Assembly (NCBI RefSeq): GCF_902150035.1
Contig: NZ_LR597504.1
Coordinates: forward strand, 62,001-126,000
Length of the DNA stretch: 64,000 nt
Direction of reading: 5' to 3'
Origin: Enorma burkinafasonensis
Lineage (GTDB): Bacteria > Actinomycetota > Coriobacteriia > Coriobacteriales > Coriobacteriaceae
Shown: positions 1 to 64,000 of the stretch, piece by piece
Position numbering within the stretch: the first letter of the stretch is position 1
Layout of the letters: every line of letters starts with the position of its first letter
Translations under genes and position numbers: made by a program
The notes under the pieces: generated by a model
Database searches by the model: none
Told to the model about the DNA's origin: nothing
The model's input: the letters and a program-made list of their open reading frames with translations, nothing else

Positions 1-327
1 GGAAGCCTGACTGCGGGACACGCGCGTGCGATTCTTGCAGTCCCCTATGAAGAGGCACGGGTGAAACTTGCACAGAAGGTTGTGGAAGAAGGACTGTCGG
101 TTCGTGCGACAGAAAAGCTCGCCCCGCTGTTTTCTGTCAATGAGCCGGTAAAGACACCGCGCCCCGTCACACCTCAGTCCTATAAGAGGGCGGCTAAGGT
201 GTTGAGGCAGACACTGAACACCAACGTCCGCGTGAAGAACACGAGGGGAAAGAACAAGATCGAGATCGAGTTCAGGGATGAAGAGCAGCTGGCAGATATT
301 CTCAACCACTTCATAGGTGAGGACTAG
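1..327 (+). CDS. parB: ParB/Spo0J-family chromosome partition protein, C-terminal part
   Basis: The reading frame is open from base 1, so the gene starts outside the window. The visible protein begins GSLTAGHARAILAV, which matches the ParB/Spo0J motif near the end of the DNA-binding domain. A variable linker follows, and then a C-terminal region ending IEIEFRDEEQLADILNHF, typical of the ParB dimerisation domain. ParB proteins bind parS sites, spread along DNA and work with ParA and SMC in chromosome segregation. The assignment is supported by a near-consensus parS site about 290 bp downstream (616-631). parA is expected upstream, outside the window. The N-terminal CTPase domain cannot be inspected. 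Confidence 0.9.
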   Translation, partial: GSLTAGHARAILAVPYEEARVKLAQKVVEEGLSVRATEKLAPLFSVNEPVKTPRPVTPQSYKRAAKVLRQTLNTNVRVKNTRGKNKIEIEFRDEEQLADILNHFIGED

Positions 328-330
328 ATT

Positions 331-591
331 ATGAATGCGATGCAGAAGATCACGAGTCTGGTTCTGACAGGTGTCGGAATAGCCGCCGGAGCATATTTCG
401 GTTACAGGATTCTCAGCGATTCGGAACGACGTGATCGGATCGTGAGAAGTGTGACTGATGTTTTCGAGACCTCGCGCAAGAAGGCAAAGGTGATGTCTGA
501 GGATATCGCCTTGAGGACGGCGCAGATGACGAAGAACCCAAAAGTGAACCAGGACTGGGTTGCACAGCAATGGGAAAGCGTGGGATATTAG
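331..591 (+). CDS. Small single-pass membrane protein of unknown function
   Basis: An 86-residue protein starting 3 bp after the parB stop, so probably co-transcribed with parB. Residues about 6-27 form one hydrophobic, glycine- and alanine-rich segment (SLVLTGVGIAAGAYFGYRIL). A charged, probably helical tail follows that contains many Lys/Arg and the phrase SRKKAKVMSED. The arrangement resembles YtxH-like small membrane proteins, but similarity is too weak to assign a family. The start at 331 is preceded at good spacing by GGTGAGGAC; an in-frame ATG at 340 is an alternative. Function unknown. Confidence 0.65.
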   Translation: MNAMQKITSLVLTGVGIAAGAYFGYRILSDSERRDRIVRSVTDVFETSRKKAKVMSEDIALRTAQMTKNPKVNQDWVAQQWESVGY

Positions 592-615
592 TCGATTAGG
601 TACCTAACTAACTAG

Positions 616-631
616 TGTTTCACGTGAATCG
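616..631. promoter_or_regulatory. Candidate parS centromere-like site
   Basis: The 16-mer TGTTTCACGTGAATCG matches the widely conserved parS palindrome TGTTTCACGTGAAACA at 14 of 16 positions, including the whole central TTTCACGTGAA. It lies in the short intergenic region just downstream of parB, the usual position. A separate 12-bp perfect palindrome (TTAGGTACCTAA, 596-607) sits immediately upstream of it; its role is unknown. Confidence 0.8.
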
Positions 632-733
632 TTGGGAAATCACCTGGCTGTGAATGGAAGTTGAAGCTTCCGCGACGCTGAACGCGCAGGTATAGTCAAC
701 AGGCGCTGACCGCTTCCTCATGAAAGGACGAAC

Positions 734-1048
734 ATGGATATCAAGGCGATTATCGATCAGGTGACCGAGCACCTTGGCAACAGCCCTGAGGCTCTCAAGG
801 ACTTCATCGCGGACCCCGCGTCGGCGATCGAGGGCATCACCGGTCATCAACTCGAGGGGGACGATCTCTCCGGCGTCGTGGATGGTATCAAGGAGGGCGT
901 CATGGGCGGCGGTTTCCACCTCCCCGAGGGTATCGATCAGGGGGGCCTCGACCTGTCCGGTATCGCCGGCGGTCTGACCGACGCGCTCGGCGACTCGCCG
1001 CTCTCCGGCATCGCGGAGGGTCTGGGCGGTCTGTTTGGCAAGAAGTAG
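734..1048 (+). CDS. Short acidic glycine-rich protein, function unknown
   Basis: A 104-residue protein with no transmembrane segment and no signal peptide. The first about 45 residues (ending near ITGHQLEGDDLSG) look helical. The rest is low in complexity and rich in Gly, Asp, Leu and Ile, with repeated LSGIA and GGL motifs, ending GGLFGKK. The N-terminal third vaguely recalls the N-terminal domain of actinobacterial IniB-like proteins (a stretch resembling NPEAxxxFLADPxxAL), but this is not enough to name it. The ATG is preceded by GAAAGGA. A TATAGT hexamer at 691-696 could be a -10 element. The gene ends just before strong hairpins at 1068-1130. Unrecognised beyond this. Confidence 0.65.
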   Translation: MDIKAIIDQVTEHLGNSPEALKDFIADPASAIEGITGHQLEGDDLSGVVDGIKEGVMGGGFHLPEGIDQGGLDLSGIAGGLTDALGDSPLSGIAEGLGGLFGKK

Positions 1049-1067
1049 TCCCGAGGGCAAAAGAAAA

Positions 1068-1130
1068 CCGGCGCCCCGTGAGAAGGCGCCGGAATAACCG
1101 AAAGGGGTGTCGGGTGACCGCGCCCCTTTT
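1068..1130. terminator. Tandem hairpin terminator between convergent genes
   Basis: Two stem-loops are adjacent. The first has 8-bp arms CCGGCGCC/GGCGCCGG (1068-1075, 1085-1092). The second has left arm 1101-1113 and right arm 1118-1129 (AAAGGGG paired with CCCCTTT, plus an inner CGG/CCG), followed by TTTTATTT on the plus strand. On the minus strand the second stem is followed by TTTCGGTTATT. They lie between the unknown gene ending at 1048 and rlmN, whose stop codon overlaps the second hairpin, so they probably serve both directions. Confidence 0.8.
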
Positions 1131-2178
1131 ATTTGTGGAAGCCGACCTTACGCTGCTTGAGCTGGCCGCATGCGGCGTCGATATCGGCTCCGCGCGAGTT
1201 GCGGATGGTCGCCTCGACACCGCGCTGCTGCAGGAGCCGCTGCAGGAGCTCGACCTTCTTCTCAGGTGAGGGCCTGAACGGGCTGTCGGGAATCTCGTTG
1301 AGCTGGATGAGGTTGACGTGGCAGAGGGTACCCTCGCAGAAGCTGCAGAGCGCCTCCATCTCAGGGCGCGTGTCGTTGATCCCCTCGATCATAGCGAACT
1401 CATAGGTGGGCCTGCGACCGGTCTTCTCGGTATATACCTGCAGCGCCTCATGGAGCCGCGGAAGCGTGTACTTCTTGACGCCGGGCATCAGCTGGTTGCG
1501 TGTGCTCTGGATGGCGGAGTGGAGCGAGACCGCCAAGGTGAACTGCTCGGGAAGCTGCGCGAAAGAGCGAATACGGGGGATGATGCCGCAGGTCGAGACC
1601 GTCAGGTGCCTGGCGCCGATATTGAGCCCGTCCTCGGAGTTGAGGATGCGCAGTGCACGTACCGTCTCATCGTAGTTGGCGAACGGCTCGCCCTGGCCCA
1701 TGAACACCACGCTCGTGACGCGCTCGCCGAAATCGCGCGAGACGTGGGACACCTGGTCGACCATCTCCTGGGCGGTAAGTGACCTGGTGAGGCCCGCGAT
1801 GCCTGTCGCGCAGAAGGCGCATCCCATGTTGCACCCGGCCTGCGTGGAGATGCATACGGCGAGGCGGTTGCGCGAGGGCATACCGACCGTCTCGACTGAG
1901 ACGCCGTCAGGGAACTGCAACAGATATTTGCGCGAACCGTCCCGAGAGACCTGCTTCACCAGCTCGGTGGGGGTGCCGAAGCTGTACCGCTCGGCAAGGG
2001 ACTCGCGCAGGGTCTTTGGAACGTTGGTCATCTCATCAAACGAACATATGTTCTTAGAGAAGATCCACTCGTGAACCTGCTTGTAGCGAAACGCGGGTTG
2101 ACCGAGCTCGGCTATGGTCTCCTGAAGCTCCCGGCTGTCGATGCTTCTGATGTCGGGTAGGCGGCGCGTGGGTTCCAT
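1129..2178 (-). CDS. rlmN: Dual-specificity RNA methyltransferase RlmN (23S rRNA A2503 / tRNA A37)
   Basis: A 349-residue radical-SAM enzyme that places a C2 methyl group on A2503 of 23S rRNA and A37 of certain tRNAs. The iron-sulfur motif CxxxCxxC is visible as CNMGCAFCATG. The glycine-rich SAM motif follows (VVFMGQGEPFANYDE). The conserved C-terminal cysteine that forms the covalent RNA intermediate is in NSRGADIDAACGQ. The length is normal for the family. I chose the ATG at 2178 because GAAAGG lies 8 bases upstream and it gives the usual N-terminus (an RSIDSRELQ-type opening). A longer upstream reading frame exists but adds non-family sequence. The gene is divergent from ddl and convergent with the small gene ending at 1048. 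Confidence 0.96.
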   Translation of the reverse strand: MEPTRRLPDIRSIDSRELQETIAELGQPAFRYKQVHEWIFSKNICSFDEMTNVPKTLRESLAERYSFGTPTELVKQVSRDGSRKYLLQFPDGVSVETVGMPSRNRLAVCISTQAGCNMGCAFCATGIAGLTRSLTAQEMVDQVSHVSRDFGERVTSVVFMGQGEPFANYDETVRALRILNSEDGLNIGARHLTVSTCGIIPRIRSFAQLPEQFTLAVSLHSAIQSTRNQLMPGVKKYTLPRLHEALQVYTEKTGRRPTYEFAMIEGINDTRPEMEALCSFCEGTLCHVNLIQLNEIPDSPFRPSPEKKVELLQRLLQQRGVEATIRNSRGADIDAACGQLKQRKVGFHK

Positions 2179-2290
2179 TGCATACCTTTCGTGCGAAATC
2201 ACGATGATGGACGGCACATATCTATACAATAAGGGAACCTGAATCGGAAACTGGCATGGCGATGAAAAACCACCGCTGAGAGGAGAGGAC

Positions 2291-3244
2291 ATGTCGGACG
2301 TGCGTCGAGAGGATCTACGTGTCGTAGTGCTCGCCGGAGGCATCTCGGATGAGCGCGAGATTTCCTTCTCATCAGGCAAGAACGTCGTGGAGGCCCTTGA
2401 GGAGTCGGGTTACGGCGACGTCGTCATGCTCGACCCCGCATCCGATGGGTTCCTCGCCTCCCTCGAGGCTGGCAACTTCGACATCGCCTTCATCGCGCTC
2501 CACGGGCGCGGAGGCGAGGACGGCATGATGCAGAGCATCCTCGAGTTCCTCGGTATCCCCTACACGGGGTCCGGCGTGATCGCGAGCGCGTGCGCCGCCG
2601 ACAAGGACGTGTCCAAGGCGCTCTACGAGCGCGCCGGGATCCCCGTCGCAAAGGGTATGACGCTCACGAGCGATGACGACATCTGCGTGGCGGACATCGT
2701 CGAACGCGTCGGCGAGGAATGCTTCGTCAAGCCGGCGGTCAACGGGTCGAGCTTCGGCGTGACCATGGTGAAGAGCGCCGATGAGCTTCCGCATGCGCTC
2801 GAGACGGTGTTCGACCACGATGACAAGGCCCTTATCGAGGAGCGCCTCGTGGGGACCGAGATCACCGTCGGCGTGTTCGGTGACCCGGCCCGCGCGCTGC
2901 CGATCGTCGAGATTCTGCCCCAGGAGGGCTCGGATTTCTACGATCTCGACGTCAAGTACATCGACCCGGCCCTCGTCCATCGCATCCCCGCTCAGATTCC
3001 GCTCGAGGACTACCGGACGGCGGAGGAGCTCGCCGTCCGCGCCCACGAGGCCCTCGGCTGTACCGGTTTCTCCCGCAGTGACTTCATCGTGACCGACCGC
3101 GGCCCGGTGATCCTGGAGACGAACACCATCCCCGGCATGACCTCCACGTCGCTGTTCCCCGACGAGGCGCGCCATGCCGACATCCCGTTCACCAAGGTCT
3201 GCGACGAGCTCATCCGCATCGCCCTGAAGCGCCGGGAGCACTAG
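2291..3244 (+). CDS. ddl: D-alanine--D-alanine ligase
   Basis: A 317-residue cytoplasmic ATP-grasp enzyme that joins two D-alanines for peptidoglycan precursors. Family motifs are present in order: the N-terminal substrate loop VVVLAGGISDEREISFSSG, the ALHGRGGEDGMMQS segment, the ATP-binding lysine in FVKPAVNGSSFGV, the EITVGVFGD strand, and the C-terminal metal/ATP site ILETNTIPGMTSTSLFP. The ATG follows GAGAGGAGAGGAC. The downstream helicase begins at the very next base after the stop, so the two are probably translationally coupled, even though one acts in wall synthesis and the other in DNA metabolism. Confidence 0.96.
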   Translation: MSDVRREDLRVVVLAGGISDEREISFSSGKNVVEALEESGYGDVVMLDPASDGFLASLEAGNFDIAFIALHGRGGEDGMMQSILEFLGIPYTGSGVIASACAADKDVSKALYERAGIPVAKGMTLTSDDDICVADIVERVGEECFVKPAVNGSSFGVTMVKSADELPHALETVFDHDDKALIEERLVGTEITVGVFGDPARALPIVEILPQEGSDFYDLDVKYIDPALVHRIPAQIPLEDYRTAEELAVRAHEALGCTGFSRSDFIVTDRGPVILETNTIPGMTSTSLFPDEARHADIPFTKVCDELIRIALKRREH

Positions 3245-6163
3245 ATGGCCTCCTGCGCTGGCGCTTCCCCTATAGACGAGGCGCTCCTTCCCGCGACGCC
3301 GCGCTTCGTCGCGGACGCCTACTACACGCTCGCCGAACGGGCGAAGACGATGCGCTTCGGGCTCATCGAGGAGGACGTGGTCATTCTCGATACCGAGACG
3401 ACGGGCCTCTCCGTGCAGGACAACGAGCTCATCGAGATCTCCGCGGCGCTGCTTTCAGGCGACAGGATCGTCGAGCGCTTCGACACCTTCGTGCATCCGA
3501 CGGGGCTCATCCCCGCCGAGATCACGAAGCTCACCGGCATCACGCAGGCGGATGTCGCCCACGCGCCCACGGCGCGCGAGGCGGTGGCCGAGCTCGCCAC
3601 ATTCGTCGGGGGAAGGCCGGTCGTCGCCCATAACGCCACATTCGACCGCTCCTTCATCGAGTCGGTCAAGGGCGGCGTTGAGGTGAGCGACATCTGGATC
3701 GACTCTCTCGCGCTCTCGCGTATCGCGCTGCCGCGCCTGAGCTCGCACAAGCTGTCGTTTCTCGCCGAGGTATTCGGCTGCGCGTCGGTCTCGCATCGCG
3801 CGACGGACGACGTCGATGCGCTCGCGGGCGTGTGGAGGGTCATCCTCACCGCGCTGTCCGACCTGCCTGGCGGCCTGCTCCGCCTGCTCGCGGACACGCA
3901 TCCGGATGTCCCATGGGTCTACCGGCCCATCTTCTCCTATCTCGCGCAAGCCCATATGGGGACACCGTTCTCCCTCGCCGAGGAGCGCGATCGGGTCCTC
4001 GGCGACGTGCAGGAGGATGAGCGGATTGACGCCGACGAGCTGCTATCGCTCAGGTTGCCCACGGAGGAGGAGATCGTCTCCTGCTTTGGGGAAGGCGGCC
4101 TGGTGAGCCGTATGTATCCCGAGTACGAGCCACGTCGCGAGCAGGTCGAGATGGCCTGCGAGGTCCGCGACGCCCTGGCCACCTCCACGCACCGCGCCAT
4201 CGAGGCCGGCACCGGGGTGGGTAAGTCCATCGCCTATCTGGTGCCCTTCGCCGCCGCGGCCCGGGCGAACCGCATCACCGTGGGTATCGCGACCAAGTCG
4301 AACAACCTTGCCGACCAGCTCATGTACCACGAGCTGCCCAAGCTCGCCGATTCGCTCGACGGCGGCCTCACCTACTGCGCCCTCAAGGGCTTCGACCATT
4401 ACCCCTGCCTGCGCAAGATGGAGCGGCTCGTGCGCAGCACGGCGGAGATCCAGACGAAGAAGGACCCCGCCGACACCCTGACGGCGCTCGCGGTGCTCTA
4501 CGCCTTCGTGTGCCAAAGCCCCGACGGCGACCTCGACGCGCTCGGCATCAGGTGGAAGAGCGTCAACCGCGCGGAACTCACCACCGGTTCCAGGGAGTGC
4601 GCGCGCAGGCTCTGCCCGTTTTTCCCCAACCGCTGTCTCGTCCACGGCGCGCGCCGCCGCGCGGCCCAGGCGGATGTCGTGGTGACCAACCATTCGCTGC
4701 TCTTCCGCAACGTCGCCGCCGAGGGGAAGATCCTGCCGCCCATACGCCATTGGGTCATCGACGAGGCCCACGCGATCGAGCGCGAGGCGCGCCGGCAGTG
4801 GGCGATCGGCATCACGGCTGAAAACTCCCGTGCCCTGTTCGAGCACCTCGGCGACGGCACGACAGGTGTCTTGGGCGCGCTCTCCCATGCGGCTGCCCCG
4901 GCCGAGGCGACGACGCTCTACCAGGGACTCGTCGCCCGCGCCGTGAGCACGGTGAACCGCGCCTCCGCGGCCATGGCCGAGCTGTTCGCGGCCGTGCGGG
5001 ACGCCGCCGGCCATACGCGCTCTGGTGGATACGACCAGATGACCGTGTGGATCGGGCCCGAGATGCGGCAGAGCGGCGCGTGGGAGGTGCTCGCGCTCAC
5101 GGGCCAGAGCGCCATCGACGCGCTCGAGCAGGCGGACAAGGCGCTCGCTGCCGTGGTGGAGACCTTCGCCTCCGAGATGCCGGAGCAGATGGCCGAGGTC
5201 GCCGACCCTGCGCGCCGCCTCCACGAGACGCTCGCGGGCCTTCGTCTGATCATCGAGGGGACCGATACCGCCTACGTTTACGCCCTGCAGGTGAATAGGC
5301 GCCTGCGCGCCGGTGGCGAGGCGCTCACCGCCGAGCGGCTGGACATCGGCGAGGCGCTCGCCGCGGATTGGCTGCCCGAGGTCAAGACGGCGGTTTTCGC
5401 GTCGGCGACCATGTCGGTTTCGGGCGGGTTCGAGCATTTCGAGCACGCCATCGGTCTCGACCGCCTGCCCGCGGGCTCGTCGCGTTCGCTCCATCTGGAC
5501 TCGAGCTACGACTTCGACGCCAACATGGCCGTCGTGGTCGCCTCGGACCTGCCCGATCCGCGGAACCGCCCCGCCTACCTCTCCGCTCTGGAGGACCTGC
5601 TGGTGGACATCCATATCGCGATGGGCGGCTCGGTGCTCACGCTCTTCACCAACCGGCGCGACATGGAGGAGCTGTTCGATGCCGTGCAGCCGCGCGTCGC
5701 GGCGGCGGGGCTCACGCTCGCCTGCCAGCAGCGCATGAGCTCGACGCGGCGCCTGCGCGACCGCTTCGTGAGCGAGCGCACGTCCTCGCTCTTCGCACTC
5801 AAGGCGTTCTGGGAGGGTTTCGACGCCTCGGGGGAGACCCTGCGGTGCGTGGTCATCCCCAAGCTGCCCTTCGCGAGCCCCACGGACCCGCTCTCCTGCG
5901 AGCGCGCGCTGCGCGAGGACCGCGCCTGGGCGCGCTACGCGCTGCCCGATGCGGTGCTCGAGGTCAAGCAGGCGGCAGGCAGGCTCATCAGGTCATCGAC
6001 CGATACGGGCGTGCTCGTGCTGGCGGACTCGCGCCTGGTCAGCAAGGGTTACGGCAAGAAGTTCCTGAACTCGCTGCCCACGACGACCTATCAGCGCATC
6101 GAGGCGCATCGTATCGGCCAGTACCTCGAGCTGTGGAGGAAGGCTCACGACCGCCGCTCGTGA
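3245..6163 (+). CDS. dinG: DinG-family ATP-dependent helicase fused to DEDD exonuclease domain
   Basis: A 972-residue two-domain protein. The N-terminal third is a DnaQ-like 3'-5' exonuclease: ExoI VVILDTETTGLS (near residue 42), ExoII HNATFDRSF and ExoIII SHRATDDVDA. The rest is an XPD/DinG-type superfamily 2 helicase: Walker A EAGTGVGKSIAY, DEAH box WVIDEAHAIE and motif VI QAAGRLIRS. Between Walker A and DEAH are cysteines arranged like an iron-sulfur cluster (YPCLRK, then ECARRLCPFFPNRC). The exonuclease-helicase fusion is well known in Firmicutes and some Actinobacteria. It probably unwinds and trims DNA during repair or replication restart. The start abuts the ddl stop. Its 3' end overlaps the convergent pafC gene by 19 bp. 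Confidence 0.92.
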   Translation: MASCAGASPIDEALLPATPRFVADAYYTLAERAKTMRFGLIEEDVVILDTETTGLSVQDNELIEISAALLSGDRIVERFDTFVHPTGLIPAEITKLTGITQADVAHAPTAREAVAELATFVGGRPVVAHNATFDRSFIESVKGGVEVSDIWIDSLALSRIALPRLSSHKLSFLAEVFGCASVSHRATDDVDALAGVWRVILTALSDLPGGLLRLLADTHPDVPWVYRPIFSYLAQAHMGTPFSLAEERDRVLGDVQEDERIDADELLSLRLPTEEEIVSCFGEGGLVSRMYPEYEPRREQVEMACEVRDALATSTHRAIEAGTGVGKSIAYLVPFAAAARANRITVGIATKSNNLADQLMYHELPKLADSLDGGLTYCALKGFDHYPCLRKMERLVRSTAEIQTKKDPADTLTALAVLYAFVCQSPDGDLDALGIRWKSVNRAELTTGSRECARRLCPFFPNRCLVHGARRRAAQADVVVTNHSLLFRNVAAEGKILPPIRHWVIDEAHAIEREARRQWAIGITAENSRALFEHLGDGTTGVLGALSHAAAPAEATTLYQGLVARAVSTVNRASAAMAELFAAVRDAAGHTRSGGYDQMTVWIGPEMRQSGAWEVLALTGQSAIDALEQADKALAAVVETFASEMPEQMAEVADPARRLHETLAGLRLIIEGTDTAYVYALQVNRRLRAGGEALTAERLDIGEALAADWLPEVKTAVFASATMSVSGGFEHFEHAIGLDRLPAGSSRSLHLDSSYDFDANMAVVVASDLPDPRNRPAYLSALEDLLVDIHIAMGGSVLTLFTNRRDMEELFDAVQPRVAAAGLTLACQQRMSSTRRLRDRFVSERTSSLFALKAFWEGFDASGETLRCVVIPKLPFASPTDPLSCERALREDRAWARYALPDAVLEVKQAAGRLIRSSTDTGVLVLADSRLVSKGYGKKFLNSLPTTTYQRIEAHRIGQYLELWRKAHDRRS

Positions 6164-7080
6164 GGATCATCTGCGCCGGTGAGCGAGCGGGCATACGCGA
6201 CGAGTGCTTCCACGCCCGCCGCGGGCTCGACGATGCGCATGGCGCCGCCTGCGGAGAGCACCTGGTCGAAGAGCCAGCGCGGCGAGCTCACGTCGACCTG
6301 GACGCGGACCGTGCCGTCATCGTGCCCGTCATCGATCGAGCGCACGCCCGCCCAGGTGAGGCGCTCCGCCTCGTCGCGGGACATCTCGAGCGTCACGCGC
6401 TCAGTCCCCCGGGCGAGGCTCTCCGCTATCGATGACGAGGTGCGGGCGTGGGCGACCACGGAATCGTCGGTGAAGGCGACGGACTCGATGCGCTCGAGGC
6501 GGTAGCGCCGCTCAGCGTCTTGCTCCACATCCCAGGCGATGAGGTAGGCGGCACCGGGTGCGGTCTCGAGCTCGAGTGGGTCGACCGTGCGCACGCGGGC
6601 CTCGAGCTCGTCGTGGGAACGGTAGCCGATCCGGCAGCGCACGCCGTCCGCGATGGCCTCGGAGAGCTTGGGGTACCAGGAGCCGAACGAGACATCGCGG
6701 CCGATCAGGTGCTGGCGCGCCGTGTCGTGCAGCAGCTCTGGCACCAGGGCCGCGCGCAGCCGCGCGCACACGTCGTCGTCGAGCTCGAGGGACTCGAGGA
6801 CGCTCTCCAGGGCGATGCTCTCGCCGAGCGTGAGGCGCAGCGGGCTCATCCGCGCGGCGTCGCCGAGGAGCACCACGTCGTCACCTTCGCGGAAGATCAC
6901 CGCGCGGCTGCCGCTCTGGCGGTCCGCGAGCATGGAGATGAGGTCGAGGTAGCCGTCGAGTTCGTCCTCGCTGCAGGAGAGCTCGGCGCAGGCGGCGGCC
7001 GAGGGGATCCTGTTCTCATCGGTCGCCGAGACCAGCTCGAGCAGATGGATGGAGCACCTCAAGCGCTCGTCATGAGACAT
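6145..7080 (-). CDS. pafC: WYL-domain transcriptional regulator, PafC-like
   Basis: A 311-residue protein with an N-terminal winged-helix-like region (MSHDERLRCSIHLLELVSA) and a WYL domain in the middle: IGYRSHDELEARVRTVDPLELE, then AAYLIAWDVEQDAERRYRLERIESV. A WCX-type C-terminal domain follows. WYL proteins sense ligands, possibly single-stranded DNA, and in mycobacteria PafB/PafC form a heterodimer that activates the RecA-independent DNA-damage response. I chose the ATG at 7080, which overlaps the upstream pafB stop by 11 bp and indicates coupled translation. The assignment as PafC rests on pairing with a second WYL gene; PafB and PafC could be interchanged. Confidence 0.82.
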   Translation of the reverse strand: MSHDERLRCSIHLLELVSATDENRIPSAAACAELSCSEDELDGYLDLISMLADRQSGSRAVIFREGDDVVLLGDAARMSPLRLTLGESIALESVLESLELDDDVCARLRAALVPELLHDTARQHLIGRDVSFGSWYPKLSEAIADGVRCRIGYRSHDELEARVRTVDPLELETAPGAAYLIAWDVEQDAERRYRLERIESVAFTDDSVVAHARTSSSIAESLARGTERVTLEMSRDEAERLTWAGVRSIDDGHDDGTVRVQVDVSSPRWLFDQVLSAGGAMRIVEPAAGVEALVAYARSLTGADDPHERRS

Positions 7081-8080
7081 GCTCGGCCACCGCCTTCCAG
7101 ACAAGGGCGTTCCAGTGCGCGACGAGCTCGGCCGGAGCTGCCGGTCTCATGCCGTCGCGTGCGTGGCTGAGGCCGAACGACGCCGCCCGCCCGACATCCT
7201 TGACCGTGACGGTCCAGCACCACTCGCCCGTGACCGTGCCATCCGGGGCGCAGAGGGTTCCCCGGCCGAGCGTCAGCGCCTCGAGTTCGTCGGCCGTCCG
7301 CGACGGCGGGAAGGAGAACGTGACCTCGGTACCCTCGCCAGACGCGAGGTCGAACGCGAAGAACAGCTGGTCGCGAACATCGAACGACGCGGGTATGGTG
7401 TAGCCCCCCTGGGGTCGCCAGGCGCGCTCGACCCGGTCGATGCGGAAGGTCCTGATCGACGAGCTGCGGTCGTCCATGCCGGTGAAGTACGAGGCGCCCT
7501 CGCGCGAGAAGATGCCGTAGATGGCGACGGTCCTCTTGGATGCGTCGCCCGAGGCGTTGCGGTAGGTGAAGGTGAGGCGCCGGCGCAGCGCGAAGGCGAT
7601 CCAGACCGCGTCGAGGAGCGGGTCGCCGAGGGCTTGCGTTCTCACCGCCGTGCGCGGCGTCCCCGCCGCGGCGACCTCGAAGGCCTTCTCCTCGACGGAG
7701 CGCAGCGGCCGGGCGAGGGGAGAGGGCCCCTTGCCCAGGTAGCCGTCGATCGCGTCGGCGAGCAGCTGGGCGTCGTCGGCATCGAGTGCGTTGAGGGACG
7801 CGAAGGTGAGGCTGCGGTCGAGCCGCCATGAGCTCTCGTCTACCACCGAGCCGCCGGCGGGCTTGATCTCCTCGATGAAGATGCCCTGCTCGGCGAGTTT
7901 GGCGCGGTCCCGGCGGAACTTCCTCAAGTCGGAATCGCGCATGTCCGACCCGTATCCCAGGTCGGAATCGCCGACGATCTCCTCGGTCGTGATGGGCCGG
8001 GTGGTGGCGTTGAATATAAACAGGAGGTTGAGAAGGCGCGCCGCCGTCGCGTCACGGGCGATTGCCTCGCCTTTCGCCAT
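7070..8080 (-). CDS. pafB: WYL-domain transcriptional regulator, PafB-like
   Basis: A 336-residue paralogue and partner of the downstream gene. Residues about 1-90 form a helix-turn-helix region (RLLNLLFIFNATTRPITTEEIV). The WYL domain contains FTYRNASGDASKRTVAIYGIFSREG, then SYFTGMDDRSSSIRTFRIDRVERAW. A WCX-like extension completes the protein. The ATG at 8080 is preceded by a strong GGAGGGAG. It is first in a two-gene operon with pafC. Both stand tail-to-tail with the helicase/exonuclease gene, which fits a DNA-damage context. In actinobacteria these genes are often near proteasome genes, but none is seen here. Confidence 0.83.
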   Translation of the reverse strand: MAKGEAIARDATAARLLNLLFIFNATTRPITTEEIVGDSDLGYGSDMRDSDLRKFRRDRAKLAEQGIFIEEIKPAGGSVVDESSWRLDRSLTFASLNALDADDAQLLADAIDGYLGKGPSPLARPLRSVEEKAFEVAAAGTPRTAVRTQALGDPLLDAVWIAFALRRRLTFTYRNASGDASKRTVAIYGIFSREGASYFTGMDDRSSSIRTFRIDRVERAWRPQGGYTIPASFDVRDQLFFAFDLASGEGTEVTFSFPPSRTADELEALTLGRGTLCAPDGTVTGEWCWTVTVKDVGRAASFGLSHARDGMRPAAPAELVAHWNALVWKAVAEHVS

Positions 8081-8354
8081 GCGATCACGCTCCCTCCGGA
8101 AAGTGCACCTCGCCTCATTCTACACGAGCTGCGCCGCCGCGGTGCCCGCTCGCCCGGCGCGGCGCGCCCGCGCCGCGCCCGCGGTTGTCCCCGGCTTGTG
8201 GAGATTGAAGGCGCAACCCATGCGGATACGCGTGCAACCTGCGGCGATGATGCAGCTTTGCTCAACTAGCGCTATACTTTGCAGGATATGCACATAGTCC
8301 CCGGGGCCTGTCCGGGGTAGTTTGAACACGACGATACAGGGACAGGGAGCGCTC

Positions 8355-11300
8355 ATGGCCACCACCCGCAAATACCTTGCCCATCTGCTGCAGAACACCG
8401 GCATCACGCCCGCGTGCAGCGAGGAGGAGCACGCCGCCGCCGAGGACCTGGCCGCCATCTTCTCCGACCACGGCTTCGAGCCCGAGATCCAGGAGTTCAA
8501 CGCGTCCGGGTCCCGCAAGATGGTGCTCGCGGCGCTGGGTATCGTCACGTTCGTCGGCGCGGTCCTTATGGGCATCGGCGGCGCGGTGGGCATCGTCGGG
8601 CTGCTGCTGCTCGTCGCCGCGGCCGCGCTCTTCATGCTCGAGCGCCTGGGGAAGGTCTCGTTCACCGGGATCGGCGCCAGCGGTCTCTCGCAGAACGTGA
8701 TCGCCTACCACAAGGCGTCCGGCCCGCTCGCCTCCCCGCGAAACCGTCCGGTCGTGGTGGTCGCCCATTACGACTCGCCGCGCGCCGACCTGCTCGCGCA
8801 GCTCCCCTACAGCACCTATCGCCCGATGCTCGCGAAGTTCCTGCCCGCGGCCATGCTCGCGCCGGCCGTCATCGCGGTCATGCGCCTGCTCCCGCTGCCG
8901 GGTGCGGCAAAGCTCGTGCTCTGGCTGCTCGCCATCGTCGTGGCGCTCGTGCCCCTGGCAAACGCCATCGCCACGATCATGAACCGCATGGTTCTGCCCT
9001 ACACGTCGGGCGCCGTCTGCAACAAGTCCTCGGTCGCCGCGCTGCTCGGGGTCATGGACGCCGTGGCGCCCTGCAAGCGCGAGACCGAGTTCCCGAACGA
9101 CATCCCCTTCGACGAGTACTTCGCCGAGCAGCAGCGCCTGGCCGAGGAGGCCGAGCTCGCCGCTGCCGTCGCCGCCGGCGACCTTCCCGAGGAGGCGCTC
9201 GAGGAAGAGGGCGAGGGCGCCGAGGAGCCGGCCGCCGAGGAGGAGGCCGTCGAGGATGCCGACGCGACCATGGCCGGTACCGCGAGCATCCCCGTCGCGG
9301 CGCTCACCGGGGCCACGGCCGCCATGGAGGTCATCGATGGCGCCGCGGGCGCCACGCAGGAGGCCGCGGCGGTCGATCCCGATGCGACCCAGGCCATGCC
9401 GCCGCTCACCGATGACGAGGGCGTCCCCGCCGACGAGGCCGATGGGGAAGACGCCGCTCCCGCCGAGGACGAGACCCATGCCGCCGACGATGTGGCCGAG
9501 CAGGACGACGCCGATGCGGCTGAGGACGATGTCGATGCCGAGGAAGAGCCGGCCGTCGGCGCCGATGATGGCGCTGTGGAAGATGAGCCCGAGCCCGAGC
9601 CGAGCATCATAAACAAGGCCGGCAACTACCGCTACGGTGCCGACGCCATCCATGCCATCGGTATGGTTCCCGAGAGCTGCGTGCTCGTGTACGAGGCCCC
9701 GGTCGAGGAGGAGTCCGCTCCCATGACCGAGGCGACGGATGTCGAGCCCGATACGGAGGAGCCCGAGGACGTCGACGTAGAGCAGCGTGCCGACGACGAC
9801 GAGGCCGCCGTCGAGGAAGAGTCCTATGACGGGGAGTACGACGAGTACGACGAATACGGCGAGTACGACGAGGACTACGACGACTACGCCTACGACGACG
9901 GGGCGGATATGCACCCCGCCGCCCGCGCGGCAGGTATCGCCGGGGCGTTCTCCGCTGCCGGCGCCGGCGCGGCGCGCCTGTTCGACGGCGTGCTGAAGCG
10001 CGGCAAGAACCTCGTGGAGCAGGCCAAGGAGCGCGCCGCGAACCTCGAGGCCCCGCATGTCGCAGGCGATGCCGACGAGGTTGCCGAGGTCGACGAGGAC
10101 GTTCAGGCCGATGTCGTCGACGAGGCCTCGGCTGCCGACGGCGCGGCCGATATCTCGCTCGACGCCACCGTCGAGGTGCCGGCGTCCCTCTTCACCGACG
10201 CCGACGAGGCCGCTCCCGCCGCCGAGGAGGAGCCCGTCGAGCCTGTGGTCACCGACGAGGCCGCCGATGCCGCCGAGGAGGAGCCCGTCGTCGACGCCGA
10301 GGCGACCCAACAGTGGACGCCTGCCGATATGCCCCAGCCTGTGAGCGCCGCCGACCCCGCGGCGACCGTCGCCCAGGAGCCCCTGGACGTGATCGCTCCC
10401 GCCGCCGCGCCCGCTCCCGTGCACCCGCAGCCTGAGACCGTCGATTCCCTCATGGCGCAGATTTCGCGCCCCCAGGTCCAGGCCCAGAACCCGCTGCAGG
10501 CCTCTGCCCAGCGCTTCAGCGCGGTTCCCGACCCGTCGCTGCCCTCGGTCAACCAGGGCACGACGGTGAACCGCGCCTCGCTCTTCGACCTGCCGGACCC
10601 CTCCGCCGCCCCGGTCGACCCCTTCGCGCCGATGCAGCCCGCCGTCCCGGCGGCCCCTGCGGCCCAGGTGCCTGCGGCCCCCGCGGCTCCGGCGTCGAAC
10701 GGCTTCAGCGTCATCAGCGCACCCGATGCGGCTCCGCAGGCGCCTGCCGCCCCCGTTGCGGGGGAGGGCGCGTTCGAGACCATCTCGGCCTCGGCCCCCG
10801 CGCCGGTCGCGCCCCACGCCCCGTCCAAGCGCGGTATCGGCGGGCTCTTCCGTCGCAAGAAGCGCGAGCAGGAGAGCATGAGCGACTGGCTCGGCATCGA
10901 CGAGGACTTCGATGCCAAGCGCTCCGGCCGCGACATCGGCTCGTGGGACAACTTCGAGGGCGACAACTGGAAGGGCGGCGCCACGGGCGCCGAGGGCGTC
11001 ACGGAGGAGGAGCTCCGCGATGCCATCACCTCGATGGGCGACGACGAGCTTCTGGGTCACGACATCTGGTTCGTCGCGACCGGAGCCTCCGAGTACGACC
11101 ACGCCGGCATCCAGGCGTTCCTGAACACGCACCGCGACCGCCTGCGCGGCGTCTTCCTCATCAACCTCGAGAGCGTCGGCGCCGGTGAGCTGTGCACGGT
11201 TGCCACCGAGGGCGACACGCGCGTGCTCAAGGGCGACAAGCGCATCAAGAACCTGGTGCACAAGGTGTCCGGTGCGTTCCACCATGAGTTCGGCTCGGTG

Positions 11301-11489
11301 GAGATGCCCTACGTCTCGACCGACGCGTACGCCGCGATGGACATGAGCCTGCGCGCGCTCACCATCGCCGGCGTCGAGGGCACAGGCTTCGCCTGCTCCC
11401 ATACCGTGGACGATGTCCCGCACAACGTCGTCGCCAAGAACGTCGACCGCGTCGCCGATGTCGTCACCGAGGTGATCAGGCGCTCCTAG
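8355..11489 (+). CDS. Giant membrane M28-peptidase-like protein with long acidic insert
   Basis: A 1044-residue protein. Two hydrophobic hairpins (about residues 50-95 and 158-215) give about four membrane spans. An M28-like fold is recognisable in two pieces. The first piece has VVVVAHYDSPRADL (H138, D140) and CNKSSVAALLGVMDAV. The second has HDIWFVATGASEYDHAG, LINLESVGAGEL and FACSHTVDDVPHN. Between them, about residues 255-870 are low-complexity, rich in Ala, Glu, Asp and Pro, including a Glu-Tyr-Asp repeat tract (9826-9902) and a short KRGIGGLFRRKK basic patch. Compared with active M28 enzymes, the usual D-N-A-S-G metal site is CNKSS and the E-E pair is S-E, so zinc aminopeptidase activity is doubtful. 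The ATG at 8355 follows AGGGAG. A TATACT hexamer at 8273-8278 may be its -10. Confidence 0.8.
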   Translation: MATTRKYLAHLLQNTGITPACSEEEHAAAEDLAAIFSDHGFEPEIQEFNASGSRKMVLAALGIVTFVGAVLMGIGGAVGIVGLLLLVAAAALFMLERLGKVSFTGIGASGLSQNVIAYHKASGPLASPRNRPVVVVAHYDSPRADLLAQLPYSTYRPMLAKFLPAAMLAPAVIAVMRLLPLPGAAKLVLWLLAIVVALVPLANAIATIMNRMVLPYTSGAVCNKSSVAALLGVMDAVAPCKRETEFPNDIPFDEYFAEQQRLAEEAELAAAVAAGDLPEEALEEEGEGAEEPAAEEEAVEDADATMAGTASIPVAALTGATAAMEVIDGAAGATQEAAAVDPDATQAMPPLTDDEGVPADEADGEDAAPAEDETHAADDVAEQDDADAAEDDVDAEEEPAVGADDGAVEDEPEPEPSIINKAGNYRYGADAIHAIGMVPESCVLVYEAPVEEESAPMTEATDVEPDTEEPEDVDVEQRADDDEAAVEEESYDGEYDEYDEYGEYDEDYDDYAYDDGADMHPAARAAGIAGAFSAAGAGAARLFDGVLKRGKNLVEQAKERAANLEAPHVAGDADEVAEVDEDVQADVVDEASAADGAADISLDATVEVPASLFTDADEAAPAAEEEPVEPVVTDEAADAAEEEPVVDAEATQQWTPADMPQPVSAADPAATVAQEPLDVIAPAAAPAPVHPQPETVDSLMAQISRPQVQAQNPLQASAQRFSAVPDPSLPSVNQGTTVNRASLFDLPDPSAAPVDPFAPMQPAVPAAPAAQVPAAPAAPASNGFSVISAPDAAPQAPAAPVAGEGAFETISASAPAPVAPHAPSKRGIGGLFRRKKREQESMSDWLGIDEDFDAKRSGRDIGSWDNFEGDNWKGGATGAEGVTEEELRDAITSMGDDELLGHDIWFVATGASEYDHAGIQAFLNTHRDRLRGVFLINLESVGAGELCTVATEGDTRVLKGDKRIKNLVHKVSGAFHHEFGSVEMPYVSTDAYAAMDMSLRALTIAGVEGTGFACSHTVDDVPHNVVAKNVDRVADVVTEVIRRS

Positions 11490-11499
11490 GGAGGGTACC

Positions 11500-11649
11500 G
11501 TGCAGGATCTCATCGAGTTCATCAAGCTGCACCGTAACGTGTACATCGTCATCGCGCTCGTCGCGGTGCTGCTCGGCTTCACCGCGGCGTACGTGGTCTA
11601 TACCTTCGGGTCCACCCCGCCCGAGGTGGCGGCGGAGGCCGCCGAGTAG
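11500..11649 (+). CDS. 49-residue single-span membrane protein, 3' end overlapping the sortase gene
   Basis: A short reading frame starting with GTG at 11500, 10 bp after the preceding stop, with a strong GGGAGGG ribosome-binding site. The predicted protein opens QDLIEFIKLHRN, has one clean membrane helix (VYIVIALVAVLLGFTAAYVV) and ends in a short Pro/Glu/Ala tail. It is probably co-expressed with the M28-like membrane protein. Its last 52 bp overlap the 3' end of the convergent sortase gene, whose catalytic part is already complete before the overlap. Function unknown; it could be a small partner of the large membrane protein. Confidence 0.6.
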   Translation: MQDLIEFIKLHRNVYIVIALVAVLLGFTAAYVVYTFGSTPPEVAAEAAE

Positions 11650-12416
11650 CCGGCAGCCTCCTGCGATCGAGGCGCATCCGCATCCCCGTGCACGAACAGG
11701 ACGAGGGTCCTCGTCCCGCTGTGCCCGTTCCCCTCGGAGCAGGTGACGAGCGTCAGGACCCGCACCGCGCGCTCGATGAGCGCGTCCGCCTGCTCTGAGA
11801 CCGCGCTCGCCATGAGCGCCATGCTCTCAAGCCAGAAGCCGAGGTCCTCGGCATCCTCGAAGGAGAACCGCTGGATAGGTGCGAAGGAGCCTGGGACGCG
11901 CACGGCGAGCAGCGGCGTGAAGCGCACGCTGCCCGCGACCGGGCTCTCCAGCAGGGCGTCGCCGAGCTCGTCGAACGACTCCTGCCGGTAGCGATCCCAC
12001 AGCCCGCTGAACATCGTGTCTGAATCCCCGATGCGGTGCCCATAGACGATCAGGTGCGTGCCGTCGAGCTCGCAGCGCTCGTCGAGGTATGGGCAGCCCG
12101 CGGCGCGCGGCGTGCCGTCGATGTCATGATCGAGGTAGTAGCCCTGAGGGGTGTCGGGCCCGGGGAGGGCGACGGGGTAGTCGATCGGGGTGCCCTCCAC
12201 GGTGAGCCATGCCGTGCCATCGCCGCCGGCCCGCCTGCCATCCTGGCGCACCTCCCCGGCGCCGTGCTCCCGCGCGAGACGGGTGTAGATCGCCTCGCCC
12301 GCCTGCTCGTGTGCGAACAGACTCCCCGCGAGCCCCGAGGACCCGAGCGCGACCCCCAAGAAGGCGCGCCTGGTCAGGAGGAGCCCGCCGCCGCGTGCCC
12401 GCTCTACCGTCTCCAT
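11598..12416 (-). CDS. Class B sortase with Tat-like leader
   Basis: A 272-residue transpeptidase that would attach the adjacent surface protein to the wall or polymerise it. The catalytic residues are visible: His127 in HLIVYGHRIG, Cys226 in LTLVTCSEG and Arg236 in SGTRTLVLF. The N-terminal segment TRRAFLGVALGSSGLAGS combines a twin arginine with a hydrophobic stretch. This looks like a Tat-type signal or anchor and is unusual for a sortase. The ATG at 12416 has AGGAGG upstream and overlaps the stop of the upstream surface-protein gene by 13 bp, so the two form a coupled operon. The last about 30 residues are a non-conserved tail. Confidence 0.9.
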   Translation of the reverse strand: METVERARGGGLLLTRRAFLGVALGSSGLAGSLFAHEQAGEAIYTRLAREHGAGEVRQDGRRAGGDGTAWLTVEGTPIDYPVALPGPDTPQGYYLDHDIDGTPRAAGCPYLDERCELDGTHLIVYGHRIGDSDTMFSGLWDRYRQESFDELGDALLESPVAGSVRFTPLLAVRVPGSFAPIQRFSFEDAEDLGFWLESMALMASAVSEQADALIERAVRVLTLVTCSEGNGHSGTRTLVLFVHGDADAPRSQEAAGYSAASAATSGGVDPKV

Positions 12417-15400
12417 GGGAACCTCCTCAGGACCCTTCTGCCCACGAGCAGGTAGCCGGCCGCGCCCACCCCGGCGGTGGCGGTCACCGCGGGCACCAGG
12501 GACGTTCCGTCGGTCTGGGCGAGCGGCCGCGCCGGGCGCTCAGACCGGGAGGGCGGCGTGGGCTCCTCCTCCGTCTTGGGCGCCTGGAGCACCTCGTCCC
12601 CATCGTGGTCCTCGAGCGGCTCGTCGCCGCCGAGCGCGCCGCCGTTGCGGTACAGGTCGACCGTCGCGCCGTTCACGAGCACCGTCTCGCCGGTGTAGTC
12701 GTCCGTCACGCGCAGGTGGAGCACGAGTGGCGCCGTCCCCTCCTCCTCATGGGGCGTCACCACCTCCTCGACGTCGTCATGGGGGTCCTTGATGTCATCC
12801 CGGTCCCAGTCTCCCGCGCGCGTGGTGAAACCGGCCTCGACGCGGCCGTACTCGAGCCTGACGGCGATGACCTGCTCGCCTTCCGCGAGGGCGAGGTCGT
12901 CGACGGAAAGCGTCGTCGCAGTGGTGCTGTCGACGTCGGCGGCCCAGAGGCGCCAGCCGCTATAGGAGACCACGCGGCCGTCATCCCCCAGCGCCTCGGC
13001 GGTCGACTCGTGCGCAAGCCAGGGATTCTCGTGCCCATCGGAAAGGGTCGCGTTCGCGCCCGAGGGATCCTCGAAGTCCGTGGGCGTCATGTTGGTGCGG
13101 TACCAGACGTTGAGCCTCCCGTCGAAGTCCCCGATCGCCTCGGGGGTCGTGATGCCCTTAAGCACGGCGAGCCCGCCCGAGACCGCGGTGAGCTCGTCGG
13201 TCACGGTGAACTCGTCGACCCAGGTGCTCGAGGTCGACCGTGCGTCGACGCTGTAGCTGTACGACCCGTCCTCGGACAGGTGCACCGGCGCGCGGTTCTC
13301 TCCGTCGCCGTTCTCGACGGTACCGGGGGCCGTGGGATCGGCGATCTCTTGGCGTTTGTCGAGCTCGCCCGACACCTCGATCGGCTCGTCGTACATGACG
13401 ACGCGCTGCACCTCGCCGGTCTCCTCGACGGTGAACTCCACCGCGGTGGCCTGGTCGTAGGTGTGCGGGGCCATCTCCTCGACGAGCGTGTAGCTGCCGG
13501 GCGGCAAGGCATCGATGCGGTGGTCCTCCTCGGTCGAGACCCAACTCGCGATCGGGTTCCCCTCGGCATCGAGGATGGTGAGCGTCGCCCCGGGCACCTC
13601 GGACTCATCGGTGATGTCGCGCTTGGAGAAGTCGACCTTCGTGTAGTCGTCCTCGGCCTCGATCGCGAATGCGGCAGCCCCATCGATGAGGCCGTGCTCA
13701 TCCACGGTGAACTCGTGGACGGTGCCGTCGATGAGATAGCCCGCCGGCGCCTCGACCTCCTGGATGCGGTAGATACCCGCATCGAGATGGGAGAGGGTGA
13801 TGGTGCCCGCCTCATCGGTCTCGAGACGTTGGCGTGTGCCCTCGTCCACCTGCTCCTGGCCCGCCTCGTCGAAGGTGACGCGCCAGATCTCGAAGGCGGC
13901 ACCGGCCAAGGGCTCGTCCGTGCCCTCGATGCGCTTGTAGAGTACGAGCTCGGTCGGCGCGTCGGCGACCTCGACGGCGCCCTGCACGAGCGCGACCTCG
14001 GGCTGCTCGTAGGTGAGGGTGAACTCGCGCGGCGTCGCGTCGAGGGCGTGGCCTTGGGGCGCACGGGTCTCGACGAAGGCGTAGGTGGCGCTGCCGGCTC
14101 CCAGGTAGAGCTCACCGGTCATGGCCGTTCCGTCCTCGCCGGTGACCACGTGGTCGACGACCTGGCCCGCCACGGCGCGCACGGTCCCGTCGGGCGAGAC
14201 GATGTCCTCGCGCGCCACCACGTCGAACTCCGCTCCGGCGAGCAACGTGCCGTCGCCATCGCACCGCTTGGTCACCGTCGCCCGCCCGCGCGCCTGCTCG
14301 TCCGGGAACGCGACCACGGTCACGGGCGGCGTCTCGGCGGAGGCGGGGATCTCGAAGGCGACCTCCTCGCCGGGGATCAGGTAGGGAGGCGCGGCCGCGG
14401 TCTCGCGCAGGTAGTAGGTCCCGGGGCGCAGCGGCTCGGGCAGCGTCACGCTTCCCGTCGCGTCGGTGGTGAATGATGAGAGCTCGACATGGTTGGGATA
14501 CCAGGCCTCCTGGCTCACGGGGTTGCGCTCGGCATCGAGCAGCTCAAAGGTGAACCCGGTCAGGGGCACGGTCATGCCGGTCTCGGCATCGGTCTTCACG
14601 ATCTGGAGCCGGCTCTCGACGAGGTCGTTGTCGACGATGTAGTGGAGGGTGGCCCCATCGGCCATCTGGGAGGCGTCGATGGTCCAGTCGCCCGCCGGCC
14701 GGTACCCCTCGGGCACGGTGTCGGCCTTCTCGCGGACGGTGTAGCCCGCACGGTCGTAGGGGAGGGCGCCGCCTACGCCCTCCGGCGCCGTGCCGTAGCC
14801 GAACCACGACCCCTCGGTCGTGGCATGGCCGTCCTCGTCGGTCACGATGGTCCCCACGACGTTTCCCGTCGTGTTCGACACGATCTCGAACGAGACCCCC
14901 GCGGCGGGCGCCTGCAGGCCGGAGTCCTCGGAACCGGTGTCCGCGTACTTCACGATGTCGATGTTAAAGGCGCGGACGGTCTCGAGCACGGGGTCCTCGG
15001 GCGCGACCGCGATGTCCTCGTGTACCTCGCCGCCGCCCAGCTCGAACTCATGCACGGCGGTATCGAGCAGGTAGCCTTCCGGCGGGTCGACCTCGATGAG
15101 GGTCGCATGGCCCAAGGGAAGGCCCGTGAAGCTCAAGGCCCCCTCGTCGTCCGAGGTCGCCAGATGGGTGTCGCCGTTAGAATCGGTAAGCTGGTAGGTC
15201 GCGCCCACGAGCGTGGCGTCGGGCTGCGCCTCGCCACCGGTCGCGGAGTCCGCCTTGCGGAGGGTGAGGCTCGCCCGCGCCGGGTTGTCCGAGGTGTGCA
15301 CCTCGGTGGTACCGCTTGCGGTCGTGAAGTAGTGGCGCTCGGTATCCTGCTTGAAGCCGGCCGGTGCCACGGTCTCGATGGCGTAGTAGCGCTCGTTGGG

Positions 15401-16285
15401 GGCGAGCGCGAACTGCGCCGTGCCCGCACCGTCGGTGGTGACGGTCGCGACGAGGCCATCATCGGAGGCGCGCCTGATCTCGTAGGTCGCGCCGGTGAGG
15501 GAGTACGAGCCGTTGCCCGCGGTGAGCTCGACATCGGAGGACGTCTTGCGCAGCGTGACGTCCACCGACCACGACCACGACAGGACCACCTGCGTGGAGG
15601 CGCCGGTGCTCATCTGGTACACATGGAAGTCGGCGGGCACCTCCGCGACCCTCCCGTGGATCTGCTGGAGCGGCGCCGCCTCGTTCACGACGCGGCCGCC
15701 CTCATCCATGCCGAAGATGTTCTGGAGGAACCACTCACGTCGGTGCTGCCAGCTCCCGTCCACCCCGGTGAGCGCGGTCTGGATCGACCCGGTCCAGGCG
15801 TAGGCGGCGAGCAGGTGCGTCTCGGTCCAGATCTTCTGCTGCTCGGTCTGGCCCGAGCTGCCCACGAACGTCGGCCACGAGACGCTGCCCTGACCCGGTC
15901 CCTCGGCACCGAAGTAGAGCACCGCGCGCACGAGGTCGTTCCAGCCGCTCGGCGCGGCGAGACCCGATTGCCGGTAGGAGCCCCCGCGGGGCACCGACAT
16001 GTTCGGTTGAGCGCAGAAGGCGGGGTAGCCGTTCGCGCGCATGAGCCAGGTGGTGTGCCCGCCGTAGGCCACCTCGCGCTCGACGTCGAGCGTCACCTCG
16101 CCCGCCTCGGCCTCGGCCGCCCGCGGGAAGAGCATCGCGGCAACCGGCATGAGCAGCACCGCCGTGATCAGCGCCGCGGCGCCCAAGCGCGTGAGAACCC
16201 TGCGCAACCTCGAGGGCATGACCGTGCGCCCGCTCGCGCCGCCCCCGCGCCGCCGTCCCTTTTTGGAAGGACCCCTCGCCTCCAT
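12404..16285 (-). CDS. Large wall-anchored adhesin: thioester domain plus SpaA/Cna_B-like repeats
   Basis: A 1293-residue surface protein. A basic N-terminus and hydrophobic signal segment (GAAALITAVLLMPVAAMLF) precede a region with YPAFCAQPNMSVP, which resembles the Cys-Gln thioester domains used for covalent host attachment. About seven beta-sandwich modules of 80-110 residues follow. Each starts with a Lys-containing strand (VTLRKTS, LTLRKAD, IDIVKYA, LQIVKTD, ATVTKRC, LVLYKRI, VDFSKRD). The later strand carries a Glu (for example IETVAPAGF, LRETAAA, VETRAPQG, IQEVEAPAGYL), the signature of intramolecular isopeptide bonds. A different domain (SYSYSVDARSTSSTWVDEF) precedes the C-terminal signal: PLAQTDGTSL, a hydrophobic helix and RRVLRRFPWRR. 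LAQTD lacks the usual Gly. The ATG at 16285 has GGGAG upstream. The sortase is encoded directly downstream. Confidence 0.9.
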   Translation of the reverse strand: MEARGPSKKGRRRGGGASGRTVMPSRLRRVLTRLGAAALITAVLLMPVAAMLFPRAAEAEAGEVTLDVEREVAYGGHTTWLMRANGYPAFCAQPNMSVPRGGSYRQSGLAAPSGWNDLVRAVLYFGAEGPGQGSVSWPTFVGSSGQTEQQKIWTETHLLAAYAWTGSIQTALTGVDGSWQHRREWFLQNIFGMDEGGRVVNEAAPLQQIHGRVAEVPADFHVYQMSTGASTQVVLSWSWSVDVTLRKTSSDVELTAGNGSYSLTGATYEIRRASDDGLVATVTTDGAGTAQFALAPNERYYAIETVAPAGFKQDTERHYFTTASGTTEVHTSDNPARASLTLRKADSATGGEAQPDATLVGATYQLTDSNGDTHLATSDDEGALSFTGLPLGHATLIEVDPPEGYLLDTAVHEFELGGGEVHEDIAVAPEDPVLETVRAFNIDIVKYADTGSEDSGLQAPAAGVSFEIVSNTTGNVVGTIVTDEDGHATTEGSWFGYGTAPEGVGGALPYDRAGYTVREKADTVPEGYRPAGDWTIDASQMADGATLHYIVDNDLVESRLQIVKTDAETGMTVPLTGFTFELLDAERNPVSQEAWYPNHVELSSFTTDATGSVTLPEPLRPGTYYLRETAAAPPYLIPGEEVAFEIPASAETPPVTVVAFPDEQARGRATVTKRCDGDGTLLAGAEFDVVAREDIVSPDGTVRAVAGQVVDHVVTGEDGTAMTGELYLGAGSATYAFVETRAPQGHALDATPREFTLTYEQPEVALVQGAVEVADAPTELVLYKRIEGTDEPLAGAAFEIWRVTFDEAGQEQVDEGTRQRLETDEAGTITLSHLDAGIYRIQEVEAPAGYLIDGTVHEFTVDEHGLIDGAAAFAIEAEDDYTKVDFSKRDITDESEVPGATLTILDAEGNPIASWVSTEEDHRIDALPPGSYTLVEEMAPHTYDQATAVEFTVEETGEVQRVVMYDEPIEVSGELDKRQEIADPTAPGTVENGDGENRAPVHLSEDGSYSYSVDARSTSSTWVDEFTVTDELTAVSGGLAVLKGITTPEAIGDFDGRLNVWYRTNMTPTDFEDPSGANATLSDGHENPWLAHESTAEALGDDGRVVSYSGWRLWAADVDSTTATTLSVDDLALAEGEQVIAVRLEYGRVEAGFTTRAGDWDRDDIKDPHDDVEEVVTPHEEEGTAPLVLHLRVTDDYTGETVLVNGATVDLYRNGGALGGDEPLEDHDGDEVLQAPKTEEEPTPPSRSERPARPLAQTDGTSLVPAVTATAGVGAAGYLLVGRRVLRRFPWRR

Positions 16286-16368
16286 ATGCCGCTCCCTTCT
16301 CTCGATGGTGCGGCAAGCGTATGCGGCGCTTCTGCCCGGAACCTTCCCGATAGCTCGCACCGAACAGA

Positions 16369-16402
16369 CCGAAATCCAACGGCGATGCACCCGCAATCCA
16401 AC
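16369..16402. repeat. Direct repeat upstream of the adhesin gene
   Basis: CCGAAATCCAAC (16369-16380) and CCGCAATCCAAC (16391-16402) differ at one base and are offset by exactly 22 bp, two helical turns. They lie about 85-115 bp upstream of the adhesin start. The spacing suits a regulator binding one DNA face, but no regulator is known. Confidence 0.35.
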
Positions 16403-16518
16403 ACGGGGCTCCTAGCGGCTCAAACGCCGCGCGGCGATACGTCGCGGTGCGCAAGTTCACGCCGCGCGGCGGCGAATCGACACGGTATCCGCATAATTGG
16501 GAATGCCGAAAAAAGTTG

Positions 16519-16548
16519 TTGACGTGCCGCCGGGGAGCGGGGTATTAT
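16519..16548 (+). promoter_or_regulatory. Sigma-70-type promoter of tRNA-Ile
   Basis: TTGACG (16519-16524) and TATTAT (16543-16548) are separated by 18 bp. The predicted start site is about 6 bp before the tRNA-Ile gene. Confidence 0.75.
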
Positions 16549-16561
16549 CTCCTAGTGCGAT

Positions 16562-16638
16562 GGACCTGTAGCTCAGTTGGTTAGAGCGTCCGGCTGATAA
16601 CCGGGAGGTCACAAGTTCGAATCTTGTCAGGTCCACCA
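16562..16638 (+). tRNA. tRNA-Ile (GAT anticodon)
   Basis: A complete cloverleaf: the acceptor arm GGACCTG pairs with CAGGTCC, the anticodon loop is CTGATAA, the T-arm contains GTTCGAATC, the discriminator is A and an encoded CCA follows (16636-16638). It is the first of a tRNA-Ile/tRNA-Ala pair that normally sits in the 16S-23S spacer, but no rRNA lies nearby. Confidence 0.96.
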
Positions 16639-16650
16639 TCTTCTTTCGCA

Positions 16651-16692
16651 ATAAACACCCCAGCGAGAGCGAGTCGCCGCTGGGGTGTTTAT
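16651..16692. terminator. 15-bp perfect hairpin between tRNA-Ile and tRNA-Ala
   Basis: Perfect arms of 15 bp (16651-16665 and 16678-16692; core ACACCCCAGCG/CGCTGGGGTGT) enclose a 12-base loop. It looks like a bidirectional intrinsic terminator. Only 8 bp separate it from tRNA-Ala, leaving no room for a promoter, so it may instead be a leaky attenuator or an RNA-processing hairpin. Confidence 0.6.
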
Positions 16693-16700
16693 TCCTAGAT

Positions 16701-16776
<76 letters not shown>

Positions 16777-16784
16777 ACGATTCC

Positions 16785-16811
16785 AAGACCCCCGCGCGGG
16801 GTCTTTCTTTT
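16785..16811 (+). terminator. Intrinsic terminator after tRNA-Ala
   Basis: AAGACCCC and GGGGTCTT pair around a short GC-rich loop and are followed by TCTTTT. Confidence 0.8.
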
Positions 16812-16861
16812 GCGCTGCCATCCGCTAGGATGATGGGCGAGAGCCATCAGGGGAGGTAGTC

Positions 16862-17332
16862 ATGACCGCCGTCGACACCGCGCTGTTCAAGCCCGAACTC
16901 ACCTTCATCGACTTCGAGGCACGCGACCGCTTCGACCTCTTCGCCCGGCTGGGCGAGAGGCTCGCGCCGGCGGGCTACATCCGCGACACCTGGCTCGACG
17001 CCATCCTGGAGCGCGAGCGCCGGTACCCGACCGGTCTGGACTGCGGGTCCATCCGGGTGGCCATCCCCCATGTCGAGCCCCAGCACATCGTGCGGCCCTA
17101 TATCGCCGTCATCAGGCCCGCGCGCCCCATCGAGTTCGAGGGCATGGCCGGCCTCCCCGCCGTGCAGGCTGAGCTCATCGTGAACCTGGGCCTTCAGGGG
17201 CACGAGGACAGCCAGGTCAAGGTGCTGCAGGCGCTCATGGGGCTCTTCGCCGATACCGCCGCGGTCCGTGACATCTCCCGCCAGACCACGCCCGACGGCC
17301 TACTGAGCGCGCTCTTGCGTCGCATCGGGTAG
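16862..17332 (+). CDS. Orphan PTS EIIA component, fructose/galactitol (type 2) family
   Basis: A 156-residue cytoplasmic phosphocarrier. The phosphorylated histidine is His70 in the motif SIRVAIPHVEPQHI. The surrounding ERRYPTGLDCG segment resembles galactitol-type GatA proteins more than mannitol-type ones. The start is supported by GGGGAGG just upstream. No EIIB or EIIC of the same family is adjacent: the next gene is purE and the preceding genes are tRNAs. It may supply phosphate to a permease elsewhere or act in regulation. It belongs to a different family from the EIIA that the mannose-type permease at 42.5-44.7 kb would need. Confidence 0.87.
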   Translation: MTAVDTALFKPELTFIDFEARDRFDLFARLGERLAPAGYIRDTWLDAILERERRYPTGLDCGSIRVAIPHVEPQHIVRPYIAVIRPARPIEFEGMAGLPAVQAELIVNLGLQGHEDSQVKVLQALMGLFADTAAVRDISRQTTPDGLLSALLRRIG

Positions 17333-17470
17333 GCCGCGGCACCCGCCAGGATGAGCTCTTGCTGTGCGCGGGCCATCGCCCGCGCCGCAGCGGCCATCGC
17401 GCGGGCGGGGTGGGGTACTATAACAGGATGCCCTAGGCAGCCAATCGGCAATCGAGAGCTTGGAGGAAGC

Positions 17471-17941
17471 ATGGCAGAGCAGGAGCGCACCCCGTTGGTC
17501 GGTATCATCATGGGTTCCAAGTCGGACCTCCCGGTCATGGAGGGTTGCACCGCGGAGCTTGAGAAGCTCGGCGTGCCCTATGAGCTCGTGATCGCGAGCG
17601 CGCACCGCAACCCGCAGAAGGTCCACGAGTGGGCGGAGTCCGCCGCCGACCGCGGCCTGCGCGTGATCATCGCCGCGGCGGGCAAGGCCGCGCACCTGGG
17701 CGGCGTCGTGGCGGCGTTCACCCCGCTGCCGGTGATCGGCGTGCCCATGAAGACGAGCGACCTGGGCGGTCTCGACTCCCTGCTCTCCATGGTCCAGATG
17801 CCCTCCGGCGTGCCGGTGGCCTGCGTCGCGATCAACGGCGCCAAGAACGCCGCCATCTTCGCCACGCAGATCCTGGGCGCCGGGATGCCCGAGTACCGTG
17901 ATGCCATCAAGGACATGAAGCAGGAGATGGCCGAGGCTTAA
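17471..17941 (+). CDS. purE: N5-carboxyaminoimidazole ribonucleotide mutase
   Basis: A 156-residue class I PurE that converts N5-CAIR to CAIR in de novo purine synthesis. Diagnostic stretches are [13 protein letters not shown], the catalytic [12 protein letters not shown] and [15 protein letters not shown] followed by PVIGVPMK. The ATG at 17471 is preceded by TGGAGGAAG. purK is not next to it, and purB (22.9 kb) and purC (36.9 kb) are scattered, so the pathway genes are not in one operon here. Confidence 0.96.
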
Positions 17942-18005
17942 GCGCCCGCGGGCCTCGTTGCGGGCCGCGCGCAGGGTGCGATGCCCTTCGGCTGAGAGGA
18001 TAGGT

Positions 18006-19376
18006 ATGACTGAGTATCAGGGGAAGCGCTTCCGCGCGAGCGGGAACGGGCAGGTGGGCCCGCAGCCCCAGTCACGTGCCGACGGGCAGACGGCGGCCGG
18101 ACGGGCAGGCGCCCACCGCGCAGCTGCGGGCCAGGATCCCGTGGCGAGCGCGGGCTCCCGTCCTCTGGGCAACCACGCCGCCCCTGCCGGCGCGGCGCGC
18201 CCCGGAGTGTCCCCGCAGGCACCGAGCCCTCGGGCGCGCGGCAACCACATGCGCGGCCAGCAGGCGCAGCCCGCGACGGGAACGGCCCGCCCAGCTACGG
18301 GAGCGGGGCGGCCGTCGGGGGCGGCGGGACAGAGCTCGCCAAGCGCCGGCCGCACCACCCGGCAGCCGGTCTCCGGCGCACGGCCCACGGCAACGTCTCG
18401 CGCCGCCGCTACCCCGCGGCCCGCTTCCTCGGCACAAGCCCCCCGCCCCGTCGGAACGAAACCGGCGCAGTCGGCCTCGCCTCACGCCTACCGGCCCTCG
18501 TCGTACGGCGCCCGCGCCGGCGCGGCGGGCAACTCCAGCCGTCCGGGCTCGCGCAGACCTGCCGGCTCGCGCAAGGAGACCGACCCGCGCAAGGGTAGCG
18601 GGCGCGACATCGTCTCGCGCATCCTCATCGGCGTGGGCATCGTGCTCCTCCTGGTCGCTGCCGGCATCTTCATCTTCGCCCAGCTGGGCTACCGGCAGGC
18701 GGCGGACACCTACCGCGACCTTTCGTCCTACGTCACCCTCGACGATTCTGAGGGGCAGGGCATCCCCGAGGTCGACTGGGATGCGCTCGCCCAGGTGAGC
18801 GAGGACATCGTCGCGTGGATCTACATCCCCGGCACCGACATCAGCTACCCCGTGGTCCAAGGTGAGACCAACGACCAGTACCTGCGGGCCCTGCCCGACG
18901 GAACCTGGAACAACTCCGGCAGCATCATGCTCGACAGCGACCAGACGGCGCCCGGCATGGTGGGCCAGCAGACGACGGTCTACGGGCACCACATGAGCGA
19001 CGGGTCGATGTTCGACCCGATCGAGGACACGCTCGACCAGGACCTCTTCGACGGCATGCCGACGGTCTACTACCTCACGCCCGAGGTGACCTACCGCCTG
19101 TCGCCGCTCTTCACGGCACGCGTCGACGACACCTACGTCGCCGCCCGCCAGGAGACGTTCGGCGATGCGGCGGCGCTCCGCAGCTACCTCGACGCGCTGC
19201 GCGAGTACGCCCGCGCCGAGGCGGACGACGTCGACGAACGCCTGGCATCCGTCGACCAGGTGCTGGCGCTGGTGACCTGCAGCGGTGTCGCCCCGGCGAA
19301 CCACCGCGCGGTCATGATCTGCACGATCGCCGAGGAGATGCCCGCGCAGCAGGCGGGCGATGCCGGCGAATCATAA
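18006..19376 (+). CDS. Class B sortase with long disordered cytoplasmic N-terminus
   Basis: A 456-residue protein. The first about 200 residues are rich in Ala, Pro, Gly, Arg and Ser and look disordered. One membrane helix (ILIGVGIVLLLVAAGIFIF) follows, then a class B sortase domain: DISYPVVQGETND, catalytic His328 in TVYGHHMSDG, Cys425 in LALVTCSGV and Arg434 in NHRAVMI. It therefore has a type II topology with the enzyme outside. The ATG at 18006 follows GAGAGGATAGG. It is not next to a substrate gene, so it may be the housekeeping sortase or serve distant proteins such as the LASTGD protein at 24.4 kb. The Pro/Arg-rich cytoplasmic tail is longer than in typical sortases. Confidence 0.9.
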   Translation: MTEYQGKRFRASGNGQVGPQPQSRADGQTAAGRAGAHRAAAGQDPVASAGSRPLGNHAAPAGAARPGVSPQAPSPRARGNHMRGQQAQPATGTARPATGAGRPSGAAGQSSPSAGRTTRQPVSGARPTATSRAAATPRPASSAQAPRPVGTKPAQSASPHAYRPSSYGARAGAAGNSSRPGSRRPAGSRKETDPRKGSGRDIVSRILIGVGIVLLLVAAGIFIFAQLGYRQAADTYRDLSSYVTLDDSEGQGIPEVDWDALAQVSEDIVAWIYIPGTDISYPVVQGETNDQYLRALPDGTWNNSGSIMLDSDQTAPGMVGQQTTVYGHHMSDGSMFDPIEDTLDQDLFDGMPTVYYLTPEVTYRLSPLFTARVDDTYVAARQETFGDAAALRSYLDALREYARAEADDVDERLASVDQVLALVTCSGVAPANHRAVMICTIAEEMPAQQAGDAGES

Positions 19377-19487
19377 CCTCTCGACACCATCTCAAGAATG
19401 GCTTAAGGAGGGCGTTCCCGCACGGCGGCGCCCTCCGTTCGTCTACACTTGAGCCGCTACCGAACGCGACCGATGAGGAGCCTTCCC

Positions 19488-20786
19488 ATGAGCGCACCCG
19501 CATCCGAGGCCACCGCGACCTCGATGGTCTCCCCCGGGGACAACGGGCTCGACCCGAAGACGACCACCCCTGAGGAGCAGCGTAAGATCCCGCTCTTCAT
19601 CAAGGTCTACGGCTTTCTCTGCCTGATCGACGGCGTGGTGACGGCTCCGCTCGTCGCGCTGTTCATCGGCCTTGTCGCCCTCGCGGTCCTGAGCGATCCG
19701 GCGTCGTTCGCTGTCGGCGCCGACCCCACGATCCCGGTTGTGGTCACGATCTTGAACATCGTGATCTCCCTCGTAAACGGCATCGGGCTTATCGTGTTCG
19801 GTCGTTCCCTCATCCGCAACCGCCGCCGGCACGCGGCCCTCTGGTCGTACGTGCTCATCGGCACGACCTTCATCCAGCTGCTCTGCAACGTGATGCTCCA
19901 GGGCATCGGGCCGCACCTCACGAGCGGCACCGTCCAGCTCGTCATCCTGCTCACGCTCTCCGTCACGATCGACCCCTCGCTCCACCAGGAGCGCGAGCTC
20001 CAGCGGCGCCTGCGCGACCTCGCCGACCAGGAGGCCGCCGAGGAGGGAATGCTCGGCCGCGACCTCGAGGGCAAGGGGTACATCCAGCTGAACTTCTTCA
20101 ACCTCTTCTGGGTCTTCTTCGTCTGCAGCATCCTGGGGCTCGCCATCGAGGTCGTCTACCACATGGTCGTCGTGGACCCGGGTGTGTACCAGGACCGCGC
20201 AGGGCTCCTCTTCGGGCCCTTCTCGCCGATCTACGGGGTGGGCGCGGCCCTGCTCACCATCGCGCTCAACCGCTTCTATCGCGCGAACCCGCTCGTGATC
20301 TTTTTGGTCTCCGCCGTCATCGGCGGCGTGTTCGAGGCGTTCGTCAGCTGGTTCATGCAGACGTCGTTCGGCGCCGTCGCCTGGGACTACACCGGCATGA
20401 CCATCTTCGGCTTTCCCGACCCGGTGGCGATCCTGTTCCACGGGCGCACGAGCACGCCGTTCATGTGCATGTGGGGCGCCCTCGGCTTCGTGTGGATCAA
20501 GGTCTGCCTGCCGTGGCTGCTCAAGCTCATCAACATGATCCCCTGGAAGATCAGGTATTCGCTGACCTCGCTCGTCTCCGTGCTCATGCTGGTCAACGCG
20601 GTCATGACGCTGCAGGCGCTCGACTGCTGGTTCGAGCGGGTCTCGGGCACCGCGTCGACGACGCCGGTGGAGGAGTTCTACGCGGAGCACTTCGATAACG
20701 CCTACATGGCCGACCGCTTCCAGAGCATGACGATCCACCCGGAGGATACGAGCCGCGTCGACGAGGGCGCGATCGCGGGGCAATGA
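19488..20786 (+). CDS. Polytopic membrane protein, CmpB/'putative ABC transporter permease' family
   Basis: A 432-residue integral membrane protein with about nine hydrophobic spans in two groups. The first group (residues about 35-170) contains FLCLIDGVVTAPLVALFIG. A charged cytoplasmic loop (RELQRRLRDLADQEA) follows. The second half matches the CmpB-type domain: NFFNLFWVFFVCSILGLAIE, then GPFSPIYGVGA and FVSWFMQTSFGAVAWDY. Despite the database name, transport has not been established for this family as far as I know. The ATG at 19488 has GAGGAG upstream. No ATPase partner is encoded nearby. Confidence 0.8.
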   Translation: MSAPASEATATSMVSPGDNGLDPKTTTPEEQRKIPLFIKVYGFLCLIDGVVTAPLVALFIGLVALAVLSDPASFAVGADPTIPVVVTILNIVISLVNGIGLIVFGRSLIRNRRRHAALWSYVLIGTTFIQLLCNVMLQGIGPHLTSGTVQLVILLTLSVTIDPSLHQERELQRRLRDLADQEAAEEGMLGRDLEGKGYIQLNFFNLFWVFFVCSILGLAIEVVYHMVVVDPGVYQDRAGLLFGPFSPIYGVGAALLTIALNRFYRANPLVIFLVSAVIGGVFEAFVSWFMQTSFGAVAWDYTGMTIFGFPDPVAILFHGRTSTPFMCMWGALGFVWIKVCLPWLLKLINMIPWKIRYSLTSLVSVLMLVNAVMTLQALDCWFERVSGTASTTPVEEFYAEHFDNAYMADRFQSMTIHPEDTSRVDEGAIAGQ

Positions 20787-20789
20787 AAA

Positions 20790-20811
20790 ACGGCACCGTT
20801 TCCGGTGCCGT
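20790..20811 (-). terminator. Intrinsic terminator of tRNA-Gly
   Basis: CGGCACCG and CGGTGCCG pair around a 4-base loop. On the minus strand the stem is followed by TTTTTCATT, so it chiefly terminates tRNA-Gly and overlaps the end of the convergent membrane-protein gene region. Confidence 0.8.
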
Positions 20812-20819
20812 GAACGTTC

Positions 20820-20894
20820 TGGAGCGGGCAACGGGACTCGAACCCGCGAGTGTCAGCTTGGGAAGCTGATGCCTTACCACTTGGCGATGCCCGC
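20820..20894 (-). tRNA. tRNA-Gly (CCC anticodon)
   Basis: Read on the minus strand: acceptor GCGGGCA/TGCCCGC, anticodon stem TCAGC/GCTGA with loop TTCCCAA, T-arm GTTCGAGTC, discriminator T and encoded CCA (20820-20822). Confidence 0.95.
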
Positions 20895-20922
20895 GTATGC
20901 GCGCCGCTTCGGCGCAGGGGAT

Positions 20923-20951
20923 AGTATACCGTGCCCGTTTTCGCCGGACAA
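20923..20951 (-). promoter_or_regulatory. Promoter of tRNA-Gly
   Basis: On the minus strand TTGTCC (20946-20951) and TATACT (20923-20928) are 17 bp apart. A GC-rich leader leads into the tRNA at 20894. The promoter lies inside a 15-bp-stem inverted repeat (20930-20944/20961-20975, one G-T pair). Confidence 0.75.
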
Positions 20952-21107
20952 GGCGTCGATGCGGAAACGGGCACGATCCGCACGAAATCGGCTCAGGTGG
21001 CGTCCGCCGCTCGGGCGAGGTGCGGCAGCCTTGGCCCGATAGCCCTGTTGCGGGCAACGAATCGTGAAGCCGCGGCGCAGCGAAAGGTCCATCCGGGGCC
21101 CAGCGCA

Positions 21108-21261
21108 CGCTCGTTGCGGAATTCGGTGTGAAGAATCGAGAGCGTGCCAGTAGCGGCGAAAACAGGATTCATCACCAAGCGATGTACCTGCGGTTTCTTT
21201 ATCTCGCTTGGGACCTTGCGGGAGCAGCGCCCAAAACTCACACCGAATTCCGCAACGAGCG
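21108..21261. repeat. 154-bp intergenic element bounded by 24-bp perfect inverted repeats
   Basis: The left arm (21108-21131) and right arm (21238-21261) are perfect inverted copies; the core is GTTGCGGAATTCGGTGTGA. They flank 106 bp with no convincing gene. A diverged pair with the same core occurs at 60458-60532. The rest of the gap between tRNA-Gly and the next gene holds the tRNA promoter hairpin and nothing else that I recognise. It may be a miniature mobile or REP-like element; no target-site duplication was evident. Confidence 0.75.
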
Positions 21262-21372
21262 ATCCAGAACACGCGAGTCGGCGGGAACTGCTGGATTTCG
21301 GGGTTCCCCACGCCCGACAAGGTAGACTGGTATGCGGCACAGCTGGTCTGCACATATTTGGTTGGGGGCATC

Positions 21373-22836
21373 ATGGGTGGAAGCGAATCGGCATACGGGA
21401 AGCGGCCGGTCGAGGCGGGCGCGCCTTCCGCCTACGCGTACGACAGGCTGGGGGAGACCCTGCGCGCGGCGGAGCTCCCCTCGGTGGACGAGCGCCGCGC
21501 CTTCGGCGAGGCCCTGCGCGACCGGTGCCCGCTCGAGACCCTAGGCACCTGGGAGGTTGCGGAAGGTCGCGGGGAGGTCATCGACCTCATCGAGGAGCAG
21601 TCCGCCACGCGCGTGCCCGAGCTCGTGCCGCTTCGCTACGAGCGCATGGGGGTCTCGCCCTTCACGTTCTTCCGGGGCTCGGCGATCGTGATGGCGCACG
21701 ACCTCGCGCAGATGCCCGCGACCGGCATCGAGGTCCAGTGCGTCGGCGATGCGCACATCGCCAACTTCGGTCTGTTCTTGAGCCCCACGCGCCACCTCGT
21801 CTTCGACATCAACGATTTCGACGAGACGGCACCGGGTCCATGGGAGTGGGATATCCTGCGCCTGGTCGCGAGCGTCGAGATCTGCGGGCGCGACCGGGGT
21901 TTCTCGAAGGAAGACCGTCGCGACGCCGTGCGCGCCTGCGCCAAGCAGTACCGCCACGCCATGAGGGACTTCGCCGCCATGGGTGCGCTCGACGTATGGC
22001 ATGCGCACCTCGACGTGGAGCAGGCGCTCGAGGGCTTCGAGCTCGATGGCAAGCGGGGCAGGACGATCCGGCGGGCCGTCGAGCGCGCACGATCGAAGGA
22101 CAGCGCTCGGGCCGCCGACCACCTTGCGCACGAGGAGGAGGGCGGCCTCAGGTTCGACATGCGTCCCCCGGAGCTCGTGCCGCTCGCGCAGCTTGCGGAG
22201 ACCCAGGGCTACCGTGACGCGGGCGAGCTCATGGCCGCCCTCGAGACCATGCTCGGCCGGTACTTCGAGAGCCTTCCGCTCGATAGGCGCCTGCTGCTCA
22301 GCCGCTACCGCATCCAGGACGGTGCCCGCAAGGTCGTGGGCGTGGGGAGCGTGGGCACGCGCGCGTGGGTGGCGCTGCTCACCGGCAAGGGCGCGGACGA
22401 CCCCTTGGTCATGCAGGTCAAGGAGGCCGGCCAGTCGGTGGTCGAGCACTTCTACAAGCCGTCTTCCTTCGCGCACAGTGGCGAGCGCGTGGTGCAGGGT
22501 CAGCGGCTCATCCAGTCGACCGCGGACATCCTCCTGGGATGGACGGGCGTCACGGCGCCGGACGGCACGCGGCGCGCGTACTACGTGCGGCAGCTCTGGA
22601 ACGGCAAGGGGTCCATCGACCTCGAGGAGATCGGCCCGGAGAGTCTCGAGAACACCGCGAGGCTCTGCGCCTGGGCGCTCGCGCACGCACACGCCCGCAC
22701 CGGGGACGACGTCGCCATCGCGGCCTACCTCGACCGGAAGCACGACTTCGAGGACGCGCTCTGGGACTTCGCGCGTGCCTACGCCGACCAGAACGAGGGC
22801 GACTACGCGGTCTTCATGGAACGTCATGGCAGATGA
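21373..22836 (+). CDS. DUF2252 family protein
   Basis: A 487-residue cytoplasmic protein. The family core is clear: an N-terminal RYERMGVSPFTFFRGSA, then VQCVGDAHIANFGLF, VFDINDFDETAPGPWEWD and later VMQVKEAGQSVVEHF. The conserved Asp-rich blocks and GDxHxxNFG motif recall aminoglycoside-phosphotransferase/kinase-like folds, so a phosphotransfer role is possible, but no reaction is established. The ATG at 21373 follows TTGGGGG at short spacing. It stands alone between the inverted-repeat element and purB. Confidence 0.87.
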   Translation: MGGSESAYGKRPVEAGAPSAYAYDRLGETLRAAELPSVDERRAFGEALRDRCPLETLGTWEVAEGRGEVIDLIEEQSATRVPELVPLRYERMGVSPFTFFRGSAIVMAHDLAQMPATGIEVQCVGDAHIANFGLFLSPTRHLVFDINDFDETAPGPWEWDILRLVASVEICGRDRGFSKEDRRDAVRACAKQYRHAMRDFAAMGALDVWHAHLDVEQALEGFELDGKRGRTIRRAVERARSKDSARAADHLAHEEEGGLRFDMRPPELVPLAQLAETQGYRDAGELMAALETMLGRYFESLPLDRRLLLSRYRIQDGARKVVGVGSVGTRAWVALLTGKGADDPLVMQVKEAGQSVVEHFYKPSSFAHSGERVVQGQRLIQSTADILLGWTGVTAPDGTRRAYYVRQLWNGKGSIDLEEIGPESLENTARLCAWALAHAHARTGDDVAIAAYLDRKHDFEDALWDFARAYADQNEGDYAVFMERHGR

Positions 22837-22892
22837 ATGACCTGCGGTAGAATCGGAGAGACCATTAACGCGCGACCGCCGGAGGGACCCGC

Positions 22893-24239
22893 ATGATCGA
22901 TCGCTATACCCGCCCGGAGATGGGCCACATCTTCTCGCTCGAGAACAAGTACGCCATCTGGCAGGAGATCGAGGTGCTCGCCTGCGAGGCTCACGCCGAG
23001 ATGGGCAAGATCGGCATCACCAAGGAGGAGGCCGGCTACATCCGCGAGCACGCCTCCTTCAACAAGGAAGAGGTCGACGCCATCGAGGCCGTCACCAACC
23101 ACGACGTCATCGCCTTCCTCACCAACATGGGCGAGTACATCGACAAGGACGTCCCCGAAGGCGAGCCCAAGCCCAGTCGCTGGGTGCACTACGGCATGAC
23201 CTCGTCCGACCTGGGCGACACCGCGCTTTGCTACCAGCTCGTCCAGGCGACCGACATCCTCATCGAGGACTGCCGCAAGCTCGGCGAGATCTGCCGCCGC
23301 CGCGCCTTCGAGGAGCGCAACACCCTTTGCGTGGGCCGCACCCACGGCATCCACGCCGAGCCCATGACCTTCGGTATGAAGTTCGGCAGCTGGGCGTGGG
23401 AGCTCAGGCGCGACCTCGACCGCCTCATCGATGCCCGCAAGAACGTTGCCTTCGGCGCCATCTCCGGTGCGGTGGGTACCTACAGCTCCATCGATCCCTT
23501 CGTGGAGGAGTACGTCTGCGAGCATCTGGGCCTCGTGCACGACCCGCTGTCCACCCAGGTCATCAGCCGCGACCACCATGCCTACCTGGCGGGCGTCCTC
23601 GCCACTACCGCCGCCACCTGCGAGCGCATCGCCACGGAGATCCGTAACCTCCAGAAGACCGATACCCTCGAGGCCGAGGAGCCGTTCAAGAAGGGTCAGA
23701 AGGGCAGCTCCGCCATGCCGCACAAGCGCAACCCCATCACGCTCGAGAAGGTCTGCGGCCTCTCGCGCGTGGTGAAGGCCAATGCGCAGGTGGCTTTCGA
23801 CAACGTCGCGCTCTGGCACGAGCGCGACATCAGCCACAGCTCCGCCGAGCGCGTGGCCCAGGCCGACAGCTTCATCGCGCTGGACCACATGTTCCAGTGC
23901 CTCATCCGCATCGTGGACGGGCTCATCCTGTACCCCGAGCAGATGAAGGCCAACCTCTACAAGACCCGCGGCCTCATCTTCTCCTCAAAGGTGCTGCTCG
24001 CGCTCGTGGACACGGGCATCACGCGCGAGGATGCCTACGCCATCGTGCAGGAGAACGCCATGGCCACGTGGCGCGAGGTGCAGCAGTGCGAGCAGGGCAC
24101 CACATTCCGCGAGAAGCTCGAAGCCGACCCGCGCTGCACCGTGACGGCCGAGAAGCTCGACGAGATCTTCGATCCGTGGGACTTCCTCACACGCATCGAT
24201 CGCGTCTTCGACCGTCTCGAGGAGCTGAGCTTCGCGTAA
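22893..24239 (+). CDS. purB: Adenylosuccinate lyase
   Basis: A 448-residue enzyme of the fumarase/aspartase superfamily. It cleaves SAICAR and adenylosuccinate, releasing fumarate, in purine synthesis. The superfamily signature is GSSAMPHKRNPIT, with the catalytic serine in the flexible loop. The earlier catalytic regions TSSDLGDTA and GRTHGIHAEPMTFG are also present. Length and start (ATG after CCGGAGGG) are normal for PurB. It is followed by a hairpin at 24269-24304 and is monocistronic as far as can be seen. Confidence 0.97.
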   Translation: MIDRYTRPEMGHIFSLENKYAIWQEIEVLACEAHAEMGKIGITKEEAGYIREHASFNKEEVDAIEAVTNHDVIAFLTNMGEYIDKDVPEGEPKPSRWVHYGMTSSDLGDTALCYQLVQATDILIEDCRKLGEICRRRAFEERNTLCVGRTHGIHAEPMTFGMKFGSWAWELRRDLDRLIDARKNVAFGAISGAVGTYSSIDPFVEEYVCEHLGLVHDPLSTQVISRDHHAYLAGVLATTAATCERIATEIRNLQKTDTLEAEEPFKKGQKGSSAMPHKRNPITLEKVCGLSRVVKANAQVAFDNVALWHERDISHSSAERVAQADSFIALDHMFQCLIRIVDGLILYPEQMKANLYKTRGLIFSSKVLLALVDTGITREDAYAIVQENAMATWREVQQCEQGTTFREKLEADPRCTVTAEKLDEIFDPWDFLTRIDRVFDRLEELSFA

Positions 24240-24268
24240 GGCTTGCCTGACAACGTGAACGATTGTGT

Positions 24269-24304
24269 GTGGGGGCTCTCATTCTTATGATGCGGAGCCC
24301 CCAC
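24269..24304 (+). terminator. Hairpin after purB
   Basis: 10-bp perfect arms GTGGGGGCTC/GAGCCCCCAC (24269-24278, 24295-24304) around a 16-base loop. Only a weak T-rich stretch follows, so termination is likely but not certain. Confidence 0.6.
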
Positions 24305-24375
24305 GTTATGTTCCTCGGTATACTTTGTACGACCGAGATTCGTATCTGTCAGTTTTGAGATGGAAGAGGGTACCC

Positions 24376-26817
24376 ATGGTTGCGCTGGGTCATGCAGACG
24401 TAAATCGGAAAGGAAGGCGTAGCTGCTGGTTGGCCTCCGCCGTGATAGCCTGTGCGACTGCGCTGCTAATCTTCATGGCGGCACCCTCCACAATCTATGC
24501 CGATACGCTGGCATCCAATGAGACCCGCCAGTTCGGTGACTTCAAGGTGAAGACGGGGGCGGGCGAGACCGCTGACGTGAGCTGGGACGGGGGTAACCGA
24601 CGCCTCACGGTGACGAGCGGGTCGCTCACGGTTTCCAACACCAACCCGTCGACCGCGACCAACGATGTGATCTACATCTGCGGGACCGATGGAAGCGTTC
24701 CCATCGAGCTGACGCTCGATGGCGTGAACATCGCCACGACGGAGCGGAATCGCTCGCCCATCGAGATCGACAACCATGCCACGTCCAACGTGGTGATTAG
24801 GCTTGCGGGCGAGAACACTCTGAGCGCTTCGGGCGATATCGCTGCGGGAATCGAAAAGAGCAATGGGCAGAGGGGCGATGACCCCAATGTTGCGAGGCTC
24901 AAGATCACGAGCGCCTCGGGCGACGGTTCGACCGAAGGCGTGCTTCGGGTGACGACGAGCGGTAGGTGGGCGTCTGCCATCGGTGCCGCTGACACCAACA
25001 CCGTTGATGGTAAGAACGGAGACTGCAAGGGCATCACCATCGCAGGCGGTACAGTGCATGCGAGTGCAACGGGAGGGATGTCGTCGGGAATCGGTGCAAG
25101 CGGACACGGATCTGCGTGGGATATCTCCATAACAGGCGGGGTGGTGTATGCCTCCTCGATCGGGGATGCGGGGATATATTACACCTGGAATTCGACCATC
25201 ACCGGTGGATACGTTGTCACCGGTGCTTGGGAGGGGAACGCGCCCACAGGTGGCATGGTGAGCGTGGACAAGGGTGCCAACTTCGTTGTGTACGGCAACA
25301 CGAGCATGCCTTTTAATGTGACCGTTCCCAGCAACGGGACGCTCACGGTGAACGACGGCGCGACGCTCACGATTCCCCAAGGGACCACGTTGACCAACGA
25401 CGGGATCATCTACAACAACGGGGGCATCGTCGTCGAGGGCCAGCTGATCAACAAGGGCACGATCTGGAACGGCGGCTCACTTGGCGAGGTAGACGGATCG
25501 GGTGCGATTCTCAGCCAATTTGTAGAGGTGACGAGCGGTAGCGGCACCGGTGCCTATGAGGCGGGCGACACGGTGACCATCAAGGCGGATGAGTTCGATG
25601 ACGGCCGTGTGTTCGATCATTGGGAGGTTACCCACGGCAGCGACGTGACGTTCGAAGATGCCTGCAGCGCAACCACTACGTTCACCATGCCGGACGGCTA
25701 CGTCAGGATCCGCGCGGTGTACGTATACGTTCAGGCGACCGTGACATACGAAGATGGCACCGAGGGCAGGATCACGGTGTCGGAACCTGGCCGTCCCCTA
25801 AATCCTGATGGTTACAGCAACTGCACCATCACGCTTTCCGAGACGTATCCCTACGGAGACAACTGGGCCATCTACGTTTACCGCGCGAGCGATGTGGTTC
25901 TCGACCTGTCGGGGCGGTCGGTGCGCTTGAATGAAGGGCCGGGAGGAACATCGACCATACGAAACGGTGCGATATCAGTACGAGATATGATTCTCTACAG
26001 ACAGACACTTACGCTCGAGCACGTCGATGTGACTGGTGAGGATTACTCGGAGATAGCTCTCTCTAGTAATTCTGTGCTCATTGTCGGCGAGGGTGTGACA
26101 TTCTCAAACGGTGTGAACTTCTACAACAATGGCGTTATCCGCAAGCTCTGCACCGACGAGCGGGCGTACGACGGCACGGTCGAGCTAATGCACGATGTCG
26201 GTTCCGATGCGCGCATCGAGAACGACAACTTGGTCTACACCTGCGAGCGGTGCGGGCAGGCGGTGAGCGAGGCATGCAATGAGGTGCGCGATCCTTCGCT
26301 GGCCCTCGAGCTCGAGCAAGATCCTGTGTACGACGGCGAGCCCATCTCCGCGACGGTTGCAGCCAAGCGCGGGGAGGAAGACGTGGCGGATGAGGTGATC
26401 TTGTCCTACCGTGCCGCCGACGCGGCGGGAAGCGTCCCGTTCACGGATGGCCTGCCCTCAGCACCCGGCACGTACGTGGTCCGCGCCGTTTTGCCCGCTG
26501 CGTTGGTCCGGGCAAAGGACGGTACCGTCGTGGGTTACAACAGCATGGAGGTTGAGCGCGAGGTGGCCATCGCCGCTGAGGGCCAGGGCGGATCCAGCGA
26601 CGAAGGGGGCACGGGAAGCGGCTCTCACGGTGATTCTGTTCACGGAGACCAAAGCAATCAGCCCGGTGACGGGCAGCCCGAGGGTACTGGGGACTTGCTT
26701 GCCTCCACGGGAGATCCGCTTTCTGCGGTCGTCGCTGCATGCATGGGGTTTGGCGGAATATCGGTGGGTCTGGGTGCTGTGCTCCTGAGGAGCCGCCGTA
26801 TGTCGAATAGGGTATAG
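24376..26817 (+). CDS. Secreted beta-helix-like surface protein with LASTGD sorting signal
   Basis: An 813-residue protein. A signal peptide ends near PSTIYAD. Residues about 50-330 are rich in short beta-strand repeats (LTVSNTNPS, ELTLDGVNIATTER, VVIRLAGENTLSASG) like the carbohydrate-binding beta-helix domain family often seen in gut actinobacteria. A region resembling InlB-type B repeats follows (VEVTSGSGTGAYEAGDTVT, FDHWEVTHGSDVTF). The C-terminus carries LASTGDPLSA, a hydrophobic helix and RSRR, an LPXTG-like sorting signal with Ala in place of Pro. The DNA is visibly richer in A and T than its neighbours, which suggests acquisition. The ATG at 24376 has GAGGG close upstream. Ligand unknown. 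Confidence 0.8.
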   Translation: MVALGHADVNRKGRRSCWLASAVIACATALLIFMAAPSTIYADTLASNETRQFGDFKVKTGAGETADVSWDGGNRRLTVTSGSLTVSNTNPSTATNDVIYICGTDGSVPIELTLDGVNIATTERNRSPIEIDNHATSNVVIRLAGENTLSASGDIAAGIEKSNGQRGDDPNVARLKITSASGDGSTEGVLRVTTSGRWASAIGAADTNTVDGKNGDCKGITIAGGTVHASATGGMSSGIGASGHGSAWDISITGGVVYASSIGDAGIYYTWNSTITGGYVVTGAWEGNAPTGGMVSVDKGANFVVYGNTSMPFNVTVPSNGTLTVNDGATLTIPQGTTLTNDGIIYNNGGIVVEGQLINKGTIWNGGSLGEVDGSGAILSQFVEVTSGSGTGAYEAGDTVTIKADEFDDGRVFDHWEVTHGSDVTFEDACSATTTFTMPDGYVRIRAVYVYVQATVTYEDGTEGRITVSEPGRPLNPDGYSNCTITLSETYPYGDNWAIYVYRASDVVLDLSGRSVRLNEGPGGTSTIRNGAISVRDMILYRQTLTLEHVDVTGEDYSEIALSSNSVLIVGEGVTFSNGVNFYNNGVIRKLCTDERAYDGTVELMHDVGSDARIENDNLVYTCERCGQAVSEACNEVRDPSLALELEQDPVYDGEPISATVAAKRGEEDVADEVILSYRAADAAGSVPFTDGLPSAPGTYVVRAVLPAALVRAKDGTVVGYNSMEVEREVAIAAEGQGGSSDEGGTGSGSHGDSVHGDQSNQPGDGQPEGTGDLLASTGDPLSAVVAACMGFGGISVGLGAVLLRSRRMSNRV

Positions 26818-27099
26818 AGAGCATTCGCGGCCAAGGAGGCACGCGTCCGTGGCTGAAAGGCGAGCCGGGCCGGCTGGTGCAGCCGGGCGCGTCAACGCCC
26901 CGCGCCGGCTATTCGTGCGATTCAATCTGCTTTTTGGCTGGTCCGCGCCCCGTGGCCTTGCATCGGGCTGTGCAGCGGGTAGCATGGTTGCAGCACCGAG
27001 CCATAGGGGCGGGACGTGAGCGTGCACAGGGCTGGGCGCCGGCGTCCCTGCGCCTCGCCAAGATAGCCGCTTCTTGTTCGCAGGCATAAGGAGAAACCA

Positions 27100-27366
27100 A
27101 TGGTAGAGATCGACTTCACGCCTCGCGGCGTATGCTCCAAACGTATCCACGTCGCGCTTGATGATTCGGGCGAGACCATCGAGCGGGTTTCCTTCACGGG
27201 CGGCTGCAACGGCAACCTCAAGGCCATCTCCAAGCTCGTCGCCGGCAGGCCCGTCGACGAGGTGCGCTCGCTTCTGCGCGGCAACACCTGCGGCCCGCGG
27301 CGCACGTCGTGCGCGGACCAGCTGTGCTGCGCTCTCGATGCCGCGCAGGAGGAGGCGCGGGCCTAG
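27100..27366 (+). CDS. TSCPD-domain protein (TIGR03905-like)
   Basis: An 88-residue protein that starts after AAGGAG. It contains the conserved cysteine pattern of the TSCPD family: TPRGVCSKRIHV, FTGGCNGNL, GNTCGPRRTSCADQL. The same fold occurs at the C-terminus of class II ribonucleotide reductases, where it supports metal or cofactor handling. The free-standing version is of unknown function. The usual T-S-C-P-D is T-S-C-A-D here. It appears monocistronic. The 282 bp before it hold no convincing gene. Confidence 0.85.
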   Translation: MVEIDFTPRGVCSKRIHVALDDSGETIERVSFTGGCNGNLKAISKLVAGRPVDEVRSLLRGNTCGPRRTSCADQLCCALDAAQEEARA

Positions 27367-27925
27367 GGGCCGGCTGCTGGCGAGGGCTGTGCGCGCCGAG
27401 GCGCGATGGCTCTTCGTCGAAAACCAGGCGACGGCAGCTGCCCAAGCTGGCTGCGCGAGCCGTCGACCCGGCATCGAAACACACGACCCGCGTTCTTCAG
27501 CCTTCGAGGTGTGGGGAGCGCGGGTCTTTCGGTTCAGGGATATGCCTCCGTTTCGCGCATAGAGGCGGGAGGCCTTGCTGTCTGTGAAGCCCGAGTTTCA
27601 TTGCCGCTGCCTTTTGAAGTCCGCTGACCGCCATGACCGGAGCGCTCGAGCTCATACCGATTTAGAGCATCTAGCACGATAAATGCCAGGCGCCTCCTTT
27701 GAGCGCACCGCTTGCGGATAGCAGGCTACCGTTCACCAAAAGTTTCTTCATATCAAAGCAAGAAGAAAATCCTTCAACTAAACTAACTACGAAGTTTTTT
27801 CTCCGGCAGGTTAGTGATTCGCGCCAGCCGAGGGAAAGATGGAGCCGACGTCTGACGGGCCCATAGGGCGTCGGCTCGCGAGGTCTTTCCCACACCGGGG
27901 GAAACGAGGGAATTGGAGGTTCCTT
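27367..27925. other. 559-bp non-coding leader upstream of the RraA/transporter operon
   Basis: No convincing gene was seen on either strand. The segment 27721-27810 is much richer in A and T than its surroundings and contains purine runs (AAGAAGAAAATCC) and a GTTTTTTCTCC tract, so it is the likely promoter/operator zone. A 9-bp perfect inverted repeat, GAGCCGACG/CGTCGGCTC (27842-27850, 27869-27877), lies about 50 bp before the first start codon and could form a leader hairpin. It lacks a T-run, so it is not a clear terminator. Confidence 0.45.
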
Positions 27926-28627
27926 ATGCCCGTAGGCAACCGCGTGTATCAGCAGAGGAAGATGCCCGATCCCGCTCTGGTCGAGGCCTTCGCGAAGCTC
28001 CCGACCGCGAACATCGCCGACACCATGAACCGCTCCTGCGCCTGCAACCCGCGCATCAGGCTCATGTCCGATCCCGCCCAGCCCATCACGGCGGGCCCGG
28101 CCATAACCGTCAAGACCCGCGCCGGCGATAACCTCATGATCCATGCCGCGCTCGAGATGGTCCAGCCCGGCGACGTCCTGATCGTGAGCAACGAGGGCGA
28201 CTCCACCCGCTCGCTCATGGGCGAGATCATGTTCACCCTGGCACGCTACCGCAAGGTGGCGGCCATCGTGCTCGACGGTCCGATCCGCGATGCCGACGCC
28301 GTGGCCGAGATGGACTACCCGATCTACGCCACCGGCTCCACCCCGGGCGGCCCCTACAAGGAGGGCCCGGGCGAGGTCAACGTCCCGATCTCCTGCGGCA
28401 ACCTCGAGGTCAACCCGGGCGACATCATCGTCTGCGACGGTGACGGCGTGATCTGCGTCCCGCGCCAGGACGCCGCCGAGATCCTCGAGAAGGCCCAGGC
28501 GCTCTCCGCGAACGACCACAAGAAGGTCGAGGCCGCGGCGACCGGCACCTCGAAGCGCCAGTGGGTCCCCGACACGCTCGAGAAGAAGGGCGTCGAGTTC
28601 ATCGACGCGTGCTACGGCGAGGCGTAG
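27926..28627 (+). CDS. RraA-family protein (HMG aldolase / oxaloacetate decarboxylase-like)
   Basis: A 233-residue protein of the RraA-like fold. Family regions are ANIADTMNR, GPAITVKTRAGDNLMIH, QPGDVLIVSNEG, the segment starting MGEIMF, and VLDGPIRDADAV with the Arg-Asp pair that binds substrate and metal. Enzymes of this family cleave 4-hydroxy-4-methyl-2-oxoglutarate and decarboxylate oxaloacetate, while E. coli RraA inhibits RNase E. As I recall the aldolase motif, an acidic residue should follow the Arg-Asp pair after two positions; here it is Ala. The ATG at 27926 has TTGGAGG upstream. First gene of a probable operon with a symporter and an aminotransferase, which favours a metabolic role. 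Confidence 0.85.
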   Translation: MPVGNRVYQQRKMPDPALVEAFAKLPTANIADTMNRSCACNPRIRLMSDPAQPITAGPAITVKTRAGDNLMIHAALEMVQPGDVLIVSNEGDSTRSLMGEIMFTLARYRKVAAIVLDGPIRDADAVAEMDYPIYATGSTPGGPYKEGPGEVNVPISCGNLEVNPGDIIVCDGDGVICVPRQDAAEILEKAQALSANDHKKVEAAATGTSKRQWVPDTLEKKGVEFIDACYGEA

Positions 28628-28684
28628 GCGACGCGTCCTCTCGCATCGTACGACCCACCGATCTGATTTCTGAAAGGAACGCGC

Positions 28685-29935
28685 ATGCTGAAAGCTATCT
28701 TCAACAGCAAGCGGCTGCCATGGTACACCACGGCCGCCCTCTTCCTGGGCATCGGCTACGGCCTGATCGCCCCCGACATGGCGCTGGCGAGCAAGTGGCT
28801 CGGCGACATCTTCATGAACCTCATCAACATGGTCGTCGTCCCCATGGTGCTCTTCAGCATCATCTCCGGCATCGCCGGCATGAAGAACATCCAGCGCCTC
28901 GCCTCCATCGGCGGCCGCGTCATCATCGTCTTCATCGTCGTCGTGTTCATCGGCTGCCTTCTGGCATGGCCCATCACCGAGCTCATCAGCCCGGGCGTCG
29001 GCCTGAACTTCACGCCGACCGAGGAATATGACGCGTCCGGCCTCGGCGAGGTCTCGATGCTCGACTTCTTCGCGAACATCGTGCCGTCCAACATCATCCA
29101 GGCCATGGCCGATGCTGACTTCATGCAGGTCATCTTCTTCGCGGTCGTGTTCGGCATCGCGCTCGTGCTCCTCGGCGAGATGGGCGAGCCGCTCGCCAAC
29201 ATCTGCGACCTCGTCGCCCAGACCATCTACAAGGTGCTCGGCATCGTGCTGTGGTACATGCCCATCGGCGTCTTCTGCCTCATCGGCTGGACCGTCGCCG
29301 AGTACGGCCAGGTGCTCTTCCAGGGCCTCGCGATGTTCGTGCTCACCGACGTCACGTGCTGCCTGTCCGCCTTCGTGGTCCTCATGGCGATCACCTGTGC
29401 CTACACGCGCATCAACCCCTTCAAGCTCATCAAGAGCATGGTGCCCATCATCCTGAACACCGTCTCCACCAACTCCTCCGCGGCCACCATCCCCATCACG
29501 ATGAACGTGACCACCGAGGACCTGCGCGTGCCCAAGACCATCGCGAGCTTCTCGATCTCGCTCGGCCCCACCATCTGCAAGGCCGGTGCCGGTCTCTACA
29601 AGGTCGTCCTCCCGCTGTTCGTCGCCCAGATGTACGGCATCGACCTCGGCTTCGGCCAGGTGTTCACCTGCGTGCTCATCTCGACCTTCATGTCGATCGC
29701 CACGCCCGGCATCCCCGGCGGCGGTGTCGCCACCGGTGCCGTCATCCTCGGCATGATGGGTCTCCCGCTCGACATCATGGGCGCCATCGCCGGCCTCTAC
29801 CGCCTCATCGACATGGGCCACACCACGCTCAACGTCGCCGGCGGCCTCTTCGGCACCCTCATCGTCGCCAAGGAGACCAAGATGTGGGACGCGAGCGAGG
29901 CGTTCAAGCCCGCCCTCGAGGGCGAGACCGAGTAG
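28685..29935 (+). CDS. Dicarboxylate/amino acid:cation symporter (DAACS family)
   Basis: A 416-residue membrane transporter. It has the DAACS fold: multiple hydrophobic spans, MVVVPMVLFSIISGIAGM in the first half, the serine-rich re-entrant loop STNSSAATIPITMN, and the second loop in MSIATPGIPGGGVATGA followed by GLYRLIDMGHTTLNVAGG, where substrate-binding residues lie. It would import glutamate, aspartate or C4-dicarboxylates with Na+ or H+. The final Asp/Arg specificity position cannot be assigned safely by eye. It follows the RraA-like gene by 57 bp and precedes the aminotransferase. Confidence 0.9.
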   Translation: MLKAIFNSKRLPWYTTAALFLGIGYGLIAPDMALASKWLGDIFMNLINMVVVPMVLFSIISGIAGMKNIQRLASIGGRVIIVFIVVVFIGCLLAWPITELISPGVGLNFTPTEEYDASGLGEVSMLDFFANIVPSNIIQAMADADFMQVIFFAVVFGIALVLLGEMGEPLANICDLVAQTIYKVLGIVLWYMPIGVFCLIGWTVAEYGQVLFQGLAMFVLTDVTCCLSAFVVLMAITCAYTRINPFKLIKSMVPIILNTVSTNSSAATIPITMNVTTEDLRVPKTIASFSISLGPTICKAGAGLYKVVLPLFVAQMYGIDLGFGQVFTCVLISTFMSIATPGIPGGGVATGAVILGMMGLPLDIMGAIAGLYRLIDMGHTTLNVAGGLFGTLIVAKETKMWDASEAFKPALEGETE

Positions 29936-30004
29936 CGGCCGCCGTCCGCACCCCCGAATACCCAGATATCGCTTCGATCCAGTGCTTCGTTGAAAGGACA
30001 TCCT

Positions 30005-31198
30005 ATGGCAACCAGACTAGCCAGGCGCATGGAGCAGATCAGCGGTTCCCCCAGCTCCGCCCTCATCGCTCGCGTCGCCGAGCTGCGCCGTCAGGGTGAG
30101 AACATCGTCGGCCTCAACATCGGCGAGCCCGATTTCGGCACCCCGCCCGCGGCGAAGGTCGCCGGCATCAAGGCCATCTGCGAGAACTTCACCAAGTACA
30201 CACCCGGCGCCGGCATCGCCGAGCTGCGCGAGGAGATCATCAAGAAGCTCAAGCGCGACAACGGCCTCACCTACGACATGAACGAGATCGCCGTCACCGT
30301 GGGCGCCAAGCAGGCGATCGCGAACGCCCTGCTCGCGCTCGTCGACGAGGGCGACGAGGTGCTGCTGCCCGTGCCGTGCTGGGTGAGCTACACCGAGATG
30401 GTCAAGCTCGCCAACGCCACCCCGGTCTTCGTGCCCGTGCACGACGACTACACGCTCGACCTCGACGCCATCGAGGCGGCCATCACCCCCAACACCCGCG
30501 CCATCGTGATCTGCACGCCCAACAACCCCACGGGTGCCGTGTACAGCCGCGAGAGCCTGCAGAAGCTCGCCGACCTCGCCATCGAGCACGACTTCATGGT
30601 CATCGCCGACGAGATCTACGAGCGCCTGATCTACGACGGCTACGAGCACGTGAGCATCGCCTCGCTCTCGCAGGAGGCCTGGGAGCACACCATCACGGTG
30701 AACGGCATGTCCAAGGCCTTCGCCATGACCGGCTGGCGCATCGGTTACGCGGCCGGCAACAAGACGGTCCTGAAGGCCATGAAGGCGCTGCAGACCCAGC
30801 AGACCTCGGCCACGAGCGCCATCTCGCAGAAGGCCGCCGTCGACGCGCTGAAGTACGCCGAGCCCGACGTCGAGGCCATGGTGGCCGAGTTCGCGAAGCG
30901 CCGCGACCACATCATGGAGCTCATCGAGGGCACCGAGGGCTTCTCGTGCCCGACCCCGCACGGCGCGTTCTACGCGTACGTGGACGTGACCCCGCTCTTC
31001 GGCAAGAAGGCCGGCGACCAGGAGATCGCAAGCTCCATGGACCTCGCGGCCTACCTGCTCGATGACGCCAAGGTGGCGCTGCTCCCCGGCGAGAACTTCG
31101 GCTTGGGCGGCAGGATCCGCATGTCGTACGCCACCTCGATGGAGAACCTGGACGAGGCGTTCAAGCGCATGCGCGCCTCCCTCGCCAAACTCTCCTAG
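30005..31198 (+). CDS. Class I pyridoxal-phosphate aminotransferase (AspC-like)
   Basis: A 397-residue fold-type I enzyme. Visible features are NIGEPDFGTPP, TVGAKQAIANA, the cofactor-binding CTPNNPTGAVY and DEIYERLIYDG, the Schiff-base lysine in VNGMSKAFAMTGWRIGY, and the C-terminal carboxylate-binding arginine in GGRIRMSYA. Closest in type to bacterial aspartate aminotransferases of subgroup I-beta. The ATG at 30005 follows TGAAAGGA. In context it could convert the imported amino acid to its 2-oxo acid for the upstream RraA-like enzyme. Confidence 0.9.
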   Translation: MATRLARRMEQISGSPSSALIARVAELRRQGENIVGLNIGEPDFGTPPAAKVAGIKAICENFTKYTPGAGIAELREEIIKKLKRDNGLTYDMNEIAVTVGAKQAIANALLALVDEGDEVLLPVPCWVSYTEMVKLANATPVFVPVHDDYTLDLDAIEAAITPNTRAIVICTPNNPTGAVYSRESLQKLADLAIEHDFMVIADEIYERLIYDGYEHVSIASLSQEAWEHTITVNGMSKAFAMTGWRIGYAAGNKTVLKAMKALQTQQTSATSAISQKAAVDALKYAEPDVEAMVAEFAKRRDHIMELIEGTEGFSCPTPHGAFYAYVDVTPLFGKKAGDQEIASSMDLAAYLLDDAKVALLPGENFGLGGRIRMSYATSMENLDEAFKRMRASLAKLS

Positions 31199-31288
31199 GA
31201 CCTTGTGTTTCCGGTCCGCGCCATCCCCTCCTGCGGACCTTCCTGTGGTGGGCGCGAGCGGGAGCTGATTCCCAATCGTGTGGAAACG

Positions 31289-31322
31289 GGGGAGCTGGTC
31301 TCTACCGGCTCCCCATTCTTGT
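31289..31322 (+). terminator. Hairpin terminator after the aminotransferase gene
   Basis: GGGGAGC (31289-31295) pairs with GCTCCCC (31308-31314), followed by ATTCTTGT. Confidence 0.6.
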
Positions 31323-31470
31323 GCGAAAATTTTTCTTCAGGTACATTTCATGGCGCTACCTGTAACTGCATCGTGTAGCCTCCCGTTACGGTGCCAGCGC
31401 GGCGCCGGCGGATGTCGCAGCCAAGATGTTGCAGGCATTGCGTCGTGTCGCATCGCGGGAAGGGGACCTT

Positions 31471-32340
31471 TTGACATCGGCTGTACTCACGGACATCAAA
31501 TCCAAGGTCAAGGACCTTAACCTCACCCAGACCGAGAAGGCGATCGCCGATTTCCTCTTCGACAACTATGACAACCTCGCCTTCTTGACGATCTCGGACT
31601 TCGCGACGCGCAGCAAGACGAGCGAGGCCTCGGTCATCCGCTTCCTGCGCCGTCTGGGGTTCTCCGGGTACTCGGAGTTCAAGCAGGTGCTCCAGGGTGA
31701 CTTCATCGGCCGCAACGCGGAGGCGCTCACCCCGGGCCAGAAGTACCGCAGCGAGAACGGTAACCTGCGCCTGAGCGACCTCGCCAACCGTGTCGTCCTC
31801 CAGGCGATCGAGAACCTCTACCACACGTTCGAGCAGATGGACTCGGAGGGCACCTCGATCAAGGAGGTCTCCCACCTGTTCGCCAGCTCCAACCGTGTGT
31901 ACGTCGGCGGATTCCGCGGCCCCCATTGCTGCGCGAGCTACCTGGCTCAGCGCCTCAACCTCCTGCGCGGCAACGTCGTGCTTCTGGAGAACTCGAGTGC
32001 CGACGCCATCGAGCGGATCGCGGACTGCACTGAGGGCGATTGCGTGGTCGTCTTCACGTTCCCGCGGTACTCGACCATAGGCGGCTCGATGCTTGAGATA
32101 GCGAAAGGTAAGGGCGCCACGACCGTGCTCGTGACGGATAGCGTTTCCTGCCCGTTTTCTCGCCATGCGGACCACCTGTTCTCGGTTGCGGTCGAGAGTG
32201 CGGGCTTCAGCAATTCGTACGTCGCGCCCATGGCGCTCGCCGATGCGCTCATCATGAGCGTCCAGAAGCAGACCGCCGGCGCGAGCGAGCAGCGCCTCGA
32301 CCTCATCGAGCGCTATCTGGCCGAGCACGATTGCTACTAA
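31471..32340 (+). CDS. RpiR/MurR-family transcriptional regulator
   Basis: A 289-residue regulator. The N-terminal HTH_6 domain (LTQTEKAIADFLFDN, FATRSKTSEASVIRFLRRLGFSGYSEFK) is followed by a SIS sugar-phosphate-type sensor domain (SSNRVYVGGFRGPHCCASYLAQ, VVFTFPRYST). I prefer the TTG at 31471, preceded by GGGAAGGGGA, because it gives the usual family length; an in-frame ATG at 31426 lacks a ribosome-binding site. It lies just downstream of the RraA-symporter-aminotransferase operon, so it is the obvious candidate regulator. RpiR proteins usually bind phosphosugars, but some family members control amino-acid or dicarboxylate use. Confidence 0.88.
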   Translation: MTSAVLTDIKSKVKDLNLTQTEKAIADFLFDNYDNLAFLTISDFATRSKTSEASVIRFLRRLGFSGYSEFKQVLQGDFIGRNAEALTPGQKYRSENGNLRLSDLANRVVLQAIENLYHTFEQMDSEGTSIKEVSHLFASSNRVYVGGFRGPHCCASYLAQRLNLLRGNVVLLENSSADAIERIADCTEGDCVVVFTFPRYSTIGGSMLEIAKGKGATTVLVTDSVSCPFSRHADHLFSVAVESAGFSNSYVAPMALADALIMSVQKQTAGASEQRLDLIERYLAEHDCY

Positions 32341-32359
32341 CGATAGGGTTACGACGTCT

Positions 32360-33616
32360 ATGAGCATCTTCGGCAACAAATTGCGCGGTGACGCGCCCGC
32401 GGGGGCACCTGCTCCGCGCGGCGGCATCTCACGGCGAGCGTTCACGGCGGGAAGCCTCGCGGCGGGCGCCGGGCTCGCGGCGATCTCGCTCGTGGGCTGC
32501 TCGTCCGAGGAGTCGGCTCCCGCGACGGGCGACCCGCAGGTGGTGACCGACGACTCGCAGATCATCGCCGTGATGGACGGCGACTACGAGAGCGTCGACG
32601 CCACGCCGGCGGTGTCCTACGCCTGGACGCTCCCCTTGGGCACCATGCTCTTCCATACCGGCGGGGGCTCCTGGGCGGCGGCGCTCTTCACGCCCGCCTC
32701 GGCCGGCAACGCCAACACGCTCGGCATCGTGAGCCTCGCCACGGGCAACCCCAGCACCCTCATGGAGACGCCCACGCAGGGCGCCCGGTACGATTTCTTC
32801 GACGTGCGCTGTTCGAGCGGCGTCTACGCGTGGGTCGAGATCAACTACACCGACCGCAGCTGGCTGCTCCTCGCGCAGGAGCTTTCCAACGGCTCGCTCG
32901 TGGGCAAGGCCGTGAAGCTCGACGAGGGCGACGCCGATTGGGAGCCGCCGCGCTTCACCACGTGGGAGTCGAGCGTCATCTGGCAGAAGATGCCGCTCGC
33001 GACCGGCTCGAAGTCGTCCTCCTACTCGCATTGCTACCGCTGGACCGTCGGCTCCGACCAGGGCGTGGAGATCCGCGAGTCGCACGGGCGCTTCGCGACC
33101 GCGCCGCGAGTCGCCGATGGCATCCTCACCATCACGCCGCGCGTGCACGAGGACGAGGGCACCTACTACGGCATGACGGCGATCGACCTTTCCGACGAGT
33201 CGTTCACCCAGATCGACCAGCTGGTGCTACCGCGCTCGGTGTCGCCGTTCGACGCCGTCTACGTGAACGAGGTCTTCGCCTTCTCGATCGAGGCCTCGTA
33301 CAACGGCGTGGGGAGCCTCGGCAACATGGGGACCTACATCGGCCGCGAGGGCGGGCCGTACATCTACCTGCGCCGCGAGCCGCTCGCACAGGTGACGGCC
33401 CGGGGCTCGCGCTACCTCGTCAAGTCACAGGCGTCGAACATCCTGGTGGATACCGAGGAGCAGACCTTCGCCGTCATCACCGCGCCCGACCGCTCGCTCG
33501 ATTTCGGCGACTGGCCCGCGACGGAGGGCGTCTCGGACCGCTTCGTGACGTATGCGACCGTGCGCGACGAGACCGGCGTGCCCGCGAGCGTGTCGGTGCG
33601 CGTGTTCGGGCTGTAG
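32360..33616 (+). CDS. Predicted Tat-exported lipoprotein, function unknown
   Basis: A 418-residue protein. The N-terminus has a twin-arginine motif and lipobox: ISRRAFTAGSLAAGAGLAA, then SLVGCSS, so it should be folded in the cytoplasm, exported by Tat and lipidated at the Cys. The mature part has regular beta-strand patterns with Trp- and Asp-rich turns (SYAWTLPLG, GGGSWAAALF, TTWESSVIWQ, DFGDWPATEG). These suggest a beta-propeller, though I do not recognise a named family. It starts 19 bp after the RpiR gene and ends 2 bp before the convergent acetyltransferase. Confidence 0.7.
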   Translation: MSIFGNKLRGDAPAGAPAPRGGISRRAFTAGSLAAGAGLAAISLVGCSSEESAPATGDPQVVTDDSQIIAVMDGDYESVDATPAVSYAWTLPLGTMLFHTGGGSWAAALFTPASAGNANTLGIVSLATGNPSTLMETPTQGARYDFFDVRCSSGVYAWVEINYTDRSWLLLAQELSNGSLVGKAVKLDEGDADWEPPRFTTWESSVIWQKMPLATGSKSSSYSHCYRWTVGSDQGVEIRESHGRFATAPRVADGILTITPRVHEDEGTYYGMTAIDLSDESFTQIDQLVLPRSVSPFDAVYVNEVFAFSIEASYNGVGSLGNMGTYIGREGGPYIYLRREPLAQVTARGSRYLVKSQASNILVDTEEQTFAVITAPDRSLDFGDWPATEGVSDRFVTYATVRDETGVPASVSVRVFGL

Positions 33617-33618
33617 GC

Positions 33619-34266
33619 CTAGCCGGAGCGTCCGGCGAGCTCGGCGTTCGCCGCGGCGATGATGCGCTCCGCCGCGCCCGCGTCGAGCGGGCGGATGGGG
33701 GAGGGGAGCGCCGGCGCCTCGCCGAGGCACTTCTCCAACCAGACGATACCGAGCCAGCGGCCGAGCTTGTGGGCGCACGAGGGGAACAGGGCGCGCTGTA
33801 TGTAGCCGTGCCGCTCGTGGAACGCGATGGAGCCGGCGTTCTCGGCACAGATGCAGGCCTCGGCGTTCACGATGCCCTGGGCGGCCATGAGGCGCTCGAG
33901 CGCGTCGATGAGGACGGCGCCCAGGCCCCGCCCGCAGAGCTCGGGCGCAAGGTAGATCGAGGTCTCCGCCGACCACTGGTAGGCCGCGCGGTGGCCGAAG
34001 GCGCCGTAGTAGGCGAAGCCCACGATGCGCGCGCCCAGGGCAGCGGCGCCGGGGGCCGTGGGGTCGCAGCCGTCGCGGCCACCGGGCAGCTCCTCGAGCA
34101 AGAGGTAGGCGTAGCGGCCGAGCGTCTCGGCGATGCGCCCGGTGAACTCATCCACCGTGGGCACCGCGAGCTCGAAGCTCACCGTGGTGCGCTCGATATA
34201 GGGGGCGTACACCTCAAGGATGCCCGCGGCATCACCGGGCGTGGCGGTGCGGATTTGGTATGGCAT
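33619..34266 (-). CDS. GNAT N-acetyltransferase, phosphinothricin acetyltransferase-like
   Basis: A 215-residue enzyme. The GNAT core contains IRTATPGDAAGILEVYAPYIERTTVSFE at the N-terminus, typical of the Pat/Bar group. The acetyl-CoA loop is in SIYLAPELCGRGLGAVLI, followed by AEACICAENAGSIAFHERHGY. The last about 45 residues (after VWLEKCLGE) are an extra tail. It would transfer acetyl from acetyl-CoA to an amine such as an amino acid or toxin. Substrate uncertain. The ATG at 34266 has GGAGGG upstream. Confidence 0.85.
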   Translation of the reverse strand: MPYQIRTATPGDAAGILEVYAPYIERTTVSFELAVPTVDEFTGRIAETLGRYAYLLLEELPGGRDGCDPTAPGAAALGARIVGFAYYGAFGHRAAYQWSAETSIYLAPELCGRGLGAVLIDALERLMAAQGIVNAEACICAENAGSIAFHERHGYIQRALFPSCAHKLGRWLGIVWLEKCLGEAPALPSPIRPLDAGAAERIIAAANAELAGRSG

Positions 34267-34424
34267 GGAGCCCTCCGGAAGAAAAGGGCGCGTTAGGGGA
34301 ATAATGTCCCAAACCGCGCCGCCGAGACGTGCGCGCGGCCCGCCCGCGCGCTTGCATGACCAGTCTAGCGCCGCGTGCGGTACAATGTGGATGTTCTTTC
34401 GAGATGAGACAAGGAGGCCTGGTT

Positions 34425-35153
34425 ATGGCTTCGGACGCAAAGAAAATCCTGCTCGTCGAGGACGAGAAGGCCATTCGCGACGCCGTCGCGGCGTACCTCG
34501 AGCGCGAGGGCTACTGGGTCGTCGGCGTCGGCGACGGTCAATCGGCCGTTGAAGAGTTCGAGAAGCATCAGTTCGACCTCATCGTGCTCGACCTCATGCT
34601 CCCGAAGCTCTCGGGCGAGCGCGTCTGCCGCGCCATCCGCGACACCTCCGATGTACCCATCATCATGCTGACCGCCAAGGGCGAGGTCGAGGACCGCATC
34701 ATCGGCCTCGAGCTCGGCGCGGACGACTATCTCATCAAGCCCTTCTCGCCCCGTGAGCTGGTGGCCCGCGTGCGCGCCCTGTTCCGCCGCGCACACCAGA
34801 GCGATGAGCCGCAGATCGAGGTGCTCGACTTCGGCGACCTGGTGATCGACATCTCCGGCCACAAGATCCTGGTCGAGGGCAAGGAGGTCGACCTCACCGC
34901 CTCCGAGTTCAAGCTGCTCACCACCCTCGCCCGCCATCCCGGCCGCGTGTACAACCGCATGGAGCTCGTCGAGAAGGTGCTCGGCTACGATTTCGAGGGC
35001 TACGAGCGCACCATCGACAGCCACGTCAAGAACCTGCGCGCCAAGCTGGGCGACGACCCCAAGCATCCCAAGTGGCTCTACACCGTGCATGGCGTGGGCT
35101 ACCGTTTCGAGGCCCCGGCCCAGAACGCAGACGACAAGGCTGCCGCTAAGTAG
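34425..35153 (+). CDS. OmpR/PhoB-family response regulator
   Basis: A 242-residue regulator. The receiver domain has the acidic pocket VEDEKA, phosphorylated Asp56 in IVLDLMLP, the switch Thr in IIMLTAKG and Lys in LIKPFSP. The C-terminal winged helix has DLTASEFKLLTTLARHPGRV and the recognition region YERTIDSHVKNLRAKL, ending YTVHGVGYRF. The ATG at 34425 follows AAGGAGG. The histidine kinase gene starts 11 bp after its stop. PhoP/WalR-like by sequence type; targets unknown, but the 11-bp-periodic repeats at 60611-60660 are candidates. Confidence 0.94.
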   Translation: MASDAKKILLVEDEKAIRDAVAAYLEREGYWVVGVGDGQSAVEEFEKHQFDLIVLDLMLPKLSGERVCRAIRDTSDVPIIMLTAKGEVEDRIIGLELGADDYLIKPFSPRELVARVRALFRRAHQSDEPQIEVLDFGDLVIDISGHKILVEGKEVDLTASEFKLLTTLARHPGRVYNRMELVEKVLGYDFEGYERTIDSHVKNLRAKLGDDPKHPKWLYTVHGVGYRFEAPAQNADDKAAAK

Positions 35154-35164
35154 AGAGGGCGCCC

Positions 35165-36859
35165 ATGCTGCCCGCGCGCGTGGAGATCGGACAGAGGCAT
35201 AAGCAGAGCGACGAGGCGAATTCCCCGGCACGGTGGAATACGCCTCGTTCCGATGGACGCACCGGCATGAGCTACACCTCGCGCATGGCAGCCTCGTTCG
35301 CCCTCACTTCGGTGATGACGGTCGCGGTGCTCGTGACCGTGGTCACGGTGGTGTGGAGCGGCGTGTTCACCGACTACACGCGCGAGAACATCACCGAGAT
35401 CGCGCAGCTCACCGCCCAACGCCTGGCGGAGTCCTATGAGGAAGACGGCGTGTGGAGCACGGAGTTCCTCGCGTCGGTCGCCGAGTCGAGTCTGGTCTCG
35501 GACGATATCGGCATGCAGGTCGCCGACACGGACGGCACGATCCTCTACGATGACTCGTGGCCCGCAGCCGCGATCGCCGCCGAGGTGCGGCGCAGCCAGG
35601 ATGCCGCCGAGGCTGAGGCCGCCGCCGAGGCCGCTGCGGAAGCGGGCGCCGGCGCGGGCGAAGGCGCCGACACGGCGGGCGACGCGACGGCAGACGGCGA
35701 CGCCGCGCCCGAGCTCACGGAGGGGACCGCATCCGAGGAAGAGGATGACGAGGAGGTCGACCTCCACGGCCTCACCTCGAGCGCCCCGACCGACGCCGCG
35801 GCTTCCGTCACGCGCGACATCGTGCTATCCGATGGCGAGCCGGTCGGTCAGGTGCGCCTGTGGGTGCTCGGCTCCGACGCGCTGCTCAGCCGTGCCGACA
35901 CCGCCTTCCGCGAGCGCACCTTCAACGCCATGTTCCTCGCCGCGGTCATCGCGGTGGCGATCTCGCTCATCATCGGCTTACTCGTCTCGCGGATGCTCAC
36001 CAACCCGCTGCGCCGCATCACCGGCACCGCCAAGCAGATCCGCGACGGCGACCTCTCGGCCCGCACGGGCCTGCGCGGCGACGACGAGATCGACCGGCTC
36101 GGCGAGACCTTCGACGAGATGGCGACCTCGCTCGAGAAGGACCTCAAGCACGAGCGCCGCATCACCTCCGACGTCGCGCACGAGCTGCGCACCCCGCTCA
36201 TGGCCATGCTCGCGACCGTGGAGGCCATGCAGGACGGCGTGCTGCCTGCAGACGACGAGCACCTGGAGACCGTCGCCTCCGAGACGCGCCGCCTCTCCCG
36301 CCTGGTCCAGCAGATGCTCGACCTCTCGCGCATGGAGAACCGCACGGCCCCGCTCAAGCTCGAGCCGGTGGACATCGTCCCCTTCGTGCAGCGCATCGTC
36401 GACAGCCAGCAGCAGCTCTTCCAGGCGCGCGATCTGCGCCTGCGCTTCGCCGACGAGATGCAGGGGCGCCCCGCCACCATCGAGGTCGACCCGGACATGA
36501 TCACCCAGGCCGTCATCAACCTGCTGAGCAACGCCATGCGCTACACGCCCGAGGGCGGCTGGGTCGTGGCGTCTGTCGCGGGCGACCGCCGCTACATCAT
36601 GATCTCGGTCAAGGACACCGGCATCGGCATCGCCAAGGAGGACCTGTCGCGCATCTTCGGCCGCTTCTGGCGCGCCGACGCGAGCCGCGCGCGCGAGGCG
36701 GGCGGCCTCGGCGTGGGCCTCTCGGTGACCAAGCAGATCGTCGAGCGCCATCACGGGTTCATCTCGGTCGAGTCGGAACTTGAAAAAGGTACGACCTTTA
36801 CGATTCATCTCCCGCGTGAGGCCACGCCGGAAGCTTCATCCTCTACAATAGAGCATTAG
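35165..36859 (+). CDS. Membrane sensor histidine kinase
   Basis: A 564-residue kinase, partner of the preceding regulator. Order: N-terminal membrane helix (SFALTSVMTVAVLVTVVTVVW), an extracytoplasmic sensor interrupted by a low-complexity Ala/Glu/Asp stretch of about 70 residues (near 35580-35760), a second helix (FLAAVIAVAISLIIGLLVS), HAMP, the H-box DVAHELRTPL with phosphorylated His339, the N-box NLLSNAMRYT and G-boxes DTGIGI and GGLGVGLSV. The start at 35165 has GAGAGGG upstream; a shorter in-frame ATG at 35267 is possible. The acidic insert is unusual for this family and could contact the wall or cations. Confidence 0.92.
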   Translation: MLPARVEIGQRHKQSDEANSPARWNTPRSDGRTGMSYTSRMAASFALTSVMTVAVLVTVVTVVWSGVFTDYTRENITEIAQLTAQRLAESYEEDGVWSTEFLASVAESSLVSDDIGMQVADTDGTILYDDSWPAAAIAAEVRRSQDAAEAEAAAEAAAEAGAGAGEGADTAGDATADGDAAPELTEGTASEEEDDEEVDLHGLTSSAPTDAAASVTRDIVLSDGEPVGQVRLWVLGSDALLSRADTAFRERTFNAMFLAAVIAVAISLIIGLLVSRMLTNPLRRITGTAKQIRDGDLSARTGLRGDDEIDRLGETFDEMATSLEKDLKHERRITSDVAHELRTPLMAMLATVEAMQDGVLPADDEHLETVASETRRLSRLVQQMLDLSRMENRTAPLKLEPVDIVPFVQRIVDSQQQLFQARDLRLRFADEMQGRPATIEVDPDMITQAVINLLSNAMRYTPEGGWVVASVAGDRRYIMISVKDTGIGIAKEDLSRIFGRFWRADASRAREAGGLGVGLSVTKQIVERHHGFISVESELEKGTTFTIHLPREATPEASSSTIEH

Positions 36860-36944
36860 GTTGCCGCACCTGCCGCCCGCATCCGCGCCAGGGCGCCCGG
36901 TGCCGGCCCGCGTACACCACTATCGGATAGAGGAGTTGACTCTC

Positions 36945-37832
36945 GTGGCCCACATGGAACGCCGCCCCGACTCGCACGGCAAGGTTCGCGATATCTACCA
37001 GGCAGGCGACAACCTGCTCATGGTCGCGACCGACCGCATCTCCGCGTTCGACTACATCCTGCCCGACGAGATCCCGTTCAAGGGCGAGGTACTCAACCGC
37101 ATCTCGGCCTTCTGGTTCGAGAAGTTCGCCGACCTGGTGCCAAACCACCTTGTGAGCATCGACGTTGCCGACTTCCCCGCGGAGTTCGCCGAGTACCGCG
37201 ACTACCTCGCCGGCCGCTCCATGCTCGTGCGCCGCGCCGAGCCCATCATGATCGAGTGCATCGTACGCGGGTACCTCACCGGCTCGGGCAAGAAGACCTA
37301 CGACGCTGACGGCACCGTGTGCGGCATCAAGCTGCCCGCCGGCCTCGTCGAGGCCTCGAAGCTCCCCGAGCCCATCTTCACGCCGTCCACCAAGGCCGCG
37401 ATCGGCGACCATGACGAGAACATCTCGTTCGACCGCACGGTCGAGCTCGTGGGCGCCGACGTGGCCGAGCAGATCCGCGACCTCTCGCTCAAGATCTACA
37501 CCGCCGCGAGCGACTACGCGGCGACCCGCGGCATCATCATCGCCGACACCAAGTTCGAGTTCGGCATCATCGACGGCAAGGTCACCCTCATCGACGAGTG
37601 CCTGACCCCCGACTCGAGCCGCTTCTGGCCCGCCGACTCCTACGAGGAGGGCAAGGTCCAGCCGAGCTACGACAAACAGTATGTTCGCGACTGGCTGCGC
37701 GCCAACTGGGACATGACCGGCGACGCGCCGCACCTGCCGGCTGAGGTCGTCGAGGGCACGTCCGCGCGCTACCGCGAGGCGTACCAGATCATCACCGGCA
37801 CCGAGTTCGCAAGCATGAAGGAGAACGCATAA
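36945..37832 (+). CDS. purC: Phosphoribosylaminoimidazole-succinocarboxamide synthase
   Basis: A 295-residue SAICAR synthetase that joins CAIR and aspartate with ATP in purine synthesis. Conserved parts are HGKVRDIYQAGDNLLMVATDR, SAFDYILPDEIPFKG, RRAEPIMIECIVRGYLTGS, FTPSTKA and DTKFEFGI followed by IDECLTPDSSRFWP. This is the long PurC type with an SFDRTVELVGAD segment. I prefer the GTG at 36945, 9 bp after AGGAG; the ATG at 36954 is too far from a ribosome-binding site. The next gene starts directly after the stop. Confidence 0.94.
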   Translation: MAHMERRPDSHGKVRDIYQAGDNLLMVATDRISAFDYILPDEIPFKGEVLNRISAFWFEKFADLVPNHLVSIDVADFPAEFAEYRDYLAGRSMLVRRAEPIMIECIVRGYLTGSGKKTYDADGTVCGIKLPAGLVEASKLPEPIFTPSTKAAIGDHDENISFDRTVELVGADVAEQIRDLSLKIYTAASDYAATRGIIIADTKFEFGIIDGKVTLIDECLTPDSSRFWPADSYEEGKVQPSYDKQYVRDWLRANWDMTGDAPHLPAEVVEGTSARYREAYQIITGTEFASMKENA

Positions 37833-38489
37833 GTGAGCATCCGTAGCGCCAACAACAAGCGTACGCAGAACCATGAGTACACCGGGGCGGCCCGCAGGTC
37901 CGCCTCGTCCGCCAAGCCGGCCCGCGCCGCGGCCAGCTCGGTGCGCGTGGTGCCCGCCACGTCGAAGGAGCGCCGCCGCGAGCTGCAGCAGGGCGAGTCG
38001 CTCGAGGGCTTGTCCAAGGAGGAGAAGAAGGCCCGCAAGCAGGAGATGCGCCTGCGCGAGGACCGCATGATGTCCGCGGCCAACATCCTCATGAAGCGCG
38101 ACGACGAGTACAACAAGAAGCGCTACATCTTCTGGGCGCTCGTCATCGTGGGCATGGTCGTCGCCCTCGCTGTGTGGCTGCTCATGTCCTTCTCTCCCAC
38201 GATCGGCCAGAGCCCGGTCGTCCAGTTCGGTGGCATCATCATCGCCTACGCCGCGGTGATCGGCGGCTTCATCTACGACCTCGTGGCGATCCGCCCCATC
38301 CGCAACTACTACAAGGCGACCGTCGCCGGCATGACCGATCGCAAGGTCCTCGACGTGCTGGAGGAGTCCGCCAAGGAGGACGAGCGCAAGCGCGCGGAGA
38401 AGAAGGCCGCCAAGGACGAGGCTCCCGCCGAGGAGGCCGAGGCGCCCCGCAAGCGCGGCCCCAAGAAGAACCATCGCTCGCGCCACTAG
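37833..38489 (+). CDS. Basic membrane protein with two spans, function unknown
   Basis: A 218-residue protein. GTG start immediately after the purC stop, with AAGGAG inside the purC end, so it is translationally coupled. The N-terminal about 85 residues are strongly basic, with likely coiled coil (SKEEKKARKQEMRLREDRM). Two adjacent membrane helices follow (FWALVIVGMVVALAVWLLM and GGIIIAYAAVIGGFIYDLV), then a charged Lys/Glu/Ala tail ending in basic residues. No named family recognised. The basic tails suggest contact with nucleic acid or membrane lipids, but this is inference. Confidence 0.75.
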   Translation: MSIRSANNKRTQNHEYTGAARRSASSAKPARAAASSVRVVPATSKERRRELQQGESLEGLSKEEKKARKQEMRLREDRMMSAANILMKRDDEYNKKRYIFWALVIVGMVVALAVWLLMSFSPTIGQSPVVQFGGIIIAYAAVIGGFIYDLVAIRPIRNYYKATVAGMTDRKVLDVLEESAKEDERKRAEKKAAKDEAPAEEAEAPRKRGPKKNHRSRH

Positions 38490-38498
38490 GGAGCAGCT

Positions 38499-39779
38499 AT
38501 GATCAAGGCGGCCCTGACCGTTGAGGACGCACAGGCCGGCATGCAGGCCATAGCGCCCGCCATCGAGCGCTACGCCCAGCTCATCGTCCGCAAGGGCGTG
38601 AACGTCAAGCCGGGGCAGGAGGTCGCGATCCAGGCCCCGGTCGAGTCGGCGGCGTTCGTGCGCACGCTGGTCGCCGAGGCCTACCGCGCCGGCGCCGGGC
38701 ACGTGACCGTCATCTGGGGCGACGACGCCGTCTCGCGCCTGACCTACGAGAACGTCGACGTGTCATGGTTCGAGGAGACGCCTGCCTGGCAGCGCCTGCA
38801 GCTCGACTCGCTCGCCGAGGCCGGGGCCTGCTTCATCTTCCTTGAGGGCGCCGACCCCGAGGCGCTTGCCGGTATCGACCCGGCCAAGCCCGCCGCCGCC
38901 TCGAAGGCGCGCAACACCCAATGCGCCGTCTTCCGCCGCGGGCTCGACTTCAACCTCAACCCCTGGTGCATCGCCGGCGCGCCGGTTGCCGCCTGGGCGC
39001 GCCAGGTGTTCCCGCGCGTGCCCGACGAGGTCGCCGTCTACAAGCTCTGGTGCGAGATTCTCGCGGCCGCCCGTGCCGACGGCACCGACCCCGAGAGCGA
39101 CTGGGAGCTCCATGACGCGACGTTCGAGAAGAACCTGCGCTTTCTGAACGAGCGCCACTTCGACGCGCTGCGCTACGAGTCGGCGAACGGCACCGAGCTC
39201 ACCGTCGGCCTCGCCGACCGGCACATCTGGGCGGGCGGCAAGTGCGAGACGCCCGACGGCCACGAGTTCTTCCCCAACATCCCCACGGAGGAGGTCTTCA
39301 CCTCACCGGACCGCCTGCGCGCCGAGGGCATCGTGTACTCGACGATGCCGCTCATCCACCACGGCAACAAGGTGAACCGGTTCTGGCTGCGCTTCGAGGG
39401 CGGTCGCGTGGTCGACTACGGTGCCGAGCAGGGGCTCGAGACACTCCGCAGCATCATCGAGACCGATGAGGGGGCGCGCCGCCTAGGCGAGGTCGCGCTC
39501 ATCTCCAAGAACACCCCCATCCGCGAGAGCGAGACGCTGTTCTTCGACACCCTCTACGACGAGAACGCGAGCTGCCACCTGGCGCTCGGCATCGGGTTCC
39601 CGGAGTGCTACGATGGCGGCTACGACCTCTCGCCCGAGGAGCTGCGCGAGCGCGGCGTGAACACGTCGAGCACGCACGTCGACTTCATGATCGGGGCGGA
39701 CGACCTTACCGTGACCGGCATCATGGCCGACGGCACCGAGGTCCCGGTGTTCGTGAACGGCCAGTGGAGCTGGGAGTAG
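38499..39779 (+). CDS. M29-family aminopeptidase (AmpS/thermophilic type)
   Basis: A 426-residue metallo-aminopeptidase. N-terminal family region YAQLIVRKGVNVKPGQEVAI is followed by VTVIWGDDAVSR. The two-metal catalytic domain shows NIPTEEVFTSPDR, the Glu in RESETLFFD, SCHLALGIGFPECYDGG with ligand His and active Tyr, and SSTHVDFMIG with the final His-Asp pair. It removes N-terminal amino acids from peptides in the cytoplasm. The ATG at 38499 follows AGGGAGC; the gap to the preceding gene is 9 bp, so it is probably in the purC operon. Confidence 0.92.
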   Translation: MIKAALTVEDAQAGMQAIAPAIERYAQLIVRKGVNVKPGQEVAIQAPVESAAFVRTLVAEAYRAGAGHVTVIWGDDAVSRLTYENVDVSWFEETPAWQRLQLDSLAEAGACFIFLEGADPEALAGIDPAKPAAASKARNTQCAVFRRGLDFNLNPWCIAGAPVAAWARQVFPRVPDEVAVYKLWCEILAAARADGTDPESDWELHDATFEKNLRFLNERHFDALRYESANGTELTVGLADRHIWAGGKCETPDGHEFFPNIPTEEVFTSPDRLRAEGIVYSTMPLIHHGNKVNRFWLRFEGGRVVDYGAEQGLETLRSIIETDEGARRLGEVALISKNTPIRESETLFFDTLYDENASCHLALGIGFPECYDGGYDLSPEELRERGVNTSSTHVDFMIGADDLTVTGIMADGTEVPVFVNGQWSWE

Positions 39780-39844
39780 GGATAGGGGCCCCTGTGCCGC
39801 GTCCATGATGCGCGGGCGTTGGCCATCGTAACGTTTCTGCATTG

Positions 39845-39877
39845 CAAAACGGGCCGGCACCTTGCGTGCACGGCCCG
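39845..39877 (-). terminator. Intrinsic terminator of tRNA-Lys
   Basis: CGGGCCG (39850-39856) and CGGCCCG (39871-39877) form a stem followed on the minus strand by TTTTGC. Confidence 0.6.
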
Positions 39878-39892
39878 CGGGCGTCTTCGGGG

Positions 39893-39965
39893 TGGGCCGT
39901 TAGGGGTTCGAACCCTAGACCTTGGGATTAAAAGTCCCCTGCTCTGCCAGCTGAGCTAACGGCCC
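39893..39965 (-). tRNA. tRNA-Lys (TTT anticodon), CCA not encoded
   Basis: Read on the minus strand: acceptor GGGCCGT/ACGGCCC, anticodon loop CTTTTAA, T-arm GTTCGAACC, discriminator A. The next bases are CCC, not CCA, so CCA must be added after transcription. The other three tRNAs here encode CCA. Upstream, TGTTACAAT (39975-39983 on the minus strand) looks like an extended -10 promoter element. Confidence 0.95.
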
Positions 39966-40082
39966 GTGAGCGCTATTGTAACACGGTGGCGTAGATGCCG
40001 GGGCGCGGCACCCGTGCGCGCTCGCCCTGCGCCTAGGCGACAAATGCGAATTGTCGGGCGGCGGCGTCGAGATTTTCACCCG

Positions 40083-41282
40083 CTACGATTCGAGCAGGGC
40101 GGGATCCGCGTGCGCGCGGAGTATGTCGCGCACGTGGAAGGCGAGGCTCAGTTCCTCGCGGGATGTGAAGTCGGACAGGTCGCGCCCCAGGATGCGCTCG
40201 ATATGCTCGATGCGGTAGCCGACGGTGTTGCGGTGCACGTAGAGCTCCTCGGCAACCGCTTTGATGCTGCCGCCATGGGCGAGGTAGAGGCGCAAGAGCT
40301 CGGTGAACTCGGTGCCCTCATGGCGGTCGTGCTCCTCGAGGGGTTTGAGCGTCGAGGCGTGATAATCGGCCAGTACCCCCATGTCGTCGAGACCGAGAAG
40401 CAGGCGAAACGCCCCCATGGTGTCGTAGTCCGCGACGGGCACGGCGGCGCTGTGCGAGCCTTGCAGCAGGGAGATGTCCAGCGCCTGCCTGAAGCTCTTC
40501 GAGAGGTCGGTCAGGCGCTCGACGCGGCCACCCAAAGCGCAGCAGATGGTCGCGCTGTTGAACAGGAGCGTGTTGCAGGATGTCACGATCCGCTCGAGCA
40601 TCTCGTGCGCGGCGCTGGTGCCCTCTTGAGGAAAGACGAGCGCGTAGCGCCCCGAGATCTCGAGCGGGATGGCCTTCCACTCGTTGGCGGCCAGTTCGTT
40701 TTCGACCATGCGCCGGACGGCCCGCATCTGATCATCGCGTGCCGAGCCCGGAAGGATGCCCTCAAGGTGGAAGACCGCGACCCGATAGGGACCTCCGTAC
40801 GTGACCCCCTCCTGTCGGAGTGTGTGGGCGTGCAGCTCTGCCTGGTCGGGATATTGGATGATGCCTCGAAGCGAGGTGGCCACCTGCGATGCCCATCGTT
40901 CGTGATCGATGATCTCGCGGCTGAAGGTGTACATGATATCGGGGATGTGGACCGACCAGGGGATTTGGAAGAGGGGAAAGTCGTGGGTATCGCAGAATGC
41001 CACGACGTCCTCGGGAACCCGGGAGATGTAGGGGCCGGTGTTGACCACGACGGCGCTCGCGAACTCGTCGTAGATGGACTCTACGAGTGGGGCGAGCTGA
41101 TCGGGGCCCCCGATGCCGGATCCGGTGATGAAGACGAGCTCCTGGCCCCTCAGGAAGCTGGCGACCTCCTCGGTCTCCACCGTGTGCATCCAGCGGACGG
41201 GAGTGTTGGGGACACCGTCCGCGCCGGCGAGAAGCTCGAGGTCGGGACAGAGCTCGCAGAGGCGCTTGAGGCTGACGGCCAT
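40083..41282 (-). CDS. PucR-family transcriptional regulator
   Basis: A 399-residue regulator. The N-terminal PucR sensor domain (LKRLCELCPDLELLAGADG, VRWMHTVETEEVASFLRGQELVF) is followed by a GGDEF-like middle region (AVFHLEGILPGS, RYALVFPQEG). The C-terminal HTH_30 domain has TELLRLYLAHGGSIKAVAEELYVHRNTVGYRI. The ATG at 41282 has GGAGGA upstream. It is divergent from the SIS/PTS operon, with 145 bp between them, so it most likely regulates that operon. The founding member controls purine catabolism, but the family is broad (CdaR, sugar and amino-acid regulators). Confidence 0.9.
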   Translation of the reverse strand: MAVSLKRLCELCPDLELLAGADGVPNTPVRWMHTVETEEVASFLRGQELVFITGSGIGGPDQLAPLVESIYDEFASAVVVNTGPYISRVPEDVVAFCDTHDFPLFQIPWSVHIPDIMYTFSREIIDHERWASQVATSLRGIIQYPDQAELHAHTLRQEGVTYGGPYRVAVFHLEGILPGSARDDQMRAVRRMVENELAANEWKAIPLEISGRYALVFPQEGTSAAHEMLERIVTSCNTLLFNSATICCALGGRVERLTDLSKSFRQALDISLLQGSHSAAVPVADYDTMGAFRLLLGLDDMGVLADYHASTLKPLEEHDRHEGTEFTELLRLYLAHGGSIKAVAEELYVHRNTVGYRIEHIERILGRDLSDFTSREELSLAFHVRDILRAHADPALLES

Positions 41283-41337
41283 GGTTCCTCCCGATGGACG
41301 AGGTAGACATTTTAGGCTGAAGCACAAAGAGGTTCGG

Positions 41338-41389
41338 GATATGTTCACCATATCATAAGGTTTACAGCGCAGGATTTGTGGCCGTTATC
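41338..41389 (+). promoter_or_regulatory. Candidate operator and promoter of the SIS/PTS operon
   Basis: GATATG (41338-41343) and CATATC (41349-41354) form a perfect inverted repeat around 5 bp. Just downstream, TTTACA (41361-41366) and GTTATC (41384-41389) are 17 bp apart. The inverted repeat abuts the -35, a fitting place for an activator such as the divergent PucR protein. Confidence 0.5.
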
Positions 41390-41427
41390 GCTCAAGCGAG
41401 CACGGTGCACAAGGGAGAGGGGAACAC

Positions 41428-42492
41428 ATGGGAACCATGCTCGATACCATCGCGCGGATACCCGAGGCGACCCGCGCCATGGCGTGCCGGCGCGAAGACC
41501 GCACGGCACCGCTTTCGCGGCTGCTGGCATCCCTGGGCACCGAGCGCTGCCCCGAGCGCATCGTGTTCGTGGGCAGCGGTTCCTCATACAACAGTGCGCT
41601 CGCGGCGCTGCCGTTCTGTGACCGCGTGGGCATCGAGGCCTCGGCGCTCTATCCCAACCAGCTCTCGTACCGGACGACCATCAACGACCGCGACCTCTAT
41701 GTGTTCATCAGCCAGGGCGGGTCGACCAAGCTCGTGTTCAAGGGCTTGGAGAAGGTTCGCGCCGCAGGATGCCCGACGTGCTCGATCACCGCGAAGCTCG
41801 GTGCGCCGATTGCGCGTGCCGCCGACGCCGCCATCGAGATGGGCTGCGGGGATGAGGAATACGTCTATCGCACCATCGGCGTCTCCACCTCGATCGTGAG
41901 CTGCTGGCAGGTGGCCATGGCGCTCGCCGCCGCCCGGGGCAGCCTCGATGAGCGGGAGCTCGCCGCCCTCGACGGCCAGCTCGTGGACGCCGCCGGTACC
42001 CTCGATGATATCCGCGAGCGGGCGTGCATGTGGTTCGAGGACCATCGCTTCTCGCTGCTTCGCAAGAGCTACCTCATGTTCGCGGGCGCCAACGACCTCT
42101 ATGCCGTCGCGCGCGAGGCCGACATCAAGGCCATGGAGATGGTCCCCATCATCACGCGCAGCTACGAGCTCGAGGAGATCATCCACGGCCCGCAGAACGA
42201 GTTCGACGCGAACGGGGCCTTCTTCATCTTCGCGCGGGGTGCGGAAGATGCCGACAAGGCCCGGGCCATCGCGGCGTTCCTCGACCACGAGATCGGGTTC
42301 TGCGCGCTCGTGGGCGACATCGCGGAAGGCCGTCGAGACTTCGCGCTCACCGAGGCGAACGGCACCTTCGGTGCGCTCGCATACCTGACCTTCGGCCAGG
42401 TGCTTGCATACTGCTATGCGACGGCGCGGGGCCGCGACCTCAAGCGCCGCGTGAACGCGACGATGGACGGCTATATCAAAAAGACGCTCTAG
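41428..42492 (+). CDS. SIS-domain sugar isomerase/deglycase-like protein
   Basis: A 354-residue protein with two SIS domains and no glutaminase domain. Sugar-phosphate motifs are IVFVGSGSSYNSA, then LYVFISQGGSTK in the first domain, and a GlmS-like EEIIHGPQNEFDANG in the second. Related proteins deglycate fructoselysine- or glucoselysine-phosphate, or isomerise amino-sugar phosphates. Its lead position before mannose-family EIIB, EIIC and EIID implies that it acts on the phosphorylated product of that permease. The ATG at 41428 has AGAGGGG upstream. The exact substrate cannot be read from sequence. Confidence 0.85.
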   Translation: MGTMLDTIARIPEATRAMACRREDRTAPLSRLLASLGTERCPERIVFVGSGSSYNSALAALPFCDRVGIEASALYPNQLSYRTTINDRDLYVFISQGGSTKLVFKGLEKVRAAGCPTCSITAKLGAPIARAADAAIEMGCGDEEYVYRTIGVSTSIVSCWQVAMALAAARGSLDERELAALDGQLVDAAGTLDDIRERACMWFEDHRFSLLRKSYLMFAGANDLYAVAREADIKAMEMVPIITRSYELEEIIHGPQNEFDANGAFFIFARGAEDADKARAIAAFLDHEIGFCALVGDIAEGRRDFALTEANGTFGALAYLTFGQVLAYCYATARGRDLKRRVNATMDGYIKKTL

Positions 42493-42572
42493 CGTAGCGC
42501 CCGGTACCGGATGTGCCGGGTGCCCCTTCAAGTCATATCGGTCGAATCGGAAAGGAAGAGGGAGGGACAAGC

Positions 42573-43061
42573 ATGATCCAGAAGATCCGTATCGACGACC
42601 GCCTGCTTCACGGCCAGGTCGCGTTCAGCTGGAAGTCCGCATTGGGCTTCGACGCGATCGTGATCGCGAGCGATGCGGCGGCAAACGATCCCATGCGCAA
42701 GCAGGTGATCAAGATGTGCTGCCCGGAGGGGGTGCGCCTGGCGGTGCGCACGGTGGAGGGCGCAGCGGAGCTGCTGCGCAACCCGCGCCTCGAGGCCATG
42801 AAGGTCTTCGTAATCTGCCCGGACCCGGCGACGGTTTCGAGCCTGCTCACGATGATCGACGAGAAGCCGGCCGTCAACCTGGGCGGCATGCAGTCCGCCG
42901 AGGGTCGCACGATGTTCTCGCGCAACGTCTACGTCAACGCGGACGACATCGCGGCGCTCGACGACATCGCCGACCGCGGCTACACCATCGAGGTGCAGGA
43001 GGTGCCCTCGACCGCCGCGCACGACTACGCGCAGCTGCGTTCCAAGTTCACGGCTGCCTAG
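42573..43061 (+). CDS. PTS EIIB component, mannose/sorbose family
   Basis: A 162-residue cytoplasmic phosphotransfer protein. The phosphorylated His13 lies in the family motif IRIDDRLLHGQVAF. Later parts (VICPDPATVSSLL, VNLGGMQSAEGRTMFS) match the mannose-type EIIB fold. The ATG at 42573 has GGGAGGGAC upstream. It would receive phosphate from an EIIA that is not encoded in this operon and pass it to the sugar held by the EIIC/EIID channel. Confidence 0.94.
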   Translation: MIQKIRIDDRLLHGQVAFSWKSALGFDAIVIASDAAANDPMRKQVIKMCCPEGVRLAVRTVEGAAELLRNPRLEAMKVFVICPDPATVSSLLTMIDEKPAVNLGGMQSAEGRTMFSRNVYVNADDIAALDDIADRGYTIEVQEVPSTAAHDYAQLRSKFTAA

Positions 43062-43088
43062 CGCAAGGCAAAGAAAGGAGAGCTGAAG

Positions 43089-43868
43089 ATGTACGAAGCG
43101 TTAGTCGTCGGCCTTATCATGGGGCTGACCTGGTTCGTCGAGAAGGTGGGCGGCACCTGCATGGTGATGCGTCCGCTGGTCGTGGCGCCGCTTATCGGCA
43201 TCGCGCTCGGCGACCTCAACACGGGCCTGCTCACGGGCGCCTCGCTCGAGCTCGTGTTCATGGGCGCCATGCAGATCGGTGCCGCCGTCCCGCCCGATGT
43301 CATCGTGGGTGCCGGCCTCGGCACGGCGTTCGCCATCCTCGCCGGCGAGGGTGCCGAGACCGCACTTGCCCTCGCGCTGCCGATCTCGATCCTCGCCCAG
43401 TCGATTAAGGTCGCGATCTTCATCGTCCGCAGCTGGTTCATGGATTTCGCTATGCAGCTCGCCAAGGACGCCAACATCCGCGGGCTCATCCTGCTCAACT
43501 GGGGTGGCCTCCTGCTGCAGTGCCTGATGTACTTCGCGGTGGGCTTCGTCGCCATCCTCGTGGGCGCGCCCGCTGTCTCCGCGTTCGTCGACAGCATCCC
43601 CGACGTGATCATGAACGGCCTCACGCTCGCCGGCAACATGATCCCCGCCGTGGGCTTCGCGCTGCTGCTGCAGCCCATGATGGGAACGCGCAACTGCATC
43701 TACTTCATCTTGGGCTTCGTGCTCGCCGCCTATCTGGGCCTGCCCACCATGGCCATCACGATCATCGGTGTCGTGTTCGCCTTCGTAGCCGTCTATGAGC
43801 GCGGAAGCGCGGCTCCCGTCGCTGCCGCCGCCTCGAGCACCGAGGAGGATGATCTGTTCGATGACTGA
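43089..43868 (+). CDS. PTS EIIC component, mannose/sorbose family
   Basis: A 259-residue membrane permease subunit. It shows MRPLVVAPLIGIALGDLNTG near the N-terminus, then FMGAMQIGAAVPPDVIVGAG, typical of ManY/SorA-type EIIC, with about seven to nine hydrophobic spans and a short acidic C-terminus. AAAGGAG precedes the ATG. The EIID gene starts inside its last codons (8-bp overlap), so the two subunits are coupled as usual. Confidence 0.94.
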   Translation: MYEALVVGLIMGLTWFVEKVGGTCMVMRPLVVAPLIGIALGDLNTGLLTGASLELVFMGAMQIGAAVPPDVIVGAGLGTAFAILAGEGAETALALALPISILAQSIKVAIFIVRSWFMDFAMQLAKDANIRGLILLNWGGLLLQCLMYFAVGFVAILVGAPAVSAFVDSIPDVIMNGLTLAGNMIPAVGFALLLQPMMGTRNCIYFILGFVLAAYLGLPTMAITIIGVVFAFVAVYERGSAAPVAAAASSTEEDDLFDD

Positions 43869-44682
43869 GAAGACTGCTCTCGCCGCGGACGAGAAGAAGC
43901 TTATCCGCGAACTGTTCTGGAACTCGTTCACCCTCGAGAACTGCTATAACTACGAGCGACAGCAGGCGCTCGGCTACGCCATCGCCATGTGGCCCGCCAT
44001 CAAGCGGTTCTACAAGACCAAAGAGGAGCAGGCCGACGCTCTCGTGCGCCACATGGCCATCTTCAACACCACGCCGCACGTGGTGACCGCCATCACCGGC
44101 ATCTCCGCGGCGATGGAGAAGGAGGCCAGCGAGAACCCCGACTTCGACCGCTCGATCATCAACAACGTGAAGGTCGGCCTCATGGGTCCGTTCGCGGGCA
44201 TCGGCGACTCGCTGTTCCAGGGCACCTTCCGCATCATCGCGAGCGGCATCGGCATCTCGCTCGCCCAGCAGGGCAGCATCATGGGCCCGATCCTGTTCCT
44301 CGTGATCTTCAACGTGGTCCATCTCGTCGTGCGCTACGTGCTCACCTCGCTCGGCTACCGTTCCGGCGCGAGCCTGCTCGAGGGCGCCCGCGCGAGCTCC
44401 ACGCTGCAGATGATCAGCAAGGGCGCCACCATCGTGGGCCTTACGGTCATCGGCGGCATGAGCGCGAGCATGGTCTCGTTCTCCACGCCGCTCGCCGTGA
44501 CGCTCGGCGAGACGACGTTCGCGATCCAGGACTACATCGACCAGATCTTCCCGTCGCTGCTGCCGCTGCTCTACGTGCTCGCCATGTTCGGCTGCCTCAA
44601 GAAGGGCATGAGCTCGACCGCCATCCTGCTCATCACGATCGCCGTGGCGCTTCTGGGCGTGTGGACGGGCCTTCTGGCGTAG
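43861..44682 (+). CDS. PTS EIID component, mannose/sorbose family
   Basis: A 273-residue membrane subunit, partner of EIIC. The N-terminal cytoplasmic part has LIRELFWNSFTLENCYNYERQQ and MWPAIKRFYKT. The central signature NNVKVGLMGPFAGIGDSLFQ is characteristic of EIID. The C-terminal helices end in LLGVWTGLLA. The ATG at 43861 lies 12 bp after GAGGAGG; an in-frame ATG at 43849 is too close to it. Last gene of the SIS/PTS operon, followed by a terminator at 44814. Confidence 0.94.
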   Translation: MTEKTALAADEKKLIRELFWNSFTLENCYNYERQQALGYAIAMWPAIKRFYKTKEEQADALVRHMAIFNTTPHVVTAITGISAAMEKEASENPDFDRSIINNVKVGLMGPFAGIGDSLFQGTFRIIASGIGISLAQQGSIMGPILFLVIFNVVHLVVRYVLTSLGYRSGASLLEGARASSTLQMISKGATIVGLTVIGGMSASMVSFSTPLAVTLGETTFAIQDYIDQIFPSLLPLLYVLAMFGCLKKGMSSTAILLITIAVALLGVWTGLLA

Positions 44683-44813
44683 GCCTACCGGAAGGGGGTT
44701 TCTCGTTTGCTCTCACATTCGGCACCTTTGTTTCGGCGATCCTGCGGAAACGCGGTGCAAACGACCCGATAGTGAGAACCAATGGCGTGACGGCTCGGCA
44801 TAACCGGCATTTG

Positions 44814-44839
44814 GGGGCGGCCTTCGGGTCGCCCCTTTT
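44814..44839 (+). terminator. Strong intrinsic terminator of the PTS operon
   Basis: GGGGCGGCC and GGTCGCCCC pair around a TTCG tetraloop and are followed by TTTT. The rest of the 324-bp gap to the next gene holds only a possible -10 (TATGAT, 44914-44919) and no gene. Confidence 0.9.
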
Positions 44840-45006
44840 CCATGCGCCTGCGCCGCCGCCCTGCAATCCTGCGCGTTCGCCGGCGCGTAGGGTTGCGCCA
44901 AGGCATCTTGCCGTATGATTTTGCTAAATAGGCGCGTCTGCGTCCGATGGCTGCTGCCGTTTCGCTAGACGGTGCGGCCTGCACGGCTCGAAAGGAAGGC
45001 ATTGCT

Positions 45007-46701
45007 ATGGCAGATGTACATGAGCTCCTCGACCTCTGGATCGAGAACGTCAAGGATGACGAGCTGCTCGCAGAGCTCAAGGCCCTGAAGGAGTCCGGCG
45101 ACGAGAACGCCATCACCGATGCGTTCTTCCAGGATCTCGCCTTCGGCACCGCCGGTCTGCGCGGCACCATCGGGGCGGGCACCAACCGGATGAACATCTA
45201 CACGGTCGGCCGTGCCACCCAGGGCTTCGCGAACTACCTCAACGCCACGTTCGAGAACCCTACGGTCGCCATCGCGCGCGACTCGCGCAACAAGGGCGAG
45301 CTCTTCGTCAAGACGACGGCAGCGATCCTCGCCGCGAACGGCGTGGTCGCCTACGTGTACCCCAAGATCTCGCCGGTGCCCACCCTGTCCTGGGCCACGC
45401 GCTACCTCAAGTGCTCGGGCGGCATCTGCATGACCGCCTCGCACAACCCGGCGCCCTATAACGGCTACAAGGCCTACGGCCCGGACGGCTGCCAGATCAC
45501 CTCCGAGGCCGCCGACGCCATCGGCGCCGCCATGGTCGCAACCGACCCGTTCCACGACATCAAGACCATGGACTTCGACGAGGCCGTGGCGCAGGGCCTC
45601 ATCAAGTGGATCGACGACGAGGTGCTCGACGCCTACTACGAGGCCGTCCTCAAGTGCTCGGTCTCCAACCTCACCGATGACGAGGTCGCCGGCGCCCCGC
45701 TCAAGCTCGTGTACACCCCGCTCAACGGTACCGGCCTCATCCCGGTGACCACGGTCTTGAATAAGGCCGGCATCACCGACATCACCGTCGTGCCCGAGCA
45801 GAAGGACCCGGACGGCGACTTCCCCACCTGCCCGTATCCCAACCCCGAGATCCGCGAGGCTATGCAGAAGGGTATCGACCTGTGCCAGGAGGTCCAGCCC
45901 GACCTGCTCCTCGCCACGGACCCGGACGCCGACCGCGTGGGCGTCGCCTGCCAGGACGGCGACGACTACACGCTGCTCACCGGCAACGAGATGGGCGTGC
46001 TTCTGCTCGACTACATCTGCAAGATGCGCGCCGCGCGCGGCGAGGACCTCTCGAACAAGGTCGCCGTCACCACGATCGTGTCATCCGCGATGGTCGACGC
46101 GCTCGCCGATGAGTACGGCTTCGAGCTGCGTCGCTGCCTCACGGGCTTCAAGTACATCGGTGACATCATCACCGGGCTCTCCGACGCCGGCGAGGTCGAC
46201 CGCTTCATCTTCGGCTTCGAGGAATCCTACGGCTACCTCTCGGGCGATCACGTGCGCGACAAGGACGCCGTCAACGCGTCGCTGCTCATCTGCCAGATGG
46301 CGCAGTACTACAAGCTGCAGGGGCTGAACCTCGTCCAGGCCATGCGCGCGCTGTACGAGAAGTACGGCTACTACCACAACAAGACCGTCTCGCTGAGCTA
46401 CCCCGGGGCCGATGGCGCCGCCAAGATGGCCGGCATCATGGCCGGCCTGCGCGAGACTGCGCCCGCGGAGATCGCGGGCAGCAAGGTCGAGGCCGTGGTG
46501 GACTACCAGGGCGGCGTGAACGGCCTGCCCAAGGCCAACGTCATCGAGTTCGACCTCGAGGGCGGCAACAAGGCCATCGTGCGCCCCTCGGGCACCGAGC
46601 CCAAGATCAAGCTCTACATCTTCGCCAAGGGCGCGGACGCCGCGGCGGCCGATGCGCTCATCGCCGCCATCGAGGAGGACGGCCGCAAGCTGCTGAGCTA
46701 A
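45007..46701 (+). CDS. Phospho-sugar mutase (alpha-phosphoglucomutase/phosphomannomutase type)
   Basis: A 564-residue alpha-D-phosphohexomutase of the long PgcA/PGM2-like subgroup. The N-terminal FGTAGLRGTIGAGTNRMN is followed by the phosphoserine loop GICMTASHNPAPYNGYKAYG, the metal loop LATDPDADRVG, the sugar-binding loop GFEESYGYL and the phosphate-binding loop RPSGTEPKIKLY. It interconverts hexose 1- and 6-phosphates. The ATG at 45007 follows AAAGGAAGG. It probably channels hexose phosphate between glycolysis and glycogen or wall polymers. It is separated from the PTS operon by a terminator, so it has its own promoter. Confidence 0.95.
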   Translation: MADVHELLDLWIENVKDDELLAELKALKESGDENAITDAFFQDLAFGTAGLRGTIGAGTNRMNIYTVGRATQGFANYLNATFENPTVAIARDSRNKGELFVKTTAAILAANGVVAYVYPKISPVPTLSWATRYLKCSGGICMTASHNPAPYNGYKAYGPDGCQITSEAADAIGAAMVATDPFHDIKTMDFDEAVAQGLIKWIDDEVLDAYYEAVLKCSVSNLTDDEVAGAPLKLVYTPLNGTGLIPVTTVLNKAGITDITVVPEQKDPDGDFPTCPYPNPEIREAMQKGIDLCQEVQPDLLLATDPDADRVGVACQDGDDYTLLTGNEMGVLLLDYICKMRAARGEDLSNKVAVTTIVSSAMVDALADEYGFELRRCLTGFKYIGDIITGLSDAGEVDRFIFGFEESYGYLSGDHVRDKDAVNASLLICQMAQYYKLQGLNLVQAMRALYEKYGYYHNKTVSLSYPGADGAAKMAGIMAGLRETAPAEIAGSKVEAVVDYQGGVNGLPKANVIEFDLEGGNKAIVRPSGTEPKIKLYIFAKGADAAAADALIAAIEEDGRKLLS

Positions 46702-46727
46702 GCGCGCGACTATAGTCTCGGAAACGG

Positions 46728-46764
46728 ACCGGCTCCCGTGTCGACGACATGGGAGCCGGTTTTT
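46728..46764 (+). terminator. Intrinsic terminator after the mutase gene
   Basis: ACCGGCTCCC pairs with GGGAGCCGGT around a 16-base loop and is followed by TTTT. Confidence 0.88.
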
Positions 46765-46780
46765 CGCTCTATGGAGCGCG

Positions 46781-47659
46781 CTACCTCCAGCCGAAGTCGG
46801 CGAGGCAGCGGTCGACATCCTCCTCGAGCGTGCCGAGCTCGATGCCCGCCGCGCGGATCTTCGCCGCGTCCAGGCGGAAGTCGCGGAAGCGGTCGGCGTA
46901 GCGCTCGGTGTTGGGGAGGATGTAGCGCTCGACCCGCTCGGGCGTGGCGATGCCCGCCTCCACGAGCTTGCCCGCGACGAGGCGCGCGGCGTCGTAGGTC
47001 GTGAGGTCGTTGTCGCTCGCGAAGTGGTAGACGCCGCTCGGCAGCTCGGCAATGGCGCCGAACTGGTCGGCGAGGTGCTGGGCGTAGGTCATGCAGCGCT
47101 TCTCGTTCACGGTGAAGAGCGCCGGCGTGTCGGTGGCAAGGGCGCGGAGGACGTTGCCCACGATGCCGGGCGAGGGCTTCACGTGCGGCAGCGCCATGCC
47201 GAACATCCAGGAGAAGCGCAGGACCAGGTAGTCATCCATGTTCTTTTGCATCCAGGTGTCGACCTCGGCCTTCTGGATGCCGTAGTTGGTGACGCTCACC
47301 GGCTCGGCGTCCTCCGCGAAGGGGCCGGGCTCGGTCTTGCCGTTGAAGATCTGCTCGGTCGAAATGAAGATCATGCGCCGTCCGCGCTCGCGGCAGATGC
47401 GGGCGATCTCGATGGCGGCCTCGGTGTTCACGCGGCGCGTTCCTGCGGGGTCGTTCTCGCAGTCGGCGGTCGTCGCGTTCGCGGCGGTGTGGAACATGAT
47501 GTCGAAGTCGAGGGCGCCGAAGTAGGCGCGCACGGCTTCGAGGTCGGTGTAGTCGACGTCGCGGCGGCTCACGCGCACGAACTCGAACCGGTCCTTGTTG
47601 TAGAGCTGGACGAGGCTCGCGAGATACCCGTTCGCCCCGGTTACGGCGATGCGACGCAT
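46781..47659 (-). CDS. RmlD-like NAD(P)-dependent sugar reductase/epimerase
   Basis: A 292-residue extended short-chain dehydrogenase. It has the Rossmann motif VTGANGYLASL, the catalytic Thr/Ser in IFISTEQIFNG and the Tyr-Lys pair in NYGIQKAEV. The FNG and GVYHFASDND sections resemble dTDP-4-dehydrorhamnose reductase. No other rhamnose genes are nearby. It follows deoC on the same strand by 12 bp, so its true substrate may lie in nucleoside or sugar metabolism. Confidence 0.82.
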   Translation of the reverse strand: MRRIAVTGANGYLASLVQLYNKDRFEFVRVSRRDVDYTDLEAVRAYFGALDFDIMFHTAANATTADCENDPAGTRRVNTEAAIEIARICRERGRRMIFISTEQIFNGKTEPGPFAEDAEPVSVTNYGIQKAEVDTWMQKNMDDYLVLRFSWMFGMALPHVKPSPGIVGNVLRALATDTPALFTVNEKRCMTYAQHLADQFGAIAELPSGVYHFASDNDLTTYDAARLVAGKLVEAGIATPERVERYILPNTERYADRFRDFRLDAAKIRAAGIELGTLEEDVDRCLADFGWR

Positions 47660-47671
47660 GCCCTCGGACGC

Positions 47672-48403
47672 CTACAGCTCGATGGAGTCGACGCCGTCCG
47701 CCTCGAAGCGGCGGCGGAGCTCCTCGATGATGGGGATGCCGGCGCTGCAGCCGATGCGCGTGGCACCGGCACGGACCATGTCGAGGAAGGTGTCGGCGGT
47801 GCGGATGCCGCCGGCGGCCTTGACCTGGATCTCGGGCACGACGTGCTCGCGCATGAGCTTGACGTCCTCGACGGTGGCGCCGCCCGTGGAGAAGCCGGTG
47901 CTCGTCTTCACGAACGTGGGCTTGACCTTGTTGGCGACCTCGCAGAGCTTGATCTTCTCGTCATCGGTGAGCAGGCAGTTCTCGAAGATGACCTTGGAGG
48001 GGATCTCCTCGTCGCGGCCCTCGCTCGCAGCACGGCACACCTCGACGATCTGGCGCATCTCGTCCTCGATGTAGTCCCAGTTGCCGGCCTTCACCTCGGT
48101 GAGGTTCACGACGTAGTCGATCTCGGTCGCGCCGTTCTCGATGGCGTCGCGGGTCTCGAAGACCTTTACCGCGATGGACTGCTGCCCCAGCGGGAAGCCG
48201 ATCGCGGCGCCGGTGTGGATGTCGGTCCCGGCGAGGAACTCAGAGCAGCGGGCGGACTGGACGGAGTTGATGGCGACCATCTTGAAGTGGCAGCGCTTCG
48301 CCTCGTCGCAGAGCTTCTCCATGTCAGCCACGGTGGCGTCGGCGTGGAGGTTGGTGTGGTCGACAAGGCGGGCGAGGTCGTCGAGGGTGTAGGTCTTGCT
48401 CAT
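47672..48403 (-). CDS. deoC: Deoxyribose-phosphate aldolase
   Basis: A 243-residue class I aldolase that splits 2-deoxyribose 5-phosphate into glyceraldehyde 3-phosphate and acetaldehyde. The Schiff-base lysine is Lys166 in [14 protein letters not shown], and the second catalytic lysine is Lys195 in VKAAGGIR. The N-terminal [15 protein letters not shown] is also typical. I chose the ATG at 48403, which has AAAGGA upstream. The promoter at 48436-48463 and the downstream RmlD-like gene make a two-gene operon. Confidence 0.95.
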
Positions 48404-48435
48404 GGCGTTCCTTTCGCTAGAAAGTGGATACTGCA

Positions 48436-48463
48436 AGTATAGGACAGCGATAGGACCTCATAA
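48436..48463 (-). promoter_or_regulatory. Promoter of deoC
   Basis: On the minus strand TTATGA (48458-48463) and TATACT (48436-48441) are 16 bp apart, about 33 bp upstream of the start codon. Confidence 0.6.
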
Positions 48464-48537
48464 GACAGGTCACAAAACTTAAGAATCGGTTATGGGGGAG
48501 GCGGTTTTCTTCGAGCTCGGGCAGTTCCGGAGCGGGC

Positions 48538-48999
48538 CTAGCTCAGGAAGAAAAGCCAGACGGCGAGTGCGACGAGCAAGACAATGAACAGCACGACCAG
48601 GATGTGCACGCGCCGGCGCTCGCGTTCCTGGCGCGAGATGAAGATCGACTTGTGCCCCGAGGGGGTCTGCAGGTAGCGCTCGTAGTGGAGCTGCGGCCGC
48701 TCGCCCTCCTCGCCGGGCTGGGGCTGGCGCCTGGGGTGCGCGGGGCCCGTGGGCGGGAGGTACTGCGGGTCGGCCGTCGCCACGCCCATGTGGCGCCTGC
48801 CCGGGCGCGGCGCCGTCTGCTGGGGGACCTGCCCCGGCTGCTCCGTGGCGGGGTACGAGCCGGGATGCACGCGCTGGCGGTAGCGCAGGGCGTCGTCGGT
48901 GATGGGCTCCTGGGTGATATGGGGGGTGCTCCGGTGGTAGGGCGTGCGGGACACGCGCTCGGGTCGCGTGCTATAGGGCGTCCGGCCGTCCTCGTCCAT
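48538..48999 (-). CDS. Tail-anchored membrane protein of unknown function
   Basis: A 153-residue protein. About 125 residues are hydrophilic, rich in Pro, Arg and Gln (for example YHRSTPHITQEP) and likely disordered. A single C-terminal membrane helix (VHILVVLFIVLLVALAVWLF) ends at the stop. The ATG at 48999 is 6 bp after GGAG; a GTG four codons upstream is possible. No family recognised. Separate from deoC (134 bp) and divergent from hsp20. Confidence 0.68.
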   Translation of the reverse strand: MDEDGRTPYSTRPERVSRTPYHRSTPHITQEPITDDALRYRQRVHPGSYPATEQPGQVPQQTAPRPGRRHMGVATADPQYLPPTGPAHPRRQPQPGEEGERPQLHYERYLQTPSGHKSIFISRQERERRRVHILVVLFIVLLVALAVWLFFLS

Positions 49000-49174
49000 C
49001 AGGTTCTCCACTCGAAGTCATACGGTGCGCAAGTATGCTTATTTTACTGTTAAAACTGGATGCCGCGCAGGTTGCAGCCGGGTTCATCTTCTGGATGAGT
49101 CAGATTTCCACGGCTGTTGCACAGATGTGAGGGGGAGGGCGCCATCTTGAGGCGTCAGACGCGTTGCCAACGCC

Positions 49175-49201
49175 AAATCTAAGTCTCAAGAACTTAGATT
49201 T
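49175..49201. promoter_or_regulatory. HAIR-like inverted repeat upstream of hsp20
   Basis: AAATCTAAGT and ACTTAGATTT are perfect 10-bp inverted copies separated by 7 bp. The HspR operator HAIR is, as I recall, CTTGAGT-N7-ACTCAAG. The spacing is identical and the half-sites share the outer T and the A-G-T ending. A GATAAT hexamer (49205-49210) starts 3 bp downstream, so a bound repressor would block the promoter. The remainder of the 335-bp gap holds no gene. Confidence 0.65.
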
Positions 49202-49334
49202 GATGATAATGTGACGCTTAGGAAATATCCATTCGGCTGAATAGATGCCTGCACCGCGGGAATAACTGAGAGCGAACAACGAAGTCCGCGACCCGCAGGG
49301 TACGGGGCGCGGCAATCACGAAGGAGTGATTCAT

Positions 49335-49766
49335 ATGGCAAGCCTGATTCCTTACCGTTCGGTCTTCGGTATCCGTCCCAGCACGAGTGCCCTGCTCGAT
49401 GCGTTCGATGACATGATGGACTTCGCCTCCTCGCCGCTCTCCTCGAGCGCGTTCCCCATGGACGTCGAGGACAAGGGCGACGGCTACGAGATCAAGGCGT
49501 ACCTCACCGGCGCCACCAAGGACGACATCGACGTCGAGCTCAACGAGGGCCGTCTCTCCATCGCCGTCAAGGTCGAGGAGAGCGAGGAGAACAAGGACAA
49601 GAACTTCCTCCAGAAGGAGTTCGCCTCCTACAGCGCGACCCGCGGCGTCTACCTCAAGGACGCCTCGAGCGAGGGCCTGTCCGCCCGCTTCGCCGACGGC
49701 GTGCTGACCGTCACGGTTCCCAAGATGGTCGAGAAGAAGAACGTCACCAAGGTCGCCATCGACTAG
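49335..49766 (+). CDS. Small heat-shock protein, Hsp20/alpha-crystallin family
   Basis: A 143-residue ATP-independent holdase. The alpha-crystallin domain begins PMDVEDKGDGYEIKAYLTG, includes the LNEGRLSIAVKVEESEE strand region and ends with ARFADGVLTVTVPKM, the usual A-x-x-x-x-G-V-L motif. The ATG at 49335 follows AAGGAGTG. It is monocistronic, with a HAIR-like operator upstream and a strong terminator downstream. The short N-terminus (LIPYRSVFGI) is typical for bacterial Hsp20. Confidence 0.95.
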   Translation: MASLIPYRSVFGIRPSTSALLDAFDDMMDFASSPLSSSAFPMDVEDKGDGYEIKAYLTGATKDDIDVELNEGRLSIAVKVEESEENKDKNFLQKEFASYSATRGVYLKDASSEGLSARFADGVLTVTVPKMVEKKNVTKVAID

Positions 49767-49810
49767 GTGCGCCCGCAACCGACTCGCAAACAGCGCGGCA
49801 TGTGACCGAA

Positions 49811-49843
49811 GGGGTCGCCGGCTCAGGCCGGCGGCCCCTTTTT
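49811..49843 (+). terminator. Intrinsic terminator of hsp20
   Basis: GGGGTCGCCGGC (49811-49822) pairs with GCCGGCGGCCCC (49827-49838) and is followed by TTTTT. Confidence 0.92.
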
Positions 49844-49897
49844 CGTCATGCAGATGAAGCCGCGGGCGGACGCTTGGCGCCGGCTGCCGGCGGCCGC

Positions 49898-50764
49898 CTA
49901 CCAGATCGTGATGGGGCGGTTCTGGCCGGCGGCGCGGATGTGCACGGCAGGGGCGCCGTCGCGGGCGAGCGTCGCCGAGGACCCGAGCTCGTCGTCGAGC
50001 TGGGCGCCGAGCGCCTCGGCCCAGGCCCGCACGGCGAGGCTCGGCCGGTTGTTCTCCTGCGAGATGTGCATCGCGACGAGCTGCTCGGTGCGCTCGGTCA
50101 CCAGCTCCGGGAGCGCCTCGGCGGCCTGCGCGTTCGAGAGGTGGCCGCGCTCCGAGATGATGCGGTCCTGCAGGTAGCGCGGATAGGACCCGGTGCGGAG
50201 CATGGGTACGTCGTGGTTGCTCTCGAGCGCGAGGATGCGCGCGTCGCGCAGGTAGCGCAGGGCGCCCGGCGTCAGCGCGCCGGTATCGGTGGCAAATCCG
50301 ATGGCGTCCCCGCCGCAGTCGAAACGGAACCCCACCGGATTCAGCACGTCGTGCAGGGTGGGAAACGTCTGCACCCGCACGCCGGCGACCTCGATCGCGG
50401 CCCCGGGCGGGAACTCCTCGAAGGGCAGCTCGGCGAGGGCGTCGCGCGTGGCCGGCGTGCCCAGGCTCGCATGGAGCGTCCCGTCGAAGCGCTTGCACCA
50501 GACGCTCGCGCCCTTCACATGGTCGCCGTGCTCGTGCGTGATGAGGAGGGCGACGACGCGGCCCTCGTCGAGGTCGAGCTCGTGCATGCGGCGCAGCGTC
50601 TCGCGGCGCGAGAAGCCGGCGTCGATCATGATGAGGCCGCAGGGTCCCTCGACCAGCGCGCAGTTGCCCTTGGAACCGCTGCCTAGGATATGCAGGTGGA
50701 GCTGGGTACAATGGGGGAGTGCCGCGCGAGGCTCCTCGCGCCGCATGGTCTTGTCTGCTTCCAC
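49898..50764 (-). CDS. MBL-fold metallo-hydrolase, WalJ/YycJ-like
   Basis: A 288-residue beta-lactamase-fold protein. N-terminal LHILGSGSKGNCALVEG is typical of the YycJ group. The metal motif HxHxDH is LITHEHGDHVKG. Later ligands are in FATDTG and the ESNHD segment. Members are thought to be 5'-exonucleases or phosphodiesterases linked to cell-wall signalling or DNA repair. GTG at 50764 has AGAGG upstream; an ATG six codons later is an alternative. It is divergent from tilS with only 39 bp between starts, so the promoters must overlap the genes. Confidence 0.88.
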   Translation of the reverse strand: MEADKTMRREEPRAALPHCTQLHLHILGSGSKGNCALVEGPCGLIMIDAGFSRRETLRRMHELDLDEGRVVALLITHEHGDHVKGASVWCKRFDGTLHASLGTPATRDALAELPFEEFPPGAAIEVAGVRVQTFPTLHDVLNPVGFRFDCGGDAIGFATDTGALTPGALRYLRDARILALESNHDVPMLRTGSYPRYLQDRIISERGHLSNAQAAEALPELVTERTEQLVAMHISQENNRPSLAVRAWAEALGAQLDDELGSSATLARDGAPAVHIRAAGQNRPITIW

Positions 50765-50803
50765 CTACATCGCCTCTCGCTCGGTCCCGGTAAGGAGGTC
50801 CAC

Positions 50804-52351
50804 GTGCCTACGGTAGCACAGCGCTATACCCTGAGCCGGGCGGCCGCCCGCGCGCAGCGGCCGGAAGCGCCGGCCGGCCCGGTCGTGCTCATGGTATCCG
50901 GCGGCGCGGACTCGACGGCCCTGCTCGTCATGGCGTGCACCTCGAAGCTCGACATCGGCGACGGGATGGGGCTCGCGCGCATCGCTCGGGAGCGGATCTG
51001 CGTGCTCCACGTGAACCACCATCTCCGCGGAGCGGAGTCAGATGGGGACGAGCGCTTCGTCCGCGAGCTCTGCGTGCGCTTCGGCGTGCCGGTCTGCGTG
51101 GTCCATGCCTCGTTCACCGACCTGGGCGGGCAGAACCTCGAGGCTGCCGCCCGTGAGGCCCGCTACGCCGCGGCCCGGCGCTATGTGCGCGAGCTCTGCG
51201 CGGAGCGCGGCTGCCCGCGGTCGGCGGCGCGCATCGCGACGGCGCACACGGCGAGCGACCGCACCGAGACCTTCTTCATGAACGCCATCAAGGGCTCGGG
51301 GCTCGCGGGCCTCTCGAGCATCCCGCGCCGCCGCAACATCATCGTCCGCCCGCTCATCGACCGGACGCATGAGGAGCTCTGCCGCTACCTCGAGGTCGCC
51401 GGCGTGGGCTGGCGCGAGGACGCGACGAACGGCGACACGGCCTACCTCAGGAACTTCGTACGGCACCGGGTGGTGCCGGTCGCCGCCGAGCGCAACGCGA
51501 ACCTCGCGCACGTGGTCTCGGCCTCCTGCGACATCCTGGGCGACGAGGACGCCTTCATGTCGCAGCTCGCCGCTACGGCCCTGCGCGCCTGCACGCGCCG
51601 CAGCGCCGAGGGGCTCATGGTGCTCGACGGCGCCCGTCTCGCCGCGGCCGAGGTCGCCATCGCGCGCCGCATGGTCAGGCTCGCCGTGAAGCAGCTCGAC
51701 CCCGAGGCGCGCCTCGAGATGAGGCACGTCGAGGCGGTGCTCGCCTGCGTGGCCGCGGGCTCGGGGTCGCTCACCCTGCCGGCGGGGATCGACGCGCGCA
51801 TGGAGTTCGGCGCGCTCTCGCTGCGCACCGCCGTGGCGCGCGAGGAGCTCGTGGCGGGATGGCTCACGGTGCCCGGCCGCATGCCGCTCGCCAACGGGGC
51901 GGTGCTCGAGGCGTCGCTCGAGCGGGTCCCTGCAGGCGGCGACGCGGTGGCGCTGGCCCGCTCGCTTGCCGCCGCGGACGATGCGGTGACGCGGACCGTG
52001 CTCGTGGACGCGGCGGCCCTCGGCTACGCGGACGCGGACGCCGTGCGCCTCAAGGAGGGCGGGTCCGGCGTGCCGGCCGAGGCCCTCGGCGCGCGCCTGT
52101 GGGTCGACGCCCCCGCGCCCGGCGACCTCATGTGCCCCCTAGGGATGCACGGCCGCACCAAGAAGGTCTCGGACATCCTGGGCGAGGAGCAGGTCCCCGT
52201 GGCGGAGCGCGCCCAGGTCCCGGTGGTGCGCACGGCACCCGGCGCATCCGTTGTGTGGGTTGGCGGAATTCGCCTCGACGACCGCTTTAAGTGCACGGCC
52301 GCAAGCAGGGTGCTGGTAAAATTGGTTATTCGCCGCGTCGATGCCGTCTAG
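50804..52351 (+). CDS. tilS: tRNA(Ile)-lysidine synthase
   Basis: A 515-residue enzyme that converts C34 of the CAU-anticodon tRNA-Ile to lysidine so that it reads AUA. The PP-loop ATP motif is VSGGADSTALLV (near residue 32). Other family parts are VLHVNHHLRG, ATAHTASDRTETFFMN and the GSGLAGLSSIPRRR strand region. A C-terminal region ends near DDRFKCTAASR. The GTG at 50804 has AAGGAGG upstream. It begins the conserved tilS-hpt-ftsH cluster. Confidence 0.94.
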   Translation: MPTVAQRYTLSRAAARAQRPEAPAGPVVLMVSGGADSTALLVMACTSKLDIGDGMGLARIARERICVLHVNHHLRGAESDGDERFVRELCVRFGVPVCVVHASFTDLGGQNLEAAAREARYAAARRYVRELCAERGCPRSAARIATAHTASDRTETFFMNAIKGSGLAGLSSIPRRRNIIVRPLIDRTHEELCRYLEVAGVGWREDATNGDTAYLRNFVRHRVVPVAAERNANLAHVVSASCDILGDEDAFMSQLAATALRACTRRSAEGLMVLDGARLAAAEVAIARRMVRLAVKQLDPEARLEMRHVEAVLACVAAGSGSLTLPAGIDARMEFGALSLRTAVAREELVAGWLTVPGRMPLANGAVLEASLERVPAGGDAVALARSLAAADDAVTRTVLVDAAALGYADADAVRLKEGGSGVPAEALGARLWVDAPAPGDLMCPLGMHGRTKKVSDILGEEQVPVAERAQVPVVRTAPGASVVWVGGIRLDDRFKCTAASRVLVKLVIRRVDAV

Positions 52352-52399
52352 GCCACAGGCGCGGTGCAGGGCACAAGCGAACGAGCAGGAAGGTCAGCT

Positions 52400-52957
52400 A
52401 TGAGCGAAACGAGCGCGCTACATCCGGATGTCGAGACCGTATTGTTCGACCAGGAGGCCATCGCCTCCATCGTGAAGCGCATGGGCGAGGAGATCTCCCG
52501 CGACTACCAGGGCAAGGACCTGGTGCTCATCGCCGTCCTGCGCGGTGCTGTCGTGTTCATGGGCGACCTCATGCGCGCCATCGACGTGCCGCTCGCCATC
52601 GACTTCATGGCCGTCTCGAGCTACGGCGACAAGGCCAAGAGCTCGGGCGTGGTGCGCATCGTCAAGGACCTCGATATGGACATCAAGGGTCGCGACGTGC
52701 TCATCGTCGAGGACATCCTCGACTCGGGCCTCACCCTCAAGTACCTCATGAAGAACCTGAGCAGCCGCAAGCCCGCCTCCATCGAGGTGGCGACCTTCCT
52801 GTGGAAGGACATCGAGGGCAAGCAGGCCGCCATCAACCCGAAGTATGTGGGAACCCATTGCCCCGATGCGTTCGTGGTGGGCTACGGGCTCGATTTCGCC
52901 GAGCGCTACCGCAACCTCCCCTACGTGGGCATTCTCAAGCCGGAGGTTTACTCGTAA
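52400..52957 (+). CDS. hpt: Hypoxanthine phosphoribosyltransferase
   Basis: A 185-residue purine-salvage enzyme that makes IMP/GMP from hypoxanthine/guanine and PRPP. The N-terminal LVLIAVLRGAVVFMGDL contains the diphosphate loop, and the flexible loop is in AVSSYGDKAKSSG. The PRPP motif is VLIVEDILDSGLTL. The C-terminus has GYGLDFAERYRNLPYVG. The ATG at 52400 follows CAGGAAGG. It lies between tilS and ftsH, as in many Gram-positive bacteria. Confidence 0.96.
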   Translation: MSETSALHPDVETVLFDQEAIASIVKRMGEEISRDYQGKDLVLIAVLRGAVVFMGDLMRAIDVPLAIDFMAVSSYGDKAKSSGVVRIVKDLDMDIKGRDVLIVEDILDSGLTLKYLMKNLSSRKPASIEVATFLWKDIEGKQAAINPKYVGTHCPDAFVVGYGLDFAERYRNLPYVGILKPEVYS

Positions 52958-55270
52958 ATGCCACGTTCATCTGAAGTGCCGGTTCGGGAGGCCGCCAGGC
53001 CCCCGCGCCCCATCCTGCTTGCCGCCGACGGGCGCGGGGAGGAGCCCCGTCCCGAGGCCGGTCCCGTGCCCGAGGAGGCGGCCGGCTCCGACGCCGCGAG
53101 GGGGCCCGAGGGCGACGGCGCTCCGCAAGGCACCCAGCCTGCGGAGCCCGAGGGCGCCGGGGAGCATCCCCGCCAGCCCGAGGAGCCCGAGCGGCCGCAG
53201 CCGTCGCGCTCGCCCGAGGAGGGCTTCTTCGACCGCATCGACGACATGGTCGCCGACCGGCGCGCCGGCGGCCCGGGCAACGGCGGGCGCCGGGGCCCCT
53301 CGCGGACGTCGCTGCTCTACATGCTCCTCGCCTGCGCGCTCATCGCCTACCTGGCGTTCAACATGGGCGGCGGCTGGGGGGCGCAGGAGCAGGCCCAGGC
53401 GCTCGCCACCAACGAGTTCGTCTCGGCCGTGAAGCACGGCACCGTCGACTCCGTGGTCTACACCGTCGCCACCGGCGAGGTGCGCGGCACCTACTGGCCC
53501 GACGCCGACGACAAGGGCGACGAGGCCGCGCTCGTGCCCTTCACCTCCACCTATGTGGGCTCCGACTCGCTCTCCGAGCTCATGGCCCGCTACCCCAAGG
53601 TGACCTACGAGGTCGACACGGACAACCCCAACGCCCTCACCGACTTCCTCATCAACGCGGTGCCCACGATCATCATGGTCATCGCGGTCTTCTACCTCAT
53701 GCGCCAGATGATGGGCGCCAACAGCAAGACGATGCAGTTCGGCAAGACCAACGCCAAGACCGACGAGGCCATGCGCCCCAAGGTCAAGTTCAAGGACGTC
53801 GCCGGCATCGACGAGGCGGTCGAGGAGCTCGAGGAGGTCCGCGACTTTCTGGCCGACCCCGAGCGCTACCGCAAGCTCGGCGCGAAGATCCCGCGCGGCG
53901 TGCTGCTGGTGGGCCCTCCGGGCACCGGCAAGACCCTGCTCGCCAAGGCGGTCGCCGGCGAGGCGGGCGTGCCGTTCTTCTCGATCTCGGGTTCCGACTT
54001 CGTCGAGATGTTCGTCGGCGTGGGCGCGAGCCGCGTGCGCGACCTCTTCTCCAAGGCCAAGGAGCTCGCCCCCTCGATCATCTTCATCGACGAGATCGAC
54101 GCGGTCGGCCGCCAGCGCGGCGCCGGCCTGGGCGGCGGCCACGACGAGCGCGAGCAGACGCTCAACCAGCTGCTCGTCGAGATGGACGGCTTCGAGGAGA
54201 GCGAGAGCGTGATCCTCATCGCCGCCACGAACCGCCCGGACATCCTCGACCCGGCGCTGCTGCGCCCCGGCCGCTTCGACCGCCAGATCACGGTCGACCG
54301 CCCGGACGTGCGCGGCCGCGAGCAGATCCTGCGCGTGCACGCGGCGAACAAGCCGCTCGCCGACGACGTGCACTTCGACAAGCTCGCCCAGCTCACCGTG
54401 GGCTTCACCGGCGCGGACCTGGCGAACCTCATGAACGAGGCGGCGCTGCTCACCGCGCGCCGGCGCGAGCGCCGCATCACCATGGCCGAGATCGAGGAGT
54501 CCATGGAGCGCGTCATCGCCGGCCCCGAGCGCAAGGCGCGCGTCATGACCGAGACGGAGCGCACCACGATCGCCTTCCACGAGAGCGGCCACGCGCTGGT
54601 GGGCCACGTGCTGGAGCACTCCTACCCCGTGCACAAGATCACGATCATCCCGCGCGGGCAGGCGCTCGGCTACACGATGCAGCTGCCCACCGAGGACCAC
54701 TTCCTGAAGACCAGAAACGAGATGCTCGACGAGCTCGCCGTCTTTTTGGGCGGGCGCGTGGCCGAGGAGCTCATGTGCGCCGACATCACGAGCGGCGCGT
54801 CGAACGACCTCGAGCGCGCGACCAAGATGGCCCGCGAGATGGTGACGCGCCTGGGCATGAGCGAGGAGCTCGGGACGCAGGTCTTCGGCGAGGCGCAGCA
54901 CCAGGTGTTCCTAGGCCGCGACTACGCCGACCACCAGGATTACTCCGAGGAGACCGCGCGCCGCATCGACGCCGAGGTCCAGCGCATCATGCGCGAGGCG
55001 CACCAGCGTGCCGAGGACATCCTCACCGAGCGCCGCGACCAGCTGAAGGTCATGGCCGAGGTGCTGCTCGAGCGCGAGACCGTCGAGGGCGAGGCCGTCG
55101 AGGCTCTGCTTGACGGCACCTGGGACGAGTACCTGGCGAAAGAGCAGGGCGCGCTCGACGCCCCGGCCGGCTCCGCGCGCAGCCGCAAGCCGCGCCAGAG
55201 CGACGAGGAGATCGCCGAGGAGGCGGCCCGCTTCGCCGAGGAGGCCATGGCATCCGAGGGGGACGCATGA
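52958..55270 (+). CDS. ftsH: ATP-dependent zinc metalloprotease FtsH with long N-terminal extension
   Basis: A 770-residue membrane AAA protease that degrades misfolded and regulatory proteins. The first about 115 residues are rich in Pro, Glu, Ala and Gly, probably disordered, and absent from typical FtsH. Two membrane helices follow ([19 protein letters not shown] and [15 protein letters not shown]) around a small external domain. The AAA core has Walker A GPPGTGKT (Lys325), Walker [12 protein letters not shown] and the second-region homology [20 protein letters not shown]. The zinc site is [11 protein letters not shown] (His541-Glu542-His545). The ATG abuts the hpt stop. An aminotransferase gene overlaps its end by 4 bp. 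Confidence 0.95.
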
Positions 55271-56466
55271 TCAACGAGACGATGTACGAGCGCGGGGCCG
55301 AGAGCTCGGTCATCCGTGAGATCTTCAGCTACGCCAACGAGCGCAAGGCGCAGATCGGCGCCGACAAGGTGTTCGACTTCAGCCTGGGCAACCCGAGCGT
55401 GCCGGCGCCCGATGCCGTGCGCGCGAGCATCGAGCGCTCGCTTTCCGAGCTGAGCCCGGCCGAGCTGCACGGCTACACGCCCGCGCCGGGTCTCCCCGCC
55501 GCGCGCCAGGCGGTCGCGGACTCGCTGAACCGCCGCTTCGGCACCTCCTATGACGCGGCCGACGTGTTCATGACCGTGGGCGCCGCGGCGTCCGTGTCCT
55601 GCACGCTCAAGGCTGTCGCCTGCCCGGGCGAGGAGGTCATCGTCATCGCCCCGTACTTCCCGGAGTACCGCGTGTGGATCGAGACCGCGGGGGCGACCTG
55701 CGTCGAGGTCCCGGCGGACCCCGAGACCTTCCTCATCGACGTCGACGCCGTCGAGGCGGCCGTGACGGAGCGCACCGCCGCCGTCATCATCGATTCGCCC
55801 AACAACCCCACCGGCGTGGTCTACCCGCGCGCGAACCTCGAGGCGCTCGCCGCCGCCCTCGAGCGCGCCAACGCCGCGCGCGCCGAGCGCCTGGGCCACC
55901 CGCAGCCGATCGTCCTCATCTCCGACGAGCCGTACCGCGAGATCACCTACGGCGCCGAGGTCCCGTGGGTGCCTAGCCTCTACGAGCACACCATCGTGTG
56001 CTACTCCTACAGCAAGTCGCTCTCGCTTCCCGGCGAGCGCGTGGGCTGGGTGCTCGTGCCCCAGGTGAGCGAGGGTGCGCGTCGGGTGATGTGCGCTGTG
56101 GCGGGTGCCGCGCGGGCGCTGGGGTTCGTGTGCGCGCCGGCGCTTTTCCAGCGCGTGGTCGCCGATTGCGTCGACGAGCCGTCGGACGTTGCCGCCTATG
56201 CGCGCAACCGCGACCTGCTCTGCGGGGCACTGCGCGAGGCGGGCTACACGTTCGTCGAGCCAGATGGTGCCTTCTACCTATGGGCTCGTGCTCTCGAGCC
56301 GGACGCGGAGGCATTCTGCGAGCGCGCACGCGCCTATGAGCTGCTCCCCGTGCCGTCGAACAGCTTTGGTGTGGAGGGCTGGGTGCGCGTGGGCTACTGC
56401 GTGGCGCCCGAGGTCATCGAGCGCTCGCTGCCCGCATGGCGCGCCCTCGCGGAGGAGTATCGCTGA
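55267..56466 (+). CDS. Pyridoxal-phosphate aminotransferase, class I/II
   Basis: A 399-residue enzyme. DFSLGNPSVPAPD, GYTPAPGLPAARQ and MTVGAAASVSCTLK lead to the cofactor-binding DSPNNPTGVVY and ISDEPYREITYG. The Schiff-base lysine is in YSYSKSLSLPGERVGW, and the carboxylate-binding Arg is in WVRVGYC. It belongs to the aspartate-aminotransferase superfamily; substrate unknown. Its ATGA overlap with ftsH and its overlap with the PHP gene place it in the middle of a coupled run, although its function seems unrelated to proteolysis. Confidence 0.9.
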   Translation: MINETMYERGAESSVIREIFSYANERKAQIGADKVFDFSLGNPSVPAPDAVRASIERSLSELSPAELHGYTPAPGLPAARQAVADSLNRRFGTSYDAADVFMTVGAAASVSCTLKAVACPGEEVIVIAPYFPEYRVWIETAGATCVEVPADPETFLIDVDAVEAAVTERTAAVIIDSPNNPTGVVYPRANLEALAAALERANAARAERLGHPQPIVLISDEPYREITYGAEVPWVPSLYEHTIVCYSYSKSLSLPGERVGWVLVPQVSEGARRVMCAVAGAARALGFVCAPALFQRVVADCVDEPSDVAAYARNRDLLCGALREAGYTFVEPDGAFYLWARALEPDAEAFCERARAYELLPVPSNSFGVEGWVRVGYCVAPEVIERSLPAWRALAEEYR

Positions 56467-57302
56467 TGTATTCCATCAAATCCGACATCCACACGCACAC
56501 GCTGTTCTCGCGCCACGCCTACTCGACCATATCCGAGAACGTCGCCGCGGCGCGCGCCGCCGGCCTCGAGGTCCTGGGCTCGGCCGACCACTTCAGCCCG
56601 ATGCTCTTCACCGAGCAGCACCTGCGCAACTTCCAGTTCTTCCGCAACCTGCACATCTGGCCGCGCGACTGGGACGGCGTCACGGTGCTGCGCGCTGCGG
56701 AGGTCGACATCCTGGGGCTCGACGGCCGCCTGTTCGCGCAGGACATCCCCTGCCCCGAGACGATCACGGCCTCGCCCTACAAGCGCGAGCTGAGCCTCTT
56801 CGAGCGCGTGACCGAGGACCTCGACTACCTGGTCGCGAGCGTGCACAACGCGGACTTCGCCAAGGACGCCACGACCGGCCAGGCCACGGCGATGTACACC
56901 GCCGTGCTCGAGCACCCGCGCGTGCTCGTGCTGGGGCACACCGGCCGCTCGGGGGTGCCCTTCGATGTGGACGAGCTGCTCACGGTCGCCAAGGAGCGTC
57001 ACAAGCTCATCGAGATCAACGAGCACAGCCTCGAGCACAGCTCAAAGAACAAGATCGTCCGCACGTGCCGGCACATCGCCGAGCGCTGCGCCGAGCTCGG
57101 CGTGTCGATCGCGGTGTCGAGCGACGCGCACCTGGCGCGCTACATCGGCCGCTACCCCCGCACGCAGGCCCTGCTCGAGGAGATCCACTTCCCCGAGGAG
57201 CTCATCGCCAACCGCGACCGCGCGTCGCTCGTGGCCGCGATGGCCGCGGCCGGCGTCTGCGACCTCACCGGTCTCGCCGGCGCCGACGGCCTCGCCGGTT
57301 AG
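56466..57302 (+). CDS. PHP-domain phosphoesterase (YcdX-like)
   Basis: A 278-residue metal-dependent phosphatase. PHP motifs in order: KSDIHTHTLFSRHAYSTISE, LEVLGSADHFSP, VASVHNADF, VLGHTGRSG, IEINEHSLEH and AVSSDAHLARYIGRY. These His/Asp clusters make the trinuclear metal site. The ATG shares bases with the TGA of the aminotransferase (TGATG), so translation is coupled. Substrate unknown; YcdX-type proteins hydrolyse small phosphoesters. Confidence 0.9.
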   Translation: MYSIKSDIHTHTLFSRHAYSTISENVAAARAAGLEVLGSADHFSPMLFTEQHLRNFQFFRNLHIWPRDWDGVTVLRAAEVDILGLDGRLFAQDIPCPETITASPYKRELSLFERVTEDLDYLVASVHNADFAKDATTGQATAMYTAVLEHPRVLVLGHTGRSGVPFDVDELLTVAKERHKLIEINEHSLEHSSKNKIVRTCRHIAERCAELGVSIAVSSDAHLARYIGRYPRTQALLEEIHFPEELIANRDRASLVAAMAAAGVCDLTGLAGADGLAG

Positions 57303-57347
57303 CGCCGGGGTTGCCATGCGGGCGCGCCGCCGAGGGGGCGGGGAGTG

Positions 57348-58871
57348 ATGAGCCGGGGCGCCGTGGCGATTCTGCGCGCCGCCGTGCGGCGGGTGCCGCT
57401 CGCCATCTTGGCCATCGCGGGCGTCGTCGAGCTCGCCTGCGCCATCGTGCTCGCGTGCCGCTACTACCAGACGCGCACCTCCGGCCTCGCGCGCCGCGAG
57501 CCGCCGCAGCAGCTTGCGGCCACGGGTGACGCGTCGGCGCACGGCCGCTTCGAGGCGACGGTCTCCTACACCTGCATGGCCTCGCCCACAAGCGAGGCGA
57601 CCTCGACGATAACCTGGGACGATTCCTGGTTCACGGGCGACGCTACGGCCTACAACCACGAGCTCGCCCGCGCCGCGGCCGTGCTCTCGGCCCTCGCGTA
57701 CGCGGAGTCCAACTACTACCAGGCGTCCTACGACTGCCCGCCCTACATGGAGGACGCGCTCGCCGCGCTCGGCTTCGACGAGGTCGCGACCGATTCCTAC
57801 CGCTACCGGAGCGAGATCGTCGACCAGGTGCTCAACGTCTTCATCCAGGAGGAGGACTCGGTTGCCTACACGATCGCCCGCAAGCGCGTCGATGGCGGCG
57901 ACGGGGCCGCGCGCTCGCTCATCCTCGTTTCGGTGCGCGGCAGCTACGGCGCGGAATGGGTGAGCAACCTCTACGTGGGCGAGCAGGGCGGCGCGCGGGC
58001 GCACGACGAGCTCGCGGCCCGTGCCCGCGAGGCGCTCGCGGACGAGGCGGAGCGCGTGCTCGAGTACGGCGACGCCACGGCGCCCGCCGATGGTGCGGCG
58101 CCGGGTGCCGACGGTGCGACTGCCGAGGGCGCCGGCCGGGAGCCCGCCGACACCGAGGAGCGCTAGCGGGCCGTCGCGGCGGCGCTCGCGGAGCGCGGGG
58201 ACCATACCGGCTACACGGACGCCTCGGCCGAGATCATCGAGGCCGTGCGCCCCTGGATCGCGGGGAGCCATCGCCGCGGATAGGAGGTGACGCTCCTCGT
58301 GGTCGGCCATAGCAGGGGCGGCGCCATCGCGAACATCGTGGCGGCCCAGGCGGACGATGAGCTCGCGGGCGAGGCGGCCGGCTCCCTGGGGCTCGCCGCG
58401 GGCGACGCCGTCGCCTGCTACACCTTTGCCGCGCCGGCGACCACGCTCGGCGGCCAGGCGCACGCGGAGCGCTACACCAATATATATAACGTGGTGAACC
58501 CCTCGGACATCGTGCCGTACCTGCCGCTCGCGTCCTGGGGGTACGCGCGCTACGGCGAGGACCTCTACCTGCCCGCCTTCGACGACGCGGGCTTCGAGGC
58601 AGCCTACCGGGAGATGGACGAGCTCTTCGAGCGCGCGGTGGGCGCGCCCTGCCCGTACGACCCGGCGGACGCGCACACGGTGCGCGACGTGGTGGGTGCG
58701 GTCTCCGAGCAGGTGGTCTCTGCCGACGCGTTCCTCACGCCCCAGGGCGTGGCGTCCGTGATCAGCACCTGCGCGACGCGCATGGATCCCATCCGCATCC
58801 TCTACGGCCACTACCCGAGCACCTATATCGCCTGGATGCAGGCGCTCGACGAAGACGGCCTGCGGCGCTAG
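57348..58871 (+). pseudogene. Secreted lipase/alpha-beta hydrolase gene with two in-frame amber stops
   Basis: One reading frame is interrupted by TAG at 58164-58166 and 58281-58283. The first part (ATG 57348) has an N-terminal membrane or signal helix (VPLAILAIAGVVELACAIVL) and a class-3-lipase/DUF2974-like region (LILVSVRGSYGAEWVSNLY). The part between the stops continues the same frame (ALAERGDHTGYTDASAE, IEAVRPWI). After the second TAG the protein carries the nucleophile elbow LLVVGHSRGGAIANIV, then YNVVNPSDIVPYLPL and an end typical of the family. The catalytic Ser is therefore separated from the signal and oxyanion region. A GTG at 58287 could restart translation, but the AGGAGG is too close. 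Probably a recently disabled gene; sequencing error or strain polymorphism is possible. Confidence 0.8.
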
Positions 58872-60172
58872 GCGAGGCGCTCCAGCACGGCGACCGTCTC
58901 GACGTGCGGGGTGTGCGGGAACAGGTCCACGGGCGTGAGCCGCGTGAGCGCGTAGCCGCCCGCCCCCAGAAGCTCGAGGTCGCGCACCTGCGTGGCAGGG
59001 TTGCAGCTGATGTAGACGATCGTGCGCGGGCCCATGGCCGCGGCGGCCGCGAGGAAGGCGGGTGTGGAGCCCGCACGCGGCGGGTCGAGCACGACGACGT
59101 CGGCGTGCCCGCCGGTGGCAGCGGCGCGCTCGAGGTAGGCGGTGGCGTCCTCGGCGATGAAGCGCGCGCGGTCCGAAAGGCCGTTGAGCTCGGCGTTGCG
59201 CACCGCGTCGGCGATGCCCGCCTCGTTGCGCTCGACGCCCACGAGCTCAATCTCGATACCGGTGTCCGCCGCCGCGCGTGCCGCGGTGAGCCCGATCGTG
59301 CCGCTGCCGCAGTAGGCGTCGACGAGCACGTCGCCCGCGCGAAGCCCCATGCCGTCGATGGCGAGCCGGTAGAGCACCTCGGTCTGCTGGGGGTTCGTCT
59401 GGTAGAAGGCCGTGGGCGAGATCTCGAACGTGCAGCCGAGCAACCGGTCGTGCATACAGGGCGCCCCGGCGACGATATGGGTCACGGGGCCCAGCACCGC
59501 GTTGCCCGGCAGGGTGTTGACGTTGTGCGCCACGCAGGCGATGCGCGGGTCGAAGTCCATGAGGGTGCGGGCGAACGCGTCGGCATGCGGGAGGTCGCGC
59601 TTCGCGGTGACGAGCGTGAGCAGCGCCTCCTCGGTGCGCCAACCCATGCGCAGCACCGCATAGCGCAGGATGCCGTGGCGCGTGTCCTCGTCGAAGGCGG
59701 GGATGCCGAGCCGTTCGGCGGTGCGCGCCACCTCGTTCAGGATGCGGCGCGCGCCCGGGGCCTCCACCGGGCAGTCCGGCACGGCGACGATGTCGTGGGT
59801 GCCGCGGGCGTAGAGGCCGCAGCGCACCGTGCCCCCGGGGCCGGGCGCGAAGGGCGTCTGGGCTTTGTGCCTGAAGGCGCGCGGGGCGCTCGCCTTGCCG
59901 GTCGCGCCGGCGTCGGCGCCCATGCCGCGCACCGGGTCTAGCGCGACGTCCCAGCCCATGCGGTCGAGCAGGGGCACGAACAGCTCCTCCATCGCCTGCT
60001 GCTTGCGGGCGAGCTGCTTGCGGTAGGGCATGCCGATCCAGGTGCAGCCGCCGCAGGCATGCATGATCGGGCAGGGACCGCTCGCGGCCTTGGCCTGCTT
60101 GCGCAGGGCGGAATTCGAGACCTTGCGGCGCGGGGCCGACGGTGTGGTGCGTTTCTTGCCGGTGGATGACAT
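58868..60172 (-). CDS. rlmD: 23S rRNA (uracil-5-)-methyltransferase, RlmD/TrmA family
   Basis: A 434-residue SAM-dependent enzyme that makes 5-methyluridine in rRNA or tRNA. The iron-sulfur cysteines are in CPIMHACGGCTW near the N-terminus. The SAM-binding motif is DVLVDAYCGSGTIGLTA, and the catalytic cysteine is in VYISCNPATQVRDL. Middle parts FRHKAQTPF and SPTAFYQTNPQQTEVLY are family-typical. The ATG at 60172 has GGAG at good spacing, after a Lys/Arg-rich start. RlmD and RlmCD/RumA-like types cannot be told apart here. It overlaps the lipase pseudogene by 4 bp, tail-to-tail. Confidence 0.9.
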   Translation of the reverse strand: MSSTGKKRTTPSAPRRKVSNSALRKQAKAASGPCPIMHACGGCTWIGMPYRKQLARKQQAMEELFVPLLDRMGWDVALDPVRGMGADAGATGKASAPRAFRHKAQTPFAPGPGGTVRCGLYARGTHDIVAVPDCPVEAPGARRILNEVARTAERLGIPAFDEDTRHGILRYAVLRMGWRTEEALLTLVTAKRDLPHADAFARTLMDFDPRIACVAHNVNTLPGNAVLGPVTHIVAGAPCMHDRLLGCTFEISPTAFYQTNPQQTEVLYRLAIDGMGLRAGDVLVDAYCGSGTIGLTAARAAADTGIEIELVGVERNEAGIADAVRNAELNGLSDRARFIAEDATAYLERAAATGGHADVVVLDPPRAGSTPAFLAAAAAMGPRTIVYISCNPATQVRDLELLGAGGYALTRLTPVDLFPHTPHVETVAVLERLA

Positions 60173-60457
60173 GGGACTCCGATGGTCGTCGCGGCGGCGC
60201 GCGGCGCGCTGCCGCATGAGATGCGGTCCCCCTGAGTATAGATGGTCGCCGCCGCTCGGTTCGCGATGCAGGCAAAACGCGTAGGCGCACGACCGCGTTA
60301 TTCCACTTATGGAGAATGAATGGAGAATTCTTAAGGCCGGACGTGGTGCTCCGAGGCCTTGTAGGAGGGGGTGCATTTGTATGAATTAAAGCGAGGTGAA
60401 CCATTTCGAATAATGCGGTAGGGGGTACAGATTCGCTCTCATCGGGAGGGGCGAAAA

Positions 60458-60532
60458 CTCACACCGAATACCGAAGCGAGTAAAGACGGAATCCTGCCCA
60501 TTCGCGAAACCTCGTTGCGGAATTCAGTGTAG
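60458..60532. repeat. Diverged copy of the intergenic inverted repeat
   Basis: The left arm (60458-60480, core CTCACACCGAATACCG) and right arm (60511-60532, core CTCGTTGCGGAATTCAGTG) are imperfect inverted copies, about 18 of 22 positions. They share their core with the 24-bp arms at 21108-21261, but in inside-out order. Four A bases precede CTCACACC in both places. Confidence 0.7.
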
Positions 60533-60573
60533 GGGGAGCCACATATTCCATGCGGGCGAAAAATGTGTCCCCC
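60532..60573. repeat. Bulged hairpin next to the inverted repeat
   Basis: GGGGGAGCCACAT (60532-60544) pairs with ATGTGTCCCCC (60563-60573) with a 2-base bulge, directly adjoining the repeat. There is no T-run, so it is not an obvious terminator. The 630-bp gap 60173-60802 contains this, the repeat, the heptamer array and no gene. Confidence 0.5.
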
Positions 60574-60610
60574 ACCGCAAAACGTGACGGTCCGAGCGGT
60601 AAATCGGCGA

Positions 60611-60660
60611 CATAACCGCTGCTTAACCCATAAAAAACGAAATCTTAACCATCCTTAAAG
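60611..60660 (+). promoter_or_regulatory. Heptamer direct repeats with about 11-bp period (PHO-box-like)
   Basis: CATAACC (60611), CTTAACC (60622), CTTAACC (60644) and CTTAAAG (60654) start 11, 22 and 10 bp apart, on one DNA face. Such arrays are typical of OmpR/PhoB-family regulators. They lie 140-190 bp upstream of the large surface-protein gene. Confidence 0.45.
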
Positions 60661-60802
60661 TAATCCGTATCTATGCGTCGCGCGCGTGCGCGCGGTGCGT
60701 GGGCCCTCCGGTGCGCGACGCCCGCAGGGGCGGCATCCTCCACCACTGCGCGCCGGGGCGGCGATGCGGCGTCGGTTACAGAGCGGCTGGAAGGAAGATC
60801 AA

Positions 60803-63800
60803 ATGAAGCCAAGCAGTCGGCATGCTCACGAGCGGGATGCGCAGTCCCTGGTTTTCCATATCGAGCGGGGCGCCCGCCGCGCGCTCGGTGTCGCCCGGCG
60901 CGAGTGGCGCGGGGCGCTGGCGACCCTCGTGATCGTCGCGTTCCTGTGGCAGACGTTCGCGTCGAGCGGCGTGGCCTTCGCCATCTCGGAGACCGCGGGC
61001 GACGTGGCCCATACCGTTATGGTGAACGCGGAAAACGGCTCCGCCGACGGTGCGGGCGACGTGACCGAGCCCGCAGGCAGGACCGAGGCGCCGGGCGACG
61101 GCCAGCAGCCGTCCACCCCGAGCGAGCCCGCCGAGCCCGCCGGCAGCAGCGACGATCCTGAGCCCGGCACGCCCGATACGACGACCGTGCCGACGGGGAC
61201 CGAGAGTGATTCCGCCACCACGCAGCAGGGTGGCAGCACCTTGACCTCCCAGAACACCACCCCGGCGACCGAGGCCGAGGAGGGCGCGCCCGAGGGCGAG
61301 CCCACCGGCACCGTGACGCCCGCCGACGACGAGTCCACCGACGAGCCCCGCGCCGTCGAGGCATGGGACTGGACCGGCCGCGCCCAGAACCTCGAGCTCT
61401 CCAGCCCCGATGGCCTCGCGATCGATGAGGAGGAGGTCCGCGCCCACGTCGCCGAGCAGCTCGCCGCTCTCGCCGCCGACGACGCCGAGGATGCCCCTGC
61501 CGCCGAGGCCGAGGACAGCCAGGATGGAACCGAGCCCGCTGCGGGCGAGGACGGCGAGGAGGCCGTCGATACCGCAGAGGCAGCCGACGAACCCGTGCCC
61601 GCCGAGGGCGTCATCACCGAGGATGACGTCCGCGCCCTCCTGCCAGCCCAGCTCCCTGCGACGCTCGACCTCGCCGCAGTGCTCGACCCGGCTGCCAACG
61701 CCGAGACGGGCGACCACACCGTGATCATGCCCGGCGACACCTTCACCGTGAACCTTCCCGCGGGCATCGTGCTCGCGAGCACCGATACCTTCGATATCTA
61801 CCAGCGCGATGCGAACGGTGATGAGACCGGCATCCGCATCGCGACCGCCGAGCCTGCAGCCGATGGCTCCGCGCTCACCATCACCTTCGTCACCGCGACC
61901 GATGCGGCCGGCACCACCTACACCATCGGCGCCCCCACCGAGGGCACCGAGCCCGCCGAGGAGGCGGCGGCCACCGAGGCGCTCGCGACCGCGAAGATCC
62001 GCCTTGCGCTCGAGGTCGAGGTCGATACCGCTCTTATGACCATGGGCGAGGCCCAGATCGAGTGGACCCTCCAGATAGCGACCGATGGCGGTGCCAACCA
62101 GACCGCGGCCCTCACCCTCCCTGCGCTCGACGCCTTCGCGGCGGCGATGGGCATCGAGGGCGAGATCCAGGCGACAGGCTCCGTGGAGACCGAGGAGCCC
62201 ATCGAGGAGGACCCGGCCACCGAGTCGACCACCGAGGAGGACGCCCTCTCCTCGGGCCTTGACGTGCTCAACGCCATGAGCGACCTCATGCTCCTTGCGG
62301 ACGAGAACAAGCCCGCGGACGAGTACCGGCTCAGCAACTTCAACGGGTCCGAGAGCATCACCACGCAATGGGCCGATAACAACAGCGCGAACCGTCCCAA
62401 GGCGGATACCATCAAGGGCAACAGCAAGCTCTACTTCACGGTGAACAGCATGCAGCACGAGTTCACGCCGGCGAACGCGCAGACGTACCTCGGCATGGAC
62501 GAGGCCGCCTACAACGAGCTGCTCGCGCACCTCACCGTCGAGACGACCGGCGTGAACACCGTCGAGATCTCAGCAACGGGCCTGCCCACGCAGCTCACGG
62601 TCACCACCTACGAGCAGAGGCTCGATGGCGAGGGCTTCCCGGTGGTAGACGGCGAGGGCAACCCCGTGTACGACGGCACGGACACCGAGTATACCGTCAC
62701 CTGGCTGTTGAGCCATGATGCCGAGAGCGAGGATTACAGCGCCTATTTCCATGGCAACAGCACGGATGACACCCAGATCTTCCAGCTCGAGTCCGACAAG
62801 TACTTCAACATCATCATGAAGGTCGGCGACGAGGACCCGGGCGCGCTGATCGGTGCCACCGACGCCCGCGTATGGCTCGAGATGTTCGTGGACAACCAGC
62901 CCTACGGGACGAGCTACTCGCTTGCCGCCCTCTATGCGATGAGCGCTGAGGATCGGGCGCAGATCGGCATCGAGATATCGTCGGACGATTGGGACGAGCA
63001 CAACCAGCTCGTCATCACGCTCACCTCCCCGCAATACACGCCCGATGGCAAGCCCATCGAGTACCGTATCCGCTACGAGCGCGACCAAACCCAGACGACG
63101 GACTACTACGGGGCGACCTACGACAACACCGCCGTGCCCAACCGCGGCAGCGACGTGACCGCTGCCTACGGCGGCACCTCGCAGGAGACGGCCGGCTCGA
63201 TGATCCTCACGCACGTGGGCGTGACCGACTTCACGGCCAACAAGGCGTGGCTCGACGGCAGCAACCCCACGAAGCGCGGCGCGGTCACGTTCAGCCTCTG
63301 GCGTTACTCCAACGACGGCTCCGCTGCCACGGCGTCTCAGGTTCGCGGTACGGACGGATCCTTCGTGACCATCACGGTCGACCCGACCGATTCGCGGGCT
63401 TCCACGCGGGTGGCAGACGGCGGTTGGCTCAACGAAGACGGCACCATAAACCTGGGCGCCGTACTCGAAGACCAGCATCCGAACCTGGTCCTCGGCAAGT
63501 ACGACACCGACGGGTACCCCTTCCTGTACGGCGTTCGCGAGGACACGCAGCTCGCCGACTACGAGATCGTGCTCGGCAGCGTTGCCGATGACGGCACTGT
63601 GACCGACACCGCGCCGAATTACGAGAACCGCGGCGGCGGGAGCACCGCCATTGAGGACTATAGCCGCCCGTCGACCGACCGCCTCACCTACAACGGCGGC
63701 ACGGTGAGCAACCGCCTGACGGGCCAGACCACGGTCACCGCGACCAAGACCTGGGCCATGGACGCCTTCGCCGACCAGGTGAAGGGGATCACCTGCGAGT

Positions 63801-64000
63801 TCACCCTGCAGGAGTGGGTCGCTGACGACAGCGAGGCCGGCGGCCATTGGGCCGACGTGCTCGGCGACGACGGCAACGCCGTGACCCAGGACCTCGACGG
63901 CTTCAACGCCGAGCAGCTCACGCTCGACATCAGCGGGCGCTTCGACCGCTATGACGAGGAGGGCGAGGAGATCCGCTACCGCTGGGTCGAGTCCGGCGTG
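60803..64000 (+). CDS. Large secreted surface protein with Cna_B-like domains, truncated by window end
   Basis: An open frame of 1066 codons with no stop before the window ends. The ATG at 60803 follows AAGGAAG. The N-terminus is basic, with a hydrophobic signal segment (ATLVIVAFLWQTFASSGVAFA). Residues about 50-190 are a Pro/Glu/Thr/Ser-rich acidic stalk. The region from about 195 to 500 alternates acidic low-complexity and beta-rich parts (TVIMPGDTFTVNLPAGIVL resembles adhesin bacterial-Ig folds). Further on, modules opening DFTANKAWLDG and TVTATKTWAMD match Cna_B-type repeats, which start with a T-K-x-W motif. It is probably a wall-anchored adhesin; the C-terminal sorting signal is not visible. 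The PHO-box-like repeats lie upstream. Confidence 0.85.
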   Translation, partial: MKPSSRHAHERDAQSLVFHIERGARRALGVARREWRGALATLVIVAFLWQTFASSGVAFAISETAGDVAHTVMVNAENGSADGAGDVTEPAGRTEAPGDGQQPSTPSEPAEPAGSSDDPEPGTPDTTTVPTGTESDSATTQQGGSTLTSQNTTPATEAEEGAPEGEPTGTVTPADDESTDEPRAVEAWDWTGRAQNLELSSPDGLAIDEEEVRAHVAEQLAALAADDAEDAPAAEAEDSQDGTEPAAGEDGEEAVDTAEAADEPVPAEGVITEDDVRALLPAQLPATLDLAAVLDPAANAETGDHTVIMPGDTFTVNLPAGIVLASTDTFDIYQRDANGDETGIRIATAEPAADGSALTITFVTATDAAGTTYTIGAPTEGTEPAEEAAATEALATAKIRLALEVEVDTALMTMGEAQIEWTLQIATDGGANQTAALTLPALDAFAAAMGIEGEIQATGSVETEEPIEEDPATESTTEEDALSSGLDVLNAMSDLMLLADENKPADEYRLSNFNGSESITTQWADNNSANRPKADTIKGNSKLYFTVNSMQHEFTPANAQTYLGMDEAAYNELLAHLTVETTGVNTVEISATGLPTQLTVTTYEQRLDGEGFPVVDGEGNPVYDGTDTEYTVTWLLSHDAESEDYSAYFHGNSTDDTQIFQLESDKYFNIIMKVGDEDPGALIGATDARVWLEMFVDNQPYGTSYSLAALYAMSAEDRAQIGIEISSDDWDEHNQLVITLTSPQYTPDGKPIEYRIRYERDQTQTTDYYGATYDNTAVPNRGSDVTAAYGGTSQETAGSMILTHVGVTDFTANKAWLDGSNPTKRGAVTFSLWRYSNDGSAATASQVRGTDGSFVTITVDPTDSRASTRVADGGWLNEDGTINLGAVLEDQHPNLVLGKYDTDGYPFLYGVREDTQLADYEIVLGSVADDGTVTDTAPNYENRGGGSTAIEDYSRPSTDRLTYNGGTVSNRLTGQTTVTATKTWAMDAFADQVKGITCEFTLQEWVADDSEAGGHWADVLGDDGNAVTQDLDGFNAEQLTLDISGRFDRYDEEGEEIRYRWVESGV

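Follow-up and report, generated by a model that had tools for sequence, protein, structure and literature searches.

Dispersed intergenic elements with paired inverted arms around a core sequence found across the Coriobacteriales

The window analysed here is a stretch of 64,000 nt (C22:62001-126000) of the genome of Enorma burkinafasonensis (G000; 2,234,109 bases in 48 contigs). It contains two sites with related inverted repeats (Table 1). At the first, situated upstream of a DUF2252 protein gene whose start codon lies 111 nt past the right arm, the 24-bp perfect inverted repeat enclosing 106 bp that had been predicted from the sequence was recovered exactly, i.e. the arms of 24 nt are 100% complementary and spaced by 106 nt. 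Between them lies a conserved core, ACCTGCGGTTTC, a feature that had been overlooked in the original prediction, which saw the arms only. At the second site, the predicted diverged pair with the opposite nesting order was confirmed, with three mismatches in each arm; between these arms, only a weak core-like CCTGC near position 60493 could be read by eye. The bulged hairpin that had been described beside this copy appears in the fold at positions 60531-60574, directly after the copy. The run AAAACTCACACCGAAT is common to both sites, but it does not precede the arms as had been claimed, as it includes the arm start. The pattern CTCACACCGAATTCCGCAAC, with up to three mismatches allowed, has four matches in the window versus none in 100 dinucleotide shuffles.

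Table 1. Features at the two element sites, with positions in the window.
Feature	Position	Strand	Basis or remark
tRNA-Gly (CCC), left neighbour of the type-A element	20820..20894	-	
Type-A element, whole	21108..21261	+	one of 18 type-A copies in the genome; 74 nt between left arm and core, versus the usual 63 nt
Left outer arm, CGCTCGTTGCGGAATTCGGTGTGA	21108..21131	+	inverted-repeat search; consensus over 18 copies
Conserved core, here ACCTGCGGTTTC, order-wide form ACCTGCGGTTTT	21186..21197	+	comparison of copies; search of relatives with the exact form
Right outer arm, repeating the left arm in inverted orientation	21238..21261	-	inverted-repeat search
DUF2252 protein gene, right neighbour of the type-A element	21373..22836	+	gene calling and Pfam
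tRNA (uracil-5-)-methyltransferase-like gene, left neighbour of the type-B copy	58868..60172	-	gene calling and Pfam
Type-B arm	60458..60477	+	mismatch pattern search
Type-B partner arm	60514..60533	-	mismatch pattern search
Long ORF leaving the window end, no Pfam match, right neighbour of the type-B copy	60803..64000	+	gene calling and Pfam

A search of the whole genome for the arm 18-mer with at most three mismatches yielded 41 places (20 forward, 21 reverse), and none for the reversed-pattern control. Forty of the 41 form 20 inverted pairs, comprising 18 copies of type A, the arrangement of the first site, and two inside-out copies of type B (60458-60533 and L044). The remaining match, with three mismatches, stands alone at C16:208317, while all others sit in short pairs. 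The window sites are thus not the only two occurrences in the genome. In all 18 type-A copies the arms are near-invariant (consensus roughly GCACGYTCGTTGCGGWATTCGGTGYGA), and all 18 contain the core ACCTGCGGTTTT or a close form of it, 71-72 nt from the right arm end. The distance from the left arm start to the core is 63 nt in 16 of the 18 copies and 73-74 nt, i.e. 10-11 nt more, in the window copy and in L046. The element can be described as a dispersed non-coding unit of about 135-165 bp that has an outer arm at either end, a core between them, and optionally an inner site on each side of the core.

Arms and core are conserved, and the interior is mostly variable among the G000 copies. The exceptions, found in 1260 comparisons, show a modular history in which halves were reassorted between copies: L039 and L042 are similar along their entire length, the similarity within the pairs L040/L048 and L032/L045 is confined to the left half, and the right half is shared by L032, L041, and L040. 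The strongest matches pair left halves with left halves and right halves with right halves. The similarity of related copies mostly stops at the arms; 7 of 8 flanks show none beyond them, and the right flanks of L039 and L042 remain similar for about 25 nt further.

All 20 copies lie between called genes, and the neighbouring genes are unrelated. The gene calls come from a gene finder written for this analysis, which placed 85.6% of the 204,907 G000 bases analysed in genes. Pfam names among 37 flanking proteins (the left neighbours of L037 and L043 not being included) included UvrC, RapZ, RecR, YbaB, GatC, thymidylate synthase, dihydrofolate reductase, UvrD helicase, and MFS transporter. No common function was seen among these 37 proteins and a regulon of neighbours was rejected, so that gene content gives no support to the suggestion of a shared regulatory structure. 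Neither a transposase nor a recombinase was found among the same proteins. Target-site duplications, proposed as a further check, were not found above the level of permuted flanks in the 18 copies for lengths of 2, 3, 4, 5, 6, or 8 nt. Arms flanking a longer, gene-carrying element were not found in the 48 contigs, where a parent located at a contig break could escape detection.

The arm motif is specific to this genome. Of 395 order genomes, G000 alone contained it with at most one mismatch, the 394 others having none; with two mismatches, six of the 59 other genomes of a nearer sample contained a single match each. A scan for the exact arm in the GTDB r220 species collection gave seven contigs of unrelated taxa with one match each, none of them from Neisseria, and viral contigs contained no match. 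On the basis of these scans, a dispersal of the arm in other species or phages was rejected. Sister species, Collinsella, and members of other families of the order have elements of the same architecture with other arms. Between many classes the arm sequences are wholly different while the geometry holds, as illustrated by AAAACTATGCCGGTTTACTACG and AAGTGAGTAGACTTTT in G197. In G081, the arm TTGCGGGGAAACG occurs several times per element, with sites at -80, -42, +26, and +64, and the arms contain palindromic pairs; in G013, the arm CTTGGGAGAG is doubled and the arms are 32 bp apart. An inner inverted pair is frequent, e.g. GACCA/TGGTC or CGAGTAG/CTACTCGG. Near-identical orthologues were left out of the comparison from which the inner pairs and the core half-sites were derived. 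Judged by eye, the arm of one class in G002, AATCCCACACAGTATCG, is similar to that of G000, so that drift of the arms is also possible.

The core, in contrast to the arms, is order-wide. Its exact form ACCTGCGGTTTT was found in 64 of 65 genomes of the family, including G000, and reached 29 exact copies in a single genome; in a sample of 158 genomes from the order, 123 contained it. There were 390 copies in 36 family genomes versus 3 for the control, and 288 copies in 122 other genomes of the order versus 18, the control being the pattern read backwards, which matches the composition only roughly. For family genomes and one viral contig, 45 of 69 exact-core sites lay between inverted arms with a score of at least 11, compared with 0 of 69 after shuffling of the flanks. 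Arms scoring at least 12 were present at 17 of 36 core sites from four sister genomes, which belong to the same genus. For two further families, arms were present at 29 of 44 sites versus 1 of 44 controls. The remaining sites (24 of 69, 19 of 36, and 15 of 44) were without clear arms at the thresholds used. These sites are a selection from the listed ones, fewer than the total that exists. Sites closer than 60/70 nt (69- and 36-site sets) or 50/60 nt (44-site set) to the end of a stretch were left out. The sister set excludes cores that do not match the relaxed form ACCTGC[AG][GT]?TT, as well as cores with a weak inverted repeat and without an exact ACCTGC[AG]GTTT, and L104 is therefore absent from it.

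In relatives, the arm centre mostly takes one of two positions relative to the core. The offset was -3 in 21 and +8 in 16 of the 45 armed sites, and between +7 and +9 in 16 of the 17 armed sister sites; in the other families, 11 of 29 offsets fell at +6 to +8 and the remainder were scattered. The two main offsets, -3 and +8, are thus 11 bp apart, close to one DNA turn. A circular test at 10.5 bp gave a strong signal, 0.94 for the 69-site set and 0.95 for the sister set, values that are dominated by the two geometries shared by descent. When these were removed, no such phase was present in the 15 remaining offsets of the other families (p = 0.32). We therefore claim only two conserved geometries about one turn apart and no general rule; they may simply be two old subfamilies.

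Presence and absence can be compared at individual gene gaps. In G000, G003, and G004, an element is located between ybaB and recR, with different arms and the same geometry. The same gap in G002, where the genes are about 90% identical to those of G000, is 13 nt long and has no element, and gaps of roughly 40-55 nt without an element were found in G197, G198, G033, and G013. In G009, the gap is longer and contains only a weak inverted pair, and no real match for the gene pair was found in G001. Between uvrC and rapZ, G000 is the only one of five genomes of the genus that has an element. The elements of sister species are mostly at other places than in G000, and of the core loci in sister genomes only the ybaB-recR ones coincide with the location of a G000 element. 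In the loci compared, we found no active transposition, no mobiliser, and no clean insertion junction.

A Collinsella aerofaciens record contains a transposase with 98.9% identity to one of G211. It also contains an intergenic stretch, without annotation, that matches a G197 element and a few of its flanking bases at 92% identity along the full length. Genus g3 was therefore taken to be Collinsella (family Coriobacteriaceae, order Coriobacteriales); G000 belongs to another genus of the Coriobacteriaceae. In Collinsella, class-c elements occupy the same locus in many species and the copies are 70-76% alike over their full length. The Collinsella copies appear to be older, many of them being shared between species. 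A clean empty site was rejected for this genus: in the one absence examined, that in G031 and G198, the whole intergenic block is replaced. In G211, an insertion sequence of the IS256/mutator family (445-aa transposase, PF00872) lies inside an element with a 9-bp duplication (L246 1-1500 with L140), and an element of G197 (L135/L090) is likewise interrupted by the end of this IS. G197 also has a 2407-aa gene between two pairs of elements (L137; C1:1821500-1838500). Locus L101 of G033 has a single class-b element, the flanks of which match both outer sides of L137 by eye, as if recombination between elements had removed the 2407-aa gene.

Several families of short repeats are similar to these elements in some respects. 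ERIC sequences have a similar length, and ERIC and YPAL/RU-2 are recognised by a sequence conserved throughout, whereas the present elements combine conserved arms and core with a variable interior. According to excerpts from PMC2229807, the enterobacterial ERIC and YPAL/RU-2 are likewise short, intergenic, non-coding repeats, and YPAL/RU-2 is of similar length. The Correia/NEMIS elements of Neisseria are alike in having a 24-bp terminal repeat and similar sizes, with 107- and 155-bp species and a reported IHF site (excerpts from PMC2229807 and PMC2649163). They have TA ends and target duplications, whereas no duplication is found here, and core and arms are unrelated; the seven contigs with arm matches elsewhere include none of Neisseria. 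In E. coli BIME-1 and REP doublets, as here, two inverted units surround a central segment, which in BIME-1 binds IHF (excerpts from PMC2817692), and both kinds are extragenic, dispersed, and lineage-specific. REPs are also known IS targets, according to excerpts from PMC2817692 and PMC1525189, and an IS interrupts elements in G211 and G197. On the other hand, the arms here are long and non-palindromic, the centre is a 12-mer common to the whole order, the spacing is nearly constant, and there are about 20 copies, compared with usually more than 100 for REPs. The palindromic 20-40 nt unit with a GTAG-like foot of RAYT-linked REPs is absent from the G000 arms by inspection, and no RAYT (Y1 transposase) is encoded among the flanking proteins of the G000 elements. 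The proposed REP/MITE-like family thus holds with respect to the approximately 20 dispersed, intergenic, lineage-specific copies, present or absent by gene gap, but not with respect to target duplications, a flanking transposase or recombinase, or arms around a gene-carrying element. Since each of the classes REP, MITE, and att site fails in a tested feature, the element is assigned to none of them.

Chance or low complexity is a negligible explanation, which nothing favours and which is refuted by the genome counts with a control of 0, the shuffles with 0, and the arm tests in relatives. The arms could instead be the two strands of a long transcribed stem, i.e. a structured RNA, an attenuator, or an RNase III processing site. 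The very stable RNA fold of the window copy (-77.3 kcal/mol, z -6.9), which is due to the arms, and the complementarity kept in all the different arm classes are in line with this. However, the fold of the type-B copy is unremarkable, being equalled or surpassed by many shuffles (z -1.4, 18 of 200), and neither the window nor 20 loci had a relevant match to the Rfam covariance models, so that a known structured RNA family was rejected. If the stem were functional, variable arm positions should match within copies, which they do not over 32 columns (449 matches of arm partners versus 447.7 expected, p = 0.45). The central 20 columns have a slight excess (338 versus 330.3, p = 0.005), which leaves room for pairing or concerted change in the arms, and the six innermost columns have none (p = 0.89). 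Mismatches occur freely within G000, and the sequence identity of arms between copies is not required by a stem. For the most part, the arms behave like a single motif present twice, each copy independent of the other, as expected of sites bound by protein. The little pairing covariation favours protein-bound DNA over folded RNA, and we regard the RNA explanation as very unlikely.

A plain MITE, i.e. the remnant of a DDE transposon with the arms as terminal repeats and with core and spacing as relics of descent, is somewhat less improbable than an RNA stem and still quite unlikely. The elements are dispersed and lineage-specific, and they share with MITEs the terminal inverted repeats, the lack of coding capacity, and a length below about 200 bp (excerpts from PMC2229807). 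The similarity of the whole interior is found in the Collinsella class-c copies, but the interiors of most G000 copies are unrelated despite near-identical arms. In addition, there is no target duplication above permuted controls, no autonomous transposon or other parent element with the same arms was seen in the 48 contigs of G000, and the same core lies inside unrelated arms across the order. Unlikely, too, and slightly less so, is a family of attP-like recombination sites, with the core as the crossover site of a tyrosine recombinase and the arms as arm-type sites for this recombinase or for a partner protein, in which elements recombine at the core. The attP sites of phages and ICEs that use tyrosine recombinases have a core of two inverted half-sites, separated by an overlap of 6-8 nt, and arm-type sites at set distances. 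The present core is an imperfect inverted pair, roughly CGCRRG-N7-CCTGCG with a 7-nt spacer, a strong right half, and a weak or degenerate left half. The arm sites lie at fixed offsets, several per element in G081 and G013, halves are shared left with left and right with right, and there are six tyrosine-recombinase matches in G000 and 13 in G197. In contrast to known attP usage, the chromosome has about 20 full sites, there is no integrase beside them (37 flanking proteins in G000), and no element bounded by attL and attR was seen. The junction of the apparent recombination in Collinsella (L101 versus L137) is, by eye, in the left half and not in the core. As a general rule, a location of the core at integrase att sites was rejected, as core-like strings were near only 2 of 19 integrase matches (L193 and L195) and had no arms by inspection.

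The explanation that we favour, with a confidence that is about even, is a REP/BIME-like DNA docking element, probably mobile, with lineage-specific arms around an order-wide core. Each arm would be bound as double-stranded DNA by a lineage-specific protein, because the arm sequence changes between lineages and the geometry does not. The core would be bound by a factor conserved in the order, which might bend the DNA and thereby bring the two arms together. Lacking any gene, the element would be copied in trans to new intergenic sites, with a mobility sufficient to let it appear and vanish between species. Its mode of action would resemble that of E. coli BIME-1, or that of a recombination site reduced to its arm-type and core-type sequences. 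A tentative extension of this docking element, possible and well short of probable, is an order-wide class of chromosomal nucleoprotein sites. The universal core would be served by a conserved Coriobacteriales factor and the arms by a second protein with a specificity that changes by lineage at fixed arm-core distances, and both proteins together would move or recombine the element. If this were true, the sites would make up a family with two components and no genes, in which one component turns over in the manner of an arms race.

In the open-licence literature, no description of the element in Coriobacteriales or Collinsella was found. Common gut bacteria, Collinsella among them, belong to the Coriobacteriales. 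A conserved signal with arms that are replaced between species would be a handle on a DNA-binding or recombination system yet to be found, and a natural experiment on how protein-DNA specificity may change while the architecture stays fixed.

A few additional observations were made in the loci inspected. A core without clear arms is conserved in several Collinsella genomes (L134, L162, and L179) and lies about 1 kb from an EF-Tu-like gene in G197; other armless cores recur at fixed places (L127/L174/L178 and L172/L180). In the viral contig L126 (8181-10044), an element lies about 250 bp after the gene of a large serine recombinase. No matching phage record was found for this contig, and a stricter pattern of core plus inner site gave nothing in viral contigs. 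Beside a class-c element of G197 (L133, about 4216-4310) there is a second, different short repeat, which has very many copies in Collinsella genomes. The record NZ_OY725717.1 (899,693 bp), labelled as plasmid 6 of C. aerofaciens, carries rho and argS and is probably chromosomal.

Follow-up and report, generated by a model that had tools for sequence, protein, structure and literature searches.

A four-gene module links a predicted RraA-like lyase to an aminotransferase

Four consecutive genes of the window (the whole 64-kb stretch of DNA analysed here) encode a predicted RraA-like class II 2-oxo-acid lyase, a carrier of the DAACS/SLC1 type, a class I aminotransferase and a MurR/RpiR-family regulator, forming a module that is built of known families and has not been characterised previously. 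The order of these genes is not due to chance, as it recurs across phyla. Leaving any particular substrate aside, we consider it fairly probable that the module leads from an amino acid, through a 2-oxo acid, to pyruvate.

The four open reading frames listed in an earlier note on this DNA all lie on the + strand, and Pfam assigns them to the families named there. The first (27926..28627, 233 aa) matches PF03737 (E 2.8e-47, 161.2 bits for a gathering score of 24.5), which places it in the RraA-like superfamily, and it belongs to the PRK06201/NF004850 subfamily. The second (28685..29935, 416 aa) is a DAACS member (PF00375, E 2.5e-100, 336.7 bits, gathering score 27.9), and the third (30005..31198, 397 aa) is a class I/II aminotransferase (PF00155, E 3.3e-80) resembling subgroup Ib of the aspartate aminotransferases (AspATs), an accessory rather than a housekeeping enzyme. 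The fourth (31471..32340, 289 aa counted from the TTG at 31471) combines PF01418 (HTH_6) and PF01380 (SIS), as expected for the MurR/RpiR family. Its start could be this TTG, which has a GGGAAGGGGA ribosome site, or an ATG at 31426; the TTG is more likely the true start, given the ribosome site and the N-terminus of the relative from genome G007 (MSASVLEDM...), which matches MTSAVLTDI.... A terminator-like hairpin, called from a consensus match only, lies between the aminotransferase and rpiR genes (31289..31314, + strand).

Conservation of the gene order

The earlier note had asked whether the four-gene order is found in other genomes. Indeed, the rraA-transporter-aminotransferase-rpiR arrangement extends well beyond one strain and is present in Coriobacteriia, Oscillospirales, Negativicutes and Acholeplasmataceae bins. 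G007, from the same family, carries the four genes in the window's order and is the single such other member among the whole-genome relatives. About 85,000 species genomes were scanned, which retrieved 24 loci with RraA relatives. Where these relatives reach at least 60% identity, the aminotransferase gene adjoins rraA or lies near it in every case (9/9), and DAACS and rpiR genes accompany it in the window's order in five of the nine: in Selenomonadales (L005, where the order is kept and an HD-domain gene is inserted), Oscillospiraceae (L009), two Acholeplasmataceae bins (L010, L018) and Phascolarctobacterium faecium (L012). The DAACS carrier is replaced by an NhaC-type carrier in L006, L007 and L008 (the latter a truncated locus) and by a tripartite TctCBA carrier in L011, and the aminotransferase stays in relatives with either replacement. 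Beyond the window, the module order is thus found in six loci with DAACS and in four with another transporter, and rpiR is the last gene of the unit in every complete locus. The link between rraA and the aminotransferase is strong but not absolute, since the RraA relative of L067, a whole-genome match at 61%, has no aminotransferase. Our literature searches on RraA with RpiR, or on RraA with aminotransferase clusters, returned no report.

More distant RraA relatives occur without the aminotransferase and are accompanied by D-2-hydroxyacid dehydrogenases, DUF1932/6PGDH-like dehydrogenases or Ldh_2 enzymes; several of these loci carry DASS or DctM-type carriers. As an aminotransferase and a 2-hydroxyacid dehydrogenase both yield a 2-oxo acid, this exchange supports a lyase that takes its 2-oxo acid substrate from the enzyme encoded next to it.

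Other arrangements were observed around RraA genes. Sister genes in L081 (5973-12284) and L079 (5321-8190) are accompanied by a DUF1932 dehydrogenase or a 2-hydroxyacid dehydrogenase together with an EF_0837-type amidohydrolase, and in L081 additionally by DUF6282; these loci are another uncharacterised 2-oxo-acid unit. In L078 (6177-8586), the RraA relative adjoins an AtuA-like gene (PF07287) and a short DUF4387-like gene, and in Clostridiales bacterium CCNA10, apart from the aminotransferase module, another RraA paralogue lies beside a DctM-type permease (L080, 7427-9558).

The RraA-like protein resembles the HMG/CHA aldolase

The closest solved sequence to the RraA-like protein is the HMG/CHA aldolase 3NOJ (LigK/PcmE type; E 1.4e-32). 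The AlphaFold model (pLDDT 92.8) also has its best match there (Z 30 over 228 residues), well above the alignment with E. coli RraA (Z 22.7 over 154), which indicates that the protein and the aldolase have a C-terminal extension in common. The residues that matter in the aldolase are R123, N71, K147, D124 and E199, and most of its homologues carry one of two motifs (PMC5065237). In the alignment, R36, N69, H73, R121, D122 and K145 of the RraA-like protein correspond to aldolase R40, N71, H75, R123, D124 and K147, while D197 falls in the E199/E200 region, one column off E199, where the helix is loosely aligned.

The class II pyruvate lyase motif, an Arg-Asp pair with a metal-side acid, is formed by E100, R121 and D122 (E100-X20-R121-D122). 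According to the motif definition reportedly given by Mazurkewich in 2014, the metal-side acid is located at D/E-X20-R-D or at RD-X2-E/D. In RraA-fold lyases of this class, Glu is known in place of Asp at this position. Glu100 (aldolase D102) is found in 39 of 41 related sequences, a state that is partly selected in the loci of the 85,000-genome scan, whose patterns included LMGEIMF, and free of this selection in the relatives from separate genome-sample searches. The two exceptions, L005 with Ala100 and one L027 protein with Gly100, both carry Glu125, the reciprocal exchange that one would expect if the metal-side acid can be placed at either site. The alanine that the earlier note had seen after the Arg-Asp pair is there (R121 D122 A123 D124 A125), but the altered chemistry that it was taken to hint at does not follow: the metal-side acid is Glu100, so Ala125 is no anomaly.

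The window protein therefore has in common with the aldolase the full-length fold, the Arg-Asp motif, the pocket Asn, His and Lys and an acid 21 residues before the Arg. It differs in having Glu for Asp102, in that Arg195 is not conserved and in scoring below the LigK/PcmE CHA aldolase equivalog cut-offs (TIGR02798, 145.9 for 304.5; NF006731, 160.9 for 179). The genomic context also differs, the aldolase being located with aromatic-ring-cleavage genes and the window lyase with an aminotransferase. Scores for the RNase E regulator RraA are below the cut-offs as well (TIGR02998, 39.9 for 241; NF006875, 81.7 for 136). The model match to the HMG/CHA aldolase and the retention of the aldolase's catalytic residues suggest that the RraA-like protein is catalytic. 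Nevertheless, the RraA family includes members without lyase activity, such as E. coli RraA. It also includes a KDGR dehydratase/decarboxylase (PMC8563752) and, with such diversity, the reaction of the window protein could differ.

A carrier that points away from ordinary aspartate, and an AspAT-like aminotransferase

Carrier residues were read from an alignment with GltTk of seven module carriers and typical paralogues of the same genomes. Module carriers have the family assignment, the hairpin motifs and the D394 and N401 equivalents in common with the aspartate and glutamate carriers GltPh, GltTk and GltP. In contrast, the position of GltPh Arg397 is occupied by His in all seven, including the window carrier, which thus lacks the Arg of acidic amino-acid DAACS proteins; the typical paralogues keep it. 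Thr314 is replaced by Ala in six of the seven (Phe in L005) and NMDGT by CKAGA or NLxGA. The two Coriobacterial copies have CKAGA together with Gly for Asp405, so that the Na+-coupling signature (NMDGT in TM7 and Asp405) is absent from the window protein, and the module carriers display neither this signature nor the H+-coupled one described for DAACS/SLC1 carriers.

The side chain of aspartate makes its main contact with Arg397 and its amino group with Asp394, D394 and N401 binding the amino group and the main-chain carboxylate (PMC12668577). The R397C mutant of GltPh loses aspartate transport and gains that of serine and alanine (PMC5750217). From this behaviour, the change of Arg397 to His and the retention of Asp394, the carrier is predicted to couple ions in an unusual way and to move an amino acid, though neither ordinary aspartate nor ordinary glutamate; with His in place, a carboxylate may still be bound. 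The import of an acidic amino acid or dicarboxylate suggested in the earlier note is consequently weakened and can no longer be held with confidence, as the Arg that reads the side-chain carboxylate is His in all module carriers. Independent origins of His397 were considered for the very divergent L005 carrier and are not claimed, as the DAACS tree needs a single change (in a weakly supported grouping, 87/63). The NhaC-type carrier that replaces DAACS in some loci has a weak resemblance to ArcD, the arginine/ornithine antiporter.

The aminotransferase matches the subgroup Ib AspATs SmAatA (6F77) and AtPAT (5WMH) at about 327-329 bits and, like them, has the GxKQ lysine, the Schiff-base lysine and the carboxylate-binding arginine of RxSY. 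It differs from them in that every module enzyme reads PCW for PYW, and it scores below every AspAT equivalog cut-off in NCBIfam (best 400.8 for 617). The Cys of PCW was rejected as a mark of the module only, since PCW also occurs in some more distant aminotransferases. The subgroup Ib likeness and the three retained residues suggest that at least one substrate is probably dicarboxylic, a reading in which we take the GxKQ lysine to play a role.

Predicted operators and regulation

The palindrome GAA-N5-TTC occurs four times in the window. Two of these sites form a tandem pair upstream of rraA (27765..27801, + strand; 27765-27775 and 27791-27801, 26 bp apart) and another lies upstream of rpiR (31325..31335, + strand). 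A tandem arrangement with a spacing of 10-30 bp is found only once in the 2.23-Mb genome. The motif is also located upstream of rraA in L006, L007, L009 and L012, with a looser second copy 30 bp further on in the first three; its exact form was not found at this place in G007, L005 and L011. As it was recognised by eye on the relatives and the window together, the match in the window is not fully independent. GAA-N5-TTC is likely the RpiR operator, and rpiR is predicted to be autoregulated. A sigma-70 promoter match was sought near the module and not found, and the RNA-family search gave only tRNAs, so that no known riboswitch explains the control of the module.

The window regulator resembles other MurR/RpiR regulators in its HTH_6 and SIS domains and its predicted palindromic operator. 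It differs in that its SIS domain has SFPRYS and GFRGxxCC loops, the former apparently departing from the Ser/Thr sugar-phosphate loop that is usual in SIS domains. Its ligand is probably something other than a simple sugar phosphate, and the earlier view of RpiR control here as atypical was a fair one.

Distribution and probable transfer

The module is carried by 2 of 296 Coriobacteriia genomes. Close relatives also occur in 3 of 391 genomes sampled around CCNA10 and 2 of 295 sampled around L009, and 1 of 299 genomes of the Phascolarctobacterium phylum sample has a relative at or above 60%. None of the four same-genus genomes carries the module. In two of them a close aminotransferase was also sought without success, the best being about 33% identical, which is the level of the other aminotransferases in the window's own genome. 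The module-type DAACS was not found in 291 genomes of the CCNA10 class, in a search run without a positive control.

In the same-genus genome G001, purB directly adjoins the lipoprotein gene that follows the module in the window, leaving an empty site. These two genes also adjoin in G007, whose module is about 600 kb away (coordinates of the empty site in G001 and G007: L124 5199-8137 and L126 5611-8650). The empty site supports a gain of the module by transfer, and the module, which is rare and sporadic, has probably spread horizontally.

Between purB and the module, the window holds a gene for an 850-aa surface-type protein (24265-26817) with an STGDPL-like C-terminal sorting region and a hydrophobic tail, which may be part of the inserted segment. 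The lipoprotein-like gene (32360-33616) is conserved in 7/7 relatives tested and has no match in Pfam or NCBIfam.

Proposed pathway and alternatives

In the route that we favour, the carrier would import an alpha-amino acid, and the aminotransferase would pass its amino group to a dicarboxylic acceptor of the 2-oxoglutarate type, giving a 2-oxo acid. The presumably metal-dependent lyase would then cleave this acid via a pyruvate-enolate intermediate to pyruvate and one further small product, either CO2 or another oxo acid. As no further enzyme is conserved in the module, the products should enter central metabolism directly. RpiR would repress the unit and its own gene through the GAA-N5-TTC operators until a pathway metabolite binds the SIS domain. 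The gene order and its conservation, the families, the catalytic residues, the substitutions in the carrier and the single occurrence of the tandem motif are computed results; the substrate, the direction, the co-substrate, the RpiR ligand and the repression are inferred from them. A sequence of import, transamination and 2-oxo-acid cleavage had been proposed in the earlier note; it gains from the conserved unit with RpiR, the retained catalytic residues and the 2-hydroxyacid dehydrogenase replacements in relatives, and its acidic substrate is the part that is weakened. The substrate is probably a gamma-hydroxy or branched glutamate analogue rather than plain aspartate or glutamate; 4-hydroxy-4-methylglutamate, for example, would give two pyruvates.

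Plain aspartate catabolism, in which imported aspartate is transaminated to oxaloacetate and the RraA-like protein decarboxylates this to pyruvate and CO2, was the first example given in the earlier note. It is not our preferred reading given the carrier His, and we regard it as unlikely, even though oxaloacetate decarboxylation is an activity of the HMG/CHA aldolase (PMC5065237), the module has an AspAT-like aminotransferase with the GxKQ lysine, no extra enzyme would be required and the DASS carriers of RraA relatives would suit malate. Two of the positions changed in the carrier, Arg397 to His and Thr314 to Ala, coordinate aspartate (PMC12668577), and GltPh R397C no longer carries it (PMC5750217). 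The turn of GltPh to neutral amino acids once Arg397 is lost (PMC5750217) would suit the import of a neutral gamma-hydroxy amino acid and its cleavage to pyruvate and an aldehyde, as would the weakly ArcD-like NhaC-type replacement. However, no aldehyde-handling enzyme is conserved in the module, and the DASS and TctCBA replacements favour carboxylates, making this somewhat more doubtful still.

Aldolases and aminotransferases are reversible, and a lyase working in the condensing direction could make a 4-hydroxy amino acid from pyruvate for export, by a carrier that could act as an exchanger after losing Na+-site residues (the NMD motif and, in the Coriobacterial copies, also D405). We find such a biosynthetic unit very improbable, since a regulated transporter unit whose carrier is swapped for uptake families (TctCBA with its binding protein) points to uptake. 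That the protein is an RNase E regulator in an incidental position is scarcely credible: the PF03737 fold is common to E. coli RraA (Z 22.7), but the RraA equivalog scores are far under their cut-offs, the aldolase catalytic residues and C-terminal extension are present and the gene is tied to metabolic genes across phyla.

Returning to the catabolic route via a glutamate analogue, we propose, as a tentative hypothesis to which we give somewhat less than even weight, that the module is an undescribed pathway by which gut and digester anaerobes use an amino acid outside the proteinogenic set, such as a 4-substituted 4-hydroxyglutamate from plants or the host, imported through a new SLC1/DAACS specificity class marked by His397 and the lost Na+ motif. 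This hypothesis is open to direct tests, thanks to the substitution in the carrier and the unique pair of operators. If it is true, part of the widespread "hypothetical" RraA subfamily PRK06201 would have a metabolic job, SLC1 carriers would offer a natural test of a change in substrate and ion coupling, and anaerobes of guts and digesters would use an amino acid that annotation would not predict.
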